The notes under the pieces were generated by a model. The model was not told the DNA's origin and searched no databases. It was given only the letters and a program-made list of their open reading frames with translations. Shown in pieces: positions 1 to 64,000 of a stretch of 64,000 nt of DNA (positions within the stretch are counted from its first letter, which is position 1; every line of letters starts with the position of its first letter). Source of the stretch: Isoetes taiwanensis (lineage: Eukaryota; Streptophyta; Lycopodiopsida; Isoetales; Isoetaceae); assembly GCA_021234155.1 (NCBI GenBank), contig JAJEKV010000014.1:15534872-15598871 (forward strand). The letters are read 5' to 3'. The position numbers were made by a program, and so were the translations under genes.

Positions 1-250
1 ACTCGAGCTCGTGTCATTGCTAGCGAGCGAGACTTTGCGCAGTTGGAGTCATTTGGTCTAGTCCATCCTCTAGAAGAGCCCGTGGATTGGGAGAGGTTGA
101 GCGCCATCATCTGGCCCATTACATAAAAGCAAGTTAATTAACATCCTTTGAGTTGTCTTTACCCCATCGAATCTTTTCTCTCAAAATTTTATAGTTCTTT
201 TCTTCTTGCAGTAGTCACTGGGTCACTGGGCCTTGCAGTAGTCACATGCA

Positions 251-335
251 GATTGTCATGCAAAATCACATGCAGATTGTCATGCAAAATCGCATGCAAG
301 ATCCAGATTGTCATGCAAAATCACATGCAAGATGG
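251..335. repeat. Short tandem repeat, GATTGTCATGCAAAATC units
   Basis: Three units of GATTGTCATGCAAAATC followed by ACATGCA or GCATGCA begin at 251, 274 and 306. The spacing is uneven (23 and 32 bases). It lies upstream of the transposase remnant and codes for nothing recognisable. Confidence 0.7.
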
Positions 336-598
336 TATCCATTGCGATCTAACATCAACGACAAGTAATATGAGTTCATCATGGCAAATAAGGATCCGTT
401 ATAATGGTATACCTCTTGAATATGTGTGATGTTGCATTGAGGGTTGCACCTGCAAGCGTGATCCATATATGAATAATGATAATTTTCCTTTGTCAGATGA
501 GCTGCTACAGACGAAGATATACATGAAAGAATCACAACTTTGCAAGTGTGATTTAGGGTTCGTCTCGTGCACATTAAGTACAGAGTAAGGGGGGCTCT

Positions 599-2490
599 TT
601 GATCTGTAATGATTATAGGTGCTATAGATGGAAGGTTCCACGTCGACGAGGAATTCGCGATGATAGACAAATTAAGAAGAGTCATAGAAGGGGTTGTATG
701 CTCAGAATGCATACAATACATCCTCTCGAGGAAGATGGAGAAACTCTTGCAATGATTTATGTATTTGAGAATCATACAGGGCATGATCTATTCTTTGAGA
801 TAGAAGATTGGTCAATGCCTATCCACTCTGAAGTTTTGAATGTGGCTCATGGAGTGTTACAAGAGTCAGCGGATCCCTGAATTGCCTGGGGTATAGTAAA
901 TGAAAGAGGCAACGATATTAAGATGCAATGCAGTTTTGTCGACAAAGTCCAATACCGTTTTCACATGTCATAGGAGGATATTTGGTGACTGAACTACCCG
1001 TTAAGGATTGTTAATAAGTGCAATTCAATTTCCGAGTTTCTAGTTTAATATGTTAAAATCAATCATGAATAGGTGGAAGAAGAGATACTGTCGAGGATGG
1101 GATGGATAACTGGAAGCACAACACATCTAGTCTTTACGCAAATATGTGTCCCTGGATATGTATGATTCAGAATGATGCAATGCTTCAAGCAGTGATTAGA
1201 TATAGTGGTAATGGCAGTTGGGTGATAAACTCAACATTTAGACAGTTGGGTGATAAACTCAACATTTAAAACTAACATGTATAATTGCTCTCTGTATGCA
1301 GCTATTGTTCATGCAGTAGATCGTGTAGGTCATCTTATCTTCTACGTGCTCTACACAAAATCACTGCCAGGTGCTAAATATGAGCATCTAGCTTTGCAAA
1401 TTGCCTTGCTATTGACTTTTCAAAGGATGGAAAATGTTAGACCAAAATCTATCACCATCGACCTCGATGGAGTTGAGCATGTAGTTATTACAGAGGTGAT
1501 TGCCGGGGATTCCCACTGTCATAACAATTGTGGTGAACATGTTGCATGTCACATTTTAGCATGTTGCTTTCATGCTAAGCGTGCAAGGTTGTGCACCTTG
1601 ATCACCAAGATTGCGGGAGTATATCAAAAAGGGGATGTGTTCCGTAGATTGAACAAGATGATGAGGGCATCCTCTGTGTTTGAGTACAATGAGTTATTGC
1701 ATAACTTTTATGGCGTGTATAGGCGAAAATGAAGCAATGATCAGGTAGAATGCTAATTGATCTTCTTGAATGAATATGCATTATGTATACTAATACAAGC
1801 ATAGAAAATATTATCATGTTTGGGACAGTATGGGACGACAAGTGGCAAAGGTTCGGATGACTATTTGAACACACGAATGTCGATGCGACAAATCATGTCG
1901 CATTGGTAGGTCTTGAAAGTCTATGTTCTAGATCGAATGACCAATATTCGTATACACACTTTGTTATCATATATAATGGGCTATCCTGATGGACATAGCC
2001 CAGCTTCCGGCTCTCTTCTCGAGCACTGCTTTTAGTCTCTTGGTAAGATAAGATCAATCCATTCTGACTCTATGGTTTCATATGTAGTCATACTTATATT
2101 GATTGTTTATGTTTCATAGCTGAGTTTGGTAGATACAGCCTGCGAGCATATAAGAAACACTCTGTTGCTATCCAAAGGTTACTAAGAATACATGGAGGTG
2201 ATTCTGCAACCATGGTTTTAGAGGATAGAGGACTCATAACCCAATCAATAGCTAGTGAGACCTATACTGGAATAAGGTATACTCAACAAATGATGTCCCA
2301 TTACTGTGACTGCCCCTCATTTCATATTACATGCAAGCATTTAATTGCTGGAGTTCAATTCCTTGGCCAAAATTATCCAGACCTCCTTGATATCTTTCAA
2401 CCAGGTCATGAAGTTTATATCCATCCAATCGCAACACCTTTTGCTCCAATAGTAGATGGGGTAGTTTATGCTCGAGTGATCACTGAATGA
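599..2490 (+). pseudogene. MULE/FAR1-like transposase remnant with SWIM zinc finger
   Basis: The best-preserved piece is an open stretch at 1250-1732 that reads INSTFKTNMYNCSLYAA. This resembles the DST-F..N.Y...L strand that carries the first catalytic Asp in MULE/FAR1-type DDE transposases, but Asn stands where Asp is expected. It continues into HILACCFHAKRAR, like the conserved His/Trp-rich stretch before the second acidic residue. A second open stretch, 2212-2490, has YCDCPSFHITCKHLIAG at about 2302-2352, a CxCx6CxH SWIM finger as found at the C terminus of these transposases. The pieces are in different frames and separated by stops, so this is a dead copy. The stretch at 599-880 may be its N-terminal part but shows no motif I recognise. 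Class assignment is by pattern only. Confidence 0.6.
1215..1270. repeat. 28-bp tandem duplication inside transposase remnant
   Basis: CAGTTGGGTGATAAACTCAA and the bases after it are repeated head to tail with a 28-bp period. 28 is not a multiple of three, so the duplication shifts the frame just before the INSTFKTN motif and may have helped inactivate the copy. Confidence 0.8.
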
Positions 2491-2496
2491 TTAACA

Positions 2497-2787
2497 ATGC
2501 TCGAAGCGGAATCGATGCACCGAAATGAAGAGCTGCAAATTGTCAATTCCACTATTCATTCTGATTATAAGGAGGAGATTGAGAAACTCAAGAGACAAAT
2601 GCGATACTTTCGAGATGCCATAGGAGCATCTGCCTGTGTTGAGCGTGGCAGCTATGCGCAACAACAACAACATGCTCGTGCGGGATTATATCCACAATGC
2701 ACCTCGCCATCAGTTACGAGGGAGCATCCAACCGCTTACTCAGGTAGACGGGCTGGGACATCTACGCGTGTCCGATTGAACTTTTAG
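2497..2787 (+). CDS. Small ORF downstream of SWIM finger, probably transposon-derived
   Basis: A 96-codon open frame begins 7 bases after the SWIM-containing stretch ends. Its first half (about residues 1-40) is rich in Glu, Lys and Leu and could form a short helix or coiled coil. The second half is Gln/Arg/Ser-rich and looks disordered. No family is recognised. It most likely is the C-terminal tail of the same transposase in a shifted frame rather than a gene of its own. Confidence 0.3.
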   Translation: MLEAESMHRNEELQIVNSTIHSDYKEEIEKLKRQMRYFRDAIGASACVERGSYAQQQQHARAGLYPQCTSPSVTREHPTAYSGRRAGTSTRVRLNF

Positions 2788-3020
2788 CACCATTATGGAT
2801 AACCAATGTGTATTATGGCAATGTGTACGATGTAGACTTTATATTGGGTAGTGACCTCAACTAGTCTTTTTACTTATATGTAAGAAATATTCAAAATAAT
2901 TAGTTACGTTGGAAAACATGAAGCATTATACGTTGGGAGTTATTTGCAATCTTGATGCTTTAACGAAAGAAAAATAAAAACAATCTATGCCTAAAAAAAA
3001 ACAATCTTGATGTTTTTTTT

Positions 3021-3066
3021 CCGTGGACGTTAAAAAAACTATTCTATTCTATTCTATTCTATTCAT
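3021..3066 (+). repeat. LINE-like 3' end with (ATTCT)n tail
   Basis: CCGTGGACGTTAA is followed by about five ATTCT units. The same 13-base core followed by a short-motif tail, (TTCA)n, occurs at 29337-29373. Non-LTR elements of several lineages end in a conserved 3' sequence plus a microsatellite tail. The rest of 2791-3200 is AT-rich and shows nothing else. Confidence 0.35.
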
Positions 3067-3313
3067 AATGTATTGCTTACACATGAATCGAATACGAATC
3101 CTACGTAGTAACACTAAATCTTGACACTTATTCAACTTACTGTGCAATAAATTTATGATTTAAAAAGGCCTAATACTCATATACTGGAATTCTTGAAAAA
3201 AAAAACTAGGGAGGTATTTGACTTGTGGGATAACCAAAAGGGGTATTCGACTTGCACAATATACAACTTAGTTTAGACGAGCCTAATACCCCAAGGTGGG
3301 GGGTATAGAATGT

Positions 3314-3331
3314 AAGGGGGATATTCGACTT
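3314..3331. repeat. LINE target-site duplication, left copy
   Basis: Eighteen bases identical to 4592-4609. It abuts the T-run that marks the LINE poly(A) tail. Confidence 0.85.
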
Positions 3332-4591
3332 TTTTTTTTTTTTTTTTTTTTTTTTGAAGGACGTCAAGCTTTATTCACCCACTAGAAACCAGAGCAACAT
3401 AAATGCAAAGACAGGATTATAACCCCAGTGGACAAACCGATCCAACTGAGCACAACCACCTGCCTATGCAAAAGAATGAATCTGAAGGTAAGTATGCCAG
3501 ATCAGTACTTTCTTCTCTTGATCAAGAGAAGAACAATTGTAAGCCATAACAATTTTATCTTGCGCCCACTGAAGAACAACCTCATCTGCAGTATCTATGC
3601 CCTTAAAGATAAACAACCTCCTTCTCTTCCAGATTGACCATAAAAGGCCACCACATGCGAGATGAAAAGCTCGTTTAGTTGTTTGGGCCAAGCATCGGGA
3701 TAGATAGCAAGCAAAATTTGTCGGCTAGATCGAGACGCGCCAAAAAGGGTCAACAACCAAGACCATGCCTCCGCCTCTCACACAAGAAAAACAATGCTCA
3801 ATACTCTCAACCCTTTGGCGGCATAAAGGGCGAGCTCAAATCCGATTATCCATTTTATGGACTAACCTGTTGACTCGAGGCATCTATGGATCACTTGCCA
3901 CCACAAAACTACTACTTTGGGGTGAAGCGACTTTATCCCATACCCATATCCAAACACTTTTCCATTGTGGTGAGGGACTCAAGATGCCATCTATTAGATG
4001 GAGGCAGATTTCGAATGCACAAGCAATTTATACACGTAAGACACAAAAACCGCCTGGCCGGATATCCCCGATGGCAACCCCATATGACTACCTCAATCAG
4101 GGACCGTAATCCCGCGGGCAACAATGCAAAGAATATGATTCCGTTACATCGCCCCATCCGTACAACAAGAACTTTGTTCTAAATGCTTCCCATGACATGA
4201 GATGATCGGACTCATACCAAGCCGCAATAGTATTGATACCACCGCTACCCATCGCCGTTGTGTCTTTGGATGAACAACCACACTTAGAGGCACATTCTCT
4301 GGAGTGTCCTGCAAAGGAATCCACCAGCATGGAGTGGACAACTGAAGACATGCCTCAGGATTAATATGGAAAAGAGACCTGACAGTGTCCCAAGCTGCAA
4401 GCAACCCCTTTAGAAAGGGAGAAGCATTAGGATACGGATGCATATGATAAAGCAAAGCCCAAGGAAGGAGGGGCTTAATGGAGGCCTTATGAAATGGGAG
4501 ACAATGCTGAATCGACTGCACCAACAACCTCAGGCCAGGAGAATCATCCTTACCAATGAAAATCCTCCAAATGAACTTTGATATCATCACC
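3332..4591 (-). mobile_element. 5'-truncated LINE insertion with poly(A) tail and 18-bp TSD
   Basis: A T-run at about 3330-3355 is the poly(A) tail of a minus-strand insertion. The sequence AAGGGGGATATTCGACTT stands on both sides (3314-3331 and 4592-4609), a perfect 18-bp target-site duplication. Minus-strand reading gives degraded reverse-transcriptase C-terminal fragments: around 4180-4390 a WDTVRSLFHINPEA...PWWIP-like part, and at 3464-3691 a segment with LLWSIWKRRRLFIFKG, like the zf-RVT region (W.IWK.RN..IF) at the end of plant LINE ORF2. Only the last ~1.25 kb was inserted, as expected from incomplete reverse transcription. Confidence 0.85.
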
Positions 4592-4609
4592 AAGGGGGAT
4601 ATTCGACTT
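4592..4609. repeat. LINE target-site duplication, right copy
   Basis: Eighteen bases identical to 3314-3331, at the truncated 5' end of the LINE. Confidence 0.85.
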
Positions 4610-5469
4610 GTGGGAGAACCAAGGGGGTATTCGACTTGTGGGATAACCAAGGGGGTATTCGACTTGCACAATACATACCTTAGTTTAGACGAGCCTAATA
4701 CTTCTTGGGTAATCGACTTGTGTAATGACAGTGTGAGTTTAGACGAGTCTAGTACCTCTTTTTTTGGAATAGCAGTGTTCCGACAAAGGAGATTTCCTAT
4801 TTTGGAGGTATTTAACTTGCCTAATATCAACCCGAAATTAGGGGTATTCGACTTGTGGAATAAGTGTGCACGCCGAAACCACGAGTCTAATAATAACCCC
4901 CTATTCCACGAGTCTAATGCCCCCGGGAATCCAAGTCCAAATCGGGGGCCAATAAATGCACCGCTCATTGCTACTTAAAGGTAATCAAAAGATATGCATG
5001 AACATGAAATTCCTTAAATAATGAGAGTGTAACCTAATTTTTGAGTGTACCCATTAAACTTGCAACACTTAGAGATTTCCTCCTCCACAAAGAAGCAAAT
5101 CAAACTTAGGAGTTCTACAAGGGTTGCTTAGAGAGGGTTGCAAAAATGCGGCCAATGCTTAGAGGTTTCTTCCTCCAAGACACATGTTAGCAGTTCTTTG
5201 ATGTTATTGGCTTCATGTTAAAGGCTTTAGTTAAGGCACACGATAGGCATTGGCAAGATGACCAAGCATAAATTTGTCCATGCAATCTTACAAGGGGTCG
5301 AATCCAAACCATATGAACAAACGCATAACAAGGAACAACAAACAGCATAGTTTGGGGTAATGTTCTGAGAATGGGGGTACTGGACAAAACGCGTAGAACA
5401 AGGTTTGTTATTTTTCTTCCCTTCATTTGTTATTTACGTGGTGTTATGTTTTCGTTGCTTTTCTTTAGG

Positions 5470-5966
5470 ACATGCCCTTAAGGAGGAGAAGGTGAAGCAG
5501 CCGCACCAGAAGCCGCACTGGTGCGCTCTCGATCGTTAGCTCCGGCCAGCCATTCCAGCCTCTCCGTTTTCCTTCTTTCCTCAACTTTCCCCAACTATTT
5601 TGGAGCGCTCTTCCGGCATACTTAATCCTGGTAAGTTCGCAGTTTTCCGTTATCTATTAGGAGCACTGCTATGTCTGAGCAGCACCTAGTTCTTAGTTTC
5701 TTGCATTTTTCGGGTTTTGCTCCGAATTTTCAAGGAGCTGCCTTTGGTGGGGTAATTGATGCCGTTTTTGATGCTTGAATTCGGTTATGCATCTCAAGTG
5801 TGTAATTTGGGCTCGTAGCTGATGTGAAATGGGATGGCCTTGGTAATTAGGGCTCAGTGGCAATCGGGTAGGCAAAGCAGACAGAACTTGGATGGATTGC
5901 TAGGAAAGTAATAGTGGCGTGCAAGGGCATAAGTGGCCTGGGCAGCCGTAACGGGTGCTCAGTTTG
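5470..5966 (+). promoter_or_regulatory. Putative CUL4 promoter-proximal region and 5' leader
   Basis: The 500 bases before the CUL4 start are less AT-rich than the flanks and contain a CT-rich stretch (5555-5600) typical of plant leaders. No clear TATA box is seen, which fits a housekeeping gene. The upstream stretch 4980-5470 is AT-rich with two imitations of a CTTAGAGATTTCCTCCTCCA motif (about 5068 and 5158) and no gene. Confidence 0.35.
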
Positions 5967-8900
5967 ATGTCTCAAAAGCGCAGGCTGGGCAGCATAGGTG
6001 GGAACGGTGGTACTGGTAACAGTGGTGGAGAAACCACCATCATGATATCGGCCACCAAGAAGCCTAAGCCATTTGATGCATTTGAGAAGAATGGTATTGA
6101 ACATTATATCCAAGATGACCAGAATCCGTCAAGTCTAATGCTGCTGGATGTTAAAAGTGAAGACATTATGGCAACCAATGCTGCCACAGCTGTGGGTCTT
6201 GGGGGTGGCAGTTCCAGTTCACAGACAACAAACCTTACACGGAAGAAGGCCACTCCGCCACAGCCATTGAAAAAATTGGTGATCAAGCCATTTAAAGGTA
6301 TGTGTCCAGTTTGTTTCAAGGCATGACGTTACGTCTGTCAGATTAAGCATGTGCCAAACATGATGAGTTAAACCTCGAGATCCTTTCTGTTGATGCAGAT
6401 AAACCTAAGTTGCCTAGCAATTTTGAGGAGTTAACATGGGCCAAAATAAAGGAAGCAATTTCTGCTATTCATATGAAGCAGCCAGTTTCCTGCAGTCTGG
6501 AGGAACTTTACCAGGTAATTCTGAATAACATAAAAAAGTGTGTTGCCTTAAAGATTAAGTTAGTCTTCCATGTTTAATTTTGCAGGCAGTAGAGGATTTG
6601 TGTTTGCACAAAATGGCAAGCAACCTATACAAGAGACTTCAACGAGAATGCGAGATGCACATCGAAGGAAAGTTAAATTCCCTTATTGGACAGAGCCCAG
6701 ACCCAGTTGTGTTTCTCTCCCATGTTGAGAAATGTTGGCAAGATCACTGTGACCAGATGCTCATGATAAGAAGTATTGCTCTCTACCTTGATCGCACCTA
6801 CGTCATTCAGAACTCCAATGTTAAGTCGCTTTGGGACATGGGACTGCAGTTGTTTCGTAAGCATTTGTCAGCTTGTCCAGAGGTGGAACATAAGACAGTG
6901 ACTGGTTTATTGCGTTTAATTGAAAAAGAAAGGTATTTGCTTGAAATTAGAGATCATGCCAGCTATGATTTTGTATTTGGATCATCAATTTCCTTCTTTT
7001 GTGTATCCACAGAACAGGTGAAACAGTAGATAGAACTCTTCTTAAACATCTGCTGAGAATGTTCAGCTCTCTTGGAATATACTCAGAGAGCTTTGAGAGG
7101 GCTTTTCTTGAATGCACAGCTGAATTTTATGCAGCTGAGGGTACTCGCTACATGCAGCAAACTGATGTCCCAGATTATCTCAAACATGTTGAGGTAATTG
7201 TCTGTTGGAAAGTATAACAAATCTATGTAAGTGACGAGGAAATAAAGTAGAATATTCATGTATAGCAGGTCAAAGAAACATGTCATCTTTCTGTGTCAAT
7301 TGGACTAAGGAATTGTTGTTAACTTTTGCTTTCCACCGTCCCTTCACTAACAATCTATCTTGGTCATGCTGACTTTCCAGTTGAGATTGCATGAGGAGAA
7401 TGAACGTTGCTTACTCTACTTGGATACAAGTACGAAGAAACTTTTAATTTCTACTGCAGAGAAACAATTGCTGGATCGACATACAGGAGCTATTCTAGAG
7501 AAAGTAATAATGTTCAACTTATGAACAGAATGGAAGATGGTGTTACATTTTACTCTTTAGGTTAGCGAAGCTAATGTGGTTACTGGCTTGTAACAGGGAT
7601 TTAGCATGCTCATGGATGCAAACCGTGTGTTAGATCTACATCGGATTTATACCTTGTTTGCACGAGTGAATGCTTTGGAGTTGTTGAGGCAGGCACTTAA
7701 TGCATACATTAAAGCTACTGGACACAGCATAGTAATGGATGAAGAAAAAGATAAGGATATGGTTTCATGTTTATTGGATTTGAAAGCTAGGTTGGATATG
7801 ATCTGGGAGCAAAGCTTTTTAAAGAATGAAGCCTTTTCCAACACTATCAAAGAAGCATTTGAACACCTAATCAACTTGCGACAGGTTAATTCTTGTTACT
7901 TGGTCATGACAACCTGCATTGGTTTTAGGATTTTTCTATTGTTGAAGCATACCAGCTTAATGAGAGTGCTTAACAAAACGGTCAGGATGTATTGATGTGG
8001 TCAATTAATATCCTGTGTTAAGTCTTCTACGCATTTTGGTTGATGTACTCCAATTTATTAAGTTGTTGTTGCTGTCGTAATTTTGTACTAGTGTTTTTAT
8101 GCTGGAAATTGGGATTTGCTATTGTCCAGAATCGGCCAGCAGAATTGATTGCAAAATTTATAGATGGCAAGCTGAGGGCTGGTAATAAGGGAACTTCAGA
8201 GGAAGAATTAGAAGGTGTACTTGATAAGGTTCTGGTTCTCTTCCGGTTTATTCAGGTGAGTCCATATATTAGATAACACTTCATATTCACTTTCAGGGCG
8301 TAAAGAAAGCTCGCACGGTGTTCCTTTTTTTGCTCAAACAATTTAACATTTCGCTACCATGACAGGGCAAGGACGTATTTGAAGCCTTTTACAAAAAGGA
8401 TCTAGCAAAAAGGTTATTGCTTGGAAAAAGTGCCTCCATTGATGCAGAGAAATCGATGATTTCTAAGGTGCAAACACGCTAATATTGTAATTTCTCGTCC
8501 ATTTGGAAGTCATTTTTACCTGGAAGTCTTCTTTGTTTGCTTTTGCAGCTTAAGACTGAATGTGGAAGTCAGTTCACAAATAAGCTTGAAGGCATGTTCA
8601 AGGTATCTTGTAACATTTCAATCATGTAAATTACTTTTAGTTTGAGCATGGACCTGTCTAAAAATCATAAGAACTCCTAAAATTACTTACTCTTTGTAAT
8701 TTTCTCTTCACGTCTATGCAATGCTTGCAGATGTAGAACCAGTGCAATACACTATCTTTTGAAAATGTGGGGCACTTGTCTCTGTTTCTTCATAATGCTA
8801 ACCCCCACTTCCTGCAAATAGATCTTACGCTTGCTTTCTTTGACAAAATTGTTAATCTGGAGAATTGTCTAGGTGTTAAAATTCTTTTTATGTTTGGTAA

Positions 8901-10529
8901 GTCAACATGCTAATCGATGTGGAGTCTGGGTCATAGTTGAAATTTACATAGCTTTCTCTAATTACACTTTGGAATAATGCAGGACATTGAACTTTCTCGG
9001 GAAATAAACGAGTCTTTTAAGCAATCCTCGCAGGCAAGAACAAAGCTGCCTTCAGGAATCGAGATGAACGTTCATGTTCTTACAACTGGGTATATATAAA
9101 TCCAATTTTCTAAAAACTTTTGCTGGTGTTTGTTATGGTTTAAATTCTGTGATTTCTCTCAGTTATGAGGTTTCTATTGGTTGGGATTTCTAAGGTGAAT
9201 TCTGCATTTCTATACTTATAAGTTCACTACATTATGGGTTCCTACTAGCACACTGGTGAAGTCTAATTTTGGGTTATTGGTCTGCTATACTGCTTATTTG
9301 ATTCTTTGGCTGTATTGTTTCAAGTACTGGGTTTGAAGGTTGGGCCTTTTTCTACTATGCTTTGTCGTGGCTAAAAGGCATCCATAATTGGTGAGTATGC
9401 AGGTACTGGCCAACATATCCTCCAATGGATGTTCGTCTACCACACGAGCTGAATGTTTACCAGGTTTAGTTTTATCTTCTGTTTCAATATTTCTTTATCC
9501 AAAGCTATTATTTGTAATGATATGCATGATGGTTACAGGATATATTCAAACAATTTTATCTGAGCAAGCATAGTGGGCGGCGCCTTATGTGGCAAAATTC
9601 TTTGGGTCATTGTGTTCTTAAAGCAGATTTTCCAAAGGGTAAAAGAGAGTTATCTGTGTCGTTATTCCAGGTAATTTAGGATGGCAGCATTGTGAGAAAG
9701 AAATAGTCAAATATTCCTCTGATCTGGTTTTATATGCCCTGGTGCAGACTGTGGTTCTGATGCTTTTCAATGACACCGATAAGCTCACATTTCTAGAAAT
9801 AAAAGAAACAACAGCAGTAGAGGACAAAGAATTACGCAGGACTCTTCAGTCTCTAGCTTGTGGCAAAGTGAGAGTTCTTCAAAAGGTGAGCACCAGGCCC
9901 ACGTGGAAGTCGAGAGATCCCTATGTTATTATCAAATCTTAATTCATGTTTACAGATACCGAAAGGAAGAGAGGTCGAGGATGATGACACCTTTATATTC
10001 AATGATGAATTCACTGCACCACTTTTCAGAATTAAGGTATTTTTTGCTTTCAGTTGCTGCTGGTTATTTTAGTATGGGGCATTCTGCTGCAGTCTTAATG
10101 CATTGCTCAATAGGTGAATGCAATCCAATTGAAAGAGACTGTGGAGGAAAATACCAGCACAACTGAGAGAGTCTTTCAAGACCGTCAGTACCAGGTATTG
10201 TTATTTGCTCCATCGATTTTTTTAAAGCATATATGCTCACTTAGGAAGGATGCAGATTGATGCTGCAATTGTTAGAATCATGAAGACCAGAAAAGTTCTG
10301 AGTCATACCCTTCTCATCACTGAGCTTTTTCAACAGGTAGGAATTACGGTTATATAGGAGGTATAAATTTATCTCACTTGATGATGATGATGATCTTGCT
10401 TGGTTTTGCTGGCAGCTCAAATTTCCCATTAAACCTGCGGATTTGAAGAAGCGAATTGAAAGCCTCATAGATCGAGAATACCTTGAAAGAGATCGTAGTA
10501 ATCCACAGATATACAATTACCTTGCCTAA
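5967..10529 (+). CDS. CUL4: Cullin 4, scaffold of CUL4-DDB1 ubiquitin ligases
   Basis: Seventeen exons join into one 820-codon frame: 5967-6297, 6399-6514, 6586-6932, 7013-7193, 7381-7503, 7597-7884, 8130-8255, 8366-8467, 8549-8602, 8983-9089, 9403-9463, 9539-9670, 9748-9885, 9956-10036, 10114-10194, 10256-10336 and 10416-10529. All introns are GT-AG. The protein follows plant CUL4 nearly throughout, e.g. [20 protein letters not shown] in the cullin repeats and [20 protein letters not shown] in the cullin homology domain. The neddylation site lies in IVRIMKTRK (Lys about residue 766) and the chain ends in IYNYLA. CUL4 binds RBX1 at its C-terminal half and DDB1-DCAF receptors at its N terminus, in the nucleus. 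The first ~110 residues are a Gly/Ser-rich, lineage-specific extension. The start is the first ATG of exon 1; the total is slightly longer than the usual ~790 residues of seed plants. It appears intact. Confidence 0.97.
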
Positions 10530-11250
10530 ACTTTCAGCCACATGTCAGTCCCGTGCATATTTCATGTAACGCTAGATGCCCTTGTCACTTGCATATCTCA
10601 TGTAATGTTAGAAGATGATGATTGCTTGGCAATCATTGCATTTCATCCCTCATTCTGCTGCTTTGCCTTCCTGCACTACAAGCTTGCGCATCTGCATCTA
10701 CGTTGTTTTTACAACAATGGTACAGAACTTGCTACGGACAATAACCTTGAAAGTGCATGCTTCTGATGTAATTTTGTCTGGCAGTTTTCAGGCTACTGTA
10801 AAGTCGCAACCTGAAGCTAGAAAAGTTGTGCCTTCAACTCTTTGTACAGAATAGAAAGCAGATTTGTTTTTCCTTCTGCTGCACACATAAACAGTGTGTT
10901 TAACGGGTATTGGAGCCAGATTGTAATAGCACGATTATACGTTTCTAAGGCACTAGCTAGTTAAACGGGGCTGTGTATTAAAGTCGATTTTGAAACTAAT
11001 CCCAAGGGTTACTTACAAGGAGGAAACGATCAGGAATGCCACCTAAGAAAGTGAAACAGTAATTGCAGAAAAGTTTGATTCCAAAGTCGGTTGATATTTG
11101 GGTTCCAACCATGTCAAGGTGCAACATTTACGAGTAAATAAGAGAGTAGGTCATCCATCATTTGTCCTTACCGAATTTAGGTTATTAAAGGATTGCAAGT
11201 GTTCGAATTTCTAATGCAGTGTATGAAGAAAGATGATTTTTGAATAAGAA
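10530..11250 (+). other. CUL4 3' untranslated region and flank
   Basis: The sequence after the stop codon is T-rich and non-coding, consistent with a 3' UTR; AT-rich poly(A)-signal-like stretches are present but no single site can be chosen. No other gene is seen in 10.53-11.5 kb. Confidence 0.4.
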
Positions 11251-11500
11251 ATTGGTTTTTTTATTAAATAATGTAAATGGCCAATTATGAAACTTAAAAC
11301 ATGAATTGGAATGACAAACACTACGGAAAGGACTCTATTTTATGCAACACAAGCATGAACAGTTGTCATTGTACATGATTTGCCCAACCATTGTTAGATG
11401 GGGTGACAAGATGTGCTAGAATGGCACTACAAGAATGGTACTTCGAGTCTCCGAGAAAACAAACATGGAGGGTGTGATGTTTGGTTCTCATGGACTTGTC

Positions 11501-11662
11501 TTTTTCTTTTCATGATGTGATGTGGAACGGGAAGGGGGAGGGCATTCTTGCCAACCCCTAGAATCCGGTCGCGCCCGAATTTTTTTCTTTTCATGATGTG
11601 ATGTGGAACGGGAAGGGGGAGGGCATTCTTGCCAACCCCTAGAATCCGGTCGCGCCCGAATT
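11501..11662. repeat. Perfect 81-bp tandem duplication
   Basis: The unit that starts TTTTTCTTTTCATGATGTGA and ends GTCGCGCCCGAATT occurs twice in direct succession (11501-11581 and 11582-11662) with no visible difference apart from one T at the junction, so it is recent. Each unit contains GGCATTCTTGCCAACCCCT. Confidence 0.9.
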
Positions 11663-11692
11663 CTGCAGGTCAGGGGCTGGCAAGAATGCCTG
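11622..11692. repeat. Inverted repeat next to the tandem duplication
   Basis: GGCATTCTTGCCAACCCCT in the second unit is nearly complementary to AGGGGCTGGCAAGAATGCC at about 11674-11692 (one mismatch), so the transcript could form a ~19-bp stem. Nothing else is seen from 11.7 to 12.7 kb beyond AT-rich intergenic DNA. Confidence 0.7.
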
Positions 11693-12729
11693 ACCCCTTG
11701 ACGTCAAGGCAAGATGTTAACTTGATTCTACAGGTTTTGCATAGCGATTTGCTATTCTTGATTACAATGGATGCAAAAATTGCCGGAAGGCAGACCCACT
11801 TGCCTTGACGTACATTTGGTGTAAGAAGTACTCTATGCGATTCATGCAAGTCAACATGCTATGAGGATCAAATTGTCTATTCCATACATTGTGCATTTGT
11901 ACAATAACTGATAATAGTGTAGAAGACACCAAAAAATGATGGTACATTGTAATTTGTATATGCATCTGTACAATAACTGAGGCGAGGTAGTATGGTGGTG
12001 GAAGTGTTTAAGTGCCATCTATAGTGCCACCATGGTGTGCATGTAGTCGGTCCAATAGTAGTGGCTAATGTTAGATGTAGTCTAGGAGGTACTATGTGTG
12101 AGACACAATAAATAAGCCCCTTCATTAGATTCATCTAAAATTCAAATCAAAATAAAGGTGCTTTGATTTTATCTTTTATGGAGTCTAAAGAGAATATTGC
12201 AAGATATAAAGATATATTGGTATACAAATCCCACTTCTCACATTAATGAATGCCTCTTGAAGGGTGTGGCAAATGCAACTCCTAAATAGGTGGAGTGAGA
12301 TTATAAGATACAAAAAAAATGTCACGATGCTAACTTATAGTGTCGCTTGAACATAAGCACATCATGAAGCATACTTTTTTGCTTTTAATAAAACCAAAGC
12401 CGGTGTACCTAAAAACAATAGGGGTGGAATAGTACAATTAAAAATTTTGCTGAATGTATTTGACAAATTCATATGATGTTATGAAGCACATCTCTTGGTG
12501 GGCTAGTCTCATGGTGGAATGGATCATGCTTTTGAACTGGCAAAGCTGTTTAAGCAATGTTCCCTTTTATATAACTTATGAAAAACATAATATAGTTTGC
12601 AAGAGAATCAGAAATGAAGCAAATAATTAAATAAGAAGGACAAAGCGACTAACTTTCTCAAATTAGACAAAATAAGCAAAGCATCACAATGAAGGACTCG
12701 GTCTAGGACGCGTCCTTTTAGTTTTGAAG

Positions 12730-13056
12730 CAGAGGCCGACCTCAGGACGACCTCAGGACGCCCCACGGTTTGACAAGTTCTCCCGGACCGATCTGGAATC
12801 TTTTGGGCCTTCCCGAAGAGGGGCCCCTGAACGGAGGATCCAACGGTCGGATAGGGGAACCGGGCTCCGGGAGGGTGGTCATTAGCGTGCAGCCACCCGG
12901 GGGAGTGCTGCCAGGAAGGGCTGCCTCGGGAACATTTTTGGATCCCGCCTCTTGGGGTCCAGACTCTCCCCTCTTGTGAGGGATCCCTGCAAGGTCTTGG
13001 CCTCGTTTGACTTGGGGAAGGGTGCGGCTCGGTTGCCACCGCAGCGGGCTGCCCGA
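12730..13056. repeat. GC-rich repeat block A, copy 1
   Basis: A ~320-bp GC-rich block that includes GTTTGACAAGTTCTCCCGGA and ends just before TTCTAATGCTAACCCTTTGA. It recurs almost unchanged at 14968-15289, offset by about 2.2 kb. Long ORFs on several frames here are a side effect of GC content; none resembles a known protein. Confidence 0.8.
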
Positions 13057-13800
13057 CCGTTCTAATGCTAACCCTTTGACCTAGACCTTCTCCGAAAATT
13101 TCGAAAATTGGGCTGTGTGCTGGAGATGAATTAGGAATCCAGCTGGCAAAAAATCAGAATTTATTTTTGTACAATGCATTAATTGCGAATTTATGAATGT
13201 CTTGCCACTGCAAAAGCGCCCCCTGACTTCTACTTGCCACATCGGGAGGAGGACAGGCCCAAACTCCACTCCGTCAGTTTCCCTTGCTCCGTATTCTCGG
13301 ATCGGCTTCTGGCCAGTCCCAAGTGCAATGGACCAAGTTTCAGCCCCAAAATGCAAACCCTTCTAGAACACGGCAACCCACGGGGTTTACGTTTTGGAGG
13401 CCCTCTCCTTGTCGATTCGGTAGGGACCTTGCGCCGTGACTTGACATGGAGTGGGGATGTTGGCGCCGAGCCACCAGACCCTAAAATCCCTCTGAAAGCT
13501 GCTTGCCCCGAATTTCCTCTCCCTAAGGCCCCGGGGACGGACGGGCGACCTCCCCTCTCCCGGGAACCCACGATTTGGCTCGCCAATGGACTCGAACGTC
13601 GACATTGCCCTAGGGACCAAGTTACGTGGCGAGAAGACCAAAACTTCGGCCCCAAAACGAAAACCCTTCTAGAACCCTCGGCAACTCACGGGGTTTACAT
13701 TTGGAGGCCCTCTCCTTGTCGATTTGGCGGGACCTTGCTGGCGGTGTCTTGGCGTGGAGTGGGGGTGTTGATGCCGGCGGGGACCCTAAAATCCCCCTAA
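13057..13800. repeat. GC-rich repeat block B, copy 1
   Basis: Block B starts at TCTAATGCTAACCCTTTGAC and includes TGAATTAGGAATCCAGCTGG, CTTGCCACATCGGGAGGAGG and AACCCTTCTAGAACACGGCA. Four copies occur in this window. This copy carries an extra duplication of its own 3' third (13640-13800 repeats the stretch from ~13330). The composition is strikingly unlike the AT-rich flanks. Class is unknown; an LTR or a non-autonomous transposon is possible. Confidence 0.75.
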
Positions 13801-14164
13801 GCTTTTTGCCCCAATTCCGGGAGTTCATTACAAGTTAATTATGCCATCCATGTCAAATAGCTTTAGGGGAGCGTCCGTTGAACAAGGGCATTCTCTCTAT
13901 CCATATGCCTTGATACTTTGAAACACAACCATCATCACAAGCAACCAAATCTAAACCCCCAACCCCCAACCCTTGGTAGTCTTTTTGCTTTTCTCAGAAT
14001 CATTTATCTTCATTCTAGTAGTTATGATGCTTTTCTCAGTAATCATTTATCTTCATTCTAATAGTTATGATGCTTATATTCTCAATGCAATCTTAGACCA
14101 AGTATAACGTCCAAATGCCAAGGTCAACCCCAAGTACAACGATCCCACAAACTCCATTCCTTTG

Positions 14165-14770
14165 ACCTTAGCTAACCCTTTGATCTAGACCTTCTCCCTA
14201 AAATTCAAAAATTGGGCTATGTGCTTGGAGATGAATTAGGAATCCAGTGGGCAAAAATCAGAATTTATTTTCGTACAATGCATTAATTACGAATTTATGA
14301 ATGTCTTGCCATTTGCAAAAGCCCCCGACTTCTACTTGCCACATCGGGAGGAGGACAGGCCCAAACTCCGCTCCGTCGGTTCCCCTTACTCAGTATTCTC
14401 CATTGCGGCTTCTTGGCGGTCCCAAGTGCAACAGACCAAGTCTCGCCCCCCAAAGCGCAAACCCTTCTAGAACACGGCAACCCACGGGGTTTACGTTTTG
14501 GAGGCCCTCTCCTTGTCGATTCGGGCGGGACCTTGCGCCGTGACTTGGCGTGGAGTGGGGTGGTTGGCCGCCGAGCCTGCACCCTAAAATCCCCCCCGAA
14601 GCTGCTTGCCCCGAATTTCCTCTCCCAAGGCCACGGGGGCCGGACGGGCGACCTCCCCTCTCGTAATCGTGATTTGGCTCTGCCAATGGACTCGAAACGT
14701 CGACATTGCCACAGGGACCAAGTTCCGTGGCCAGAAGACCACCCGACCTCCAAGAAGCGCCAAAGTAGCT
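14165..14770. repeat. GC-rich repeat block B, copy 2
   Basis: Second copy of block B, preceded by an AT-rich spacer (13830-14160) that itself holds a duplicated TTTTCTCAGTAATCATTTATC-like stretch near 13990 and 14035. The copy is recognisable from the leader AACCCTTTGATCTAGACCTT through CACCCGACCTCCAAGAAGCG. Confidence 0.75.
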
Positions 14771-14967
14771 CACTTCCATCATACTCGTAGTCAATTGGCC
14801 TAGGATGTGGATGCGGCATACTGTCGTGGAGGGCGTGAGTGTTTCTTTCTTTTACAAAACCGACCTTGTAACTTGCTCACTAGGGTAATTTCGCCATTTC
14901 GGACGATTTGACAGGGTCGATTTGCCATTCCGGAGCCTTCCTTGCGGGCGACAAAAAAAAACATCTG

Positions 14968-15289
14968 CGGTTTCTACAAAGGTCGACCTCGGGGCGCCCG
15001 TGGTTTGACAAGTTCTCCCGGACCGATCTGGAATTTTGGGCCTTTCCGAAGAGGGGCCCCTGAACGGAGGATCCAACGGTCGGATAGGGGAACTGGGCTC
15101 CGGGAGGGTGGTCATTAGCGTGCAGCCACCCGGGGGAGTGCTGCCAGGAAGGGCTGCCTCGGGAACATTTTTGGATCCCGCCTCTTGGGGTCCGGACTCT
15201 CCCCTCTTGTGAGGGATCCCTGCAAGGTCTTGGCCTCGTTTGACTTGGGGAAGGGTGCCGCTCGGTTTCCCACGCAGCGGGCTGCCCCG
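14968..15289. repeat. GC-rich repeat block A, copy 2
   Basis: Near-identical to 12730-13056 and again directly followed by block B, so A+B forms a ~1 kb compound unit that is present twice. Confidence 0.8.
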
Positions 15290-15880
15290 ACCGTTCTAAT
15301 GCTAACCCTTTGACCTAGACCTTATCCGAAAATTTCGAAAATTGGGCTGTGTGCTGGAGATGAATTAGGAATCCAGCTGGCAAAAAATCAGAATTTATTT
15401 TCGTACAATGCATTAATTGCGAATTTATGAATGTCTTGCCACTGCAAAAGCGCCCCCCGACTTCTACTTGCCACATCGGGAGGAGGACAGGCCCAAACTC
15501 CCGCTCGTCGGTTCCCCTTGCTCCGTATTCTCCGGCTGCGGCTTCGGGCCAGGTCCCAAATGCAGCAGACCAAGTCTCGGCCCCAAAAACGCAAACCCTT
15601 CTAGAACACGGCAACCCACGGGGTTTCGTTTTGGAGGCCCTCTCCTTGTCGGTCGGCCAGGGACCTTGCGTCGTGACTTGGCGTGGAGTGGGGGTGTTGG
15701 CCGCTGAGAGCCGCGGACCCTAAAATCCCCCCTTGCTGCTTGCACGAATTTCCTCTCCCCAAGGCCTTGGGGACGGACGGGGAATCTCCCCTCCCCGGAA
15801 CCGCGATTCGTCTCTGCCAATGGACTCAGGACGTCGACATTGCCCTGGGGACCAATTTCCGTGGCCAGAAGACCACTCAT
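15290..15880. repeat. GC-rich repeat block B, copy 3
   Basis: Third copy of block B. Its right edge coincides with the proposed left end of the CACTA-like element (about 15884), so the element may have inserted at, or taken up, this repeat. Confidence 0.75.
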
Positions 15881-16757
15881 GTTCACCCAACTAAGAAATG
15901 AGTTTTTGGCGTCATTATCGTCGCATCTGCGGCGTCGATGCGTCGCGCATCGCGGCGTATTTTGTTATAGCGACGTCATTTAAATTATTTTTTATTTTAG
16001 TTGTGACATGTTTGATACTGGGGCATGTTTGAGCCTAGAGGCAATGCTTGAGCCTAAGAGGCTTGTTTGAACCTAGGTGGCATGTTCGACCCTAAGGGAA
16101 ATGCAACGCCTACACGTTCAACGTCTGTAGGCTCCTCATGCTTCACTCTATGTATTTGGAGTTGTTCACCCTGCAAAATACCATTATTATTATCTGTTTG
16201 AAAGGTAGAGCAAGCGATCCGCAATGTAAAGCTAGTGGATAGCATCAAATTAAGCAACGATCGTTAACTTGGTGGTGGCAATGGTTTAAGGTTAGAAAAT
16301 CGGTAACTAAGATACCATTGAAGACTCTTTGGACGAGTTGAAATCCAAATCCTTACCAAAGATTTGAGTGCTTGTGCAAACTGTTTGCTGGCCTCCATTA
16401 AAAGATTTTGTGCATGAGCCTTTATTGGATTGATTTCTCCCATGGATGTACTCTCTGTGACCAAATTTTTGGCTACTCTGTTTATCTCCACAGAGGGCTC
16501 TCGTATGCGTGCCATTATTTGCTCTATGGCGACAGGATTTTGCTCAAAAACTTGTTTCGAAACATCAATAGGCCCAAAATTCTCTTTATGTTCCATGGAA
16601 TCACATTGAAATCTGTTTGTCTGTCATCTGTACTGCTAACCTGTATTTTTAGATTGGCTTTTGGATGCAAATGTGTTGCGAAATCTTGGGTGCATCAGCA
16701 TCATCATTGTAATCCTGGCCATAATAGGGAAGATCAACAACATCGAAAGGCCAAAAC

Positions 16758-17355
16758 CATTCTAATGCTAACCCTTAGACCTAGACCTTCTCCGAAAATT
16801 TCAAAAATTGGGCTGTGTGCTGGAGATGAATTAGGAATCCTACTGGCAAAAAATCAGAATTTATTTTCGTACATGCATTAATTGCGAATTTATGAATGTC
16901 TTGCCACTGCAAAAGCGCCCCCCGACTTCTACTTGCCACATCGGGAGGAGGACATGCCCAAACTCCGCTCCGTCAGTTCCCCTTGCTCCATGTTCTCGGC
17001 CGCAGCTTCTCGGCCAGGTCCCAAGTGCAACAGACCAAGACTCGGCCCCCAAAACGCAAACCCTTCTAGAACCTGGCAACCCACACGGTTTACGTTTCGG
17101 AGGCCCTCTCCTTGTCAGATTCGCCCGGGACCTTGCGCCGTGACTTCACATGGAGTGGGGGTGTTGACGCCAGAGCACGGACCCTAAAATCCCCCCGGAA
17201 GCTGCTTGCCCCGAATTTCCTCTCCCCAAGGCCATGGGGACGGATGGGCGACCTCCCCTCTCCAGAATCGCGATTTGGCTCTGCCAATGTACTCAGAACG
17301 TCGACATTGCCCTGGGGACCAAGTTCTGGCCACCCGACCTCCAAGAAGCGCCGTC
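16758..17355. repeat. GC-rich repeat block B, copy 4 (inside the CACTA-like element)
   Basis: Fourth copy of block B. It lies between two ~145-bp direct copies of CACTA-like subterminal sequence (15975-16125 and 17356-17500, starting GTCATTTAAATTATTTTTTA), so either a secondary insertion or an unequal exchange placed it here. Confidence 0.7.
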
Positions 17356-17374
17356 ATTTAAATTATTTTTTATT

Positions 17375-17810
17375 TTAGTTGTGACATGTTTGATACTGGG
17401 GCATGTTTGAGCCTAGTGGCAATGCTTGAGCCTAAGAGGCTTGTTTGAACCTAGGTGGCATGTTTGACCCTAAGAGAAATGCAATGCCTACGCGTGGTAT
17501 TTTGTTATTGCGACGTCATATACAGTATATTTTATTTTAGTATGTGACCTGTTTGATCCCAGGTCGCATGTTTGAGTCACATGTCATGTTTGAACCTAGT
17601 TGACATGTTTGATGTAAGTGGCATATTTTAGCCACGTGTAATGTGAGCCTAGGTGGCAACATGTCATTGTGACGTCATGTGTTGTATTTTTTTCTCTACT
17701 TTATGTGGCATATATTTGATCTTCTATTGGAGCCTAGGTGGCATGTTCTAGTCTAGGGGCAATGCTTGAGCCTATGTGGCTTCTTTGAGCCCATGTTCCA
17801 CCCGTTCTTT
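17375..17810. repeat. Subterminal repeat region of the CACTA-like element, left side
   Basis: Degenerate ~24-base units containing GCATGTTTGA(G/A)CCTAG(G/T)TGG recur through this stretch and again at 16005-16100. GACGTCAT occurs at several positions. No coding sequence is visible. A G-rich/A-rich tract follows at 17837-17867. Confidence 0.6.
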
Positions 17811-18443
17811 ATTCCTCCGATATAATGTATACCAAAAGGGGGAGGGGGGGAGGGGGAGAAAAAAAGAATTGAATTGAATGGGTTTTTATTGCACACAAAG
17901 ACCAATAGACATAGCCTATCAGAAGGATTGCACTGAGGATGTGCATAATATTTGACATATAGAATTTAATGATCGTCTCCTCTAGGTGCTAACTAGGAGT
18001 CGTCATTGTTAGCATTGCCAACATTTGTATTAAAATGCCCGGCAGTACATCGTATTTCGTGGAATTGCTCGGTGTAAGATGCCGCATGAGAGCCGGTGGT
18101 CCAACCTCTTGATGCTCGTTTTTAAGCGAGTTTGAATGCCTTGATCTGCCAGAGGGCTCTTCAGACGTTATTGACTCCTCTAGCACAACACCTTGGAATA
18201 TTGGGCGCCCCTCGGTGTTTTGTATGATAAACCACCATGTTGGGTCTTGTCGATCGGTAAAGAAAAAAATCTGGTCAAAGAAGCTGGACGTAAGATTGAT
18301 ATTGATGGTCTAAATTTTGAAGTGGATATGTATATGTGTGTACCTGTTCACAGTTGTCTGGAAGGACAAGCGTCTCACTACCAGGGTACATCTTGCTAGA
18401 GTTGACAACGAAAAAGCCACTTGTTCTATCATACTTTCTTCGT

Positions 18444-19442
18444 TCAGGCCCGGCCCCTTAATTGAAGGTCAAACCAATCGACATCGAATATGAAGGTCTT
18501 AAAATTGCCACCAACATCCACCTCCATTATAGTCTTTAACCTCCCGACCCAATCACAGGTGGCTTCCTGACGATTACGATCGGCAACACTTGATTGAAAC
18601 TCCATCGTGAATGATGCCATGACTCTGCAGTCACAAGTCTTCTTGTGTATGTCAAGAGAACTCACACGATAGTGGGTCCCATGCCACCATATCGAGGAGT
18701 AAGATATATACTGTCAAAAGCACCATTAATGTCAATAGATACAATAACATCAAAAGAAAATACTCGATTTCGACATCAACATAATTTGTTGCAACTACCT
18801 TTTTCATGACACCTTGTGTGTATGCCCATTCCGTAGCTGTAATATACTCCCCCTTGTAATATGCATCGGTCAAAAGCCTGTAAGGGTTCATATCCATCAG
18901 GGTACGGGGCTCGTCTATTATGTCGTCTCCATTCATGCCTCTTCTCTTCCATTTCTTCCTTTGCGTTCTCATAACGAGCAATCCATTTTGCCATTGGTGC
19001 CGAATTGTAAAGAAGAAATTGATTAACCTTAATGATCATATCAGGCGGAAATGACTTCTGCATACCATTGCCTTCTGCCACTACCCCCACAATCTTCTCG
19101 TCCCCTTCATCACTCCATAAGCGAGGTGCATCTGGATGTACGACGGAAATATATTCTGTCATATAGAAAAGTGACTCTTTCGCAAGCCATCCCTCTGCCA
19201 TACTACCTTCAGGACGTGCTCTTTGACGCACCATATCCTTCAATACCTTCATAAACCTTTCCAAGAAAAACATCCATCTCGCATGTACAGTTCCCGCGAG
19301 CTCCACTTCCTCAATAAGATGTACCAAAAGATGGGTTTGACTGTCAAGAAAGCTCGTAGGAAACTCCTTCTGCCATTTTCACTTTCATCTCTTCAATTTC
19401 GTCTTTCGGTATAGTTTTTTTACACATCCACCTATGAGGTCC

Positions 19443-19473
<31 letters not shown>

Positions 19474-21768
19474 TAGCCACAAATAAAATAGACGGGGGAC
19501 CACTAAATCAACATGGCCTTTGATAGGGCACTTATTGCCTCCAATGGTCCCTTGTCTAAAACTCCCCTAAAGGTCAGGGGCATGAAGAACTGCATGATCC
19601 AAACACCAAATATAAGTATGGGTTACATTTAATAGTAGTGCATATATGTGGACTTCAATTGCTTACATGCAAGAACTTATGCCAGTCATGGGACTTTAAA
19701 CCAGTCAGCTCCCCAGTACTTGTGAATGCGGTTCGCAATGATTGCATATAACCAGTTGGTGTTCTAAGGGCCCTTAAATCATCATAAATAGCTCGATGGT
19801 CAGCCCTAGCAATAACCCATTTTGCCGGAGGAAGTGGTTGCCCTTCACCTCGGATCCATGCCTCTTTCTTTGTATTACTTACCTTAAGGTCCATCCTGGC
19901 ATTTGTTGTGTCTTTTTGACCAAATACATGCTTCCATAAAGAGTTTCCCACGTTCTTGAAGATATGCATCGGGTCTAAAAGGTGTTGAATCAATAGGTCG
20001 GTCCAATATGGTAGTCTATAAAAAACAGACTTCCTTTTCATATTGGCAGTAAAGACTTCCTCCTCTGCGGCTTCCTCGCCACCACTGTACAATTCCTCAT
20101 CCTCCTGTCTAGGTCGGCTCACGACCTCCTCATTCTGTGTGTGCCCCCTCATGGATTTCCCCTTGTGGATTTTCCCCTCTTCCTTCTTATCCCAACGCTC
20201 ACCCCATTCTCGTATGGTAATTATGCTTGGTGGTTCTGTATAGTCTACAGTGCCATCGAATTGTGCACGCTGCTTTACTGAAGGGGTGCGTGAGCGGCAA
20301 ATACTTCCTAAAACCCTCGTATACTACTTTCTTGGATGCTTAGAGTGACGGTCTGCAACTTTTCCCCACATATCATGCAAGGGAAGTGCCCCGATGTCTT
20401 AAACCCGAAACACTTTCGGCAAGCCCGGGAAAGTCATGCATAGTCCACAATAGTATACCTCTAAGATTAAAAACGCCATTTTTATGTGCATCGTGACCTG
20501 AATACATGTTCCACAAAGGCGTTAACTCATCCACAATTATTCTTAGGTACACATCTAAATTACTTGGTTTTTTCTTCCCAGGTATCAATAAAGTCATAAT
20601 AATGTGCCCACTCTTCATCAACAACCATGGGGGTATGTTGTAGTTCACTATCATCACTGCCATGTAGACCATGCAGTCGATTGTGTACCATATGGGTTTA
20701 CGCCATCGGTGGCCAGGCCCAAACGCACGTTACATGGTTCTTTTCCAAAGTCAGGCCATGTCGCATCGACATGCTTCCAAGCTGCACTGTCGCTCGGGAC
20801 TCGCATCACATCATCACTAGATGCATGTGTAGCCGTGAAGTCCATTAGGCTAGCCAATGCCTTGCAACGGAACATCAACTTTAACCTATAGAATAAATTA
20901 TAGGCAACATATAAGTACCGAAAATAAGTGAATTTACAACTATTTGTAAGAAGTGGTGATGCATATACCTTGGGATTATTGCCGTTTTTCCCTTTAGGTC
21001 ATTCCTGTATCTCGGTTCATTACATACAAGATAATGAGTGGACTTCTCATGCTCGGCAGGGGGATAGAAGATCATACAATCATTTGGACATGCATGTATG
21101 ACTTTATAACCAAGGCCGGTCGCTTGAATCATTTTCTTAACTTGAGATCTGTCGGTAGGCATATTGTTCTTCTCTGGAAGGATCTTCTCGTGCAATAACC
21201 TGCGCATCTAAGAGTGGTAAGATAAAAGATGGAGATGGTGGTAAGATAGAAAGACTTGATAAGTATGTCACCTCAATAGAGCAGAGACACTTGCATTGCT
21301 CCACTTGAACTTGGTTTGAAGATTGAGAATTAGCAGGCACGCCGACAAACGAGAGGTTCGAGACGCAGGAAATAACTGTGTTTCTGCTTCGATAACAATA
21401 GGGTCATCGTCAGTAGGACCAATCCTCGAAGGGTATCCCACATCTTCTGCCATATCCTCTCCACCACCATCCTCGACATCATCTAAATCAATATCAGGTA
21501 ATTCTTGAAGAGTCTGCAACATATCGAGCATCGGCTCGTCACGAAAGACTTCGTTCTCGGGTTCGTCAATAGTTTCATCCTCTTCATATTGATCGTATGC
21601 AATATCTTCATATTGGTGCGCTGTGGCTTGAAATTCACGACGATAGGTTTCCCTTTGCCTGTAACTTAGAACTAATGGATCGTGATGGAGACCGCTCTGA
21701 ATGAGTTCATTAAACAGGAGTAACGTATTAACCATCATGTCAAATAATGTAATAAGTATAAAATACAT
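18444..21768 (-). pseudogene. CACTA (TNP2-type) transposase, broken
   Basis: Minus-strand fragments appear in the order expected for a CACTA transposase. 21768-21268: acidic stretch, then FPASRTSRLSACLLILNLQT as at the start of Transposase_21. 21207-20881: HACPNDC, the hallmark of the family. 20878-20654: WKHVDATWPDFGKEP and NVRLGLATDGVNPYG. 20672-20373: YNIPPWLLMKSGHI, LIPGKKKPSNLDVYLR and LLWTMHDFPG. 20152-19655: PYWTDLLIQHLLDPMHIFKN, then KSHDWHKFL, the start of DUF4218. 19327-18776: HLIEEVELAGTVHARWMFFL, ERFMKVLKD and PEGSMAEGWL (DUF4218). 18665-18444: IFDVDWFD (DUF4216). The fragments lie in different frames. Some gaps may be introns, such as the A-run at 19447-19472, but several are frame breaks, so this copy is probably inactive. 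Confidence 0.85.
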
Positions 21769-21855
21769 ACAACCATTTGCATAGACTCACGAATGACAAA
21801 AAAACATATTTAAAAAAAAAAATCCTCTTTATTCCTTTTTTTTAGTACAACAATA

Positions 21856-22935
21856 CTATTGTTCCATCTCAAATGGGAGAGGTCTATCATAGCGATAGTT
21901 GATGAATAACTCATCTCCAATGTTTATGCTTTTAATAGCACACACCATGATATATCTGCCTTTTACATATCTTGTAAAAAAATCTTCCTCCCCTCCTTGA
22001 CACTCTAAAAATTCACAATTGCATCGCTCACGGTTGTCAATAGAACTGTTGATGAACCCTGCAATATTGCCATGAACCCCTGGCCGACCATCAATAAACT
22101 TCAACTCCTCATCACATGCCCCCGCAGCTATCGACGCAGCATTGGAATTCATTCCATAAATCCTCATACGCCAAGCATATTTAGTCAAAGTTTGCCAAAG
22201 TTTTCCAATCGTACTCAGGACCTGCATATGGCATTAATGGAATGTGGGTTCCTCGCTCCACTTCTATACGCGTGCTGGAGATAAAGCCGAATCCAGCTTC
22301 TGGACAAATGCGGCTCCGCATAATGATGTATCTTCTTCCCCAATAAGCAAATTCTTGATCCATAGGGATAGGTAAGTCTACTGGCCACAAGCCAAATGTC
22401 TTGCGGTGTCTAACAAAGGGTCGGACTAATCTTTGCAATTCTTCAGGAATTTCACGCTCGGGCAGTGAGGCCAAGCATTCTTGGGAAATGTGCGACACAT
22501 GCAATGTTCTCATGATAGCCCTTCGTGTTCTTTCACGCAGGGGAACACTCAGCGTTGAGCGGCACCCATCCACATTATTGATGAATCGGGTTACTGCTTC
22601 GGTTTCATATGTCTCTATGGATAACATTAAACCAAAATCCACATCTAGTTTGGAGGAGACACCAGCACCATCTACCTACATATTTAGATATCATAAATAT
22701 CTTGAATATATACTTGAACTGGGAGAGATACTCTTAAAAAAAAACAAAAAAACAAATAATAATTGTATACCAACTTGATATCCATGACGAGCATCAGATC
22801 TGGTGGGTTGTTCAAATGTACCAAATCTTATCAGATGGTCTTCAACAACCGTTCTAAGTCGTCTCTTCAGCCCCATACATCTTTTACAATCGCAAACTAT
22901 TTTGTCCCTCTACCAATTACAAAAGGTAAGTACTA
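21856..22935 (-). pseudogene. SET-domain ORF inside the CACTA-like element
   Basis: On the minus strand, a first exon (about 22935-22770) encodes KIVCDCKRCMGLKRRLRTVV followed by a VEDHL motif, like the CxCxxC Transpos_assoc segment of CACTA proteins. It ends at a plausible donor (GTATAC), and a TATGTAG acceptor opens the next exon at about 22676. From 22642 onward, PEAGFGFISSTRIEVERGTH and YAGPEYDW match the start of a SET domain (GfGl.a...I..Gt....Y.G). GVHGNIAGFINSS, RCNCEF and INIGDELFINYRYD (22080-21870) match its C-terminal half (GN..rFIN...C...GeEL...Y). A one-base frame change is needed near 22185-22215, where the first frame meets TAA. The usual NHSC is replaced by NSSI. An AATAAA motif follows the stop at about 21830. 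Lysine methylation is the known SET activity; activity here is not shown. Confidence 0.7.
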
Positions 22936-22983
22936 TATACTGCACAATAGTTTGAACGGCTGTGATAGATATAATATGGTAGT

Positions 22984-23036
22984 ATAAACCCTAAACCCTA
23001 AACCCTAAACCCTAAACCCTAAACCCTAAATCCTAA
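22984..23036. repeat. Interstitial telomere-type repeat (CCCTAAA)n
   Basis: About seven consecutive CCCTAAA units, the last one CCTAAAT. This is the Arabidopsis-type plant telomere motif. It lies inside the CACTA-like element, just 5' (minus strand) of the SET ORF, not at a chromosome end. Confidence 0.95.
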
Positions 23037-23044
23037 ATGGACAG

Positions 23045-23330
23045 AATTGGGCCCGGACACGTAGTCCTCTCCACTCAAGGTGAAGCCGACCATGCCCTTT
23101 CCCGAGTACGACCCTTATATAAGTTTCAATTGCAATAAAGATCTTTTGGAGACGCGCTATCCCCGATACATAGAGTCCCCTCCACTCAAGGTGAAGTCGA
23201 CATATGACCTTGACTACGCGACACCTCAATTTTGTAATCTACATTGTACTCAGTAAGGTATGAAGGTGAGTTTGGGCCCGGCACACCTGGTCCTCTCCAC
23301 TCAAGGTGGAGGCAACCGTGTCCTTGACCA
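23045..23330. repeat. Three ~112-bp tandem units
   Basis: CCTCTCCACTCAAGGTGAAG or close variants occur at 23066, 23177 and 23292, each inside a longer similar stretch (GGGCCCGG or CCCCGATACA before it). The array lies between the SET ORF and the GACGTC-rich subterminal zone. Role unknown. Confidence 0.8.
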
Positions 23331-23639
23331 AAAACACCTGCATTTTTTTTTACTACTCGCAGTACACGTCCTCTCCTAGTTTATATATGTCTAGGCTACT
23401 AAATACAAGAATCAGTCACTTACATGTGATGGTTCCAAGATATCCAACCTCCCCGGTGGTAAGACAAAGATCAATCTGTCTCGCCATCTCCAGGCGTCGA
23501 TCATGCCGATGACCATGGCGATCCATATAGGGCAGCAACAAGTATAAGATATGGTTAAAAAGAAGAACACCAAAGGCGCTAGGCTGGAAGAGGAGCGAAA
23601 GAAAATAACAATGAAGGCCGAGAAAGAGTTGCTTATATA

Positions 23640-24185
23640 GAAATCTTTAACGTCGCATGCGACGTCACGTCGCAGGCGACGTATTGTCAACGGTCACCTG
23701 CCAGGTCACCTACGACTTGGTAGTACACGTGGCAAATACATACTGACGTGTCATACGTTCTGTAATGTCACGTGACGTCGCATGCGACGTCACGTCACAA
23801 ACAACCACCTGGCGTGACACCTGTTGTCCACCTGGCGCCCAAGTCCACCTGGCGTGATAGATGGGCCAGTAATCAGACGTCGCATGCGGCGTGACGGCAA
23901 GTATCCACCGGGCGTGACACACCGCGCACCACCGACGCCCAGTCCACCGGGCGTGATGGATGGGCCAAGTCATCAGATGCCGTGATGCGGCGTGGCGTCG
24001 CCGCAGCATCCGCTGGGCGTGACACTGCCGTCCACCGGGCGCACATCCACCGGCATGACAGATCGCCAGTCACGCGTCGACGTCGCGATGACGCCGCGAT
24101 GCGACGCGGCGTCTGCGACGTGACGTCGCATTGACGTCGCATGGTCACGTCAATTGTGAAGTCATGTAATTCAGACGTCGCAAGC
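23640..24185. repeat. GC-rich palindromic subterminal repeats, right side of CACTA-like element
   Basis: The region is packed with CGTCGCATGCGACGTCACGT-type palindromes and with (T)CCACC(T/G)GGCG(T)GACA units at intervals of roughly 30-60 bases. It ends 30 bases before the proposed element terminus. Clustered short repeats in both orientations are what CACTA subterminal regions look like. CpG density is very high, so the zone should be a methylation target. Confidence 0.7.
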
Positions 24186-24724
24186 CCACGTCGCTAAATG
24201 TCCATTCTCTTGTTGTGTTTGTTAGGATATTGTTTATTAGGATATTGTGTGGATCTTAGTACAAAATGTTTCTAAATCTTAATGCAGATGGCTTTTACTT
24301 CTTTAGGTTACTTAATGGCTCCTCGAAAGACATCATATTTAATATTTTACAAATTGTTGGACCAACAGGAGGTTGAAGTGACTAAAATGAAAGGGATCAG
24401 CATGTTGAGCATAGACATGAAGATTGAAGTTGATCTGGATTACTAAGTTTCATGTAAACTTGTTTTCTTTTCTATCATATATATTTATTGTTTGTTACAG
24501 AAGCCTTGTAATATTTTACAAGGTGCCATTGTCTTGCTGCTCAGATATCAACTGGAGCTGCCACTGTTATATTGTTCAAAATACCCACTCATAATGGCTA
24601 ATTTAATGTCTTGTTATGTATTGGAAACTTGCCCCCTGACTTGCAACTTATAGGAAATTGTAGGTAAGATTTTAATTTGTAAGAAATTTGCTGGTTGTTT
24701 TTAAATCTAGAGGAAATTGTAGGA

Positions 24725-24750
24725 ATAGAATAGAATAGAATAGAATAGTA
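24725..24750. repeat. (GAATA)n microsatellite
   Basis: Five GAATA units, the complement of the TATTC run at 3042-3066. The surrounding stretch, 24.22-24.84 kb, is AT-rich and shows no gene. Confidence 0.85.
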
Positions 24751-24837
24751 ACATCTACCTACTAACAGGTTCCCCAAAAAAGGAAAATTTCCTTTGGTTA
24801 GTAAAAAATTTCCCGAACCAAGTGGTACAATTGAAGC

Positions 24838-25905
24838 AGCCTATAATTTTGGAATATGAAATATGATTTCACCTAAGGTTTTGAGGGAATATCGAACCTC
24901 TATACTACTTTGCCTAAGATTTTCGATTATGGAATACGAGGGCTTGAACCTCTACCAAAATAATTCAATGTCCTAATAAGACTACTTTAACCAATGTACC
25001 CAATGAGCTAGTGTGATTATTTATTATCTTGAATCTATGTTTTTTGTTATAACAACCCATTCAATTATTTTGGGGATATATTATGGTTTCAGGAATTGTT
25101 ATTTTTACATCCGTATCAAATCCTCTGGAATCCCCTATTATTTTGCTACATATTCTAAACGAGGTGCACCCTGGACTACCACAATCGTCGGATTCGTCGA
25201 TCCTACAACCCAGATCATATGTTGGGGCCTTTGGGCACCTCTCGTTTTGCTTATAGTCATTTATGATTGGAGGCACCTATGATTTTGGAATATGAAATAC
25301 GATTTCGCCTAAGGTTTTGAGGGAATATCGAACCTCTATACGGCTTTGCCTAAGATTTTAGAATATGAAATATGGGGACTTGAACCTCTACCAAAATAAT
25401 TCAATGTCCTAATAAAAATACTTTAACCAATGTACTCAGTGAGCTAATGTGCTTATTTGAAACCTTGAATGTATGGTTTTTTTATAACAACCGATTCAAT
25501 TGCTTTAGGGGTATATGGTCTATGGTTTTAGGAATTGTTATTTTTACATCCATATCAAATCCCCCCTGGAACCCCCTATTATTTTGCTACATATTCTAAA
25601 CAAGGTGCATCCTGGACTACCACAGTCGTCGGATTCGTCGATCCTACGACCCAGATCGTATGGTGGAGCCTCTGGACACCTCTCGTTTCGCTGAAGGCGC
25701 CTATAATTTTGAAATATGAAATAAGATTTCGCCTAAGGTTTTGAGGAAATATCGAACCTCTATACGGCTTTGCCTAAGATTTTAGAATATGAAATACGGG
25801 GGCTCAAACCTCTATCAAAATAACTCAATGTTCTAGTAAGACTACTTTAACTAATATATCCAGGGAGCTAATGTGATTATTTTTTATCTTGAATCTATAG
25901 TTTTA
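24838..25905 (-). repeat. Tandem copies of a ~430-bp repeat with a tRNA-like promoter
   Basis: Two and a half units (about 24838-25271, 25272-25688 and 25689-25905) share CCTATAATTTTGGAATATGA, ATCGAACCTCTATACGG, CAATGTCCTAATAAGACTAC and ACTACCACAATCGTCGGATT. Read on the minus strand, each unit has AGCTCA(T/C)TGGGTAC (box A-like) and GGTTCAAGCCC (box B-like), the two internal Pol III promoter boxes of a tRNA. This suggests a tRNA-derived SINE that has been amplified in tandem. Confidence 0.6.
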
Positions 25906-28547
25906 TTTTTGGGTTGCCCCTGGGGGGCAAACCCTCGTTTATGTGGGTATGTGGGCATATTCAAGTATATGCTGGCATATACCTAGCATATGCCGATGAC
26001 TGCTAAAAACGGGCTGCTGCCTGTAAATGGTCGGTCATCCAACCCCATTATCAGCCTGCTACACAAACGCTATCCGCTGGACTTGTCCTCTGGTTTTCTT
26101 TTGCAGCGTTTAGATCAAAGCATCAGAGCATGCAACATTTTTCTGAGATGTAGATTCACTCTGTCTGGCGCTCAGAGATTCAAACTCAAGAGCACAAAAC
26201 GAGGTATTTCTCTGCTTGCATTCTTTATATCAATAATTTGTAGCGGCCTGAGTTGTGCCGCCGGCTGTGATTTCCAGTGATTCCATTCCTAGTTTATCCT
26301 ATGCGCTTGTGATTGTAGATAGGTAGCTTGTCAGGCAAGTCGGCAATGCTTGGAACAGGCGATGCAGGGTGCTCAAATGGTTTTGGCATGGTACTTTGCC
26401 TATGAAAACAACTGCTGTAAAATGTTCTTTTGTCGAATTTTAGTGCTTGTTTGCAGCAGCAAGAATTGTATAACAGTTACAAAACTGGTGAAGGCAATTG
26501 ACATGGAACTTCGTGATCCCAATCCTTTGGTCAAAATTCAGGTGTCTCACAGAGTCGTCGAAACAAAGGAATGACATTCCCAAGCATAGTAGTCTTTTGA
26601 ATATAGTAAAATTGGGATCCGATGCCATCTTATACTCTGCATTGTGTTTTCCCTATTTTCATTTGCTCCAAGCACTATATGTTGTATTGTCAATTTAAAT
26701 CAGAAATTAAATGCCGGTTTTGCACTACACGGTCACGATTCTCGAGCCACCATTAGACCGCAAAATCCATTTTGTGGTGATCATGGTATCCATCTTAAAA
26801 AGAGTTAAATTTATATGGACTTCTGCATGCCCTGTAAGTCATTATGATATTCTTTCAGCATTGGACAGTTACCAACATGAGAAATTTCATTTGATTTTGG
26901 GGATTTAAGGCCTGCATTTTGCATTTGTTTGGTAGCTTTTAAAAGCCACAGTAGAATACCTTTCAAGTCTAATGCCATCATATTGATAGAGTTACAACTA
27001 CAACTCCCTATTCCACTTTTTGTTAATAGTTTTATTTTCCATGTCATCAAAAGCATGTTTGGATGTTAATTTTACTAGTGTTGTTGACATTTTTGTGCAG
27101 GTTAACAAATGAGGAGTTGATTTTTTGTTACACATGGGTTAGATGGACTAGCTCAATTTCTTGATGTTGAAGCTATGGTAAATGCTCTTCTAGCCTTATT
27201 TATTGTTCTATAACGATTCCTGTAAAGCAGACTGCATGTTACAAGTAGGAATTTTAATGCTATAAGAAACAACTGGGAAAGTTGACGGAAAATCAGAATG
27301 CGTTTTTTGAAATGCATTACATTCATTATTGAGTGCAAGGATCCTGTTGCATCTAATAGAACAAATATGATGGCAAATATGTGCATTAGTTTTCCTGTTG
27401 AAATGAACTATTTGAAAAAGTTATGATAGAGGAAAGTCAAGCACGGTTGTGTCAACTGGCTAAAGTGCAAGATTTATGAAAGTTGACCCTTAACTTCTCC
27501 GTTCTTTATACTTCCAGGCAAGATGATCAAGATTTCTCACTCAGCTATGTCAGCAGAGTTTGAAGGCTGTCAAGGGCAGGACATTACCCATCTACCCATC
27601 TGGCTTAAGGTTATGGTGAACCTGGCTTTTTCTTCGTAGCTGCCCTTTCTTTTTGCACCATGTTTTGCATAGTTGGTGTAAAAAGGTGTATGCTAGTTTT
27701 CCCTTTATTTGCATTGGGTTAGGATAATGAACTCATGGTGTGCACATTTAGGAGTCCACAACGAGATTGTTTACAGTAATAAGAGGTATGTACAAGTAAT
27801 AGGAGTTATGTACAGAGCAATTGTATTGGTATGTTCATTTAGGAGTAGACAGGAAGATTGTTTACAGTAATAGGAGGTATGTACGGAGCAATTGTCCAGC
27901 CTAATGTATTTTGTAAGCAACAAATCGATTTGTCTTTTGTGAGCAACCTCTTTTGCAATAATGTTAAGCCTTTCATTAGAAGGTTGCTCAAGTCATTCTA
28001 TAATCCATGACATGGCAGAGATTCAGTGAAGCAGCTATTTAGACCACCGCTTGGCTTGCTGGGATTGCAACTCCTAAGCAAGTAGGACCTTTGGGCACTA
28101 CACTATAGGAATCACATATTTCTAATATAATAACAACCTTTCTACTCACTCTGGCATCTTGAAGTGTCTAAAAGATACGATACTTTTAACAAGGACAACT
28201 AAATGGATTATGTTTTGATTGTTCGTCATTAAGACTGACTGCACTATAGAATCGGGTAAGTGATACAGGTAGAATCATGTAGAAATTGTTGGTGGAACTT
28301 AATCTCTGCATAATTTTAATCATCACTGGTGATCACAGTTTTTGCAAATTGTGTGATAGTATGTGTAGCTGAGTTTTTTTTGCGTACTATAACAGTTGAC
28401 GCATGGCTGTGTATAACATACTTTTGCACATTGTGGAAGGAATTTGAAGTGCTCGAATGATAGCCTTCGTTTTTCTTTTTGCAGAAGAGCAAGCTGTGAT
28501 ATGCTCATTGACAATAGAGACAAGCATGCAAGTGTGTACCATATTGT
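25906..28547. other. Intergenic, one possible exon-like stretch
   Basis: No gene can be supported. A short stretch at about 26478-26541 could read TKLVKAIDMELRDPNPLVKI and ends at CAG followed by GTGTCTC, a possible splice donor, but no partner exons are recognised. 26580-26975 is related in inverted orientation to 32405-32770 (shared GCATTTGTTTGGTAGCTTTT and AATATAGTAAAATT), so both belong to one dispersed, diverged repeat or duplicated segment. Confidence 0.35.
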
Positions 28548-28957
28548 AATCTGCGGACTACCACAGTCGTCGGATCTGTCAATCCTATGGCCCAGACTGT
28601 ATGTTGGAGCTTCTTGACACCTCTCGTTTCGATTATGCTCAATTATGATTGGGGACGCCTATGATTTTAAGATGTCGAATACGAGTTTGCCTAAGGTTTT
28701 GATGGTATAACGAGCCTCTATACGGTGAAATACGGGGATTCGAACCTCTACCAAAATAACTCAATGTCCTAAATACGACTACTTTAACCAATCTAACCAG
28801 TGAGCTAATGTGACTATTTTTTATCTTAAATCTATGTTTTTTTTATAATAACCCATTGAATTGTTTTAGAGATATGGTCTATGGTTTCAAGAATTATATC
28901 TATATCAAATCCCCCTGGAACCCCCTGTTATTTTGCTACATATAATAACAAGTCTAT
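28548..28957 (-). repeat. Separate copy of the ~430-bp tRNA-like repeat, best-preserved promoter
   Basis: Begins GGACTACCACAGTCGTCGGA and runs to CCCCCTGTTATTTTGCTACA. On the minus strand the boxes are nearly ideal: TAGCTCACTGGTTAGATTGG (28807-28788) and GGTTCGAATCCCC (28746-28734). The spacing is longer than in a standard tRNA, more like a tRNA with a long variable arm or a SINE head. Confidence 0.65.
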
Positions 28958-29336
28958 TTGTATGTATGTAGAAACGTAGCCACATTCATCGCAATTGTAG
29001 GTTTAGAGGTCTCCATTCGCACCTCTACTTTATGCAACTTACTACATTTCTGACTCCAGTTATTTTTGGCCTGTACAAAATTTGCCATCATATATGGATG
29101 CCTCGATATTGCCCAAGATGTACCTTGCTATAGGAATGTCCTTAAGATCGTGTGTTTATTGATATTCTGTCCGACGTTCATTAAACATCTTGGAACATCA
29201 TAATCTGCATTTTTTTGACAATAATAGGTTTGTTTGCATCTGCATCTTGATGCAACTTCTTTACCAATATTACCAAAGCACGAATTGGTCCTTTTGTACC
29301 ATTGGGTCCTCTATTCTATTCTTAACCTTTGGGCTC

Positions 29337-29373
29337 CCGTGGACGTTAATAAACTTCATTCATTCATTCATTT
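29337..29373 (+). repeat. LINE-like 3' end with (TTCA)n tail
   Basis: CCCGTGGACGTTAATAAAC followed by four to five TTCA units. It shares CCGTGGACGTTAA with 3021-3033, which has its own pentanucleotide tail. Confidence 0.4.
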
Positions 29374-29696
29374 GTATGCATTCACTAAGAAAATGAAAGC
29401 ATGTATTCATACAGGCCCTGTACAATTTCCATTACTAATATAACTACAAAAAACATTCTTCATAAATGGCTAATATGTTTTAGACAAAGATCATAATCAC
29501 GTCAATCCTAATTGGTCTAGGTATAAACAAAACAAAACAACACAAAACAAAACCCCACGTTCAAACCATTAATAAGCCCCGAGACATAAAATGACCCAAC
29601 AAGAACCATGAAAACGAAACGACAACAAGAAACATGAAAACACATTCTCGGGCCACCGTAGGGCAACCCTCGTGTGCGACATCTTGTTTATCCCCC

Positions 29697-29812
29697 AATA
29701 ACAACCCATTCAATTGTTTTAGGGATATATGGTCTATGGTTTGGAATTGTTTTTTCACATCCATATCAAATCCCCCTAGAACCCCCTGTTATTTTACTAC
29801 ATATTCATTCCA
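29697..29812. repeat. Partial copy of the ~430-bp repeat
   Basis: Only the AACAACCCATTCAATTGTTT ... ATCAAATCCCCCTAGAACCC part is present. The rest of 28.96-30.16 kb has no recognised gene; a LINE-like 3' end lies at 29337-29373. Confidence 0.65.
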
Positions 29813-30159
29813 TGAATTAGTTAACTTCAACTTGCCAAAATCACTTTTCAAGCATGATCCTAGCATTTCGAGGTCTAGGATTGATAATATGGCACAACAG
29901 TCACCAAGGTCAATTGTTCCTAGTGCTTGTAATGTGTGCATAGTCTTTAGCAACTCAACCAATATTGAAGGGTTTGTGAAGTGTCGAAGAAGTCAATCAA
30001 TACCTATGTCGTGACATGCTAAGATGTGCACCACTACGAAAGAAAATTAAACCATTGATGTGCTACACATTTTCAATATTTTATATTTAGGACGACTTTT
30101 AGATGGAATGATGAAATTGATTAAAACACGTCTTATAAATATGTAGTGTGGTATAATAT

Positions 30160-30535
30160 CTACTAGTAAATGTGTGCCCGGCGTTGCCGGGCTAATGTCC
30201 TAGCATGTGTTTTTACCTGGCCTTTAACGTTCATATGTGCAACTTCCGACAACACCCCAGATTGATGCTTGCAAGAATGGACATGATTTTTAAAGGATGA
30301 ATTTTAGTAGAGAAAACAATGCTTTATAAGTGAAGTGGGGGCCAAGTAAACCTTTCCCTAAAGTAGAAAACGTGGATAGATAGACCCAAAACTTATGTTG
30401 AAAATGTCATGTCTAGTAGTTAAGTACATCACAACAGATAGGTACAGATAGGCATAATTTTTTGTCATCGTTCATTGGCACTCTTTAGTTCATAATGGAA
30501 CTCTGAATACTCCACATGGTGCATATGACAATGGC
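30160..30535 (-). mobile_element. Helitron-like 3' end, minus orientation
   Basis: On the minus strand this end reads hairpin CCCGGCAACGCCGGG (30191-30177), ten bases, then CTAG (30166-30163) followed by T. A hairpin 10-12 bases before CTRR is the standard Helitron 3' end. The adjoining ~370 bases are related, in inverted orientation, to 37835-38255. Weaker similarity continues to about 30790. No Rep/helicase coding sequence is seen nearby, so the element is non-autonomous or truncated. Confidence 0.6.
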
Positions 30536-30539
30536 GCAT

Positions 30540-30575
30540 CTCTAGTAAATGTGTGCCTGGCATTGCTATGCATAA
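30540..30575 (-). mobile_element. Second, degenerate Helitron-like end
   Basis: TCTAGTAAATGTGTGCCTGG repeats the terminus seen at 30162, but the hairpin is damaged (GCCTGGCATTGC). It seems to be nested in, or duplicated within, the first copy. Confidence 0.45.
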
Positions 30576-30999
30576 GGAGGGTGAAAACAATCCCGGCATT
30601 GCCAATTATAAGCAAGGCATGTACATTGTTTCCAGATATAAGGACTGCTTTCTGCATGCGAGTATCTTGATAATTGTGTCCATACGCGTGTATGTGCATA
30701 TAAGTCAAGCTGCATTGTAGACATGAATGCATAAATCTATAAAACTTTAAATACCGTCCTTTCCAACATGAGTAATGGGCATAATTTCTTGGTTGTATGG
30801 AATGCACATATGGGCTTTTGATGTATGGTTATCACTTCTGGATTATATGCGTATTTCTGGGTTGTAAGCAATTCTTAAATACAATCATCACTTACACAAT
30901 TTACAAAGAAGCAATCCTTAAGTACAACCATTCAACCAAATAATATGATGCTAATTCTACCCTAATTATCCAAAATGCCATTTGTTTAATGATCACATC

Positions 31000-33900
31000 A
31001 ACTTTCACTACGTAGAAAACAAATTGTGCAAAAAACCACGTCTCATATTTTATTCATTGATCAGCATAAAGTTTGCACCTCCATGCCCCATTGCAAAACA
31101 TTGATATTATGACATGTAATACACAAAAATTGGACAAAACATCTAAAATTAGATTTTACCTTAAAAATAGTTGGAGGAATTGTGCATTTGAGGTAACATT
31201 TCGATCACTTCAAATGTTGTTAACAGTTTACACGTCCAAAAATTCAATAGCAAATTAAAATCTGAACTTCTACTTATAGGCATAGCATAGAGTTTAAAGT
31301 CAACTCAAACAAACAAATTATACTTTGTAAATGCATAAATTAGGCTTTGGTCATTTGAACCATAGAATAAGTTGGTCACTTTTCAATTTCATACATCTAC
31401 TGATCCATCAAACAATCAGTTGGCACATATGGAACCTAGCACTAAGGACTTAACATGCTTGTAAATACAATGCCTCGTCATAGGGAGTGGTATAGACTTA
31501 TAGAATCTTTTTCGTCAGCTTCAGTATTTATTCCCAAAAACATCTTCATATCTAACTCTATTACATGTCACCTATCTCTCAATAGATGACAAACTCCATT
31601 CCGGAATGATGCTTATAAATAAACAACCCTACTTTATCTAAAATGGAAGATCAACTTGTGCATTGGAAAGCACTTCTAAAGTATGCCATAACATTGAAAA
31701 GATGCTCTTCAAAATAATATAGGTCCATTCTCAAAATTGCATCAATATAGGTCCATTCTGCTGTAGCATTGATTTTATGTAAGAGAAAAAGTCTAGAAGT
31801 TACAGTTGGTCATTCACCTTTTTAATGATTTAGATGTTGCAAGGGACGAAACCTGACGTGGAAGAGGTGGTTTCACAGCGAACTCAATTGTCGCAATTTT
31901 AGCAAAAACTACAATGACAAAGTGAAATAAAGATAAGGGTAAGGACCACATATATGGAAGTACTACTGGTAAGACACATGCAGACAATTGCAACATATCT
32001 AGGAAGGGGCAAAATATGGGAAGTTCAGACCTATGAAGCACAGGAGCTTACAAAACAAAATAGAAGCAGCAAAGGAAAAAAACCCAGAAGCGAGCATTAC
32101 CAGACAAACCCCTGACTGAATAAATAGAAAATGTGTTGAAGACTATTACCGGCATGCATACAAATAGGATGAAACATATAATGGTCCACATCGAAAAAAC
32201 ATGCCTCAACAGAGAAGCTCAAGCATTGGAACACCTTAGCCTGCACGAAATTACAAAACCTTAGCTTCTTAAGAAGCAAAATTGGCACAAATTACAAAAT
32301 AGAAACCCTGCATGCTTTTTATATGTGAAGCAAGTCCTGGTAGCAGAAATGGATTCTAGTTCTTCATAGATTGCCATTCCAAATTCCTACATTTGCACTC
32401 TTAACAAAGTATTTCATATGGCAATTTTACAATGGCTCTTTTGGAAAGGCATTCTGCTGTAGCTTTAAAAGCTACCAAACAAATGCAGGACGTGAAGGAT
32501 ATCATAATAATTCACAGGGCAAGCAGAAGTCCATATAAATCCAAGTCTTTTCAAGATGGATATCATAATGAGTCACACAATGGATTTGCAGTCCAATGGT
32601 GGCTCAGGATCAGGACCAGGTAGTGGTAAAACTGGCACATGGTTTACAGATTCGATTGGCAAATGGATTGGCAATACAACATATGGTGCTTGGATTAAAT
32701 GAAAATAGGAAAAACACAATACAGAGTATGAAATGACCTCAAATCTCAAATTTTACTATATTTAGAAGATCTGAACAAAGTTAAGATACTTAATAAGCCC
32801 GCAAATTATTGAAAAACTTACATTCAAATTGAGTATTTAGATAGCTTTTCTTGGCAGATCAACCTTCTCTATGCCAGGATATTATTATTAGACGCCATTC
32901 CTTTCTTTTGGGGTATACTGGAACAGGGGCTTGGCATCTCTGCTTTACCATAAAATTAAAAGAAATAGGAGCAGGCGGCGGAAAGGAGAAGCATTGATAA
33001 AAGCTTAGGAAGTCGGAGAAGGCGTAAATCCAACGTTTGAATCTGCAACCATCCAATCGAGAAAAACATGCCATAATTGCTCTAATTAGCCCATCGCCAT
33101 AGTTGGAGGAAGATTCAATTCCTAAAATTCAAAACAAAACAATTATATCTTACCTCTAATGCCTATTCATATGGATCCAACCCAAAAGAGCATAGTAGTT
33201 GTGCCAAGAGCCCGAAAGCGGACTAACTCTCCCACAATAACTGCATTGATGGGTTCCAAATCGGTGATGATGACTGCTCTATTCCAACGGTTTCATGACT
33301 GAAGATTACTTCATCCAAAATTCAATGCTTAGGGCAGCATGAATCAACCCATCCAAAAATGTAAATCCATCTCTAAAAATGCCAAGTTCCACGTTGATGC
33401 CAGCTTAGACCTGTGAAACTTCTTCCTTGGCGCTCTACAGTTTTGAGAGCTCACGTTTCTCTAGAACCTATGAAATGCCGCATCAGGATGCATCCCAAAG
33501 ACCGGCAAAGATTCAAGATAGCTTCATAACTGTATATCTACCATCCATATCTTCTTCTGTGGCAGGCCGAAATGGAATAGAATGCAAAACACCAGTACCT
33601 CAGCTTATCTTGCAGATTAACCAGGGCAAATTGAACTGGCATACTTAGAAAGGTGTCTGCCTGAAACGAAATGGATGCATCAAAAACAAATCGCAGTTTA
33701 GGAATTATCAAAGATTTTACCTCATGCAAGACGGCCTTCAGGGTAAATAATGATGAACTGTAAATATTTCAACATGCTCGCTGAAAAGAGAAAAAAGGAA
33801 TAGGAATTTCGTTGCCTACAATGGCATACCAGCATGAGTCAAGAAGTACCCTGAGAAGCTAAGAAACCCAAGAGTTGCAGAAGAACCTTTGTTGCAGAAG

Positions 33901-34870
33901 CGACGGGCCAGGGCGAAGGCGCCCTGATCCACCGCCACAATTCTGAGACTTGCAGAAAGGTGTAACGGGCAAGGCACCTCTGTAACGCATCCACGGCCAC
34001 GTTTAAAAAAAAAAACCCCAATTAAAAAAAAATGCATAACGTGGGGAAAGTCTTTTTTCTTGCCGGATTTTCAAATTTCTGGTCACAAAATTTCGCTTTT
34101 TGGCCGGAATTCGATGTCCACCGGCGGCCGGAAAAAAGAGGACACACCCACCCAAACACAATTTAAGTAAGTAGATACATATATAAGACAGTGGTATTTT
34201 TTGTTTGAGCCTAATATTTTTTCACCAAGAAAAATTCTCGAAGAGACGTGTGTAGGCCTTCGTTTTAAAAAGAGACTTCCTAAAAAAAAGGGGGCAAACC
34301 CATTAATAACCAATCAAAAAACAATCTTATCTTATTCGATCAGATAAGCTGCATTCGATCAGAGAAGCTGCACTTGCTGCAGTCGACATCATTATCCGAT
34401 CTAATTGCTGCATCTGTCCTCTATCTGGTCGGATAGGGTAGTTAATGCGAGGGAAAGTCTGTACACACAGGCCAAAATCTTATGGGAATATATGAGCTTC
34501 ATCACCAGATGCTGCCTGGTTTATGAATGGGCCACCTCCTATAAAAGCCAGAATAAATCCCAGAAGAAGATATAGCCGGTCCCTTAAATAATTAAAATAC
34601 ACTTGACTACTTTAACCCAAAAATTAGTGGTTATATCATGATTAAGGAAATCAATAAACTTCGCAGTGGGAATCTCATAGTTGTCGTAGTCAAGATCTTA
34701 CTATTGTGAGGGTATTAGAACACGTGGCAAGTAAATGATCGTTTGAATCCTTCGTGTTCTAAAACATACAGATGAGACAGATAAAGAAAAATGTGCCGGC
34801 ACGATACAAAGAAATGTGCCGGCACGATAAATTTCTTGTAAGTGTAAATAAAATTGTTTTATTTTTTATT
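31000..34870. other. No gene recognised (diverged repeats)
   Basis: AT-rich DNA without a supportable ORF. 32405-32770 is the inverted partner of 26580-26975. Two A-runs of ~9-10 bases lie at about 34005-34030. Several short exon-like stretches occur on both strands, but none forms a connected gene. Confidence 0.4.
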
Positions 34871-34887
34871 TATTTATAGGCTAATGA

Positions 34888-35035
34888 TATCGGACGCCGA
34901 CATGTTGTAGCCACGGGCATATCCGTGGTATATCCGTGGCATATCCGTGGCATATCTGTGTCTTTGACATGTTATAGCCACGCCAACAAAATTACACAAC
35001 GGCTGGCTATAACATGCCCACGTCCGACATTTACC
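34888..35035. repeat. Foldback (MITE-like) sequence upstream of Hv1
   Basis: TCGGACGCCGACATGTTGTA at the left is nearly complementary to TATAACATGCCCACGTCCGA at the right, so ~150 bases can fold back. The centre holds four ATATCCGTGGC-like units (34918-34960). It ends about 130 bases before the Hv1 start codon, so it may supply part of that promoter. Confidence 0.6.
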
Positions 35036-35163
35036 GCGATGGAACAAATAATATGAACCTACTTTTGGCGCCATTGACCAGCTTATAATGAAATTGTATT
35101 CTGAAAGACGTGTTTATATCTGGCATGTCTCAAAGAAATAAGTAGCCCTTTGTAGATCTGGCT

Positions 35164-35922
35164 ATGGCGGACGAAGCTCTGCTCGGCTACGACGGCGAAC
35201 AAGATCTGGAGGTACCGCGGAGATCTGTTTCTCGCATTTCCTCAATTCTGAAGGCGCGCAAGGTAGCAGGCCAATGGCAGCTTAAATCCGGTAAGCAGCG
35301 TGATTCTTGGGATATCAGCTCTTCTTTAAGGCCAGGTTCATGGCGGAAGCGGCTAGGAGATGTCCTGGAATCAACCCCAGCGCATATTGTGATCGTAATG
35401 CTGCTGCTCGTCGATCTGCTGGCCACGGCACTCGATCTGCTGCTCACAATACACAATACGAGCGCCAATCTTAGGGAATGCACAGCGGCAGTGTATTCCT
35501 GTCAGTGCGATGGGGGCGATTTCAGCGGCCACAAGTCATGGGAATTTCTGCACTGGGTTAGCGTTGCGATCCTCGGCGTGCTGCTCCTCAACGTTTTAGG
35601 GCTAATGGTCGCATTTGGCCTGGCTTTCTTCAAGCACCCAGGATATGTGCTGGACCTGTTTGTTGTCACCACGGCGCTGGCTCTTGAGGTGTTCTTCCAG
35701 GCGGATACTGCAGGCCTGCTCATCATTCTCAACCTTTGGCGGATTGTGCGTGTAGCACACGGGATTTTTGAGGTCACCGATGAGGCCTTGGAGAAGGAAA
35801 TTGATGAGTTGCAGGATCGGCTCGAGGATGCTCATGCCCGTGAATTGAAAGGCAAGGATGAGCGGATTATGGAGCTGGAATCAGAGCTCAATGCCATCAG
35901 AGGCCAGTACCAATATTCCTGA
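35164..35922 (+). CDS. Voltage-gated proton channel (Hv1/HVCN-like)
   Basis: One exon, 252 residues, with four membrane segments as a stand-alone voltage sensor: S1 about 74-96, S2 128-152, S3 160-178, S4 183-201, then a predicted coiled coil at 205-245 that would dimerise the channel. Against animal Hv1, Asp84 in LLLVDLLA matches the selectivity Asp of S1, Asp164 (VLDLF) and Glu175 match the S3 acids, and His130 matches a zinc-site His of S2. S4 reads ILNLWRIVRVAHG. The first gating Arg is Asn190, Arg193 and Arg196 match the second and third, and His199 stands at the following Asn. The S2 charge-transfer Glu is Asn143. The channel conducts H+ outward across the plasma membrane on depolarisation. 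No introns are seen. Its neighbours are transposons, so context adds nothing to its role. Confidence 0.92.
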   Translation: MADEALLGYDGEQDLEVPRRSVSRISSILKARKVAGQWQLKSGKQRDSWDISSSLRPGSWRKRLGDVLESTPAHIVIVMLLLVDLLATALDLLLTIHNTSANLRECTAAVYSCQCDGGDFSGHKSWEFLHWVSVAILGVLLLNVLGLMVAFGLAFFKHPGYVLDLFVVTTALALEVFFQADTAGLLIILNLWRIVRVAHGIFEVTDEALEKEIDELQDRLEDAHARELKGKDERIMELESELNAIRGQYQYS

Positions 35923-37830
35923 TTTCGGTACTTATCTATACACTTTAAATCCTTGACTTAAACCCTCCTAATAAACAATCCTGGTTTTTTTTTCTAACTA
36001 TTAGGTTTTAAATTCACAAACACAGCTTTAGATTGATGGATGATATTGTCTTATTGCCAATGACATGCTAAGATTTTGACCTTCAAATAAATACCTAGAT
36101 CAGAATATGGCTTTATTCCTCCAGCCTTTTCTCTTCTTCCAAGCTCTAGCAACATTTCTGCATAGGCTGCATTAGTGTAGAACAAGCTAAAACAAGGAAT
36201 AGATCACAAGAAATTTGAATTCTTATGTCTCACCCCTGGCAACACCCTGCAAAATCTTATATTTCTATAAGATCTTGCTTGACTGATGTAAATGAAGTTC
36301 TTTGTTGTAGGAAGTCATACTTTGCGACATTCTCTATTAGAATTGACTGACTGGCTTACTTAGAAGGCTTGATGCTACTGTCACAGAAAGCATTCTCTCT
36401 ATTCTTACGAAAAACTTTGACAACAGGATCTGTAATAATTATTTGTCATTTCCGCATTTAATGTTGAAATTGTGAACAGTAATATCTTTAGGTTCATAGA
36501 ATGCTGTAGATCCCAGCAATTCTTATGTAAGAATTACTAAATAACTTTATATTATGCATTCCATATAGGATATAGCTCTCTCAAAGGGGAATGGCATTCA
36601 AATACTTCGTGTAGCTAAAGGAAGAAAAAAGGGAGAATGATCAATCTATTCAAATGAGCTAATTCTTGTTGCAACCAACTCTAAGAGTAGACACACATAA
36701 ATTTCAGAAGATATCTCTCCGCAAATGAAAACAAGAAACTACTAGATTTGTTGAAGTTTCAACCATTGTCCAATGCATGATAACCCTTCATTTTTAAGTA
36801 GATGGCAAATGAGCAACAACTAGCCAAAAGAAATACCTTGAAGACATCTATCAGCAGTTGTAACAAAGGAAATACTTGCATGTAATTGATAACCACTAGA
36901 AGGTTTTGAAGAAATTCCATGTTGTGGTTCAAGCGATTGGCTTCACCAATAAAAAATTAGGTTTTGAATGGGCAATTTTGAATAGTTAGTGAGTGGTCAC
37001 ATAGAGGCTTTTGAAAATAACACTTGGTTGCATGCATAATATAGGTTAAAGAAATTGTATATTACAAGAGTTAGAAACTAACAGATTCTTCTAGAATCTT
37101 TCTAATACACTATGCAACAATTATCCATTATTTTGTATAGCACACAAACAATTATCTAACATTTTGCTTATTACTTTGTATGGAAACTTTAGTACTATAC
37201 GAGAAGAGGTTGTGTAGAGGTAAGTGTTGTAAATGCAAGAGGTTATAAACTCTAGATTCAACACAAAGTTACATGAACATTCACACACATCAATAACACA
37301 AGTTATATGTTCCAAGGTATGCCATTGTTATTCGCAGGTTTACAATATGAATTTGCCTACGTATTTATTTGCAACATGTGTAGGCACACCCTTATTATTG
37401 ATGATGACAATGATGGAATATAGATAGATAGATAAAGAAAAATTTGCATTTATTCAGACCACCATAGGCAGCACAATGATAAGGACATAAAACCCAAACA
37501 ATCCAAGCTCAGCAATGTGTTGAATAATATTTTGGTATACGTTGAGAAAAAATATCGTGGTTGTTAAATGTAACTTTTGCTGACATCATTGGTCATAAAA
37601 AGTCTCTCGCTTCAATGTTTTTAGTGGGAGAAACTTTGAGAGGGATGTCTCCACATCAATTGACATTGAATGTTGGCATAATTGTCATGTTATTGAGGTC
37701 TGTTTTTACATGTAAGAGACTCTACAATAGCATCCGCCTCATTATATGCGCGATGGGAAGACATGCTATAGATGCTGAGATTATCACTGGAAAGAATATT
37801 GGAAGTAGAGTAACGAGAGCATAAAAAAAG
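35923..37830. other. Hv1 3' flank, no gene recognised
   Basis: AT-rich DNA without a supportable ORF. A short GATA microsatellite lies at about 37420-37433. The right end of this stretch grades into the Helitron-like sequence. Confidence 0.4.
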
Positions 37831-37834
37831 ATAC

Positions 37835-38255
37835 AACATCACGCACTTGGTGATGTGTACCATGTGGAGATGCATATTTAGAGTTCTGCGTTTTGCATTT
37901 CTTATCTCTTTTTTGTTGTTGTACTTAATGACTTCTGAAGGTGACATTTTGAGCATAAATTTCGGATCTGCCTTTCTAATTTTTTGTCATTGAAGGTAAA
38001 TTAATTGCCCCTATATTCATTATAAAGCATTGTTTTCTCTACTGAAATTCATAAACGTAAAGTTAATACATTGATGATACTGTCATTAGACAATTTTCAA
38101 TAACAAAAATAATTACAAAAGCAAAATGTCCATTTTTTATGAATATCAAGATGTGCTGTTGATAGAAGTTTCACATATGGACGTTAAAGGCCGAGTAAAA
38201 GCATATGCGGGGACATTAGCTCTGGCAACGCCGGGCACACGCTTACTAGTGAGAG
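37835..38255 (+). mobile_element. Helitron-like 3' end, plus orientation
   Basis: The end reads TCTGGCAACGCCGGGCACAC then GCTTA and CTAG (38246-38249) followed by T. The hairpin has one wobble or mismatch. Similarity with the inverted copy at 30160-30535 covers most of the ~400 bases, including GTAGAGAAAACAATGCTTTA, so both ends belong to one family. 38.26-38.88 kb shows no gene. Confidence 0.6.
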
Positions 38256-38881
38256 CTAAGTTGAAAATGGTAGGTACCCATTGGTAGAAAGAGGCCATTA
38301 GTTTGTACTAAATAAGATTGGCATTGTCATCCGCTGGAAGCAAACATTGCAGATAGTTTATATGCATCTAGAAATTCCTATAACTTAGAAATTCTTGCAT
38401 CTGGACTTAAATCAAGATTTCTAAATGCTCGACAGATCTCATCGCAAGAGGTATCCTAAGTCCCTTGTTTACTTAATTTACTCATGCAGGTGCGACATGA
38501 TTGTAGGACCTGTTTTTCCTCAAAATTGGAGAATATGAGAGCATGTGCAATATCAATGGCAAACTCATGCAATTTTGTTCCATTCTGCTAAAGTAGAGCC
38601 GTAGCTTATCCTAGAAATGGTACTAGCTTATCCTAGAAATGATACTGCATATGCATACACAACTGGTAGATCTACCGCATGTGAGCAACACATTTTCTAT
38701 GTCTACTACATACCCTTGAAGATCTATTAATTGCAACAATTCTTTCCTTTCAATGGATTGATGTTCTCCATTTCCTACTTGAATATTCTTGGAGTATGTG
38801 CCTCCCATGTTCTTTAGCAAGTCAGCAGTTTAAACTACTGATCTCTTAGCTCTACTATACTTAGAATTAGCTTCTTTTCTA

Positions 38882-39870
38882 TCAAGAATAGATAAATGCA
38901 AGTTTTACCTCATCTTCGTCTTCTGGTTCATCATTCTCCTTCTTCTTTATTTGTCTTGCAACAAATGTTCCAGCAGGCCTTCTTCCACCACGTCCTGTAT
39001 TTGCACTTCCCCTTCCTCTTTTGCTAGTATTTCTTCTTCTTCTACTTCTGTAGTAGTCTTTTGGTGTTGAGCATTTAGCACCTAAGTGACATTTACCTCC
39101 ACGGTGAGGTTGAATTCCCCATTTAATTTTGGACAATTATTCTTGAAGTGTCCAAATTCATGACAATAAAATCAAGTGCTCTTCCCATTATTGTTTTTGC
39201 CAGTGCTAGCGAATAGAATTTCTGCTGAGTCATCTTCTCCATCCTGAAGCATCTTCTTTTGTTTTGCTTATATTCTTAGAATATTCTATGCTTCTTCTCT
39301 AGATTTTGCCATGTTACTAATAAACAATGCAAGCTGTTTGTTTTCACTAACGGATCTAACCTAGCAAGAGCAAGCACTTGATACCTTTCAGATAAATTGA
39401 CTCCTGCACCCCCGAGGTCTGTTATAATATTGTCAAATGTATTAAAGAATTCTGACACATCACTATCTTCCCTCGAGCTTAGTCTTCCGAATTCATTTTC
39501 AAGTAAATCAATTTGAGAGGATGTCTTTCCTCATAATGTTTAAACAAAAAAATCCACATCTTTCTAGGGCTCATATTTCTTATTCTCAATCTGACAGTGG
39601 CACTAACCTTTGACATAATATTACCTTGAGCTTCTTTCAGTTTTGCATAGTTAGACCTTCTTGCTCCACTACTTATAGCGGCAGGAGTCTCTCCAAAATT
39701 TATACCTCCAGAACTTGCAGCTGCAGCATAAGTTTGCGCATTTGAAGGGCATCCAACAACTGACCTTCCAGATGTACTAATGTCAGCACTAAATTGTGCA
39801 TATTCTCCTCGTAATGGATCAAATACTCAACAAGATAGCTCCATTACCTGTTTGACATATCGGAATGATA
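38882..39870 (-). pseudogene. Ty1/copia gag remnant
   Basis: On the minus strand, 39458-39276 reads FFNTFDNIITDLGGAGVNLS and QVLALARLDPL, like the UBN2 gag domain. Near 39170-39130, FYCHEFGHFKNNC is a CCHC zinc knuckle whose first Cys is preceded by an in-frame TGA. 39136-38882 continues with an Arg/Gly-rich and then acidic stretch (ENDEPEDEDE). Frames shift between the pieces. No protease, integrase or RT follows, so only the 5' part survives. Confidence 0.7.
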
Positions 39871-39873
39871 AAT

Positions 39874-39898
39874 AAAAATAGCTCTAATACCAAATGTT
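39874..39898 (-). other. Degenerate copia primer binding site and LTR edge
   Basis: The minus strand reads ATATCTAACA (an LTR end in CA) followed by TTTGGTATTAGAGCT, one base off TGGTATCAGAGC, the initiator-Met-tRNA site. This places the 5' LTR to the right of 39895. Its outer end could not be located. 39.9-40.5 kb holds no other feature. Confidence 0.5.
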
Positions 39899-40533
39899 AG
39901 ATATTAAATTTCTTAAGCAACTTTCGCTAGAAATTTGGTTCAAATTTCTAAGTCAATACACTTTAAATTTGCAATAACATATTGAACCATTTCAGGTTCA
40001 TGGACCAGAATTGGTACATCATACCCCCTTCTACTTAACCATGTATCTAACAGAAGAAATTTTAAAATTACAATACAACACCACCTTTTGAATCTTAACT
40101 TGATTCTTAATGACTTATGAGGATTTCATGATTAAGTCACTTGTGGTGATTGTTCTGAGAAACTGACAGTTTTTCTACAAGTCTAGAAAGCATTTTCCTA
40201 TCATAAAGTGGTCCCACCAATTGAAGTCGTTAAACTCCATTTTGCTCAAAAAAAACTGCTCGAGGTTGGGGAATTATTTCTCTCTTTTAATTACAACCAT
40301 CATTCAAGTAAATTGGGATTATGTCTTGATTTTGGGATACATTTTTAATTGCAAGTTTTTAGTAACTTGATTAAATTCACTACATGTTAACTTAAAATCA
40401 CACACCTTAACTTAAATTCACACACCTTAACTTCAAATTACAAAATCATATATCACACTGCTCATGTAGTACACAACTTTTCATAACTCTGATTGATATA
40501 TATTAATGAAAAAAGCATATTTACATAGTTTTT

Positions 40534-41570
40534 TCATTTTTCCTCCAGCATCCCCAATGATATGATAGCCTTATTCATTACATCTTGGGGTATTGTAACT
40601 CTCACATTTCTTCCTGGAATAGTTTTTGGAGTCCACGAGTACAATATGGTTTCAATGTCTAGCCAAATACCAGGATCACAAGGATTTCTCCTCCACCTCT
40701 TTGTCCAACAATCTGAATATCTTTCTTTATCGGTGACATTACTCAACTGATGCACGGGGCACCACCATTCCAGGCGCACCTTATTGAAGTTAACATTACC
40801 TTCTTCTTTGCAAATATCCGAGATGGTGTATCCCAACCACACTGGATAGGTTTCTAGATCTGCTAGTTTTACAAATACAAATTGGTGGCACTCCACGTCA
40901 GTAGAAGGTTCATAACAATCCATGCCTAGATATTTTGGCCTATCCTTCTTAGAGCCGACATAGTGTTTGTCAGATTGAGGAGAAGCATATGCCTTAACAA
41001 TGCTATTAATAGTACCATCATCTTCGTCAACACCAGCTAATGTTTTCCACCTACTTTTAGGGAACCACCCTTCTTTTAGCTCTTCTGAGGTGTGTCTACC
41101 TCATCCAACAAGTTAATCACCTTCTTCCAGTAATCTATCAATGCACGATTAGTCTCATCCGAATTACTTTGCCAATGCTTGATGTAGTCATTGATGCCAT
41201 CCTTAGTCAATACCAATTGCTTCACTTCTTCAGTTGGTTTTAGAGCTTTTGGTTGACCAGGAGGTATCATAGGCTTGCTATTTGCATCCCTGTGTCAAAT
41301 TTCCGTCCCACCTCTCCACTTCTCCTCTGAAGGTCCCATTTTCCATTGCATGATTGGAATCCCTTCTCTCACCCAAAAAGTGAATTGAAGAGGTCTAGAA
41401 TGACCTTCCATGTCGAGAGCATAACCATCTACAAAACACTTCCAATCAGGCATTTCTTCTATGACAGATCCTATAGGAGATGGAGTAGCACATCCATGAA
41501 ATATTTCTAGTAGCCTAGGAAAGTTGGTCACTGTCTGCTGTCTCAAGACATGACTATATTTTCCAAACAA
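40534..41570 (-). pseudogene. Unidentified ORF of ~340 residues, one stop and one frameshift
   Basis: Three minus-strand stretches (41570-41295, 41270-41076, 40923-40534) read as one protein with a single in-frame TGA (about 41294) and one frame change near 41080. Recognisable phrases: PRLLEIFHGCATPSPIGSVI, GHSRPLQFTFWVREGIPIMQ, VWLGYTISDI..., VRLEWWCPVHQL and NVRVTIPQDVMNKAI. The PVWLG...V.L.WW.P pattern resembles small beta-barrel (BAH/Tudor/chromo-like) folds but I cannot assign it. It is not inside a recognisable element: the copia LTR lies to its left and the gypsy LTR to its right. It is likely transposon-encoded, given its decay. Confidence 0.5.
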
Positions 41571-41710
41571 TGCATCCAGTATGTCTGGACATTAGGAACC
41601 CCAAATTGACTCTTTCAAAAATACCCACATCTGTTAAGTAGGATAGGAAAAAAAACATCCACCTATTCTTATTTCGACCAGCACAATTATCAAGTTGCAA
41701 GAGGAGCTTT

Positions 41711-43334
41711 TGTGACGTTCCAGCACAGTATACGGTCCCAGGACGTATATTGTACTTGCCCCGTCACGCGTACACGCCACCCCGACTGACGTGTACACCA
41801 ACGTGTAGCCAGGCGGGTAGCCCCCAGGGGGCAACTTGCAAGGAATGTGCATTTATTAATGTGCACATTTAACCATGTGCACATTTATCTAGGTGCACAT
41901 TTTCCCATGTGGACACTTTATGCCAAGTGGGCCATACCCAAGTGTGCAATTAATGTGCACATTTACCAATGTGCACATTTATTAAAGTGCACACCTTTCC
42001 ATGTGGGCACATTTTACCACCTAGCCATTAAAGGCAAGTGGGTCCATTCCCAATTATCCCACATGCCAAAAGGGGATAATTGGAAACCCTAGCCAACCCC
42101 TTGTCTATTTAAGAAGGGAAACCCTAACTTGCCCATTTTTCGTTTCTAGGGTTTTAGAGCTCTGTTTTGGCTGCCCCAGGGGTCAAAACCGCCTCCCAGA
42201 CTCTGTCTGAACGAATTGCCCCATTAGATTCGAGCAGTTTAGCAGGATGGTTGAGCTCAGGTCGGGAGGAGGAACTCAAGGATCAGGTATTTCGTCAATT
42301 TAATAGCCTAAACCATCTTCTAGTCATTAAATCAGTAGGTTTAGCCTATTAAACTGCCCATAGCAGCCCTCTAGATCTTTAGATACCAGACTCTAACTAA
42401 AGAACCTAACTCTATGATATAGATTAGATCTTGTTCTTTAGTTCTTCCGTGATGTATATGGATGATGTATCTCTATGAACTCCTTGTCTTGGGAAGGGGG
42501 GTAGAGACCTAAAGCTTGGTAGTAGATGCTCCTAGATTAGCCTCTCTAGCACACTATAGATTCGGCCTGTGTACAAGAGCCACACCTGGTTGTGGGTGAA
42601 GGGGCCAGACTGGCTAAGAAGGAGGTTCGTGTCCCGACCCTTGAACGATCCCTCTGGTGTGTAAGGCCTACCGGGGATCATTGTGACTAGGTCTAATGGC
42701 TTACTACTGAGTGTGGGTAAGGCATGGGCTCGACACCCGTGAAGTGGTGTACACTTTCCAGTGGGTTCATTCGAATAAGGGCAGTGGCCCTCTAGTCACC
42801 TTGGGTCAGCATGTAGACCTCTGGAGGGAGTGATCCCTACCTGCCCCATCGGAACTGGGGAGATGCAACCCAGGAATAGCCCCTTCGGCTATGCCTCCGA
42901 CGGGCTACAGTCAGGTCCCAACAGGGGCAGATGGAGTGGACAACCCTATGCCATGTTCTTATGCCAGCCAAATCCATTGCCATGAATTCTGTCTGCAATG
43001 AACTCTGGAGATCCAAGCCGTCAGTCATCCCTACGAGTCTGAGCCTTGGGTAGGACCCCTATGTATGATGCTGATCGTTGTCTATGCAGATGTTGATGCC
43101 CCACCCTTCGAGGTGGGTGTGTGTGTTTATGTTGTATACTGACATGTATGTTTACGCTTCCGCAGCTAGGTAGGCCCCCGGGAGGAGGGTAAAATGACCC
43201 TTCACTCTTCCCACCGGGACTCGTTCGTGCAAAGCGATGATTGTGGAGGGCCCCGTGACGGATGGAGCTGGTATGGGGATGAACTCACAGATATACGGTG
43301 GGGTGCACCGTGATCACGTGTAGGGGACGTCACA
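41711..43334 (+). mobile_element. 5' LTR of a gypsy-type retrotransposon (1,624 bp)
   Basis: Starts TGTGACG and ends CGTCACA, a perfect 7-base terminal inverted pair, and is directly followed by a primer binding site. Inside are a cluster of GTGCACATTTA units (41848-41985), a TATA-like CTATTTAAG at about 42105-42113 and a polypurine-like GGGAAGGGGGGTAGAG at about 42493. A related but diverged LTR begins at 62559. No 3' LTR for this element is found within the window. Confidence 0.85.
41848..41985. repeat. GTGCACATTTA repeat cluster in the LTR U3
   Basis: GTGCACATTT or GTGCACA(T/C) occurs at least five times at ~20-bp or longer intervals, each GTGCAC being palindromic. It lies upstream of the TATA-like CTATTTAAG, where enhancer repeats of LTRs usually lie. 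Confidence 0.65.
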
Positions 43335-43335
43335 G

Positions 43336-43347
43336 TGGTATCAGAGC
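43336..43347 (+). other. Primer binding site (initiator Met tRNA)
   Basis: TGGTATCAGAGC one base after the LTR end. This is the usual plant site for priming minus-strand DNA synthesis with tRNA-iMet. Confidence 0.9.
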
Positions 43348-43540
43348 AATGTTCTTGGAGACCAAGAGCAAAGCACTGACCATGCTCCCAGTAGTACTAA
43401 CTTGATAGGATTCTCAAACCTCGAAAAATGGGAAATTTCTTTTTCTCATTTTTGTAGTTTATGCTAAGCTAGTAACAGTTAAAATGAATGGAAACATAAA
43501 AAGACTAAAATTGGTGAGCCAACCTTCAAAAAGTAGGGTG

Positions 43541-43607
43541 GTCTCACACGTCGCGCCAGGACAGATAATGAGAATCTCATTTTCGGGCTGGGCGCAACGT
43601 GTGAGAC
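43541..43607. repeat. 67-nt foldback, type A, copy 1
   Basis: GTCTCACACGTCGCGCC at the left pairs with GGCGCAACGTGTGAGAC at the right (17 bp, one mismatch). A second stem, ATGAGA with TCTCAT, lies inside. It is 202 bases before the type B copy at 43743. Confidence 0.9.
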
Positions 43608-43742
43608 ATTCAGATTGAAACACACTAAAAAGTTATAAATTACAGAAAACTAACTTGATAATTCTAATTTTGAACTAAGAAATAGTAGAATTGGCATGTT
43701 ATATGCTTAGAAAGTATAAAATTTAGTAGCGGGACCCACCAT

Positions 43743-43809
43743 GTCTCACACGTCGCGCCAGGACAGAAAATGAACTTCTCATTATCGGTCTGGGCGCAAC
43801 GTGTGAGAC
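43743..43809. repeat. 67-nt foldback, type B, copy 1
   Basis: The outer arms are those of type A; the centre differs (ATGAACTTCTCATTATCGGT). It lies 77 bases before the TATAAATAG box that precedes the H3-like ORF. Confidence 0.9.
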
Positions 43810-43886
43810 CATGCTTAAATTTAGGTGTTTTAGATGTTTTAGGCAACCCAAAAAGGTAGTTTGAAATTTGACCTAAAATCGACCCC

Positions 43887-43967
43887 TATAAATAGATCTA
43901 GAACCCCCCCATTTCCGCGTCCCTTCCTTAGAAAATCTGCTCTCGTCTGCTAAGGCGATTTTCCGGC
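43887..43967 (+). promoter_or_regulatory. TATA box and conserved leader before the H3-like ORF
   Basis: TATAAATAG at 43887-43895, then CCCCCCATTTCC, then TCTGCTCTCGTCTGCTAAGG followed by CGATTTTCC. The same order and nearly the same sequence precede the next ORF (45865-45936). The ATG lies ~110 bases after the TATA box. This looks like a duplicated internal Pol II promoter with its transcribed leader; it is far from the LTR promoter. Confidence 0.65.
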
Positions 43968-43996
43968 GCCGACATCGGATTGACGAACCGTTGAAT

Positions 43997-45264
43997 ATGG
44001 CAAGGACCAAACAGACGGCAAGGAAGCCCCGCCGACGCGGATCGCCCAGCGCCAGCGACCCCGCCCTGATTCAAAGGATACTCCAAGAACGCCTTTTTCG
44101 GCAAGGCGAATCTTCATCCAGTGAGGAGGCAGACTCGGACCAAAGCGACCGGACGGAGGTCCTAGACGACGAAATTTCGTGACATGATGCACCGATCCTC
44201 AAGAAATCGCCGAGGAGGAAAGAAGGAGCAAGGAGGAAAGGGAGCAGAGGGGACAGCCAACCGTCGAGGAACAACTCGAAGCTTGGGCCCGTCTGCAGGA
44301 AGCTGAGGAGAGGGAGGAGCAGCGGCAGCCGAAGCTTAGCCCTGCTGAAGAAGAAGACCTCGCGGCGTTCATCAGCGAGTATGAAGCCAAAGAGCGCCGC
44401 CGAGAGAGGAGGACAAAAAGACGGGAGGACAAGCCAACCACAGCTGGCGAGCCGAAGAGAAAGAAGGCCAAAGGCATTAAGGCGGGCACCAGAACAGTTG
44501 TGAAGGTTGGTAAGCGAGCGCAGGGTCCCGTCATCAATGAGCCATCAGCGAAAGGGATTCCCACCTTCGGCCGAACTTTAATTTCGGACGAGGATTACAT
44601 TCCCAATACTGAGGGGGCAAGCTCTTCGAAACCCCCGGTCGTGGAGAAGGAAGCACCTCAGCAGGTGGCACCTAAGGAGGAGCAGCCCCCACAGCGCCGG
44701 CCCCCCACCATTCCCCGACGGGATAGGGTCAAAGCCCCACGCCACAACGCGGGCGACGCGGATAGACCCCTGGCCAAGGTCTATCAGAAGAAGATCAAGG
44801 AGCACAACGCCTACATGGCGAAGTGGGAGGCATACAACGCTTACTACCAGGAGCACAGGGTGAGAACAATTGAAGGCGGACGCCCAACAAAAAGCCAGAC
44901 CCTGAAGCCGCCACCACCGAAGCTCAAGCCTCCCAGAGCACTAGGAAAGAAGCGGACCAAGAGAAAGCAGAAGGAGCAGAGAGCCCTCAAGGAAATCTGG
45001 CACTTCCAGCGGAGTTACAGACTCTTGATCCCCCGGGCACCGTTTCAACACTTGGTCCGAGAAGTCATGCAGGAGTACAACACGGACATGCGGGTGACCG
45101 ATGAAATGCCGCTTGCGGCCTGGCAGAGGCAAAGAGAGGCGAAAATAGTGCAGCATTTTGAGGATTCGACGGCCTGCACAGTTCGCGCGAAAGAACGCCC
45201 CTGAACTTCTTGTCTCTGTGCCTTGATGTATTTGGCCAGAGACATCAAGGGAGAACGCCCTTGA
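43997..45264 (+). pseudogene. Histone H3-like protein encoded within the retrotransposon
   Basis: Translation from ATG 43997 begins MARTKQTARKPRRRG: ten residues identical to the N terminus of histone H3, including Lys4 and Lys9, then divergent. This frame stops at 44180. The next frame is open from 44188 to 45204 and encodes a long Lys/Arg/Glu/Pro-rich linker. It then gives RALKEIWHFQRSYRLLIPRA, PFQHLVREVMQEYNTDMR and HFEDSTACTVRAK (about 44980-45195), which follow H3 helices alphaN, alpha1 and alpha2 residue by residue (compare REI..YQ.S..LLI, PFQRLVREI.QDF.TDLR and FEDTNLCAIHAK). After a TGA at 45202, the same frame reads YLARDIKGERP and stops at 45262, matching alpha3 (DIQLARRIRGERA). So it is a complete H3 architecture with an inserted ~330-residue linker. 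It lies sense to gag-pol, between primer binding site and gag. Confidence 0.88.
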
Positions 45265-45274
45265 ACTTCTTGTA
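45193..45274. repeat. Short duplication at the end of the H3-like ORF
   Basis: GAACGCCCCTGAACTTCTTGT (45193) recurs as GAACGCCCTTGAACTTCTTG (45254), 61 bases apart. Both copies contain an ERP-stop. The duplication explains the internal TGA: an ending was copied upstream of alpha3. Confidence 0.75.
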
Positions 45275-45408
45275 AATAATGAAAAATTTTGTTAATATAA
45301 AGAATTTTTGTGTAAATAATGTGTTCAATCTTGCTTAACTAGGTTAAGATATTGAATTCTAGCTTTTGTTTTGATCAAATTGGACTTTTTGAGCAAAATT
45401 GAGACGAT

Positions 45409-45475
45409 GTCTCACACGTCGCGCCAGGACAGAAAATGAGAATCTCATTTTCGGGCTGGGCGCAACGTGTGAGAC
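45409..45475. repeat. 67-nt foldback, type A, copy 2
   Basis: Same length and nearly the same sequence as 43541-43607, including the inner AAAATGAGA / TCTCATTTT stem. It starts 145 bases after the H3-like reading frame ends. Confidence 0.9.
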
Positions 45476-45607
45476 CATGCCCAAAAGTGCCCAAAACAGC
45501 TCCAAATTGACCAAATAAGGGGTCAATTCTGCCTAACTCGACGAGTCCAGTAGAATTACACCCTTAGATCACCCAAATTGATCAAGTTTAACCCATTTAG
45601 AGCCCAT

Positions 45608-45674
45608 GTCTCACACGTCGTGCCAGGGCAGAAAATGAACTTTTCATTATCGGTCTGGGCGCAACGTGTGAGAC
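45608..45674. repeat. 67-nt foldback, type B, copy 2
   Basis: Same as 43743-43809 with a few changes. The A-to-B distance is 199 bases here and 202 in the first pair. Confidence 0.9.
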
Positions 45675-45864
45675 CTCTCAGCATTTTGTCACCATGCCAT
45701 ATCCAAATCATCTCCAGTTTCTTGCAATAGGTTCATTAGTCCATCTTAGCATGCTCAAACCCTAAAAGTAGTCTTCAAACTCTCAAATGCACCTCTTAAT
45801 AGATCAGAATCACCCAACCCCAGTAAATTCTAGGTTATCCCAAAATTAGGGTTTTCCCCTTTTC

Positions 45865-45936
45865 TATAAATAGGTCCCCCATTTCTCAATTAGCACCCTA
45901 CAAGTTTGCTCTCCACTGCCAAGGCGATCTTCCAGC
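45865..45936 (+). promoter_or_regulatory. TATA box and conserved leader before the second internal ORF
   Basis: TATAAATAG at 45865-45873, then GTCCCCCATTTC, then TTTGCTCTCCACTGCCAAGG followed by CGATCTTCC, matching 43887-43967. The ATG chosen for the ORF lies ~120 bases on. Confidence 0.65.
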
Positions 45937-45986
45937 TCCCTGAGGCGCTTCTGCATCTGTTTGATACTCCCTTCTTCGCTAGATCA

Positions 45987-47042
45987 ATGGCCACTGCTGA
46001 CTTCAGGCGATGGTACAGCGCCAGTGCCCATGCTGCCGAGGCGGATGTCAATGACATCTTCCGAGTCTTTGGGAGAGAGATAGATTTCCAAGCCACTTTG
46101 AATGCAACCCCAGCATATAGACAAGTTCTAGCAGAGTTCCAAGCTAGGGTAGGACCCTCCCTCGTTCAGCTCCCCCCTTGCATAGGCTACTTTGTCCCCC
46201 GCCCATCCCTTCAAGCAGCCTTGGGTGATGTCCCCAACATCGCCAAGTATTTGACTAACAAGGCGCAGAGACTGCCAGACTACATGGTCCTGACAGTTGA
46301 CAGGACCAAGTATTTCTCCTACACCGCCGCCCTAGCTATTTTCTTATCCCACCGCGCCGAAAATCCAATGGGGGCAAACTCTATCCCTCCGATGGAGGTG
46401 GACCCCATAGCAGCCCAAGCAGCAGAGTGGATGCTTTTGCAGTATCAGCAGGAGCAAGAAGGAAGAGAAGAAGAAGAGGAGTCGGACGATGACGAGTACA
46501 CGGAGCTCGACTCAGACGAAGAACGGCGCTAAGCAGAGGAGGAGCTAGCCAACATGGAGCGGAGCCGGCAGACCCTCAGAATTGCTCTCCCACTCGGGCT
46601 AGGCATCACAAGCCTAGCCCCCATCATCATCAACGAAGAGGAGTATTTACTCCTCAGTGACATCCAGAACCTCCCTGAATGCAGGGAGAGGGAGCTCAGA
46701 CTTGATGAGTTGCTGCACCAACTACGGCAACAACCAGAAATGGACGACTTCATCGTCCGGGGAGCCTCAGACTTCCCGCTTCAAGTGCGAGAAGCCGACA
46801 CCTACACAGGGGAGTCGACGTCTGATATCCAGGCTTACAACAGCATAAGACAGATTATGGAGGCCGGAGACCTGCCATCGGAAGAAGAGTTCCTCGCCAT
46901 CCAGGAACGGATGGGGATCAGAGGCAAGACCACCAGCATCCTGATGCCCAGGCCTTCGACACCACCTCCAACAAGAGGAGCAGGAATCGACCTCAGGCGA
47001 GTCGACGCCACAATTGAAACTACCGGGACCTCACTGAGATAG
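45987..47042 (+). CDS. Second internal ORF of the retrotransposon, unidentified, acidic
   Basis: From ATG 45987 (MATADFRRWYSASAHAAEAD) the frame is open for 181 codons to a TAA at 46530 and ends in a strongly acidic tail (EEEEESDDDEYTELDSDEER). The same frame reopens directly after the TAA and runs from 46533 to 47042 (next ATG 46554, MERSRQTLRIALPLGLG). It may therefore be one ~350-residue protein with a single stop, or two ORFs. I recognise no domain. It is not a histone by eye. It shares its promoter-like module with the H3-like ORF, which suggests joint control. An acidic tail of this kind would suit histone or other basic-protein binding, but that is inference only. Extra ORFs upstream of gag are known in some plant gypsy lineages, such as Ogre/Tat. 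Confidence 0.55.
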
Positions 47043-47109
47043 AGGTCGACGAACACGCCGGGCGGCATAGAGCTGGAGGCCAAACAAGCGGAGAAGCTCC
47101 AGCGACACA

Positions 47110-47565
47110 CAATGACAGGTTCTGAGGTACTACCTGCCCCTGCTGCGGGATGGAAGAATAGCGGTAGTACACCGCAAGTTCAGCCCCCGGGGTGAAGAAG
47201 GAGTGTTCATGCTTATTGCACTCTCAGGCTTCGGCAGGCACGCTCGAATAGCGGCAAATGTCGACTATGCTGTCCTAGTCAAGAGAGCAATGGCACTTGA
47301 CCTCTTCGACTTCGCCATACCCCATCGACGACAGGCGAGATTGGCGGTGACCGCGGCCTGCACATCCGACCGCAGGGTGGAAGAGCTGGCGAGAGCCTTG
47401 CAGGGCGGCTCGTCAGCAAACGTCTTCGGGAACTTGGGTCATTCGGTAGGAACGGCCCAAGTTAAGAAGTTCCTTGAGGGACAACCCATCTTACCGGCGA
47501 TTTCAAGATTAGTTAGACTCTTGATCCCGGAGACTTTTTGTACTAAAATATTATATAATATATGA
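47110..47565 (+). CDS. Open stretch downstream of the second internal ORF, unidentified
   Basis: An open frame (ATG 47212 or earlier) with YYLPLLRDGRIAVVHRKFSP and RRVEELARALQGGSSANVF. It is in a different frame from the ORF before it and may be its C-terminal part after a frame break. No domain is recognised. It ends in an AT-rich stretch (47545-47640) that separates this block from gag. Confidence 0.4.
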
Positions 47566-47684
47566 ATATAATTTCTCTTGCACTTTAAATGTTTTGTTGA
47601 TGTATTTTGTTCCACAACTATGCCAACAAACCACTTATAATGCAAGAGAACAAGTAAAACTAACCATATAGCCATGAATTACTT

Positions 47685-48236
47685 GTGCATGCAGCTAGAG
47701 GCCTAGGCTCAGGGGAACGACAACGCCGAGACCACGTGGAAGAACAGAGTCCGCCCAGGCCACCCCCGGCAAGGAACCTATTTGAGGAATTTGGACCCAT
47801 GACCCCAGAAGAAGAAATATCTCAGATGAGGACGGACCTTGAGCAGATAAAGGCTTTGCTGGCCGCACAAGCAGGAGCGGGTTCGGTGGGCAACGCTCAG
47901 CTGCCTCAAGCATCAGCCCGGAAAACAGGAAGGGACAAGAAGAGGAGCAAGAGAAGGAGGTCCTCCAGCTCGGAATCCTCCGACTCAAGCTCCGATTTGG
48001 ACTCCGACTCCGAGGAAGAGGAAGAGCAAGCCCAGGACCGAACAGATGGAAGGCAGAGGAACACTGCAGATGGAAGGCAGAGGGATACCACAGATGGACG
48101 ACAAAGGGACACAAGAACCTCTGATTACCAGAAGAAGGTAGATTCTGCATTTGGAAATGTTTGGAAGGCCAGGAAGCTCGAAAGCAAATTCTCAAAGCGA
48201 GAACAGTCGCATGGAGGCAGAGGCTTGGCTCGATGA
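47685..48236 (+). pseudogene. Gag-like ORF of the gypsy element
   Basis: A 184-codon stretch with a Pro-rich start, a predicted helix (EEEISQMRTDLEQIKALLAA), a Lys/Arg and Ser-rich segment (KKRSKRRRSSSSESSDSSSD), an acidic run and three DGRQR(N/D)T repeats. The reading continues in broken frames to about 48960, where CFKSFQPGHIDK resembles a damaged CCHC zinc knuckle. Position before protease and RT supports gag. Confidence 0.5.
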
Positions 48237-49205
48237 GATGAGCGAATCACGCAACGCCTATGGTATGAAGGACAAGGATAAAGGCGTGGTGGCAACAAAC
48301 AACCCGAAAAGGAGCAAAGACGCATATGGTGGAAGGGGTATGCAAAGGCCCATGGCTTGAGAAGGGATGCTTGCAGGTTCAGGAAGTTTGCTAAAGAGTT
48401 TGCTAAAGCCTTCAAGCGCCATTACGTCCCAAGAGAGCACAAGTCCAAAGATGATGCGCCAGTTCTATAGACTGCAAATGTGGAAACAAATCAATCCAGA
48501 AATATACGAGGAATTCATGAGACTAAGGCTTTATCCGCCAAAGTTGGGCTTAAAAGCATGCAAAGGGAAAGCTATATTGAGGGGCTGAATGATGAGATCC
48601 GCAAAGCTTGTAAGGGCAATAAACCCTAAGACAAGATGTCGGCGAGTCCAAGGCAATAAGTTTGCAAGGGATGTGGCCTCGTAATAGCGGACAGAGGCGG
48701 CAGTATATCGTGACAAAGGCAAGGCAACAGAGGAGCTATAGCCCCTAGGGCAGCCAGCCGGGTCCAAATAGAGCCCCATATGGTGGCAATCGGGGGAAGC
48801 AGCCCGGAGAAAAGCAGGTGTCCTTCAAGGACAAGCAGGAGGGTCAAACTACTCCAAAGCAAAGGCGATCCTTTTGCGTGGCTATGCCCAAGGAAAAGAG
48901 ACAGAGTGCATAGAAAAGCAGCCTTTGCTTCAAAAGCTTCCAACCAGGCCATATAGACAAATGAACCGCCTTACGCCATGAGCACAAACATAGCGTAGTT
49001 GGGGATTGGGACATTCTCGTCCCGACAACGACGGCCGAGGAAGCCCGCGACTACATCCGTGGTGAGTGTCATATCTTTTTCCGCAATAGACACATAGCAA
49101 GCGCGAGAGCCGTACAAGGTAATTTCTACAAGAGGGAAGGCCAAGGCCAAATCTTTCATAGTCCCGATAGACTCGTGAAGTAGCCATAACTTTGCATCCC
49201 CCGTA

Positions 49206-49490
49206 ATGGTTGAAATGTTGAACTTGAAACCACCGTCGGGCCAAGGCCCGGGCCGCCTTAGCAAGTGGAGCAAGAAGGGCGCATTTCAAAAAGCAAGAGA
49301 ATTAACTTCGACATTGACTTGCCGTGGATTAATATCCGTGATGGGGGCAGAGGTAATGGGCATTGGCAAGTATGACCTGATCATAGGAATGGAGTATCTT
49401 GGACCAGCAGGGGCCATCATCGATTGTGGGAAGCGGAAGGTGACCTTCCCAACGCCCGATGGCAAGATCATTGAGATCACAGGTGCATAA
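49206..49490 (+). pseudogene. Retropepsin (aspartic protease) remnant
   Basis: GKYDLIIGMEYLGPAGAIID then CGKRKVTFP matches the C-terminal half of the gypsy protease (FDVILGMDWL...AVIDC..+.V.F). The catalytic D(S/T)GA motif would lie upstream, where the frame is broken, and is not seen. Confidence 0.7.
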
Positions 49491-49529
49491 GGAGTGAGCA
49501 GGTAGCTTATATCTTCAAGCTTGAGATCC

Positions 49530-49800
49530 AAGAGCCGGAGCCAGAAGAAGGTAAGGAGGATGAGGGACTCAGCAAGTTACCTAAGCAGGTAGCTAACCTG
49601 ATCACGGAGTTCCATGATCTCTTTCCAGATGAGATCAAGCAGCCCCCTCCTTATAGGGGAGTCGAGTGCGAGATAGCACTCGAACCGGAAACAAAGCCGA
49701 CAAGTAAGGCTCCATACAGAATGACGACGCAGGAGTTAACGGAGCTAAAGAAGCAATTGCAGGAGTTGCTCGACCTAGGCTTCATTAGACCTAGCGTAAA
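49530..49800 (+). pseudogene. Reverse transcriptase, N-terminal start only
   Basis: Reads LITEFHDLFPDEIKQPPP, ECEIALEPETKPTSKAPYRM and LKKQLQELLDLGFIRPS, which is the entry into a Ty3/gypsy RT (H.I.L.....P....YRM.P.E..ELK.QL.ELL..GFIRPS). It breaks off at about 49800 before the catalytic YxDD. Sequence beyond is unrelated AT-rich DNA, so the element was cut by deletion or insertion. Confidence 0.8.
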
Positions 49801-50195
49801 CATTCAATACAATTCAATTTATTAGGTTCCATAGGCCAATTGGTCTTCATGGACAATAAAACCCATTTTATTCTATTATTTTAAGATTTTGGGAAGATTC
49901 CGGCATGAAATATTGGTGAAGGGTAAGGAACACAGGATTCAAAAAGAAGAAAAAGAATATGAATCTTTCGAGTTTGATATATTATGCATCTGTAATAAAA
50001 AGAAAGAAAATATGCAGGATATAGAAAAAGAATATGGGTCTTCCGGTTTTGATATCTATACATCTCGGGCTTCAACCATACTCGTAAAATATAAAAATGG
50101 CAGGAAGGATATAGTGCTAGTGCAAAATTTTTCAGGTCTTCTTCTGAAGCAGATCTGTTGGTTAGAGATCCAGTTCATTCTAATAGACAATAGAA
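49801..50195. other. AT-rich stretch with a diverged internal direct repeat
   Basis: GAAAAAGAATATGAATCTTTCGAGTT-type sequence near 49948 recurs as GAAAAAGAATATGGGTCTTC near 50023. A single ORF (49889-50287) covers the two copies, but it has no recognisable domain and is unlikely to be a gene. Confidence 0.4.
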
Positions 50196-50280
50196 TCGTG
50201 TGCCCGGCGATGTCGGGCATTAATCATGGACGTGTAAAGGCATTTATGTTCGTCAGTCGTGGTCATGAATGTGCACAATG
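50186..50280 (-). mobile_element. Diverged Helitron-like end
   Basis: TGTGCCCGGCGATGTCGGGC (hairpin at 50203-50217) with downstream similarity to the sequence after 30177 (GTGTAAAGGCATTTATGTTC). The CTRR terminus is eroded to CTAT. Region 50.3-51.0 kb shows no supportable gene. Confidence 0.45.
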
Positions 50281-51032
50281 CATTTAAGACAATATATGTT
50301 TAGGTGCAATAACACATATAGATAGGGAACAAACTTTACCTTTAAAGTGTACACATAATATGAAGTTCAAACAAAATCGTAAACAAATATATTGAGTCTA
50401 CACAAATACAAAGTATTTTTGGTGCGAATAGAGTTTATGTTTGTCAGCCTCAATGGATCCACGTCATGAAGAACCTATCCCAAAGAACTCTAAGAACATC
50501 TGTTGGCTCGATGTGAAGCTCATTTGTGAAGCTAACAACTCCTTTTGTCGTGCCTATGTTGGCAAGCATGAATGTGTAAACATGCTTTGATATCACGTAC
50601 CACACTCGCAACTTGGGTCTACCAACAACAATGTTATACTTGTTAGAAATTCGGGAAGCTCATAATCACCAATTGCGTCATGTGGGATTGATGCCCAAGC
50701 CTTGAACCATCTCTCATCACAAACACCAATGTGTGTGATGCCTCCTGACTTGAAGCAAGTTCCCCTACATGTATATTTGGAGGGGAACTTTTTTTAATCC
50801 AACACAACAACACGCCAACGTGTGTTATCAATTACTGCATAAAGTTGACCATTATAACCATTCTCATAGTTTCTTAAACACCTCATGATACTCCCAATGT
50901 GAAAATTTGGACCATCACTCCACCAATGTTGTTAAGTACGTCAAAATCCGTATGTTTAAAAAACGTTTTTTAAGATTTTTTGAAGATTTTTAAAATTTTT
51001 GAAAAAAAACTTTAAAAACGTATTTCATATAA

Positions 51033-51125
51033 AATACGTTAAAAATCTTTAAAATCCTTAAAAATCCTTAAAAAGCTTTAAAAATCCTTAAAAAATCCTT
51101 AAAAAATCCTTAAATATCCTTAGAC
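51033..51125. repeat. AAAAATCCTT minisatellite
   Basis: About seven or eight units of (A)AAAATCCTT, some with changes. It lies within a longer AT-rich stretch (50930-51500) that includes palindromic AAAAAACGTTTTTT-type sequence. Confidence 0.8.
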
Positions 51126-51460
51126 TGTGATTTTTTTATCCAAATATATGATATTCTTTATCTTTGTTTATAAAATTCTTATACTTCTTAACCTCTATAA
51201 TAATGTTTTTCTGAACTTTCTTAGAAGTTGCATGGCAAAACAACTATGATATCTTTGTGCTTGAACTTAATGGTTTCTAATAGTAGCATAAACTTCTGAT
51301 TTACTTGTTGGCATGCTACATCTTATAACTTGGAGCAAAAATGTGCATTTTAACAGTAGCAATTATGTCCAATAAAGCAGTCCAAAGAATGTGCAATTTT
51401 TTTATTTTTATTTTTTGGCCATACCAAATCATAAAAATCCTTTAAAAAACGTGAGGATTT

Positions 51461-52467
51461 TTATAGAAGTACTTTAAAAATAAAAAACGGGTTTTTTAAC
51501 AACATTGCACTCCACAACTCTAAACTGAAATGCCCATAGTAGGTTTGAGACTGCCCATGTATTGCCCCAGTCATTGAAATCTGCAAAGGGTATGATCTTC
51601 TACATGACTTAGGTATGTACTTGAATTGTGGAAGACAAGTCTTTTGTTGGTCCATTTTATCATGTATAATACATAGATAGTTATTAGGTTTCATCGCAGA
51701 TAAGGTCCTCCACATCCAATAAGTTGATCTGTCATATGGTCCTTCATATGTTCTCTTATCTTTGCCCTTAGACTTGGTTGCACTGTCTTATCTAGTATCT
51801 TATTCAGCTTAGTGCATAAATTGCACTTTGCAAAGTTGTTTGAAGTTGCTATGGTCACATGCTTGAAGTGCTTATTCCATAGCCTACTAAAACTGGGCTG
51901 GGATATAAAGGCCACTCCAAGTTCCCGAAGCAATGCATTTATTTCCGCTAATATGCTCTTCTGGGTACAATGGGATGGCAATCCCTTTTCAACAACAACT
52001 CTACCCTGTTCATCCTTCTTACTCTTATGTGGCATGTTTTCTGCATTAAAATCCACATATCTTTCAAATATTTCCTTTGCAGCTATAGTTCTTGAGGTAG
52101 GCCTTACCAGGCCAATGTTCCCGTGCAATGCAATTCTACTACCATTTTCATGTCTCTTTTGCCAGTTGTGCCAAGAAGAGGTTGAAATTCCATGTATAGC
52201 CATCCATGCTTTTGAACATATCCACTTTCTGTTCAATGGGAACCTTTTCTTCTTTGATCTTTTATCCTGAATTGCATAGCCAAATATGGTGTACATGAAA
52301 TTCCTCCTGCTATCACTTGTACCATGGCCGCCAAGGGGTTGATATTCTCCTTCTCCAGCCCCTTTGATTTTATGGCCTCCAGTCTCTCCATACTTTGCTT
52401 TTGTCTCAGGAGTGTCTGCTCCCTGATCCTCTTGTGCAGTATACTTTGCCATTTCTGACACCCGCAA
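51461..52467 (-). pseudogene. Transposase of a family I cannot name, broken
   Basis: On the minus strand, 52467-51691 encodes KWICSKAWMAIHGISTSSWH, a spaced HGNIGLVRPTS, LPSHCTQKSILAEI, SQPSFSRLWNKHFKHVTIAT and a Cys pair in FAKCNLCTKL. After a frame change, 51715-51461 reads NNYLCIIHDKMDQQKTCLPQ and ISMTGAIHG...YYGHFSLE. The DxMDQxKTxLP phrase and the order of motifs occur in a DDE-like transposase type seen in protists and early plants, as far as I remember. The C terminus is lost in the AT-rich run. Confidence 0.5.
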
Positions 52468-53207
52468 GTATCCCTGCCTGGTTCAATTCCCTGGCTCTGG
52501 CTAGTTCTCTGTGTAGCCCTTGACGTTGCATGACCGTTAGCGTTTCCTGCACTTTGATTCCATTCCTTAGTCTGGATCCCATGCGCAGTATCCGTTCCTC
52601 GGCTGTCATGTCTCTGAGTGTCAGGTTTATATACCTCGCGCGACCCCTCCATTGGCCTGACCGCACTGCTTTGACAATGATGCTCCGATGTTCTTTGAAA
52701 ACTGTCTCTATTATTTCTGCAGTAACTCGGTATGTATCTTCGTTAGGTTTCTCTGATACCCCTATCAGCCTAACGTCATGCTTAATTCTATTCTGCTCCT
52801 CAAATTCCATGATATGCAGCTTTATTCTATCAAATGATTCCCATGCATCTAACTCAACTTCTTTTTCTTTACTCAACCAACCTCTGCATGATCTTAGCTT
52901 TTTCTTCTTCAATCTCATTTATCCTTTGTTGCATCTCCTCGCTCGTCCTCTCGACCCCTCCAATCCTTAAATCCATGCTGGAGATGGCTATCTTGTTGCG
53001 GTTGGCCATCTCCGCCGGTGTGTTGAGAGCATCCATGCTCGGGATTCTGGATTCTAGCTGCTTGTTCATCTGGGCCAGAAAATCTTTGAGGTCCTGTTGG
53101 CTTACTGGTGCCCTGGCCATATCTGCTTTCTTTTGCTGGCTGAGGCTAGTGCTTTCCGCCATCGTCCCCTGGATACAGTATGCAGTGGCGTCTTCCATCT
53201 GGTTCAT
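52406..53207 (-). pseudogene. L1-type LINE ORF1 protein
   Basis: The first part (53207-52869) is Gln/Glu/Lys-rich with a predicted coiled coil ending in EEMQQRINEIEEEKAKIMQR. After a one-base frame change, 52918-52406 continues with IKHDVRLIGVSEKPNEDT, FKEHRSIIVKAVRSG, ARYINLTLRDMTAEERIL and ARELNQAGILAGVRNGKVYC. This is the coiled-coil, RRM-like, C-terminal-domain order of L1 ORF1p (Transposase_22), which forms RNA-binding trimers. Most plant LINEs carry a different ORF1 (DUF4283 / zinc knuckle), so this type is notable. No ORF2 follows; another transposase fragment is found instead. Confidence 0.6.
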
Positions 53208-53479
53208 TGTGAATGGAATTCTTCTGCTGGAATAGCTATTTCTCGTTCGTGTAATATACTCCGTCTCTAAACGGTCTCTTGTTCAGAACACCGTTAATTC
53301 TGAATTTGAATTTGAAATAGCCATACTTATTATTATTCTACCCACCTCCACGTATTATTCGATTTATCGTTTGTTGAATATCGTCGTCTTACCATTCCAG
53401 CTGATTGGATGGGGGTGACCCCCTCTGATCCAATCCAGTATTCGGTAGCTATCTATCGGGACGTTATTTATTTACACCG

Positions 53480-53985
53480 TTATTCAGTTATGTTGGTCAC
53501 CTGGGTACCAGTTGGAGAGTCGTGCCCTCGCTGTACTGGCATACGGCGGGAGTTAAACCCCTCTGCCCGTGGTCTATCCCAGTCTCCTTTTTTGACAACT
53601 TTGCACTTATATATACACGTTGGCTTGTATTCCGTGACATTCATATATTGTTGTGTTTTGTGATGTTTTCGAGCTCATGATGGTCCGGATTATCAGTTGG
53701 TGGGTCTGGCCCTCGCTATCCTGGTATACGGCGGAGGCTGGGCCTCGCTGTCTGTATCTTATTCCGTCTGCCTTTTGCTCAATGTATGGAGATTTAATCC
53801 CCCTGTCCGTAGCGCGGTATGGTCTCCTAGTTGATGTGTCAATCATGCTGATGTGGATCATGTCCGCTGTACCATTAGAGTCCATGGTGGTCCAGGATAC
53901 TAGTTGGTGGGTCTAGCCCTCGCTATCCTGGTGTACGGCAGAGGCTGGGCCTCTCTGTCCCGTAACTTGTTCCGTCCCCTTTTAC
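53480..53985 (-). repeat. Three ~200-bp tandem monomers upstream of the LINE ORF1
   Basis: CCCTCGCTATCCTGGTATAC, (GGCGGAGGCTGGGCCTC)-like and TCCGTC... elements repeat at about 53525, 53711 and 53917. The array lies on the 5' side of the minus-strand ORF1, where some LINEs carry tandem promoter monomers. Confidence 0.6.
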
Positions 53986-54751
53986 TCATTTGGTATACAG
54001 CATCCGCCTCTTCTTTGGGTGTCTATATCGTGCTTTGTGTCGGGATCTCCCCATCTATCATAGAATACAGATATGTAATATAAGTCTTCTATATCTAGCA
54101 TATGATATAGATGCAAAATATAAGTCTCTTACCATTGTGGACCCATTTTTTATTCTTTTTTGTTGTTCTGCCACCCACTCGTATTTGTCATGGCTCTTAA
54201 AATATGGCCTGAGTCATATGGCCCACCTTATCGTCGTTCTTTCTGTTTCTCACCCTTTGCAATCGTTTCCCGTTGATTTCATGTCATGTACTCCCTGTTG
54301 TCCATAGTATAGTCTGTATTCCTTCCACGTTGCAAGATACGTACCTTTCTCTTCTGGGACTTTGCTAAAGGTGACATTTTCTACTTGCCTATCTATTTCG
54401 TGATGCATTATACAGCGTGATTATACCTCCTTATTCTATCAGAAGATCTTAATACAGAGACAATTCATGTTCACATTCCAGAACGTACACTCATCAATTG
54501 GGAAATATATTAACATTTTTTTACGTAGGTAATATCCATTTTTAATTCTCAAAGTTTGGCCTATGAAAAATACATATACTGAATGATTCAACCAGGGGCT
54601 GAATCAGATGGATAGCATGTAGCAAAGGATTTGGCAAACATAGATCATAAAAAAGAAAGTGGATATAAAATAAAAACAAAATAAAGCCAAAAAATATTTT
54701 CTTCGGGGCCGCCCATTCAGCTTCTTCCCCATCTGTCTGCACTTGATCTGT

Positions 54752-55288
54752 TCATTTTCTCGATTTTTTACCTGTAGATGATTCCCTTATCTTCTTCTTT
54801 TTCTCAACATTTCTCGCCATGAAGGCTCTGCAAATATAATCTGTTGGATTTTTTTCACAACAAAAAACACAAACATTACCAAAATCTCCGACCAGTAGCT
54901 CATGCTGATAGCATGTCGACTTCTGAATTATCACATTCATTTGTAACCAACTAAAACACTGCATCACCCTTTCTCTATCCTGCTTCCTTACTGTATCGTT
55001 CTTGTCCGCCATGACTCCCATGACTTCTAACAAACGGAGACTGTATCCTGCATCTTTCATCGATTGTGAATGGTGAATTCTATCACAAAAAAGACAGTGA
55101 ACTCTCCCCCAGTTTATGCATGATGCAAGTCCCCTTTCCAGACACAAACAATCCTGTTCACAGATGCACCATGGGCCTGCTTCTTCAAGCTCTGGATTCC
55201 ATGGCACTGTAAGGTTTCCAGGAATTCCAGTTCTCGGCCGCTTCCTAGCTACTGGCTCATCGTCCACAATCCTCTTGCCTTTATCCAT
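54752..55288 (-). CDS. Unidentified Cys-rich ORF
   Basis: 178 codons beginning MDKGKRIVDDEPVARKRPRT, a basic, nuclear-signal-like start. Cysteines follow in WCICEQDCLCLERGLASC and VHCLFCDRIHH (about residues 41-72) and again in VCVFCCEKNPTDYIC. The spacing suggests two zinc-binding sites. It overlaps the start of the next ORF upstream by 40 bases, in another frame. It may be a transposon protein of the neighbouring LINE or unknown element. I cannot name a family. Confidence 0.4.
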   Translation of the reverse strand: MDKGKRIVDDEPVARKRPRTGIPGNLTVPWNPELEEAGPWCICEQDCLCLERGLASCINWGRVHCLFCDRIHHSQSMKDAGYSLRLLEVMGVMADKNDTVRKQDRERVMQCFSWLQMNVIIQKSTCYQHELLVGDFGNVCVFCCEKNPTDYICRAFMARNVEKKKKIRESSTGKKSRK

Positions 55289-55674
55289 AGCTTCTTGGCG
55301 CCCTGTTGGCGAGCCGGATGCTTAGACTGTAGAAGAGTTGCGGCCGGATCGAACAGATTCCTGAGGCGGACTTCATCCTCCTCTTCCTCCTCTCTTATAG
55401 TCTGATAGCTTTTAGGGTTTCGCTTCCTTGTTCCCGCTTCTTTATTACGCCCGCCTTTATTAATTGCTAGTCTTGTCTTATCTTGTCCTATTCTTTTTCC
55501 AGTTTTTCGTATGTGTGTGCAGGAAGCATCGTACTGCGCTCTAAAAACCTTTCTGACAGTCGTACTCTGGCCTTCCCCTCCCGCAGCTAGTAAAAGAGTA
55601 TCAAACGATATTTCCCCAGAATCCATTTCAACAAATATCTCTTTCAAACAAAGCCCACAATAAAAATCGACCAA
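55249..55674 (-). CDS. Unidentified ORF overlapping the Cys-rich ORF
   Basis: 141 codons with FYCGLCLKEIF (one CxxC) at the start, then a basic middle (RNKEAGTRKRNPKSYQTIRE) and an acidic run (EEEEEDEV). The 40-base overlap with the next ORF, in a shifted frame, suggests either a frameshift in one longer protein or an intron. No family is recognised. Confidence 0.35.
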   Translation of the reverse strand: MVDFYCGLCLKEIFVEMDSGEISFDTLLLAAGGEGQSTTVRKVFRAQYDASCTHIRKTGKRIGQDKTRLAINKGGRNKEAGTRKRNPKSYQTIREEEEEDEVRLRNLFDPAATLLQSKHPARQQGAKKLWIKARGLWTMSQ

Positions 55675-55852
55675 TTCTGGGTCAGATCTACACTAAAAAG
55701 CCCAAAAATGAATCAACACATCAAAAGGAGTCAAGATCTGACCTAAAAGAGCTTTAACCGCTGGCGGTCCTGTAATGCACGGTCCTGTAATGCTAGAGTT
55801 TGCCGACAGCATGCCGAGCAATGACGAACCAGGGACATCATCAGTGTAAAAA

Positions 55853-55950
55853 TGGAGAATGCTGCCACTAGAACCGCCACCAGAAGGGACAGATGCACCA
55901 ACGGAGAATGCTACCACTAGAACCGCCACTAGAAGGGCCAGATGCACCAG
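55853..55950. repeat. ~49-bp tandem duplication
   Basis: GGAGAATGCTGCCACTAGAA ... GGGACAGATGCACCA is repeated head to tail with four or five changes. Confidence 0.8.
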
Positions 55951-56299
55951 AAGGCCTGCTCAATCTTTCTCACGGAGCTCCTAACGTGATTATAAATCTC
56001 AAAATGTGGCGCAATCGGATCAAACAAATATAGAAGCAATGGAGATGGGTTTGGCCAGGAATCAAGAAAATCAGAAAATCGCGCACCAATTCGCCATAGC
56101 CTCATTCGAGCAAGAAGCACCGGTTAGCCGGTTTCCACATTGGCTAACCAGCAACATAATTGACCGCCAGTTTACAACTAATAATGGGTTGGAGCAGTTA
56201 TTAGCATATTCCAGGCACATACTGACACATAGAATATTCCACAAACCCACATGGACGAGGTTTGCCCCCTTAGGGGCAACCCAAAAAGTGATAAAAGAG

Positions 56300-56430
56300 C
56301 GTTTTTCGGAAGGAGAAATTTCACTCAGCTCGAAATTTCGCTGCGAGTGGCACCGCCTCTGCTCGAAATTTCCTTCTGAAATTTCAATGCTGAGTGAAAT
56401 TCTCCGACGAAATTTTACTCAGCTTAAAAT
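56300..56430. repeat. Inverted GAAATTT-rich foldback
   Basis: GGAGAAATTTCACTCAGC at the left is nearly complementary to GCTGAGTGAAATTCTCC at the right (about 56391-56407), and CTCGAAATTT occurs twice between. The stretch could form a ~100-base hairpin. Confidence 0.7.
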
Positions 56431-56662
56431 TTTGAACTGGATGCAGCCGGAACTCTGTGTTTCTTGAACTTGTGAGGAACGTTCTTGAATATTGATGCAA
56501 CCGAAACCTTATTTAGGTCATTCTGGAACTCTGTCTATGACAGCCAGAAGAAGCCTTTGAGAAGAAAAATGGTTGCTCATGCCATCAAGGCCAGAAGCTA
56601 GGGATGCAAACGCCATAGCCAGGGATAGAAGCCAGCCGGAACAGGAAAGACAGTCGGAAGAA

Positions 56663-56760
56663 GCCTTAGAGAGAAAAATAGATGAGGCAGGGATGTGCCG
56701 AAATTTTAAGGAGCCTTAGAGAGAAAAATAGATGAGGCAGGGATGTGCCGAAATTTTAAG
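56663..56760. repeat. Perfect 50-bp tandem duplication
   Basis: GCCTTAGAGAGAAAAATAGA through CCGAAATTTTAAG is repeated with a 50-bp period and no visible difference. It lies ~320 bases upstream of the pirin start codon. No gene is seen between 55.99 and 57.08 kb. Confidence 0.9.
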
Positions 56761-57082
56761 GTGAGTAAAATTTTGTGAGAGTGAGTGTTCATGAGGTTTT
56801 TTGGAGAAACAAGGATCATAATGTTATTGCCATATTTTAGCAACCCTAGTACTTGATGCAATACACCATTAGCAACAAGGTCGTCTGAAAATGGAGCGCC
56901 ATAATTATGTCCTTCAATAGGAGAGGTAGTGCAAGTTATGTTGAGATCGTGGAGGTAGGAAGACTTGCATACTTAAGTTATGTTGATTACCCACTTCAAC
57001 TGATTTCTTCAAATTTTCTTAAGTACTCAGTAAAGCCATATCCATCGCTAGAGCTCCGTTTAAGCATTGGAAATCAGTTCAA

Positions 57083-59783
57083 ATGGAGGCAGCTCAATTT
57101 CCTAAAACTAGAAGGGTATTAAAGCAGATCTTGGCACAAGAGCAGTCCGAAGGTGATGGTGCCCTTGTTCGCCGGAGCATAGGTGGACCACAGCTCAAAC
57201 AATTCGATCCATTTTTGCTCCTTGATTACTTCACAGGTAAAATTAGCTGGATATCATGTCAATACGGCATCTTTTAAGTTTAGCAAAGATTATCCTCTTC
57301 CTTGTCTTTTTTGTAGTTTCTCCTCCGGCTGGATTTCCTGACCATCCCCATAGAGGTAAGACCTTTTTAGCTTCTGGGCTCTGGATATAGAATTTACCTT
57401 TTCTGCTCGATAATTAAAGAAGCACGGTGATTTTTGTTGGCTAATCTACAATATCTTTTTACTTTAAATTATTGCTTAAATCGGTGGCATGGCTTGAAGC
57501 GTTACTGGGCGACTTTGAATGTTTGTAATATTTGGGGCTCATATTGGAGTCTCTTAAGTGATTAAAAGTTCATTTTTTAGAAATTCCTGAACCTGTTAAT
57601 GAATTTCTGAAAAACCAACTGATGATAGTTTATTGTTTTTCGATGGTACCTGAAGTCGTACTAGAATCGACATGCTTAAAAGTTGCATAGTCCGTGCAAC
57701 TGGTTGGTTAATGCCCCAACAGTGATACGCCTATGTTTTTTAGAGACTCCAAACGGGAGATCAAGATAGCCATTGACATGGCTGCAACTTGGTTTACCTA
57801 GTGTCAGAATGCTAGTATAAACGGTTAAAAAGAGTAAGGAACCATTTAAGCAAATTACAGAGAATGATGTCACCTTAGCTTCTTTTAGGTTGCAAGATCT
57901 GTTAGGATATTGTGTGCTATTCATATAATGTTGAGCTGAATTACATTTGAAAACTGGCATTTGAGGTTATCATGTTTTGCGCTTATGTATTACCTATTTT
58001 TATCTTCAAAATCCAAGCCATTACATATGTTCATTTGCTTATAAGCATCCTTCATACCTTCGCCATTGTTAATATCCAATCATTTTAACATTGATGTAAA
58101 ATCCATGTCATGTGTGCTATCATCTTAAATGAGCACATATGTGGATCTTATCCAGAATGGCAAGTTGTGTACATTCAATAGGGTTCAAAGTTTAACTCTG
58201 TCGTTATGAGCTAACGTTTTAACCGACCATTCAAAAATCTGCTTGGAGTTCCGAGGGTGTATATGTTTAATCGAGTACATAAACATCTTATCCTTCTGTG
58301 GATATCTATGTGGATATCTATATAACTGTTTCGTTTTCCTTCTGGACAGCTTTGAGGTATTTGTGTAGCTATTTTGCTATTTTCATTATGGCTTATCTCG
58401 TTCTTCATTATGGCTTAATCTCTTCTGATTTTTATAGGCCATTTTGTTTGGACACAATAACATGGATTGTCAATTTAGTTTGGTACTGCTGTGTTGGAGC
58501 TGACATTGCATATTTTTTACCACAGGATTTGAGACGGTGACTTACATGCTTGAGGTAGACAACGCAACAGAAAAGCAGAGTGGCACCCATTTTCAACTAG
58601 AAACTGACATTCTGTACATGCAGGGCGCTTTTACTCATCAAGACTTTGCGGGTCATAAGGGTACAATTCGTGCTGGTGATTTGCAGGTGCTTTCTTCTGC
58701 CTTACAAATGAAGTATTAAAAACCTCAAAATTTATCTGCCTCAGGTCTCCTGTTATTTCCTTTCTTACTCATGTATGCAAAGCATAATACACACTGGAAA
58801 ATGCGTGCCGCAGTGTATGTTAAAGGGCAGCTTGGAGCTGCTAAGTGTAAAGGCTTTTCCCAGTCCATAGCTTGGAGCTGATAAGTATAAAAGCTTAGCT
58901 ATCACATTTTCACAAACAATCTGGTATTATTCTAATTCTCAACAGAAGACCGCCTGATGGTTTTTGGTGATGTATTTTATAACTTGATAATAAGAACTCC
59001 TTTAATTGGTGCCGTAGTGTCTGAGTGTACGGTTAATTTGATGAAACGTCCTTTATTTGCAGTGGATGACTGCAGGTCAAGGTATTGTGCACTGTGAAAT
59101 GCCTGCAACAAGTGGAATTCAACGTGGATTACAGTTGTGGGTAAATCTTGCTTCAAAGTATAAGATGTGAGTATCCTAATTAATGAATTATTGATTGAGT
59201 TAAAGATAAAAAGAGTCTCTCATCTCTGAGAACAAAATGTTAACACCAAGGAGCAATGTTTAGGATTGAGCCCAACTATCAAGAATTGCAAAAGTCAGAT
59301 ATTTTAGTAGCTGAAAAAGATGGTGTGAAGGTAGCAGTTATTGCAGGGGAGAGTCTTGGTGTTAAATCTCCTGTATACACTAGGACACCAACCATGTATC
59401 TTGATATAACACTTTCACCAGGAGCCAATTTTCATCAGGCCATTCCAGAGGGATGGAATGCTTTTATTTACACCTTAGAAGGGGAGGCAGCCTTTGGAAC
59501 GTCTACCTCACCTGCTGTTGGCTCTCATTATACACTTGTATTGGGGCCAGGAAATGGAGTCTCTATATGGAATGTTACAAGTAAGTTGAGTCGGTTTGTG
59601 CTCATTGCTGGACAGCCCATCAATGAGCCAGTGGTCCAATATGGACCCTTTGTCATGAATACAAAGGAGGAGATTTTACAGGCCATTGATGACTTTACCA
59701 AACATCGTAATGGATTTGAAGGTGCAGTTGGGTGGAAGTCTGATCCAATAGCCTTGCAATCCACTTCACAAGATTGCATGTAG
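57083..59783 (+). CDS. Pirin-like cupin protein
   Basis: Exons 57083-57236, 57317-57355, 58526-58554, 58624-58686, 59063-59166 and 59264-59783 join into a 302-codon frame. All introns are GT-AG. The N-terminal cupin domain carries the metal ligands: two His in FPDHPHRGFETVTYML, and His and Glu in GQGIVHCEMP, as in human pirin. The C-terminal domain includes PGANFHQAIPEGWNAFIYTL and LSRFVLIAGQPINEPVVQYG. Pirins are Fe-binding nuclear proteins. Some have quercetinase activity, and in Arabidopsis a pirin binds the G-protein alpha subunit GPA1. Exon 1 starts at MEAAQFPKTRRVLKQI. The third intron, 58555-58623, is only 69 bases, in phase and stop-free, so its retention would give a 325-residue protein. 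Confidence 0.93.
57356..58525 (+). other. Large second intron of the pirin gene
   Basis: 1,170 bases between GTAAGA and TTTACCACAG, T-rich throughout, no ORF or repeat recognised. It is more than ten times longer than the first intron. Confidence 0.75.
58555..58623 (+). other. 69-base, in-phase, stop-free intron (exitron-like) in pirin
   Basis: Starts GTAGAC, ends ATGCAG. Removal gives YMLE-GAFTHQDFAGHKG, which matches other pirins. Retention inserts 23 residues without a stop. Confidence 0.7.
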
Positions 59784-60115
59784 AATTAAAATGTTCAGCT
59801 GATAATATCAGCAATTTCATTTGCAAGTAAAACATCTGCCACCACCTAAAATCTATTATTGTATACGCTTGTGCTTTTTGACTTATGTCATCTGTTAATG
59901 GGTCATCTGTGGATTTTACACCCCGTATAGCAAAATGCTCCCCATAGAGTAGAAATACGTATAAGCTACTAGGCATCATATGGAATACACATATTATAAT
60001 TGAAGTGAAGGTCACCATTCGTTATTTGCAACACAAAATAATACAATGCATGAGCAAGCATTATGTATCTTTCCCAGCAAACCTTACCAAAGCTTACCTG
60101 CTGCGTTGAACATTA

Positions 60116-60211
60116 GACAGCCCCTGCGGAATGTCTTTCAAATGAACTGCCGGAATTCCTATCAGACAGCCCCTGAGGGATGTCTTTCAAACGAACTGCC
60201 GGAATTCCTGT
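60116..60211. repeat. ~48-bp tandem duplication downstream of pirin
   Basis: GACAGCCCCTGCGGAATGTC and the following bases to GGAATTCCT are repeated at about 60164 with four changes. No gene is seen from 59.8 to 60.7 kb apart from the likely pirin 3' UTR. Confidence 0.8.
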
Positions 60212-60754
60212 AAACTACCAGGGACATGCCGAATTTGAAGTGGACATCCTCCAATCTACCAAGCTCCTTACACATGCCGCTCTCTAAGTTGCGGCTGATG
60301 CCGTTTGACAGTTTGCCGCCATGGTCGAGCTGCTTTTAGCAGCCCGCATGAAACACAAATAACCATGCAAAAAAGAGCCCAACTAGAAAATATCGCCATG
60401 TTTCTGGCCAAACCATTGGCAAAATCCTATGAAACTGTCAATTTTGGTTCCCCTCGTTCACACATTTAAAAAGAAAAAAGGAAAAACATCCACACCACTG
60501 GATCAAACCATTGCCGTCCCAATATGAGCCATACAAATATTAAAGAAGATAACTTGCATTACAAGACATTACAGCAGCCACCCAAGTGGCATGAAACATG
60601 GCCATCCAACTGGCAAGAAACAAAACTCTAGCACCATAAGAGGAAAACATATAGCAAAAGTATATACAAAGAACAAGTTTTTGCACCTCTGGAACACGAA
60701 ATCCAACCCTTAAGAGCGCATGGTGCGTGGATGCGCCATGGCAAGCTGCTCTAA

Positions 60755-62516
60755 CTAACGGATCCTAGAGATCAACATGGCACGAACATGATTAAGCTCA
60801 ACAGGAAAAACTCTTCTATCACAATCGGTGACCTGCACTCCAGGATAGTCTATGCCGGTCAGAGCCTCCTCCAACACGTCCAATGTGTTCGTGAGAGCAA
60901 TCATCAAATCATGAACAATACGCCAAGTGTTTTTTTTTAGCCAATTAACATCAAAGAAAGGTCCTACTGCCACAATGAGAGACGCCTCCATCGAATCCGT
61001 ATCCACAGAGATGAAAGTAGAGACTAGCGCGGAGCCACCACTGTGTGCTTGCTCTAGATTCTCATCTACAAAACAGAATGACAAAGGTAGAACACAGAAA
61101 GACAAACCATTCACAGCAAAAGGATCTCACTATGAAATAGCTCAGAAATCATCAGCAAAGTGGAGGGGAATGAAGTCCTGGAGCGGAAGGGCAACGCTAT
61201 CAATAGGAGGTACAAATGCAGGAGATTCATCAACATATTCTTCATCTGGAGGATACTCCTACACATCTACATTTGCACCTTCGTTCCTCATCATCTTCCT
61301 CGTCTAGCATGGCATCTAACTTATCAAGTTCCCTGCAGTCTATAGCATCGTCCTAGATTCTGCGGCGTCTTTTTCCTATCTTATCAATGGGCTCCCCATC
61401 TGGACAAGTTTATAAATCACACACCTGATGTCTCTAATCGAAGCATGGCCATGATCAAGCGTGAGATGCCAGGCTGCCTCTACCCGCTCATGACTAATTG
61501 TGGAAGAGTTGAAAGGCAACACCCGTGCACTGGATAGAACGAACTTCCCAATGCGAGGCATTCTGGCAATCGTATAACAAAGATTAGGCATCCTCTAGCG
61601 TCAGCCATGGTACAACACAAAGTGGCGAGCACATCCAAGCATGTTCCTATTGTCAAATACAACACGATTGCTTGATCCCCCCTCCCCCTCCCCCCTCCTC
61701 CCCCCCAATAGAGCGCATACAAATTCTTGCCCCTCTCCAACTGCTCTAGAGTCACCTGTTTCATATGATTCTTGTAGTACATCTTCCCAGAATCCTTTAG
61801 ACAATACCCCAACATGCCCTCAAAGCAATGCAGGCGAGTGTCCTTGAGCGCCTTGAAAATTATGATGCCACCTGTAGGCCTATTGACAACCCAGTCCAAC
61901 ACTTGCTTCAGCCTCATATTCACAGCAACTAGTGTTGTGGCTGACAAATGGAACACACATTGCAAGTGACGGTGGTCCAGCTCAGACCCTCTCTCAACTG
62001 CGACCATGCCTGAAATGCATTGCTCATCCAAAAAGCCACAAACCCTGTCATACAAGTCATCCCAGACATCACCGCCACTAATCATGATGTGACACTGATA
62101 TCCAGGACATTAGACTTCTCTTTTTTTTTTTTCTTCCCCATCTTCTTCTCTCTTTCCAGCCTCTCTGCTTCTCCCTTGCCCCAGCTCTCTGCCACTTGCA
62201 TCTCTCACGTTCCTCTTGCCCTCCCCCTTTGTTTCTTTTCCTTCTCTTTCCTTCTTAGCTGCTTCTCCAAATCCCTTTGTCTTTTCAGCTCATCCTTGGC
62301 ATTCTGTTCAGCAATCACGAGAGCAGAGGGTTTCTTGGGCTTACCTTTCTGCTTCCCCTTCCCAATCAATTCATGGCAGGCATCAGCCAAAAGCATAAGA
62401 TTATGCTGCACACTCTCCACATCCAATTCCAACTGCTCAGAGGTGTTTTCAACGAAGGTACTGCTATGGAAGAGAGCATGAGCATCACTCCGAATTGGCT
62501 GCTGCATGGACCTCAC
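60755..62516 (-). pseudogene. Replitron-like HUH endonuclease gene remnant
   Basis: The core is a 201-codon stretch, 62085-61480: GMVAVERGSELDHRHLQCVF carries the HxH pair (His38 and His40 of the stretch) of a HUH nuclease. FKALKDTRLHCFEGMLGYCL then KD carries the likely catalytic Tyr (Tyr94), and NHMKQVTLEQLERGKNLYAL follows. This order matches the HUH domain of Replitrons, single-strand-type transposons first described in green algae. 62516-62205 (very Lys/Glu-rich) may be the N-terminal region and 61114-60755 the C-terminal region, in other frames. A C-rich run at 61676-61708 gives a Gly-rich insert after the core. Several frame breaks are present. Confidence 0.6.
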
Positions 62517-62558
62517 AAGAGCAGCAGCACTACTCTCTAAAGGCCTGCCCTCCTCATC

Positions 62559-64000
62559 TGTGACGTTCCAGGGGAATATACGCTATAAATACGTATATTC
62601 CTGGACCCGTCACCATACAAGTCTACCTAAGTAGCCTTGTATGCATTGGAAAGTGGCAAGGGGTGCACATCTAAGTTAATTGTTTAACTTAGATAACCTT
62701 AGGATAAGACCCATTTCCACATGGCCTTATCCTATTGGGCAACCGCCACACGACCTCATCCTAGTGGTGCCACATGGCATCCCATGTGGACCCTCACCTA
62801 TATTAGCTCTAACTCTAACCCTAGACCCTTTTTCCCTGGCCTAGCATCTAAACCCTCATCTACGCTCCCTAACTCCGTTTTAGAAAGCACCGCTCGTCGT
62901 AGCCTAGCACGGAGCGGCCAGCCCCGGAAGGTGTGTATGATCGTAGAGCGAGCCACGTCAAGGAGCATGGAGACGCCGGGGATGGGAGGAAGCGCTTCTG
63001 GAGGAGGTAGGTTGAGTAGAGTCCATGTTAGTTCATCTGGGAGTTAGCACTCCAGATGGGTTAGTATTTCGTAGCTAGAGTAGAGCCAACCTAGATCCTT
63101 TGTTGAACATCTTGAACCCTAATCAATGAACCCTAACTGATAGTTAGATATGTATGATTAGGTTAAGATGTTCATATGATATTGTTCATGATGATTATGT
63201 GATGTTGGTTGATCATGTTTGTTCCTCTTGTGTTGGGAAGGGGGGTAGAGACCTAGGGCCATATGTAGTATGCTCCTAGTATAGTTCCCTTAGTTCCTAT
63301 TATATGCGGTCTGTGCATAGGAACCCACCAGGCTATGGAGGCTATGATGTGACTCAGCACTACACAACGGGGCTAGAGGCAATATGGACGGAGGATCCCT
63401 ACCGAGCGGGGGCTACGGGGGATCCCATAGTGGGCTAGGCTTATGGCGGTCACCGTGTGGGGCGGGCATGGGTCCCACACCTCCCCGGGGCGAAGGTGTT
63501 GCCCCCCTCTCAAGAGTTGCAAGTGTCGGCTTGGCTCTTGTTTTGGGGGTTCACGGTGCAGAATCGTGTGTCGTCACGATTCTCTAGCCGCCCGTGGAGC
63601 CTCTAGACCCCGGGAAGGGGAGATGCAACCCTTCCTACCTCAACGGACCAGGGAGATGCAACCTGGAGTAGTCCCGATGGGTGATACCATGGGATTGCGT
63701 GATCCCAAGGTTAGAGTCATGCCGAGCCCCGATCTAGCCCATCCGCAAAGTATGCACGGGAGGGGGGCGGATGGAGTGGTCAACCCTAACCATTGTCTTA
63801 TGCCAGCCCCGCCATTGTTATGACTCGATGCCGCTCTATCTTGAGGCCTATCCAAATCGGTCGACTTCCTTATGTGCCAGATCCACGGGTAGGAGCTCTC
63901 ACGTTTTATGGTATGAGGCTATGTTCTTTGCACCTTTGGATATGTGATGGACTACCCTTCGAGGTAGTATTTGTATTGTTGATGCTAGTTCGACATGTTT
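62559..64000 (+). mobile_element. Second LTR of the gypsy family, cut by the window end
   Basis: Starts TGTGACGTTCCAGG like the LTR at 41711 and follows it through GGGAAGGGGGGTAGAGACCT (63236-63255) and CAACCCTAACCATTGTCTTA (63780-63799). Divergence is clear, so it is not the 3' partner of the same recent insertion. At 62576-62604 a palindrome GGAATATACG ... CGTATATTCC lies near the start. Whether an internal region follows is not visible. Confidence 0.75.

Follow-up and report, generated by a model that had tools for sequence, protein, structure and literature searches.

A predicted H3-type histone encoded ahead of gag in Ty3/Gypsy chromoviruses of Isoetes taiwanensis

A histone H3-like gene, H3L, is carried by a hAT DNA transposon of the fungus Pyrenophora tritici-repentis (PMC3538342, 2013). 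According to the available part of that report, its N-terminal tail is altered, its fold fully matches neither H3 nor CenH3, and the 26 very similar copies "may have undergone drift". DNA viruses also encode core histones, including a bracovirus H4 with an extended tail, which goes into host nucleosomes, and individual viral H3s whose tails are long; in the accessible text of a review the extensions, nudivirus Orf1 excepted, span 35-121 amino acids (PMC9145170). The extra ORFs of plant LTR retrotransposons most often lie between pol and the 3' LTR, as stated in the available sections of another review (PMC7264820), and the available text on an orchid Ty3/Gypsy element describes an m6A demethylase domain (PMC9289625). 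A retrotransposon-encoded histone was not found in the accessible portions of the openly licensed literature on element-borne histones. The term "retro" is absent from the available text of the viral-histone review (PMC9145170), and "histone" from that of the additional-ORF review (PMC7264820), from the available main text of the I. taiwanensis genome paper (PMC8566536) and from the main text of the I. sinensis genome paper (PMC10541799).

Here we describe ORF1 of an Isoetes element. Like H3L, it is an H3-like gene with an altered N-terminal tail on a transposable element. Unlike H3L, it is carried by an LTR retrotransposon, with LTRs and gag-pol and not the terminal inverted repeats and transposase of a hAT element. 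Thousands of first-look candidates and four diverged families further set it apart, as do an N-terminal part of roughly 310-370 residues and measured purifying selection. As in the DNA viruses, a core histone appears to have been captured and its N-terminus extended (PMC9145170, available text). Similar to other plant LTR retrotransposons with additional ORFs, the element has an extra conserved ORF, but here it comes first (PMC7264820, available text). A first-pass annotation of the locus knew of no description of such an ORF; with the fungal H3L on record, that statement needs a qualifier.

ORF1 in the window and across the genome

The window is the whole 64-kb stretch analysed (G000:C952:15534872-15598871). 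Its copy of ORF1 is on the + strand and begins with MARTKQTARK at 43997, as the first-pass annotation had reported. This first segment (43997-44182), the H3-type tail and the start of a linker, is closed by a stop at 44180-44182 after 61 amino acids. A second segment in a different frame (44188-45204, + strand, 338 amino acids) codes for the charged linker and the histone fold and contains RALKEIWHFQRSYRLLIPRA, PFQHLVREV, TDMR and then HFED...C. Among the matches listed it is 63-86% identical to its relatives. The Pfam Histone profile (PF00125) matches residues 239-335 of this segment, at 44902-45192 on the + strand, with an E-value of 4.2e-11 (43.6 bits, cut-off 26.4). The profile search that had been proposed for the window copy thus recovers the fold, although helix 3 is rearranged and damaged. 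The H3 motifs had been described as following each other in order; this is so for the fold motifs of the second segment, but YLARDIKGERP (45226-45264, + strand, stop included), read from the sequence as a C-terminal H3 remnant in the same frame, lies beyond the stop at 45205-45207. With its frame shift, internal stop and damaged end, the window copy is decayed. A single-sequence structure model of its damaged fold was poor, with a pLDDT of 64.6 and a pTM of 0.24.

We searched the genome (1,658,258,908 bases in 1,110 contigs) with the Pfam Histone profile and with the second window segment. The profile search listed 150 matches of 8,705 rough first-look candidates and the segment search 120 matches, 119 of them scored, of 12,660; none of these are copy counts. 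Among the matches listed by the profile search, many end frames of 400-494 amino acids. Among those listed by the segment search, 61 of 120 are stop-free in a frame of at least 400 amino acids (hand count). The element is very abundant, with thousands of first-look candidates, many of which have one open frame. A search for intact copies had also been suggested; other copies in the genome have the ORF and some have it open.

Of the 40 copies fetched, the 20 taken from the segment search almost all have long frames, and the 20 taken from the profile search have long frames and high scores. They sort into four families, F1 (20), F2 (11), F3 (7) and F4 (2), with a common plan in which the extra ORF1 codes for a long N-terminal part and an H3-type fold. 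From the chosen start the protein is 400-461 amino acids long in 39 of the 40 copies and 355 in the other, L001. MARTKQTARK is exact in 15 of the 19 fetched F1 copies with a located start; the other families begin with MPRFKL-like (F2), ME..KQ-like (F3) and MANTKS (F4) sequences. Since the copies were picked by long frames and high Pfam scores, the fold conservation found in F2-F4 is biased.

We also picked loci solely by the DNA just 5' of ORF1, the leader, 20 for F1 (window included) and eight for F2. Homology to ORF1 follows the leader in all 20 F1 loci, a histone-fold match in 15, and MARTKQTARK is exact in 13 of the 19 non-window copies. One F1 copy is open from start to end, a count that is the same with one-strand and both-strand scans. 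All eight F2 loci have ORF1 homology and seven a fold match; the one open F2 copy is the query itself. In these less biased samples most copies have decayed, and open ones form the minority.

Two other readings of the locus were rejected. A chance ten-residue match is ruled out by the Pfam score together with the ORF1 homology and MARTKQTARK starts of the leader-picked copies. A host H3 pseudogene beside a retrotransposon is ruled out by the position of ORF1, the same in five of five long element pieces from four families, and by the ORF1 homology downstream of leader DNA at 20 of 20 F1 and 8 of 8 F2 loci.

The element that carries ORF1

The five long pieces (F1a, F1b, F2, F3 and F4) were chosen for an open ORF1, and it is open in all five. 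In each of them the 5' LTR precedes it and gag-pol follows, with gag recognised downstream in F1a, F2 and F4 and protease or reverse transcriptase (RT) in F1b and F3. LTR pairs are present in four of the five, with LTR-LTR K2P distances of 0.013 (F1b), 0.042 (F2), 0.035 (F3) and 0.024 (F4). Short direct repeats were seen by eye at the flanks of F1b, F2 and F4, with one mismatch in two of the three. Gag, protease, RT, RNase H and integrase domains were each found by Pfam in at least two of the pieces, and SH3 and chromodomain matches also occur across them, none of these necessarily in every piece. The LTR pairs, their distances and the domain set identify the elements as Ty3/Gypsy chromoviruses with low LTR divergence. 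A complete open gag-pol frame was not seen in any of the five pieces.

A chromodomain follows at the C-terminus of the integrase (PF00385, E 3e-9 in F2 and 1.5e-10 in F1a), with remnants found by tblastn in F1b, F3 and F4. Mapped by eye, it keeps W45 and lacks Y24 and Y48. It resembles in this the group II chromodomain chromoviruses, in which the integrase ends in an SH3-like domain and a chromodomain with W45 but not Y24/Y48; the available text on that group has no mention of a histone ORF (PMC3350952). A group II-like chromodomain of this kind gives no support to the idea that the element's own integrase directly reads methylated K9 in the F1 tail.

In the window, the 5' LTR (TGTGACG...CGTCACA, 41711-43334, + strand) was located by alignment to the LTR of a two-LTR relative, which it matches in two pieces at 88.9% and 83.7%. 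It is the only LTR of the element that was found in the window. The primer binding site, TGGTATCAGAGC (43336-43347, + strand), is presumably of the initiator-Met type; the same motif lies 3' of the 5' LTR in F1a, F1b, F2 and F4, four of the five long pieces, and was not found in the F3 piece. Downstream of ORF1 are a broken ORF2 (45987-47565, + strand) and a decayed gag and protease region (47664-49794, + strand), where the copy ends. The latter was recognised by its DNA match to F1a, in which gag was identified, up to 49099, and to F1b, in which protease was identified, up to 49794. RT or later pol was not found in the 64-kb window, including the DNA downstream of 49794.

ORF2 has related ORFs in the other families. 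It sits between ORF1 and gag, also in L045, L047 and L049, and is split into frames in the copies examined. No Pfam match above cut-off was obtained for the window or the pieces tried. By tblastn, ORF2 of F1 matches F2 and F4 with E-values of 2e-5 to 2e-8 and that of F3 matches them more strongly; F1 against F3 gave no direct match at 1e-4. ORF2 may be a partner of the histone ORF.

A 67-base hairpin, GTCTCACACGTCGCGCC...GGGCGCAACGTGTGAGAC, occurs four times on the + strand of the window; for the first copy the outer arms are 11 bp and the energy as RNA is about -40 kcal/mol. The copies form pairs about 200 bases apart, ahead of ORF1 (43541-43607 and 43743-43809) and ahead of ORF2 (45409-45475 and 45608-45674). 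Each pair is followed by a TATA-like TATAAATAG box, at 43887-43895 (+ strand) 5' of ORF1, where F1a and F1b have it too, and at 45865-45873 (+ strand) 5' of ORF2. The hairpins are at matching places in F1a and F1b and were not found in the F2-F4 pieces. The arrangement resembles a promoter or regulatory cassette that has been duplicated and would give separate transcripts for ORF1 and ORF2.

Elsewhere in the window, 18776-22675 on the - strand is predicted to belong to another element that bears a chromatin gene: a transposon with a SET domain of the histone methyltransferase type. The SET-domain ORF (PF00856, E 2.7e-6, 21856-22233) lies 5' of, and on the same strand as, an ORF with DUF4218 (18776-19378, - strand, Pfam E 1.3e-22), which we take to be a domain of CACTA-type transposons. 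The segment before SET (22181-22675) has 1,319 first-look candidates genome-wide, of which 150 were scored, and on its own no Pfam match. This type of segment and SET are fused in one frame of 272-273 amino acids in L094 and L095; L095 has SET, the middle ORFs and the DUF4218 region in the order of the window, and the L094 piece SET and the next ORF only. A 258-amino-acid open frame at 35146-35922 (+ strand) has weak similarity to Ion_trans (E 3e-4, below cut-off) and resembles a voltage-sensor or proton-channel protein.

The histone fold, its extension and selection

Five open copies match Pfam Histone with E-values of 7.9e-28, 6.1e-26, 3.2e-42, 2.1e-40 and 2.6e-41, and the best solved-structure matches of the fold are H3 chains. 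Over 93 columns, identity to a host H3.3-like protein is 83-86% in F2, 87-89% in F3, 87-88% in F4 and 43-56% in F1. Synonymous sites are saturated against the host H3.3-like gene in 40 of 40 comparisons, which makes the capture old, and are mostly saturated between the four families. ORF1 is not a canonical H3 of 136 residues with a full tail carrying K4, K9, K27 and K36. F1 retains H3 tail residues 1-9 only, and F2-F4 are H3-like from about residue 37, with no K4/K9 tail despite near-canonical folds. The element-made N-terminal part of F1 showed no homology to that of F2-F4 (hhalign probability 0.4%); the F2 part matches those of F3 (E 4e-40) and F4 (E 6e-37). The ORF1 product is, by these comparisons, an H3-type histone in which a long element-made N-terminal part replaces the normal tail. 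The first-pass reading of a captured H3 that kept tail and fold around a long charged linker holds for the architecture of the ORF, but the source of the F1 histone may instead be CENH3.

Purifying selection on the tail and fold of open copies, for which dN/dS had been proposed as a check, was found. Median pairwise dN/dS, leaving out pairs that were saturated or had a dS below 0.05, is 0.124 for the F1 fold and 0.172 for the F1 N-terminal part (190 pairs). The corresponding values are 0.043 (54 of 55 pairs used) and 0.119 (44 of 55) in F2, 0.019 (19 of 21) and 0.141 (21 of 21) in F3, and 0.007 and 0.116 for the single pair of F4 copies. Parsimony rate ratios were obtained for 19 F1 copies (L002-L020), leaving out L001 (355 residues, tail not located). 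The tail (codons 2-12) has a ratio of 0.072, the linker (13-250) 0.280, the stretches 251-285 and 286-326 have 0.086 and 0.264, and the fold has 0.122. The tail, which lay outside the query used to pick the F1 copies, is constrained about four times as strongly as the linker, with 8 nonsynonymous and 39 synonymous changes against 671 and 694 (Fisher P 9e-6; fold against linker, 1e-9), though the changes counted on a tree depend in part on one another. The folds of F2 and F3, copies picked by fold score, have ratios of 0.067 and 0.034, and their N-terminal parts, not used in picking, 0.19-0.32. The fold and the F1 tail are clearly under purifying selection, as is part of the N-terminal region. 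The F1 stretch at 251-285 (residues of L004 and relatives) is tyrosine-rich, VYQKKIKEHNAYMAKWEAYNAYYQ, constrained like the fold, and likely a binding motif.

That ORF1 is a functionless captured fragment hitch-hiking with the element would agree with the decay of most sampled copies. It is contradicted by fold medians of 0.02-0.12, domain-specific constraint and retention in four diverged families, unless the selection tests are artefacts of copy choice, and we consider it very improbable.

C110, H113, A114 and D123, which we take to be the H3-H3' set, and R72, R83, R116 and T118, presumably DNA contacts, are kept in all 40 chosen copies. F2-F4 equal host H3 at nearly every presumed contact position examined. 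In F1, position 63 is P and position 65 is A in 20 of 20 copies, and the letters at 40, 42 and 45 vary, with no contact residue conserved there; an F1 nucleosome may therefore be loose or absent.

We lean towards a reading in which ORF1 of this large chromovirus lineage encodes an armed H3-type histone that would pair with H4 and be placed in chromatin for the element's benefit. The fold would pair with host H4, and host chaperones would put the H3-H4 unit into nucleosomes or similar complexes on new element DNA, at target sites or both. The extension would take the place of the tail on which the readers and writers of host silencing act (F2-F4 lack a K4/K9 tail), and could provide a surface on which the element's own particle or integrase docks. 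In F1, a long arm would present tail residues 1-9 at its end, as bait or as a platform for readers. Entry of the protein into chromatin is probable and the likelier step. The benefit is more tentative: it could be escape from silencing, and tethering of integration is an equally tentative possibility. Because the fold and the long N-terminal part are common to all families, the general function should need both; the K4/K9 tail, missing from three sister families, is an F1 speciality.

The fold could also be used otherwise by the element, for free H4 binding or as a decoy. As a soluble mimic off the DNA, the protein might sequester H4, H3 chaperones or the readers and writers of K4/K9 and so weaken silencing. 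The F1 tail is at the N-terminus and constrained at least as strongly as the fold (0.072 and 0.122), and F1 departs from H3 at several DNA-contact positions, both in keeping with a mimic. However, F2-F4 lack the tail and have the most conserved folds, DNA contacts included, so that acting as a decoy through the tail cannot be what all families share; we regard a decoy as unlikely. Less likely again is that the histone compacts or protects element cDNA in the particle or pre-integration complex. ORF1 is co-linear with gag-pol and several DNA-contact residues are kept, which would suit packaging, but a cytoplasmic particle would require host H4, and we know of no retroelement that packages its cDNA with its own histone.

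A possible centromeric origin of the F1 histone

Plant CENH3s start with MARTK as well. We compared the families at ten diagnostic columns at which provisional Arabidopsis and rice CENH3 reference sequences agree against H3, with the loop-1 gap placed by hand. Against these references, 17 of 20 F1 copies have the CENH3-type letter at 7 of 10 columns and the H3-type letter at none, and the remaining three score 6/0, 6/0 and 7/1. F2 and F3 are CENH3-like at 0 of 10 and F4 at 1 of 10. When a maize CENH3, likewise provisional, was added, F1 was CENH3-like at 5 of 7 and H3-like at 0 of 7 columns in 17 of 20 copies. An earlier tree with two CENH3s only left F1 unplaced; its replacement, with fewer element rows and more references, has F1 and three provisional plant CENH3s on one side of a branch with support of 94/88. 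These residues suggest that F1 may derive from a centromeric H3. If so, its CENH3-like product could compete at or mark centromeric chromatin and perhaps guide the chromodomain integrase.

We hold this origin as possible but doubtful. The CENH3 references are provisional, and no host CENH3 stood out by coordinates or scores in the best 150 of 7,300 and 150 of 7,028 candidates. F1 aligns to H3 gap-free and lacks the extended loop 1 found in CENH3; its C-terminal KGERP is H3-like. By BLOSUM score three of four F1 copies tried are closer to host H3 and the fourth ties, so none favours CENH3. The branch is unstarred, and trees constrained to join F1 with F2-F4 (7.2 log units worse, p-AU 0.067) or with plant H3 and F2-F4 (8.1 log units, p-AU 0.059) are not rejected. 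Among the matches listed by the window-segment search, copies are scattered across many contigs. The solved-structure search is unable to separate the two histones, since the provisional maize CENH3 also best-matches an H3.3 chain. More tentatively still, the lineage could have acquired H3-type histones twice, a canonical H3 in F2-F4 and a centromeric H3 in F1, armed each with element sequence and used them as its own variants.

Some mobile elements use chromodomains to read histone marks. By making a histone of its own, a retroelement would reverse this relation, as it could write its own chromatin. The families are a natural test of what a parasite has to retain of H3 (fold, core contacts) and what it may exchange (tail), and of whether silencing is evaded by substituting the protein on which H3K9 methylation acts. 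If F1 is a CENH3, retrotransposons would be tied to centromere identity by gene content, beyond insertion site. F1 would then make a CENH3 competitor and pair it with its chromodomain integrase; it would provide its own chromatin address and take a direct part in centromere conflict. In Isoetes, a mobile element appears to make part of the DNA packaging of its host for its own ends.
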